Source of the DNA: Amoebophrya sp. AT5.2
Lineage: Eukaryota > Sar > Dinophyceae > Syndiniales > Amoebophryaceae
Assembly: GCA_005223375.1 (NCBI GenBank)
Contig: RXOD01004716.1
Location: 1 to 18,909 of the forward strand
DNA: 18,909 nt
Direction: 5' to 3'
Part shown: one piece after another, positions 1 through 18,909 of the stretch
Layout of the letters: each line of letters starts with the position of its first letter
Position numbering within the stretch: position 1 is the first letter of the stretch
Translations under genes and position numbers: made by a program
The notes under the pieces: model-generated
Seen by the model: only the letters and a program-made list of their open reading frames with translations
What the model was told of the DNA's origin: nothing
Databases searched by the model: none

Positions 1-1790
1 GTGGCCGCAGCCGCGTCGGCAGCTTTGTCTTCCTCCCCATCGTCGCCGCAATAGGCCTCCGAGGATGCCTCAATATCTTCTCCCGCCGCTATCGCAGCCT
101 GTCTCGCCTTCTCCTTTTCCATGTCGAGTCTTATCAGCTCCTTCGCCTCCACACTCGCCGGGCCCTCCGTAAGGCTTTCGAGCGAGAGCGCCTCTTTCCG
201 CCCACGCCTCGTCTGCACCGGCAGGTCCAGTTTTGCGGCGACAACAACCTTGTCATCTGGGTCAAGGGAGCTTCGCAGCCCCTGCTTCGTGTGGTGGCAA
301 AACACGCCGGCCTCTACCGCCTCAAGCCCGCCTTTGGACGAGAGCGGCACCTTCGCAGCACCCGCAGCCGGCTCGGATGATCCGGCACCCGCGCCTCGCC
401 CTACTTTCCCTTTCGGGCTGCTGCTCCCGGTTCCGCCTTTCGCCCCCGACATCCTCGGTGGCGACGCCCCGCTTTTCCCGAAACCCGGCGGCAGCCGCAC
501 ATCCCCCAGGACCGATGTCGGATCCCCGTGCGGGTACGGCTTAAAGCCCGGCCCGGATTTTTTCCGTACTGCTTGCTTGCACTGTAGCACCAGATCCATC
601 CGCGTCGCGCGCGGGTCCGTGAACGCGAATTGCGAGCCCTGTGCGTGTAGGAAGTCCTCCTTCAGCCGGGACGCCTCCGAGAACGCCGCCGGCGTGGCCG
701 CCCGGACCTGCTCCTTCGTGCGCCAGTCGGCCTCGCAGTTCGGCACCCGGTAGCTGGCCCAGAAACTGCTTCGGATCGGATGCGTCACGAACTCGTCGCA
801 CGGGTTGTCCGACCGCGGGCTAGCCACACGCCACGACCGCCCCTGGTCCGCCACTTCCACTGCAAGCAGGCGCTTCGCCTGCCGCTCCACCTGGTCTACA
901 AAATCCGCGGATTGTCGCGCCATCTGCATCAGGTACTCCGGCTTCTTGGAAGCCGTCCACAGGCCCTTGAGCGACTTCTTGGGCGCGCCGGACTTGCCGG
1001 TTGTGAGAAATGGGGAGGGCTTCTGCTTATCTTTGCTTGGGTCCCCGGCGTCCCAGATATTTTCGGTCAAAGGCCGGTCCGCGCCGTCCGCCCCCTCCGG
1101 CTTCTGCCACTTCCGCGTTTCGTCCAGCACCAGTTTGCTCTTGCCGACCAGACTCGACGTCGACTGGGCCTTGGCGCGCTGGTCTTTCGGCAGCGCTTTC
1201 TTCTTTTTCTTGTCGCCGCCGGCCGCGGCAAAGGAGGGCTTTGCTGGTGCCGCTGCTCCTGCACCACCAGGTGGTGACGCCCCACTGGCCCCCCGCGCCA
1301 GTTTGCCGGCAACGCCCGCCGCGCCAACTTTCTGTGAAACTGCTGCAGATGGGGCGCCAAAGAAGCCGGACGCGGATCCGACGTTCGACAAAGTCCCCAG
1401 CCGCGACAATGCCTTTATCTTCATCTGTGCTCGCCGCATCATCCCCCGCTTAACGAGCTTATTCCTGCCGTTCTTGTCCTTCGTTTCGGGGTGCAGAATT
1501 TTCTCGAGCGTGACCAGGAGCTCATCTCTGCATCTTAGCTTCAGAGAGACGTCAAAAGCTGCATCCCGGAAGCTCGTTAGCCCCGGAATACCAGCGACGA
1601 AATCGGACTCAACAGCACCAGTGAGAGCGGTGACCGCCTCCGCCCAATTGTTGAGCTCGATATCGTCGGCCGGGAGGTTGAGCGATTTCGGCAGTGCGTT
1701 CATCAGTGACTTTTTCCGCAGCGAGTTCGCGTGCGCATTTGAGCTCGACGAGCTACTGCTCAGCGCGGTTGTGGGACGCGACATCGACAT
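1..1790 (-). CDS. Hypothetical basic, low-complexity protein (3' end outside window)
   Basis: An open frame runs from an ATG at 1790 leftwards off the window edge, giving at least 596 codons. The start is the first ATG after an in-frame TAG about 40 bases upstream; the protein opens MSMSRPTTALSSSSSSS. Residues about 40-135 look folded, with mixed hydrophobic and charged helices containing NNWAEAVTALTGAV and RDELLVTLEKIL. A Gly/Ala linker and a lysine run (KKKKK) follow near residues 185-205. A second folded-looking stretch at about 280-430 has several Trp and Cys (SFWASYRVPNCEADWRTKEQ). Another Gly/Ser/Lys linker then leads to a charged helical segment (EAKELIRLDMEKEKARQAA) at the left edge. 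I recognise no family. High third-position GC and continuous openness over 1.8 kb argue that it is real. Plus-strand ORFs over the same bases are shadows. Confidence 0.75.
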   Translation of the reverse strand, partial: MSMSRPTTALSSSSSSSNAHANSLRKKSLMNALPKSLNLPADDIELNNWAEAVTALTGAVESDFVAGIPGLTSFRDAAFDVSLKLRCRDELLVTLEKILHPETKDKNGRNKLVKRGMMRRAQMKIKALSRLGTLSNVGSASGFFGAPSAAVSQKVGAAGVAGKLARGASGASPPGGAGAAAPAKPSFAAAGGDKKKKKALPKDQRAKAQSTSSLVGKSKLVLDETRKWQKPEGADGADRPLTENIWDAGDPSKDKQKPSPFLTTGKSGAPKKSLKGLWTASKKPEYLMQMARQSADFVDQVERQAKRLLAVEVADQGRSWRVASPRSDNPCDEFVTHPIRSSFWASYRVPNCEADWRTKEQVRAATPAAFSEASRLKEDFLHAQGSQFAFTDPRATRMDLVLQCKQAVRKKSGPGFKPYPHGDPTSVLGDVRLPPGFGKSGASPPRMSGAKGGTGSSSPKGKVGRGAGAGSSEPAAGAAKVPLSSKGGLEAVEAGVFCHHTKQGLRSSLDPDDKVVVAAKLDLPVQTRRGRKEALSLESLTEGPASVEAKELIRLDMEKEKARQAAIAAGEDIEASSEAYCGDDGEEDKAADAAAA

Positions 1791-1883
1791 CGTGTAGGTG
1801 TAGGTGAAGGTGTACGCGTTCGTGTGGCCCTAGGAGTAGGAGTCTTGTTTTCGTTGTTAGGAGCAGCGAGTAGGCGTGTTGTT
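1791..1883. other. Upstream region of the left-edge gene with GTGTAG-type short repeat
   Basis: The bases just upstream of the start codon at 1790 carry a short tandem motif, gtgtaggtgtaggtg on the plus strand (about 1793-1807). On the coding strand this reads as ACC-TAC repeats in the presumed 5' leader. The in-frame TAG that supports the chosen start lies at about 1829-1831. I see no TATA box or other promoter motif that I could defend. Confidence 0.4.
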
Positions 1884-2540
1884 TTAGTCTTTGTTACATT
1901 TCCTTGCAGCTGTAATCAAATTATCCACGACTAAGCCTCCCTTGCCCTCCAAGCTCCTCGCAATCTCCAGCAGTATTCCTACTCCTTGATGCTGGTATAG
2001 CCACCAGTGGCGCTTCAGCTTCTTCAGTTTCACTTTCAGAGGATCGTCATTCATACAACCATGCTTTGGTTTCGCATTGCGCGCCACAACAAAAATGTTG
2101 ATGGAGACGGTTGTCACGAGTATCACGAAGATCGAAGTTCGATTTGTACCGCGTAGCTCCCTACAGCGTCTCTTTCTAAATCTCCATCGATCATCTCTCT
2201 CTCTTACACCACGATCGAGAAGAACAAGAAGATAGATTGGCACGACTTCTACACGAGAAAACAAATTACGAGCACCAGCACGATGATCCAAATCCACGAT
2301 AGAAACCTTATCAACTACGGCATCAAGTCCATGATCATGGAGCTTGGCATTCAAACAAGCGATACCAATGCACGCACAGACAACAACAGCGACTGTTGAA
2401 GATGAACAGTCAAGACTTATAATGATAGATGATGTGACGTTCAGCACGACGCGTCGAGCGCAAAAACCAAGGACGACAAGGAGAAAAAGTCCACTGCTCT
2501 GCTGCCCAGCATGACTTTGACTAGATTTTAGATAGCTCTA
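1884..2540 (-). other. Open frame without a 5' ATG; possible exon of an unrecognised small membrane protein
   Basis: The frame is open from an in-frame TAG near 2540 to a TAA at 1884, about 218 codons, but its only ATG is late and starts MNDDPLKVKLKKLKRHWW. If translated, it would have a hydrophobic segment near its start (GLFLLVVLGF and the following SSIIISLDC/STVAVVVCACIGIA stretch), a second one (TSIFVILVTTVSINIFVVA), and a basic C-terminal helix region ending KGGLVVDNLITAARKCNKD. The composition is less GC-rich than the neighbouring genes. A CTTTCTTAG sequence just upstream could be a splice acceptor, which would make this an internal or terminal exon. It could equally be chance openness in intergenic DNA. 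I recognise no family. Confidence 0.25.
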
Positions 2541-2545
2541 TCTAA
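2528..2545. repeat. Small inverted repeat (8-bp arms, 2-nt loop)
   Basis: The arms ttagatag and ctatctaa are separated by ct. It lies in the gene-free stretch downstream of the RING gene. It is too short to mean much alone, and the rest of 2541-2656 shows nothing else I can identify. Confidence 0.4.
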
Positions 2546-2656
2546 GAAAGGTGAACGTGAAAGTCATCCTCGTCGTGCACCCCTGCGTCATGATCACGGC
2601 ACCGCGACAAGGAGATTGATGCTCGGAACTCGAACTCCAACTTGTGGTCGGTGTCT

Positions 2657-4056
2657 TCACGAGCTTGGGCGCCGACCTGCTAGAGTATAGGGGCACAAGC
2701 ACTCATGATTCCTTGTAAGTGCTAGTAGTGGCCCCGTACCCCGTATGCTGGGTATGATCTTTAAGAAATACATCAATTGGTGCTGCTGCAGGTGGCCGCT
2801 CTTGAGAAGCGTGGCAAAATCTATCAAATAACAAGACCCGTCCTTCTTGGTGCATGAGCTTTGCTCTGTTTGAGAGTTGGTGGAGTTGTGAATGTGATGC
2901 AGATCGGTTCTTGGAACTCGTCGACGGTAAGTCTTTAGTAGTCTACGCAAAAGGAAAAGACAACAGATTGATTACGCACCAGAGCAGCACCACCAAGTAA
3001 ATTCGGCGAGGAAGATGCACAATGGACTACAGCGGCCTCGTCCCTCACGCAACCCACTTACACTGAGGTTGAGCTGCTCCCGCCAGCGGCCGCGGCCGGT
3101 AGTGCGACGGGCGTCGCGAGTTCAGGTGGTCGTCCGAACACAGCCAACACTTGTCCACCAGCATACCCTTCTCTTGCTCCTGCATCTCCATCTCCTGGAG
3201 TACTAGAAGCGGTGGTCCCTCCGCCTCCCTCGCCGTTCTCTTGGTCTGTTGTGGTTCCTCCATCCTGTGTTGAGGCAGCTGCACCGACAGCCTCTGCCTC
3301 GATACTTGCGACCGCAGCTGCGACCTCGATCGTGGCTGCACTCGCGATCCCGTCGCCAAGATCGATGTCTATCGGTTCCCGACACAGCGGGCAGGTGTTA
3401 TTCCCGGTAGCCGCCCACTCAGCGAGGCAGTCGTAGTGGAACAGGTGCCCACACTGCGTCCTCGCCACTTTGACTCCCACTTCGAAATCGCAGCAGCAGA
3501 TGGCGCACTCCGACCGCTTTTTGTCCAGCCGGCGTAGTCGCTCGATGATTTTCACGCGACCGATCTTCTTCTGGACGCCGTCGACGCCCCCGCACCAGTA
3601 AATGCCGCACACGCCCAGGAGAAACATCCCACCGAGTAATGCGATCTCGGCCCACTCGCCGCCGATGGCGCGCTCGAGGTAGTCCAAACCGTCCTCGGAT
3701 CGCGCGAGGTGTGGCAAGTTCGTGATATTGACATGTGGAAGCGGGGGTGTCGTAGATGTAGAAGAATCCGTAGTACTTGGAGGAACGATTGTAGAGGTTT
3801 GCGCTGCAGATGCCGAAGCGCGTCGACGCGTTGTTGCCGAAGGGCGGCGTGGCTCTGCGTATGAAAGGGCGGCTCGGTTTGCGTCATGGAGCTCTTCAGC
3901 TGGGATAACACCCGAAACAGATTGCTCTTTTAAAGAGCTTTCATCTGCTGGTGCTGCACAAACGACGCCGCCCCCGCCGAGAAGTCGACTAGAAAAGACG
4001 ATGAACGCCGACGTTAGGCCCGACCATCTCCAAATGAAGAAATTGCCCGCCTTCAT
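2657..4056 (-). CDS. Single-pass membrane RING-H2 protein, probable E3 ubiquitin ligase
   Basis: Exon 1 (4056-3062) starts at the first ATG after an in-frame TAG. Residues 1-34 look like a signal peptide. A transmembrane segment lies at about 136-156 (IALLGGMFLLGVCGIYWCGG). A basic stretch leads into a complete RING-H2 finger with C184, C187, C202, H204, H207, C210, C222 and C225, plus the usual Trp at 214. RING-H2 fingers recruit ubiquitin-charged E2 enzymes, so this is probably a membrane E3 ligase with its RING on the cytosolic side. An Ala/Gly/Thr-rich tail follows. Without splicing the frame stops at 3058. A GTAAGT donor at 3061 and a pyrimidine-rich TAG acceptor at 2943 would remove 119 nt and add 94 residues (exon 2, 2942-2657) in frame, total about 426 aa. 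The RING call is firm; exon 2 is likely but unproven. The substrate is unknown. Confidence 0.85.
2943..3061 (-). other. Candidate intron in the RING-H2 gene (119 nt)
   Basis: On the coding strand the donor reads CAGT|GTAAGT and the acceptor is a strong pyrimidine run ending GCGTAG|AC. The donor is phase 2, and the next exon continues open for 94 codons to a TGA at 2657. The unspliced alternative ends three bases after the donor G, at TAA 3058-3060, so the donor itself contains the stop codon. Confidence 0.55.
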
Positions 4057-4897
4057 CCTTGGTTTGCGATTGGTCCTCGCGCACTAAGTCTATTTTTCGT
4101 CGAAATAAAACTCAATAAATACTTATACCCGTTGGAAAGTACGCGCGTATGGTTGTGTTTGATTATGGTCGTTTCAATCATGATGTGAATCCTAATCGAT
4201 GCTCTCCTCGTGGTCAAGTCACAGTCACTCGCCCTCCGACATATTAAGCGAAAAGAAAAATAATGTATGATGATCCACCTTAGGGCGGCTACGGTTCGGT
4301 TTAGAGTACTTAAAAATTAGATGCAAATACGCGGTTTGTGTATGGCGTCCTACCTCCGTAGCTACTTTTTTCCTCTTTGTGTAGTTTGTGTACACCTGAA
4401 CTATTCCGCTCCTTCACCGACGTAGGGCGTGATGCAGGCCAACATATGGCGGCAAGACTGCAAAACGAGGTACTTGTGGTTCGACGTTTCTCGATTTTTT
4501 ATATGAAACGCAAACGCCGAAGAAAATAAAGTCATGACTCATGCGATTGCCGCGAGAAGCAGAAGTGGAGCGACAACTATTCTTTCATGCGTCAATCGAA
4601 GTGGCGAGCGCTCGCCACTTCTGGGTCTGCTTCATCAGGTCATCACACAGTTCTTGCGCCAGCGCCGGTCGTCCTGGACATGCTTCTTTTTAGAGACTCA
4701 TTGCTGGAAGTGGAGGTGGAAGGTAAAGGGACTGACCTACTTCATTCATACATCAAAGCAATTCCACTGACTTCTACGCCTGACTGTGGCTGTGCCCCTG
4801 CTCTCATCTGATGAAGTGTTTGAACGGATTTGCGCCGGTCGTTGACGATGTAGGATTAGCACTGGAGTTCTTTTTTGCGTCGTCCTATAATTCCCCT
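4057..4897. other. Intergenic region between the topoisomerase-like gene and the RING gene
   Basis: This 0.84 kb stretch lies 3' of the large topoisomerase-like gene and 5' of the RING gene. It is AT-richer than the coding DNA around it. Short plus-strand ORFs (78 aa at 4534-4770 and 74 aa at 4587-4811) have no recognisable content and sit over the palindrome at 4598-4621. I see no tRNA, no snRNA and no defensible promoter motif. Confidence 0.5.
4598..4621. repeat. Perfect 24-nt palindrome
   Basis: gaagtggcgagc is followed immediately by its exact reverse complement gctcgccacttc, with no spacer. It lies about 280 bases beyond the stop codon of the topoisomerase-like gene and about 540 bases upstream of the RING start. 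It could form a hairpin in RNA from either strand or a dyad binding site in DNA. Confidence 0.9.
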
Positions 4898-7800
4898 TTA
4901 GTCTTTATCATCCGCTTCGACAACCACGTCAGCATCCGGACCATGAATCGCAACCTTATCGGCGTCCTGCTGCTCCGGCTGCATCTCCTCCTTCGAGTAA
5001 TATCGTCCTCCCGGAACGGGAGCCGCTGTTCCCATCTGAGACGGATCGAAGTTGTCAAACGAGTTTCCGTACATCATCATCTGTTGCTGTGCGGCTGCTT
5101 GCTGCTGGTACATTAGAATTTGCTGTTGTCCCGCCTGAAAGGCCAACTGCATTTCATAGTTGTAGTTGTACGCCGCAACTGAATCCTCGTAGCTGTTGTA
5201 TCCGCTTTGGTGGTGGTGCTGGTGGTGCTGGAGCGACGCGGTTGGGGTACGTTCCTTCGAGTTGTGAACGACAGCCGCGAAGGTGGGCGGCGGCGGGGGA
5301 GGTCCTAATTTTATCTGGCCCTTCTGCAGGAGAAGCTTTCCGAGCGGAGCGTCCTCGGCATTATCGCTCTTTTTCGTCGGAGCTTCCACGGCGCGTCCGG
5401 CAGCTTTCGACTCGTTCAATGAACGGGTATTAAGCGAGGACTTGACGGCGGGCGGGTTGCTGAGGTGATTCGCTGACAGCGGCGGCTTAGACTTGGATAC
5501 GCTATTGGGCAGAATCTCCCCTGGCGGCGGAGGCGGAGCAGCCGCGGGACTGGGCGCTTTGCTACCAGTGCTCCGCTGCAGATCCAGATGCGCGAGCACG
5601 CTCGAGGATTTTGGAGGAATGAGCTGCGTCGAGGCTGCTTTTGCTTTCGACGACGCATGCGATTGCGCAGCCTGGAGCTCACTTCCTTTTGGTTGCGCTG
5701 AAGCGGTCGCCGATGATGCAGATGAAGGCACGATGGTCACCTTTTTGCCGAAGGCAAAACCCGAATTCTTCACTATGGCAGCGGCTTGTTCTTGTTGTTC
5801 TTGCTGCTTCTTTATCTTTTGCTCCTGCAATTGATGAAGAACTTTCTTCACGTCGACGACAGCAGATCCACCAGGGGGGCGCATAGAAGTGGAGGCCTTG
5901 CTTTTCTCTTTTTCATCCTCGACCCTCGTTGGACGGTTTCGCTGTTCCTCCTTGTCGAACCCAGTCTCTCGCGTCCGCCGCGGGGGTGTCGGCGGGTCCC
6001 TGCGGGGCTTCTCCCGCTCCTTCTCCTTCTCTCGGCCGGCACTCTGCCGATCTTTCCTTTCCCTCGCGACGCTTGTACCCCGCCCACCTCTGGCCACACT
6101 GCGTCCGCGGCTCCTGCCTACGCTCTTTCCCCGCTGTTCCTTATCTTTTTGCGGTTCATCAGTAGAGTCTTTGTCTTTCTTTTCTTTGTTCTTGGTCCTG
6201 GACCGGCTTCTGCTGCGGCTCGACTTCTGTTGTTGTCGGCGCGCTCGACTCGCCCGGCGCGGGCTTTTGTCCCTTGAAGACGACCTCCACGAACGCAGCT
6301 TCTTTCGACTTTTTGCTCCTCCGGAGCGGGAACGCGACCGGGAGTCACCGCGGCCCTTTTTCTTCTTGCTCTTCACGCCCGTGTCCCCCTGTTCTTCTTC
6401 TTTACGCCCTCGACGAGCTCGCTGCCTGCTGCTGCTGGCGCTTCGACTTCGGCTCCGCCGACTTCCTTTCTTCTTCTTCTTATCCTGCCCATCCCTGGAT
6501 TCTTCGCGCGCTTTTTTCCGCGGTGGTCCCTCTGATTCGTCGCGTTTTTTATCTTTTCCTGCAGCGGGACGAGCAGCTTCCTCGCTCTTTCTCGCCCTCA
6601 CAGTTTTCGCCTTCGGAAGCGCACTCGCATCCGGCAGCTCGTCAGGCTTTTTTTCGTCACGTCCTCGCCCTACACTCCGTCCGCGTCCGACGCTCCGTCC
6701 CCGCTTGTGTGAGGGAAGCCCGTGTGAGGAGGTCGTGTTCGCAGAGCCGCCAGCTGAGGCAGCGGGAGCTCCAGCTCCACCGCTAGAAGCAGCAGGAGCG
6801 TTTCTTGCAGCAGTAGATGCGCTACTGCTAGCGCCAGCAGCAGTGGGTAGCTTCTTGGCTTTATGTTTATCGCCCTCTTCCTTCCGCTTTTGGATGGCTT
6901 TGCTCATAGCGTCCATCCACATCCGCAGGTTCCCGAGAACATTGTGCTCGCTCGCACGGTCCGCGTCGGAGAGACCGACGACGGCTTGCTTCGTCACGCC
7001 GGGTTCGCGCGCGATGAGCTCCTGGATTTTCTGCTCCATGAAGCCCTGGTGGTTTCTACCGAGGAAGGATACAGACCTGTTCACGTGCTTGCCGTCCTGC
7101 ATCTCCTCCAAAAAAGCGCACAGCCGCTCGCCAGCCGGGGTCACGCTTAGGTGGCGGAAGGACTGCGTGGCCGTCGCTGACGGGTCGATGCCTGGCGGTG
7201 ATGATCGACGGTGTTAGTTACTGACGCGCAAGTACGTACAAAGCCGGTTGAAGTGAATGCTGCTTGGAGCTAATTTTAATTTTATTCGTGGTGAGAGAGG
7301 CAGGGGTCTCAATCTCGCTTCTACGCTTTGTATTTGTTAAGGAATGGATATGGATCGATAGTCGTGGAACAATTAGCCCACCAGGGGGCTGACTGTGACT
7401 CTTGTATTTACTGTACGTTGTTGTAGTAGCGCAGGCTCACGAAACCTCCTGCGCACCCCGAGAAAGTCCTCGTATGTTCGCGTAAATATCGCACAACCGC
7501 ACAATTGCAGGAGCGGTCGGAAAAGGTGTAGGTGATATTTACATCGATTTCTTCCAAATTTCTGAAGCTCCCGCAAGTACGACGAGTAGCTCGACTACAC
7601 GCCCACGGTGACTGACGATTCACGATCGCAAAGAACATGCGTAAAGCAAGTAGTATACCTGCTTCCCGTGCCTCTTTTCCTTTAGGTGGCATCTGTGGAT
7701 TCGAGTGCAGCAGGTTGGCTTGCAGGAGGAATGATACAGCTCGCGCGGCGTCGAAATAAACATCGTCCGTCCCCACGCCCCCGTCGCCGCCAAAATGCAG

Positions 7801-10800
7801 CCAGTGCAACAGCTCTGCATCCGTTGGCGGGTGCATTTGCGGTTGAAACAGCTCCACCTTCTGAACCTTTGCGCCGTGAAGCTTCGCTATGGTCGCACTT
7901 CCCGAAATCTGCCCCTTCCGTAGCCCCAGCAGGTTTCTCGCGACGAATCCGGGAAGCAGGTCGCGCAATCGTCCGTCATCTCTGCGCACCTCGTGCTTCA
8001 CTCCATGCCACGTCGGTTTTTTCTCGCCGCTCAACTTGCACAGAACACCTTCGCGGTGCCCCGCCTCGCCTAGCTTCGCCTCAAAAATCCACTCCGTGTA
8101 GTGTAGTTCCGGGGAGAGCGACGCCAAGAAGTGACGTGCAATCAGGCTGTAGACCCGCGCGTCTGCCTCGGCGTTATTCAGCGGCTTTGCCCCTCGGGAT
8201 ACTTCCGAGGCAGTTCCTGCTGTTGTGGATGCGTGGCCCTCCATCGAGGGCAGCAGTCGGAGAGGCATGATGGCGTGCGTGTCCGCGTAGGAAGCGTGAG
8301 CGTTTGGAGCTCCTTCCTGAAGCAGTGACGAAACCCGTCTCGTGTTTTTCACTGTCGGAATTTTCAGGTGGGCGAATGCCTTGCAGTCGCAGAGCTCGTA
8401 GTGCACCCGTTCGACCACGGGCAGTCGCGGGTAGCTTCTCGATTTCGTGAGCGGGAAGGAGATCAGGCCCTGGTGGTAGAGTCGCAGCGCGGTCTCGAGC
8501 ACCTGCTCGGGAAGCAGGCCCTCGCCTGCCGCCGACCGCAACAGTTCCGCGGTGCAGAGAGGCGCGGGTGGTGCGAGGACGCGGATTCCCTCGCCAGGTA
8601 GAGCAGTAGCTGCATCTCGATCTGCCTTGTCGTTTTCACAGGTGGCTCGTGATTTGATGGAGAGCGTTGCAGTAATCTCCTTCGATGGATTGTTGGCGTA
8701 CAGTAGGTCGTAGGACTCGTTCGTCGTGAGGCCCATTTCGACGATAGTGAGAGAGGCCACGAACTCAATTCCAAAGGTCTCGAACGCAAGACACGGCTTC
8801 TTGCCGACCTTGCGCTTCCGGTCCATGCAAAAATGCAGAGCGGCAAGCTCGCATAAAGCGCCTGAACATATTTGCGCAGTTTGTAGGTCGTCGTCTATCT
8901 TGACGGTGTTTCTGAATGTTTGCGCGTACTAATAGCATCTCAGATTTTTTCGCAGGAGGTGAAGGAAGGAGAGACTGAATGAGTTGTAAAACAAGTACCC
9001 ACGAAAGGAAGTCGTCTTGACGCTAAACTGGGCACTTGTTTCATATGCTGCGCAGTGAGAACGTTTCCTTCTTCCCCCAGCACTTGCGAAAGGCCTGCTG
9101 CAAATTTGCACACCACCTCCTCGTGTACCAACGACGCGGTCGTCAGCGCGCTACTGTCCTCGCACGTCGTGCCGCATGCTTGTTTTGGCGCTAGTTTCAC
9201 CAACTTGCCGAGGCTCGTGTAGGTTCTCGTCCCGGACCAACATCGAATTGTTTTGAACAGCTCCTGCACGTCATCGCGTGTGAAGCGTGCGCACCGCATG
9301 CGGAACACGCGCTCCTCTTCTTCGAGGTAACTGTACGCCAACTTCTCTTTCAGGATTGCGGCCCAGCGCTCGCCGCTGGGGTCCAGATCAGTGCACAGCA
9401 CCAGGTAGTGACATTGCTGCGCCACTTCCGCAATCGTGATGTCGTTCTGGCTGTCGTTCTTACCTTTCGCGGTACTGCTCGCGGACGAGGGGGCTCCGGT
9501 GGGTTTTGCAGTTGAAGACGTACGGGCGACGAATAACTGCTTCAATTCCGCCTGCGAAGCAACTTTAAACTCCGCACCGAGCTGCTCGACGGAAGACTCA
9601 AAGATTTTGTTCCGCAAATTGGAAGGCGCCGGGAAAGGAATCGAAGCGACTAGCTCGCGGGCGGCCTCCGCAGGCGCCCCGCGGAGGCTCTTGGGCCGTT
9701 CGCAGTAGGTCACGCGGATCGCGCAGTTTTTGTGCTGGGCTGCGGCCGGCGGAAACGGCCACACGCAGTCAAACACGCGTTTCCCGGGGGGCGGTTTCCA
9801 CGCCTGGTTCGTCCGTGCCTGGACTTTCAGCGCGCCGGCCACGGAGGCAGCAGCTTCAAAAGACTCACACACCACCAAAACGTGCGGCGCGAGCGGATCC
9901 AGACCGGGAATTTGGTCGCGCGACTGCAGCTCCTGCCTATCTGACGTCGGGGGCGAGGCGATTGAAGCGGCCGCGCCACATTTTCCCTTCATGCCGCTGG
10001 CGACATTTTTATGCTGCTCGTCCTTAATCGCTGCGCCCTTCTTCACGTCTGCATCGGTAGCGGTGCCCGGTGTCGAATTGCGTACTTTTCCAACCAAAAT
10101 GCCGCCGGTGTCTCTCTCCTGAACAGTTGCGCCCGGCCTGTACGCGTCCTTCTGCGCGCTCGGCCCCGCCGCGCCCAGGCCCCCCGCCGTGCTCTTGCTA
10201 GCATTGAAGACGGACAGGGCTCGTTCAGGGTCTGGTTTTCCGCGCTTCCAATTTTGCTCCGCCTCGCGAAAGCGGTCCGTCTGGCAGTATTCCGTTGCCC
10301 AGCGGGAGAGGTAGTAGCAATGCGCCAACCGACCGCCCACTTTTTCGCGCAAAATTCTTTCCGTATCGGTCGAGAACACAGACGCTCCCGCCCGAGCCGC
10401 ATTCAAAACGTCCTGCTCGTGCGTGAGGTAGCTCGTCGCCACCCGCTTCCTCGGGTCCCTATGCTGCACTTCACTGCGCAGGTCGTTCAGAAGCGTCCAC
10501 CCCTCGTAGATGCGCGGCAATGCCGCGGACAGCTTATTTCTGTTTCTCGACGGCGGTACGCTAACGGCGAGCAGGCTGCCGCCTGCCGCGGGAGCTGGCG
10601 GCGCTCCCGTGTGCGCCTCGATCGCCGCGTTTAGAGTCCCCAGCCCGCTCTGCATGACGTGCTCCATGAAAGCACCGATCGTGTGATCCTCAACCGTGAC
10701 GTGGGGCTTCCTATGCTGCGGCAGAAAAGCGTCCTTTTGTTCATGATCGGCGAGCGTCACACTGTGCGGGTGCTTGTCGAGGAGGACCACGAGGTCCTCC

Positions 10801-13541
10801 AGTTTCTCGAGTTTCGCGTTTGCGTCGAATCTGTGGTCGCTCTTGTGCACGCCGGCGCCAGCCGGATGGAAGTTCGGCTTAACGCGAATACCGTTACGAG
10901 CTGTGCTGTCCGCTGTTCCAGCTGCTGGAGCGCTGTGAAGATGGGTGCTTCCGTCCTTTTCAATTGTGCGCGACACGCCGGCTGCTGTTGACGTTGTTTC
11001 GCGAGTCGAGAACGTCGAAGAGGATGTTGCGGCTTTGTGCTCCTCTCCTGGCCGCGCCCGCGCAACGCTCCGGCCCCGTTCGCTTCGGGTTGTAATCGTG
11101 ATTTCCCGAGCGCGAGCGGTGCTTGAAGCACGGCCTCTTCCGACACTCTTGTTTCTTGCTGCTGCTCCTGTTGAGGAGCTGATCCACTCCCCCGATTCCT
11201 TCCGCGAATGGGCCGTGGAGGCATCAGCCTTGGAAACATCCTCCCTCGCGGCTCTGCCGGCATTAGTCGTCGCAACCTGTTGCGCTGAACCGCTCCAGCA
11301 GAAAGTCGCAGCGGGAATCGATGTTGACGTCGATCGTGCTAAGCTCCCCACTCCGACGGCCGCTGATGTTGTTGCGGAGCCTGACGGTGGAACCGGAAGA
11401 GCTCCGCCTCGCGCTACAACTGCTCCTGCAGTAGCAGAGGCGCCGCCCACTGCAGCTGTAGATCTTGTATTTGTAGCTATCGGTGGTCCTCGTGCGGGAC
11501 CCGAAACCGCCGCAGTTGAAGTTGTTCCGGCGGACGGCTGGGCCCATCTCCTGTCGACTCCTGCTCCTGTCGACGGAGGAGCTGCACCCCCACCTTCTCC
11601 GATCGCTGCCGCGGCAGGCCCGGCTCTGTTTTTTCCCTCGAGTTGCCGTCGCAGTTCCTCTAATTTCTCTTTCGTCTTTCGGTTCTCCTCTTCGGCGAGC
11701 TCTCGCTTTTTGCGTTCCTCCTCTCGCTTTTTGCGTTCCTCGTCTAAACGCTTTTGTTGCGCTTCTCGCATATCCTGCGACCGCTTCCACAGCTCTGCCG
11801 CGTCCCTTTCTCGCTTCGCCTTCTCTTCTCGCCTCTCCTCCTCGAGCCTCTTAATTTGTTGCTCTTTCACTCTCAGCTCCGCTCTGGCACGTTCGTCGCC
11901 GGACATTTGCTGCCATTCTTTTGGCGTGAAAGTCTGTTCCACCGTAGCAGTCGCAGCGAAAGATACTTCGCCCCCCTTTTTGCCCTGATGAGTGCCCAGT
12001 CCCTTCGCAGTTCCTTTCCCAGCGCTGTGTTTTGACTGCTGATGCGACCACGTGGCTTGGTGCTGACCCGCGGTGGTCGCAGAGGAAGAGGTTGCGATTA
12101 CCTGGCCTGCCGGCGCTTGAGCTCCGCGAGAGCCCTGCTGATCGGTGCTAGCAGATGCAGTGGAGGCTGGGAAGGCTTTCATCTTCTCGTGCTGCGTTGC
12201 ATTGTTTAGCGAGCCGCTTCCTCCTGTGGCGCTAGCCGCGCCTACCGTTCCAATTCCTGTAGTCGACGCGGAGGCTGCAGAGGGTTTTTTTGGTTTGGAC
12301 ACCATTAACGATATCTTGCCGTTGGGTCCACGCGCGATCATCGTCGCGCTGGCCGCCGTAACACCTCCTCCGCCTGTCGTGACGGCGGCAGGATCGGCAT
12401 TCGCACCACCCCTCACCATTCCAGCATCGGCTGCGCCCGTCACGGCACTGCTTCTACTTTCTGATTTCAATTGGCTTGCCGCAGCAGCACCCGCAGCCTC
12501 CATCTCCTTCTTGCGCCGCTCGCGGTTTTCGCGCTCGGCCTCCTCGTCGGCCTGCTGCTTTGCCTTCGCAGCTGCTTCCCTCTCCGCCTGCCGCTTGCCC
12601 GCCTCGTCCGCCAGCCGCTTAGAAGCGCAAGCGGCTTCCAGCTTCTGCCGCCGCTCCTGATCGCGCGTCTCCTTTTCTTGTTCCTTCGCCTCCTTTTCCG
12701 TCTGCTGCTCCTGTTGCGCGAGCGCGACCTTTTTCCGCTCTTCCTCTTCCTCGCGTTCCTTCGCCGCTTTCGCCTCGAGTTGCGCCAACAGCTCGGCCTC
12801 CGACTTGGGCTTTTGGTTCGGGTTTTTCTTCTTCGTGCTTGCGGCCTTCGGCCTCGCGTTGCCCCCTCCAAGAACATTCATCTCGTCCACACCTCCGTCG
12901 ACCACGTGCGCCCAGACCCGTAGCGAGCCGTCCGTCGGAGGTGGTGGCTCTGGGTCGACGAGTGGCAGCAACTTCACCGGCTCGTCGTCTACAACAATCG
13001 GAACTGCGTCCTTCTTGTAAATCTCCTGGTAGAAGGCATCCGACTGATCCAGTCCGAACGGATTGTAGTCGTCCGTGGCGTCCACATCTTCTGAAGAACA
13101 GAGGTCGTGGTCGGCGACATCATCTGTAGCAGGCGGGGGCGCGTCGATAGCAGGTGCACGTGGAACAGGGAGCGGCGAACGCTGCTGTAGTTGTAGCAGG
13201 TGTGCTCCAGTCCCAGTCGTGCTCTTGGAGGTCACACCAGTTAGATTCACACGACCAGCATGATCCCCCAGACCCGACGCTGGCGGAGACACAGTGGAAA
13301 CTGCAGGAGGCCCTGTCCAGATGAAGCAGCTTGATCTCTTTTCTTTAGTCGTGGCATTTCTTGCGTGAATAGTAGTACGCGAGTCAAAAATTGTGCACGT
13401 AGCAAAAACAAAAAAATGTTTCTTTGTACCACCGCGGCTCTTCGGAAGGGGCGCTGGCATTTTCGACGACGGAGCCCCAGCAGCAGGAGCGCCTGAAGCA
13501 GGCATCCGTGCTTTTGATGTTGCCCCGCTGTTGTGCATCAT
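4898..13541 (-). CDS. TOP3-like: Giant topoisomerase III-like (type IA) protein with coiled-coil N-terminus and RS/Gln-rich C-terminus
   Basis: Three ORFs join through two GT-AG introns: exon 1 13541-8999, exon 2 8861-7659, exon 3 7191-4898, about 2679 aa. The start is the first ATG after an in-frame TGA. Residues 1-1200 are low complexity with coiled coils at about 248-360 and 540-640. A TOPRIM domain follows with E1226 and D1385-L-D1387. Exon 2 carries the toroid core: LYHQGLISFPLTKSRSYP aligns with the TOP3 active-site motif, DTHAIMP with DxAHPPIHP, ARHFLA with VRHFLA, and GVGTDD with GIGTDA. Exon 3 opens with the FLPTELG-like SVTPAGERL and the end of the core, then an RS domain and a Gln/Tyr/Met-rich tail. 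The catalytic Tyr is Phe (F1650), its partner Arg is Leu (L1652), and the third TOPRIM acid is Ser. I see no C-terminal zinc ribbons. Family membership is firm; inactivity and an RNA role are inference. Confidence 0.8.
7192..7658 (-). other. Intron 2 of the topoisomerase III-like gene (467 nt)
   Basis: The donor is GCAG|GTATAC and the acceptor ATCACCGCCAG|GCATCG, with a branch-site-like TAACTAAC at 7213-7220 on the opposite strand, about 20 nt before the acceptor. It is phase 1 and restores the frame exactly. It contains no coding-strand ATG usable as a start for the following exon. It bridges the core between the GVGTDD motif and the SVTPAGERL motif, which lie close together in known TOP3 proteins. 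Reading through gives a non-conserved tail ending at 7408, which I treat as intronic. Confidence 0.7.
8862..8998 (-). other. Intron 1 of the topoisomerase III-like gene (137 nt)
   Basis: The coding-strand donor is GTGG|GTACTT and the acceptor ATATGTTCAG|GCGCTT. It is phase 1, and removal joins exon 1 to exon 2 in frame with no stop. Without splicing the frame ends at 8940. A pyrimidine-rich block follows the donor. The joined protein keeps TOP3 order: the end of the TOPRIM region (LVHEEVVCKFAAGL, like the RQELDLRIGAAF segment), then PCLAFETFGIEFV, like the GPCQFPTLGFVVER segment. Confidence 0.75.
11700..11741. repeat. Two tandem 21-nt repeats in coiled-coil coding sequence
   Basis: ctctcgctttttgcgttcctc occurs twice back to back. 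On the coding strand each unit encodes one heptad (EERKKRE-type), so this is a one-heptad duplication within the second coiled coil of the topoisomerase III-like protein. Confidence 0.85.
13313..13429 (-). other. Possible in-frame intron near the N-terminus of the topoisomerase III-like gene (117 nt)
   Basis: On the coding strand CGGTG|GTACAAAG could be a donor and CTGGACAG|GGCC an acceptor. The enclosed 117 nt are a multiple of three and AT-richer than the flanks, and they encode an atypical Phe/Cys/Lys-rich peptide (KKHFFVFATCTIFDS) inside an Ala/Pro/Gly-rich region. Removal would shorten the protein by 39 residues without changing frame. Sequence alone cannot decide this. Confidence 0.35.
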
Positions 13542-14498
13542 GGTCCTCGCGCCGCTGTTCCCAAGAACAGCTCAGCAGACTCGAAGCCCTCCTCCGTGTG
13601 TGCTTGCGTTGACGGTCCGATGTTCCACTGACTCTCACGAAGCAAATGAGTGCGAGCGGAAACTACGTACGCGACAAACACATGCTTCGTAGCATAAACA
13701 AGCAGAAACTGCTTCTCCTGCTTCGACAGCAGCGGGCAGCTTCGCCTCTCGTCGGAGTGGGATTATCCGAATGCGAATGCGATCGTAGATGCGTTTCGAA
13801 TGCCGTGTGTGTCTATACAAATGAATCAAACATCAATGAATACGCGTAAGTATGCCCATGGCAGGGCTGTGTAATCAAACGACCACACGCAAATGTGATG
13901 AAGAACTGTACGCCTGTTTACAAACCTAAAACCAGATGTCATGTAGATGAATGAGGGCGGTATGAGTACCAACGAAATCCGTAATCAGCACGACCATCGG
14001 TCGCTGCAGCTGAGGAACCACGCACATTCACATAAGTAGCTTCACGACCCACGTCGAAGTAGCTGCAGGCACCACTGAGGTCGTTAAGCAGATGTTGAAA
14101 AGGCAAGAACAATTGAAAAGATGCGATGATGAAGAACTGTTGCCCTTTTTGGTCGGGCAAGCAGGACCTTGTGTGTAAATTGGACTTGAGCTTGACCGTC
14201 GTTTTCTATTTCTGTTTTTTGATTTTGACGAGGAACGTTTTGGAGCTGGAACCGAATCATGAAGTGGGAGTAGCCAAAAACGAATCTAGAGTATGCTTTC
14301 GATCTATCATCTTTGTCCGGTTGGGAACAGTCGAATCATCTTCCATGATGACATATTCGATTGATTCTTTTTCTTTCATGTTCATCACGAAGAGTGCCGT
14401 CAGGAGACCACGACTCGACACCAGCACAATTTTGTGCTGATCGTGACCCGAGTCTGGCGCTGGCGGTGAGCAGCACCTGAGGTCGGAACTGAGTGTGC
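13542..14498. other. Gene-poor region upstream of the topoisomerase III-like gene
   Basis: The first roughly 30 bases are the presumed leader of the minus-strand gene, with an in-frame TGA at about 13568-13570 (coding strand). The remainder is AT-richer and has only short ORFs. The longest with a true ATG is a 104-codon plus-strand ORF at 14126-14440 with one hydrophobic stretch (LTVVFYFCFLILT) and no recognised family. I see no RNA gene or promoter I can support. Confidence 0.4.
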
Positions 14499-14670
14499 AT
14501 GTCTGTGAGTCAGTCGCCGTAAGTATCGCGAGGCTCCAACAACCCAACCTGTGTTTGCATGCTGACAGCATCAGTTTCAGGAGCAATTCTCTGGCAGCTG
14601 CGGTGCGGGCAGGCATCCGAGAAAGGGACATGACAGGGCGGGTCGAAATCGAAAACACGTTGTACACCAT
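14257..14670 (-). other. Uncertain 137-codon ORF, overlaps the plus-strand candidate gene
   Basis: From an ATG at 14670 the frame stays open to a TGA at 14257. The protein begins with a basic, Ser/Arg-rich, weakly amphipathic stretch (MVYNVFSISTRPVMSLSR) and ends with a charged segment (MNMKEKESIEYVIMEDDS). It matches the direction of the other genes here, but it overlaps the plus-strand two-exon candidate at 14499-14770, and codon use alone does not say which is real. No family is recognised. Confidence 0.25.
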
Positions 14671-14770
14671 CTCCGTTGGTTGCGACAGCACGCTGTTCCG
14701 AATCAGGTTTGTCCCAGATTCTCTGGCGGAATCTGCCGTCTCGGCTCCTTGTTCGTATCCGTCAGAATAA
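14499..14770 (+). CDS. Candidate two-exon mini-gene, about 69 aa, unknown function
   Basis: Exon 1 is 14499-14518, starting at an ATG. An intron of 62 nt (14519-14580) has a consensus donor GTAAGT, a CTGAC branch-like site and a TTTCAG acceptor. Exon 2 is 14581-14770, ending in TAA. The phase-2 junction gives one open frame of 69 aa beginning MSVSQSPSNSLAAAVRAG and containing GRVEIENTLYTISVGCDS, whose composition resembles a real folded protein. It would be the only plus-strand gene in the window. The 20-nt first coding exon is short, so the true start could be further upstream. I recognise no family. A minus-strand ORF overlaps it. Confidence 0.35.
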
Positions 14771-15315
14771 ATTTTCCACGTGTCGTACTAGTTCACAACA
14801 TAGGATTGGCATACTCATACTCTCGGCACAAAAAGCATCAACTTACTTCTTGTTTCGCCCGTCATCTCAAAACAACAGATTTTTTGCTAGTGCGATTCAA
14901 TGTTTCAAAAATTTCAACAGACTATACGAACTGGTTCATTCAAAGGGACGCTGCTGCCAGCACTGCAGAGCGTCAGAGTAGTACCCAAAAATAGAAACGG
15001 AACGGACCCCATTCCGCGAATACGACGTCACAAGGTCCGCATAAGTAGTACGTTATGGCCAGCATCTTACTCGTCCCTAAGAAGGTGACAGTCAGGTGCA
15101 ATTCGCCTTGTAGTTGTACGTGGTAAATTGGTAAAAAGTTCAAAATTAAAATTCGATGGCTTGAAGATGTTCTGCTTCTGCTTCCACCCCACCGGTCCGA
15201 GAAATAGCCTTCGCGACCACGCCATCAACCTCAAGCTTAACAAACTACAACACTCCCTCCACTACATTCTTTCAATTATTGCAATTTGCACGTCGATGAA
15301 GACCATACACTTGCG
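14771..15315. other. Intergenic region downstream of the right-hand gene
   Basis: AT-richer DNA 3' of the gene ending at 15316, with several A/T runs around 15125-15160. Only very short ORFs are present on either strand. I find no RNA gene, terminator-like hairpin or repeat here. Confidence 0.4.
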
Positions 15316-18300
15316 TTACAACAAGAGTGGCTGACGTGCGAGCCAAAAACCGTGGTTGTCGTTGTGGAGAAGGACGCGGCAGAGTTTCCGCCAGTAGTCT
15401 TCGAAGCGGAAGCCCGTGTTCTGAGCCTGCAGCTCCAGCACTGAGGGCAGGACCACCAGCACTGTTTCGCAGATGTGATACTCGCGTCGGCCCAGACGCG
15501 GCAACAGCTTCGTCGGCCCTTCGACGTCGTCATACTCATATCGCTGTCTCGTCGACCACGACGAAGTACTAGCACTCGCACTAGCACTAGATACCTCTGC
15601 GTTCGCCCCACCTCTTCCGGTCGGGAGATCAGCAGCAGCAGCCTCCCCGCCGTATAGCGCTGCCGGGTACCTGAGCGGATCCACCAATTCCTTGGGAACC
15701 AGGAAGCACAGCAGCCGCTGGTACCCGAGGCACTTGCAGCTTGCAAAGTGCGCCAGGCTCACGAGGTACGGCGCGTGGCGATCGTCCAGAAGCACTAGCT
15801 CAGCGGGATCCGTTATCGCCCGCTCGAGCCGAACGCGGAACCTCACCTCCGGAAGACTGGCCGACAGCGCTACGTCCCGGAACTCAGCCTCGCGCGACTC
15901 CCGCACGGTCTCGAAGTCGGTCCTCGGGACGAAATCCGTACCCGTACCACCCGTTTTACGCGGCTCGTCCTCCTCCTCGTGACGGAGCTCCAGAACGTAG
16001 TTTCCAGCGGGGCACTGAACACGCTCGAGAAGCAGTTCGTAGTCGGTCTTGAAGCGGTCCGCTTCGGCAACCTCGGACGCGGCGGACGGGCCGGCGGCGT
16101 CGACAGGGAGCCGGCGAACCCCTGTCTGCTTTCTCATCGCGTTCAGAAGAACACGACCGAGCCCGCTGCCCTCGGTGCCGTCTCGGGCAGTGGAAGATGA
16201 TGCAGAAGAACAAGATGCTGCTGATCCCACTGGCGGCGTGGAAAATGCACCAGATCCCAGTGGCGGCGGCGCGATGGACGGTGTAGAAGATGCTGATCCC
16301 ACTGGCGGCATGGAAGACGCAGAAGATCCACCGCCCACATTCGGGCTTTTCTTGTTGCTTGTGGTTCCAGCGCAAGCGCTGGGGCTGGGCTGCAGCCCGC
16401 TGCGCGGCGGCGGACTCGACGTCGAAAGAACTTTATCGATGGCTCGCGGCACGCTCGCGAACAGGGATGCGAATGCGCCGCTCGCCGGAGGCGTCTTGCT
16501 TATCCCCTGTTTTGCCTGAGAGGACGGTGGCTCAACTAGAGAAGGCTCATTTTTGCGCAGCAGCGAATACATCGGCAGACCTGCCTCAGCCATTTTTGCT
16601 TGTTGTGCTCGGTTCCCCCTGCCCTTCTCGAGCGAAACTGCGCCGCTCTGCTCGGATGTGACACCTTCAACTGCGGAGGCTGACGAACTCTCCTCATCTT
16701 CCTCCCCACTCTCCAATGCAGCTTCAAGAAGACGAGGACCAGCATCGTCCATGCAACGCATCTCAATTTCCACTTTCGAGGGCTCGCAACACATCTCAAT
16801 TTCGATTTTCGAGGGCTCGAAATTGCGCGCCAAATTGGCCAACATTCTTGCCGTCGCATGGGGTGACGTGCTGCAGGACTGTTCGGGCGAACAGGTGGGA
16901 GTGCACTGTGTGCTGGCGTCGCTCTCGGGGCAGGGTCCCTGCCCCGAGAGCGACGCCAGCCCCGAGAACGACTCCGGGGGCGACGCTGAGGCTGACGATC
17001 CGCGGGCGGAGGGGTCGTCTTGCTCCGGACTCTCGGGAGTGACGTCGGACGGTGAATCAACTTCAACGGGTGCTCTCGTCGAGAGCAGCGGAGTGACCGT
17101 CCCAGCACCTGCGGCTGCTGCGGATACGGCAGGCGAGGGCGCTGGTGCCAATGCGGATGATATTAGTAGTCCCGTTTGGACTTGGGGTTCTTGGACAGTT
17201 TTTGTGGTCGTTGACGAAGACGACGCACGACGAGGCGCCTCCAACTGGAGGTCCCGGAATTTCTGTGTCAAGTCTCCGACGGACGAAGCTGCATCAAATT
17301 TCGGATTTGGTGCTGCAGCACGGGAGGCTTCGGTCGTCTGTTGGGATTTCGCGACCCATGGTTCCGTCTCCGTGTCTGGGATAGTTGTTGTCGAGACTAC
17401 TGTCGGCGCAGGGGGGAGCGACACAGAAAACTTGGCTCCAGACTCATCTTCAAGATCATTTTGATTTTCCCCATCGGAGGAGTCCTCCAACCGAAGCTGC
17501 GCGATCTGGGGATGCAATTCCGGTCGTCGCATTTTCTCGCGGCTTGCTGGTGGCGTTCCCGTTGCTGGGGCTCCTCTTACCGTACGGCTTGGTCGGAGCA
17601 AAAACCGCGAACTCCGCTCCGCTTCTGTTTCATCCCCCTCGTCCGATGTTCGGTCCCGGTCCGGCGCGGCGCATTTTATCGACATCGGTGACCCACTCTC
17701 AACCTGCATCTCAAAGCGCACATCACTGGCGTCGGTCACAGTTGAAGGTGATCCTGTGCCGGGGGGACTGAAAGTGATCACGTCCTTCTTGTCGTTGCTA
17801 ATCGAAGCTTTCATCGCTGCTAACGCGGGAGGTGGCGGTGTAAGTATATCGAGGTCGACGGCACGCTGCAGTGGCGCTGCCGCTCTTGGGCTCGGAAAGA
17901 AGTTCCTAATCCTTTCCACCGAGGCCGAACTCACATCGACTTCAGCCCTATGTGACGGAAGGACGTTTGCCCCGATAGGTAGGAAATCCTCCACGTCGCC
18001 CTCTCGGTCAATCGACGCGCGCACGCGCACGAAGGTAGCGTCGGGGTCTAGGAACAAATGCGGGAGCGGTTGGCTGCGCGGCGCAGAAGTATCAGCGGCT
18101 TTGCCGCAGACAGGCGATGGTTGACGATTCCGGGCAAGACGAATACGCTCCTCCGGAACTTCGCTTCTGATCATCCCAGCCGCAAGCGTGGTCACCGGAT
18201 AAAGCACCTCGTGTGGTCGCGGTGCTATTTTGGTATTCGTTTTCGTTGCAGTTGATGCTGCGGGGCCAGCAGCAATCGTGGTTTTATTTGTTGCACCAGT

Positions 18301-18876
18301 TTTTGATGTTGTTCCGCATCCCACATTGTGGACGTTGTAGCTTCGAGCGCACCAATAGGAGCCGGCTTTCTCCCCGTGCAGCTGGTCGCACGCATGATGA
18401 TCTTTCTCCGAACAATCTGCGCGCGAGGACGGGTACCCAGGAGCTCTCATGGGAGGACCATAGTGTGCAATGACCTGTCTTGGCACGGGACGGAAGTGCC
18501 GCTGCCGCAACCGATTGCCAAGGAGCTTCTCGATCACCGGAAACGAGGACTCGTGGTCTGCGCCAGCTCCTGTGCAGCTGCCATCTTCTTCAGGGTCCTT
18601 AACGAGACGAGCCGCAAAGGGCAGTGCACTGACGCGCGTACTGCCCGTCTTGCCCCCACAACGGGGACAGAAGTGAGGAAGTCGGAGCCCCCTGCTCAAT
18701 GCTCTACTGCGACCTTTTTTCCTCCGCCGTCTTCGACGCTGCAAGTCTTGCGGGGCGTCTCTTTGGTTCCCACCACCCGGAGGCCTGGCAGCAGAGCCCC
18801 TAGGCGCTGCCAGGCCACCAGGTTGCGGTGGCACGGGTGTCCGCGGTTGCGCTGGCACGAGTGTCCCGCCCAACAT
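15316..18876 (-). CDS. Hypothetical large Ser/Pro/Ala-rich protein with a structured C-terminal domain
   Basis: A single open frame of 1186 codons runs from the first ATG in the window, at 18876, to TAA at 15316. The 11 codons upstream of that ATG are open to the window edge, so the true start may lie outside. Residues about 45-65 are strongly basic (a run of Arg/Lys, possible nuclear localisation) and are followed by a CPRCGG knuckle without an obvious second Cys pair. The middle, about 200-930, is low complexity with Ser, Thr, Pro and acidic stretches and two tandem repeats. Residues about 935-1186 look folded, with a varied composition (TDYELLLERVQCPAGNYVLEL, PYLVSLAHFASCKCLGYQRL, EDYWRKLCRVLL), broken by one Ala/Ser insert. 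I recognise no family; a regulatory or scaffold role would be a guess. Confidence 0.75.
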   Translation of the reverse strand: MLGGTLVPAQPRTPVPPQPGGLAAPRGSAARPPGGGNQRDAPQDLQRRRRRRKKGRSRALSRGLRLPHFCPRCGGKTGSTRVSALPFAARLVKDPEEDGSCTGAGADHESSFPVIEKLLGNRLRQRHFRPVPRQVIAHYGPPMRAPGYPSSRADCSEKDHHACDQLHGEKAGSYWCARSYNVHNVGCGTTSKTGATNKTTIAAGPAASTATKTNTKIAPRPHEVLYPVTTLAAGMIRSEVPEERIRLARNRQPSPVCGKAADTSAPRSQPLPHLFLDPDATFVRVRASIDREGDVEDFLPIGANVLPSHRAEVDVSSASVERIRNFFPSPRAAAPLQRAVDLDILTPPPPALAAMKASISNDKKDVITFSPPGTGSPSTVTDASDVRFEMQVESGSPMSIKCAAPDRDRTSDEGDETEAERSSRFLLRPSRTVRGAPATGTPPASREKMRRPELHPQIAQLRLEDSSDGENQNDLEDESGAKFSVSLPPAPTVVSTTTIPDTETEPWVAKSQQTTEASRAAAPNPKFDAASSVGDLTQKFRDLQLEAPRRASSSSTTTKTVQEPQVQTGLLISSALAPAPSPAVSAAAAGAGTVTPLLSTRAPVEVDSPSDVTPESPEQDDPSARGSSASASPPESFSGLASLSGQGPCPESDASTQCTPTCSPEQSCSTSPHATARMLANLARNFEPSKIEIEMCCEPSKVEIEMRCMDDAGPRLLEAALESGEEDEESSSASAVEGVTSEQSGAVSLEKGRGNRAQQAKMAEAGLPMYSLLRKNEPSLVEPPSSQAKQGISKTPPASGAFASLFASVPRAIDKVLSTSSPPPRSGLQPSPSACAGTTSNKKSPNVGGGSSASSMPPVGSASSTPSIAPPPLGSGAFSTPPVGSAASCSSASSSTARDGTEGSGLGRVLLNAMRKQTGVRRLPVDAAGPSAASEVAEADRFKTDYELLLERVQCPAGNYVLELRHEEEDEPRKTGGTGTDFVPRTDFETVRESREAEFRDVALSASLPEVRFRVRLERAITDPAELVLLDDRHAPYLVSLAHFASCKCLGYQRLLCFLVPKELVDPLRYPAALYGGEAAAADLPTGRGGANAEVSSASASASTSSWSTRQRYEYDDVEGPTKLLPRLGRREYHICETVLVVLPSVLELQAQNTGFRFEDYWRKLCRVLLHNDNHGFWLARQPLLL
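16205..16330. repeat. Degenerate in-frame minisatellite
   Basis: Units built on gatgctgatcccactggcggc recur three times (around 16214, 16250 and 16289) with variable spacers. On the coding strand they give repeated PPVGSAS / PPLGSGA motifs in the low-complexity middle of the large hypothetical protein. Confidence 0.75.
16759..16824. repeat. Two tandem 33-nt repeats (11-residue unit EPSKxEIEMxC)
   Basis: The 33-nt unit beginning catctcaattt and containing ttcgagggctcg is present twice in tandem with a few substitutions. On the coding strand it gives EPSKIEIEMCC followed by EPSKVEIEMRC. A recent in-frame duplication in the hypothetical protein is the simplest explanation. Confidence 0.85.
16912..16960. 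repeat. 49-nt perfect inverted repeat (24-bp arms, 1-nt centre) inside coding sequence
   Basis: Bases 16912-16935 (beginning gctggcgtcgctctcgggg) are the exact reverse complement of 16937-16960, with only a T between them. The arms are GC-rich and would form a very stable hairpin in DNA or RNA. The ORF reads straight through it as a Gly/Ser/Pro peptide (GLASLSGQGPCPESDAS). Confidence 0.95.
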
Positions 18877-18909
18877 CGACTGTCGTGGCTGCGGCGCCGG
18901 GGCCGGGGC

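Follow-up and report, generated by a model that had tools for sequence, protein, structure and literature searches.

In human TOP3B, Y336 attacks the scissile phosphate, which K10 and R338 hold; the E9Q change abolishes cleavage, and Y336F served to show DNA binding (excerpts of PMC9363430). The Y336F form also binds mRNA without cleaving it, and a catalysis-independent mode of mRNA regulation is cited (excerpts of PMC12585913), while the fly Tyr-to-Phe form fails at several TOP3B jobs (excerpts of PMC12070812 and PMC12140118). Full-text literature drawn mostly from outside subscription journals yielded no type IA topoisomerase pseudoenzyme, no RS-domain TOP3, and no dinoflagellate TOP3. Here, we describe a gene of Amoebophrya sp. 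AT5.2 that carries a TOP3 core with the same Tyr-to-Phe change.

The window, by which we mean the whole stretch of 18,909 nucleotides analysed here, belongs to a 50.7 Mb assembly, and its longest ORFs all lie on the minus strand. Among 20 sampled stretches of 10 kb, 12 held at least two ORFs of at least 400 aa, 5 held one, and 3 held none, and in all 12 of the first group these ORFs shared one strand. The spliced leader of perkinsids is very similar to that of dinoflagellates. Of the 21-base dinoflagellate leader core, taken as printed in an excerpt of PMC2606063, the assembly has 18 exact copies and 15 with one mismatch, and of its reversed control 0 copies. From the shared strand of long ORFs and these leader copies, the organism would very probably be placed among dinoflagellates in the broad sense. 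Next to the topoisomerase-like gene, the window contains a minus-strand RING-H2 finger ORF (3058-4083; Pfam zf-RING_2, 6e-13), which probably encodes an E3 ubiquitin ligase, and two long minus-strand ORFs, each open at one window edge (3-1829, 609 aa; 15316-18909, 1197 aa), for which Pfam gave no match up to E 1. The features of the gene are as follows:

4898..13541, minus: whole gene, running from its Met codon (13541) to its stop (4898); the read-through model has 2679 aa and the EukProt model P0001 has 1664 aa
8999..13541, minus: exon 1, with N-terminal arms, pre-TOPRIM region, TOPRIM, and core start; end junction common to P0001
12483..12806, minus: first coiled-coil-like stretch, rich in Glu/Lys/Arg/Ala (residues 246-353), named from sequence
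10985..12364, minus: stretch of 1380 nt holding the second coiled-coil-like part, open in frame; intron in the EukProt model
11631..11897, minus: second coiled-coil-like stretch, rich in Glu/Lys/Arg (residues 549-637), named from sequence
10185..10895, minus: pre-TOPRIM region, to which the corresponding part of the genome's TOP3B bears a suggestive resemblance (LAHYYYLSR there, LAHCYYLSR here)
9297..9878, minus: TOPRIM match, retaining the first Glu and DxD, with Ser in place of the Lys behind that Glu and of the Glu of DxDxE
8862..8998, minus: intron 1, 137 nt, GT-AG, GC 0.42; junction also in P0001
7659..8861, minus: exon 2, type IA core including the active-site region
7795..8574, minus: Topoisom_bac match
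8446..8460, minus: active-site motif SFPLT (TCC TTC CCG CTC ACG); SYPRT in active TOP3s
7192..7658, minus: intron 2, 467 nt, GT-AG, GC 0.48; junction also in P0001
4898..7191, minus: exon 3, with core end, basic and RS region, and Q/Y/M-rich tail
5521..6825, minus: stretch of 1305 nt holding the RS region, open in frame; intron in the EukProt model
6191..6463, minus: densest RS part (residues 2159-2249)
5030..5209, minus: Q/Y/N/M-rich tail, in both gene models

The gene is spread over three minus-strand ORFs (13571-8940, 8928-7408, and 7213-4898), and joining its three exons in frame across two GT-AG introns gives 2679 aa without a stop. The join of exons 1 and 2 reads LPFVGALCELAALHF, and its aligned counterpart in the genome's TOP3B is VLSYGPCQTPTLYF. 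The EukProt model of the same locus (g3791.t1, here P0001) has 1664 aa and begins in a different 5' exon, near 14027, and both intron junctions are identical to those of the read-through model. A reading as three separate genes was ruled out because the two junctions rebuild the conserved core and recur in P0001. The original prediction of one protein of about 2679 aa is upheld as to the joining; the length of 2679 aa holds for the read-through model, P0001 being shorter.

That this protein has a TOP3 core, also claimed earlier, was borne out by a Topoisom_bac match to exon 2 at 2.6e-13 (50.2 bits against a curated cut-off of 35.1; 2.4e-12 in a search of the genome), by a TOP3B sequence match, and by a TOP3 fold match. 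The TOPRIM match to exon 1, right in place and order, fell below its cut-off (E 0.0023; 18.5 bits against 23.1). The structure model can be aligned with those of TOP3 across core residues 3-802; TOP3B is tied for best fold match and gives the best sequence match (2.4e-6 vs 0.27 for TOP3A).

At the active site, the loss of which was no part of the original prediction, the alignment sets lisFPLTksrsYP in the window gene against yisYPRTetthYP in TOP3B: the catalytic Tyr is replaced by Phe (codon TTC at 8457-8455), a residue that one TOP3B entry in the alignment also has at this position, and the Arg two residues past it by Leu. In TOPRIM, Ser replaces both the Lys and the Glu of DxDxE, with the first Glu, DxD, and the following Gly-Glu retained; the conserved Arg further on (R of FTR) is Gln, and the conserved His is doubtfully placed by the alignment, THAIMPLRL being a stretch that may hold it. 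In all, 31 of 65 conserved columns are kept, the TOPRIM acids included, and about half are changed. Because five conserved catalytic-site positions differ, two of them in the motif alone, we rejected the idea that one sequencing error had produced the active-site changes. To judge from these residues, strand cleavage has very probably been lost, and the lost residues taken together with the literature on Tyr-to-Phe TOP3B lead us to predict a protein that grips rather than cuts.

The genome holds two further Topoisom_bac loci, both with SYPRT: a TOP3A-like gene (C441; 4cgy, 1.2e-147) and a TOP3B-like gene (C819). The former (L001) has a long Gly/Pro-rich insert that separates its core from a zinc-ribbon match falling below cut-off (1.9e-6), and the latter (L013 4038-6308) a 756-aa N-terminal ORF, mostly simple sequence, ahead of TOPRIM. 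An origin of the window gene from TOP3B is likely from these comparisons, though not proven, because the two genes are alike in the pre-TOPRIM region and share Q/Y/N/M-rich tails. The pre-TOPRIM regions are 31% identical where aligned, with a global score of 90 against a maximum of 83.5 in 1000 shuffles and a local score that 2 of 2000 shuffles attain; among 411 segments taken from the genome's other ORFs, 2 match or exceed the global score and 3 the local one, and the likeness was not found in the N-terminus of the genome's TOP3A. The Q/Y/N/M content of the tail is 52% in the window gene, 48% in TOP3B (its very end unread), and 35% in TOP3A, compared with at most 30% in sampled ORFs. When the whole protein was compared locally with these two loci, the matches besides the core were mostly simple sequence. 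A tree of 25 proteins, in which the end branch carries 10 changes per column, rejected neither a TOP3A nor a TOP3B placement, and the fold of the pre-TOPRIM region predicted from two sequences (pLDDT 38) was unusable.

In searches of 5.8 billion proteins, exon 2 had no match at E 0.001, residues 1050-1520 of exon 1 found only the window gene itself, and a two-row profile likewise found the window gene alone, missing ordinary TOP3s and the genome's TOP3B. Each of these searches scored just 8000 (7999) candidates sharing most words, and the lack of orthologues is therefore weak evidence. A search of the genome with the pre-TOPRIM/TOPRIM stretch, insensitive in that it also missed the paralogous TOP3 genes, returned that stretch only, and prokaryote scans gave 0 matches to a TOP3A query and 38 loci with a two-row alignment.

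The length of the protein depends on two stretches, 12364-10985 and 6825-5521, across which P0001 joins at GT..AG sites; the RS arm depends on the second of them. Both have lengths divisible by three, no in-frame stop, and 59% GC, like the tested exon stretches; for the RS stretch, introns 1 and 2 offer a comparison, with GC of 0.42 and 0.48. Dinucleotide shuffles of the RS stretch contain a mean of 9.3 in-frame stops, with 0 of 2000 open, and its period-3 signal of 35.4 lies above the 22.9 that 500 shuffles reach at most. Read in frame, it has 32 RS/SR dipeptides, where 1000 shuffles reach at most 27 and the other five frames 8-14, and it draws Ser from TCN and AGY codons and Arg from CGN and AGR. 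For the stretch with the second coiled-coil-like part, 0 of 2000 shuffles are open and the period-3 signal is 78.8 against 19.0; exon-like periodicity is present in all four exon stretches tested. By these measures, both stretches are probably coding. P0001 appears to drop stop-free, in-frame, exon-like stretches, and the same shortening may affect further low-complexity genes in this proteome.

In SR proteins, the RS region comprises at least 50 aa with more than 40% RS/SR. The 2679-aa protein has 58 RS/SR dipeptides, and its best windows are 50% RS over 50 aa and 36% over 100 aa. The definition of an SR protein also requires at least one RRM (excerpt of PMC12787238), and because none was found in Pfam scans of the exons of the window gene and of P0001, the protein falls outside the usual SR definition. 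The RS domain proposed earlier is visible in the composition of the read-through model, but P0001, the sole gene model found, omits it. For comparison, we sampled 34 ORFs of at least 400 aa from the twenty 10-kb stretches; 0 of the 34 reached 30% RS in 50 aa, and the RS arm is therefore unusual for this sample. The Gln/Tyr/Met-rich tail was confirmed: over 60 aa its Q/Y/N/M share is 52%, while these ORFs do not go beyond 30%. Coiled-coil-like extensions are likewise present. Long low-complexity extensions are not special to this gene: the protein is 33% low complexity, 4 of the 34 ORFs exceed 25%, and in the TOP3B of this genome, too, a long N-terminus of simple sequence is paired with a tail rich in Q/Y. 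A GRSV(G/A)RGR motif occurs in a looser form before TOPRIM and again after the core; its strict DNA pattern has 13 matches in the genome, two of them in the window gene, against 9 in a reversed control, and is therefore not clearly enriched genome-wide. On another contig (C1651), an RS-rich, disordered-looking, coiled-coil-like ORF (L085 4018-6099) carries tandem GRSVARGR repeats.

The reading that we favour, and consider reasonably likely, is that the window gene encodes an extra, TOP3B-derived type IA paralogue that has lost cleavage and now serves as a nucleic-acid-binding scaffold. Sequence comparison shows a TOP3 core in which other residues stand in place of the nucleophile and its helpers, and shows active motifs in the TOP3A- and TOP3B-like genes elsewhere in the genome. 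The toroidal core may still hold single-stranded RNA or DNA uncut, by analogy with Tyr-to-Phe TOP3B, the coiled-coil-like arms could multimerise the protein, and the RS/GRSV-rich basic arm and Q/Y-rich tail might bind RNA and link to nuclear mRNP or condensate partners. Splicing, mRNP packaging, R-loops, or competition with TOP3B are candidate roles among which the sequence cannot choose. A more specific possibility, which we consider doubtful, is that the dead RNA/DNA topoisomerase is an RS-arm scaffold of nuclear RNA processing, perhaps of spliced-leader trans-splicing, with its core clamping RNA and the active TOP3B doing the cutting. The original suggestion of a topoisomerase-derived RNA or spliceosome-associated protein is supported as to the descent from a topoisomerase by the TOP3 core and strengthened by the Tyr-to-Phe change; a spliceosome association is a possibility at which composition hints, and no RRM was found.

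Several alternatives have to be weighed. The gene could be a dead TOP3B copy without an RS domain, 6825-5521 and 12364-10985 being introns or optional introns and the main protein having about 1664 aa; the splice sites used by P0001 over both stretches favour this, but their open frames, GC content, periodicity, and shuffle results, together with the use of both Ser and both Arg codon families in the RS stretch, make it unlikely. A decaying duplicate, a pseudogene on its way out without selected function, would account for the change of about half of the otherwise conserved columns and for the failure to find an orthologue (all searches being weak). It would sit poorly with 2679 joined codons free of stops, with the retained columns and TOPRIM acids, and with the exon-like periodicity of the four tested stretches, and we regard it as improbable.

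Very improbable, in our judgement, is a protein that is still a topoisomerase, acting through a different nucleophile, such as the Tyr that follows a few residues later, or with a partner. The first Glu and DxD of TOPRIM are indeed kept, but TOP3B has that following Tyr as well, close to its real one, so that it is not a replacement nucleophile, and the protein also lacks the counterparts of the phosphate-holding Lys and Arg of human TOP3B. A different objection, compatible with the pseudoenzyme part of our reading, is that the extensions mean little, low-complexity drift being common in this genome and the RS and Q/Y arms no evidence of RNA function. The low-complexity ORFs in the sample, the long simple stretches of the genome's TOP3B and TOP3A, and a GRSV(G/A)RGR pattern barely above its control all point that way, whereas both arm compositions are rare in the sample, where none of the 34 ORFs reaches 30% RS in 50 aa or exceeds 30% Q/Y/N/M in 60 aa; we think this reading unlikely.

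Set beside known systems, the window protein resembles TOP3B in the order of TOPRIM then type IA core and shares with the genome's TOP3B a simple Q/Y-rich tail and a similar pre-TOPRIM region; it differs in having SFPLT for SYPRT, in the loss of the TOPRIM Lys and one acid, and in its probable RS-rich arm. The TOP3B subfamily is marked by C-terminal zinc fingers and an RGG box in the tail. Pfam detected a zinc ribbon neither in exon 3 and P0001 nor in the part of the genome's TOP3B that was read, which stops short of the 3' end. With SR and SR-related proteins the read-through model has in common an RS-rich stretch, but it combines this with a topoisomerase core and without an RRM match. The C1651 ORF has the same succession of a charged coiled-coil-like stretch and GRSVARGR repeats, a likeness of sequence pattern that does not imply kinship; no topoisomerase part was noticed in the stretch listed. 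What is new is a natural variant of a known family, a TOP3 without its active site, so far in one genome. Close counterparts are the engineered Y336F (human) and Y332F (fly) forms of TOP3B, which have the same Tyr-to-Phe change and, in the excerpts cited above, bind without cleavage; unlike them, the window gene is natural and has further active-site losses. Human TOP3B is reported to bind RNA independently of catalysis, as known from such an engineered mutant (excerpts of PMC12585913). If our reading is true, a gene that evolved the same change, and with it lost the residues holding the phosphate, would offer a natural experiment on the usefulness of a topoisomerase core that does not cut.
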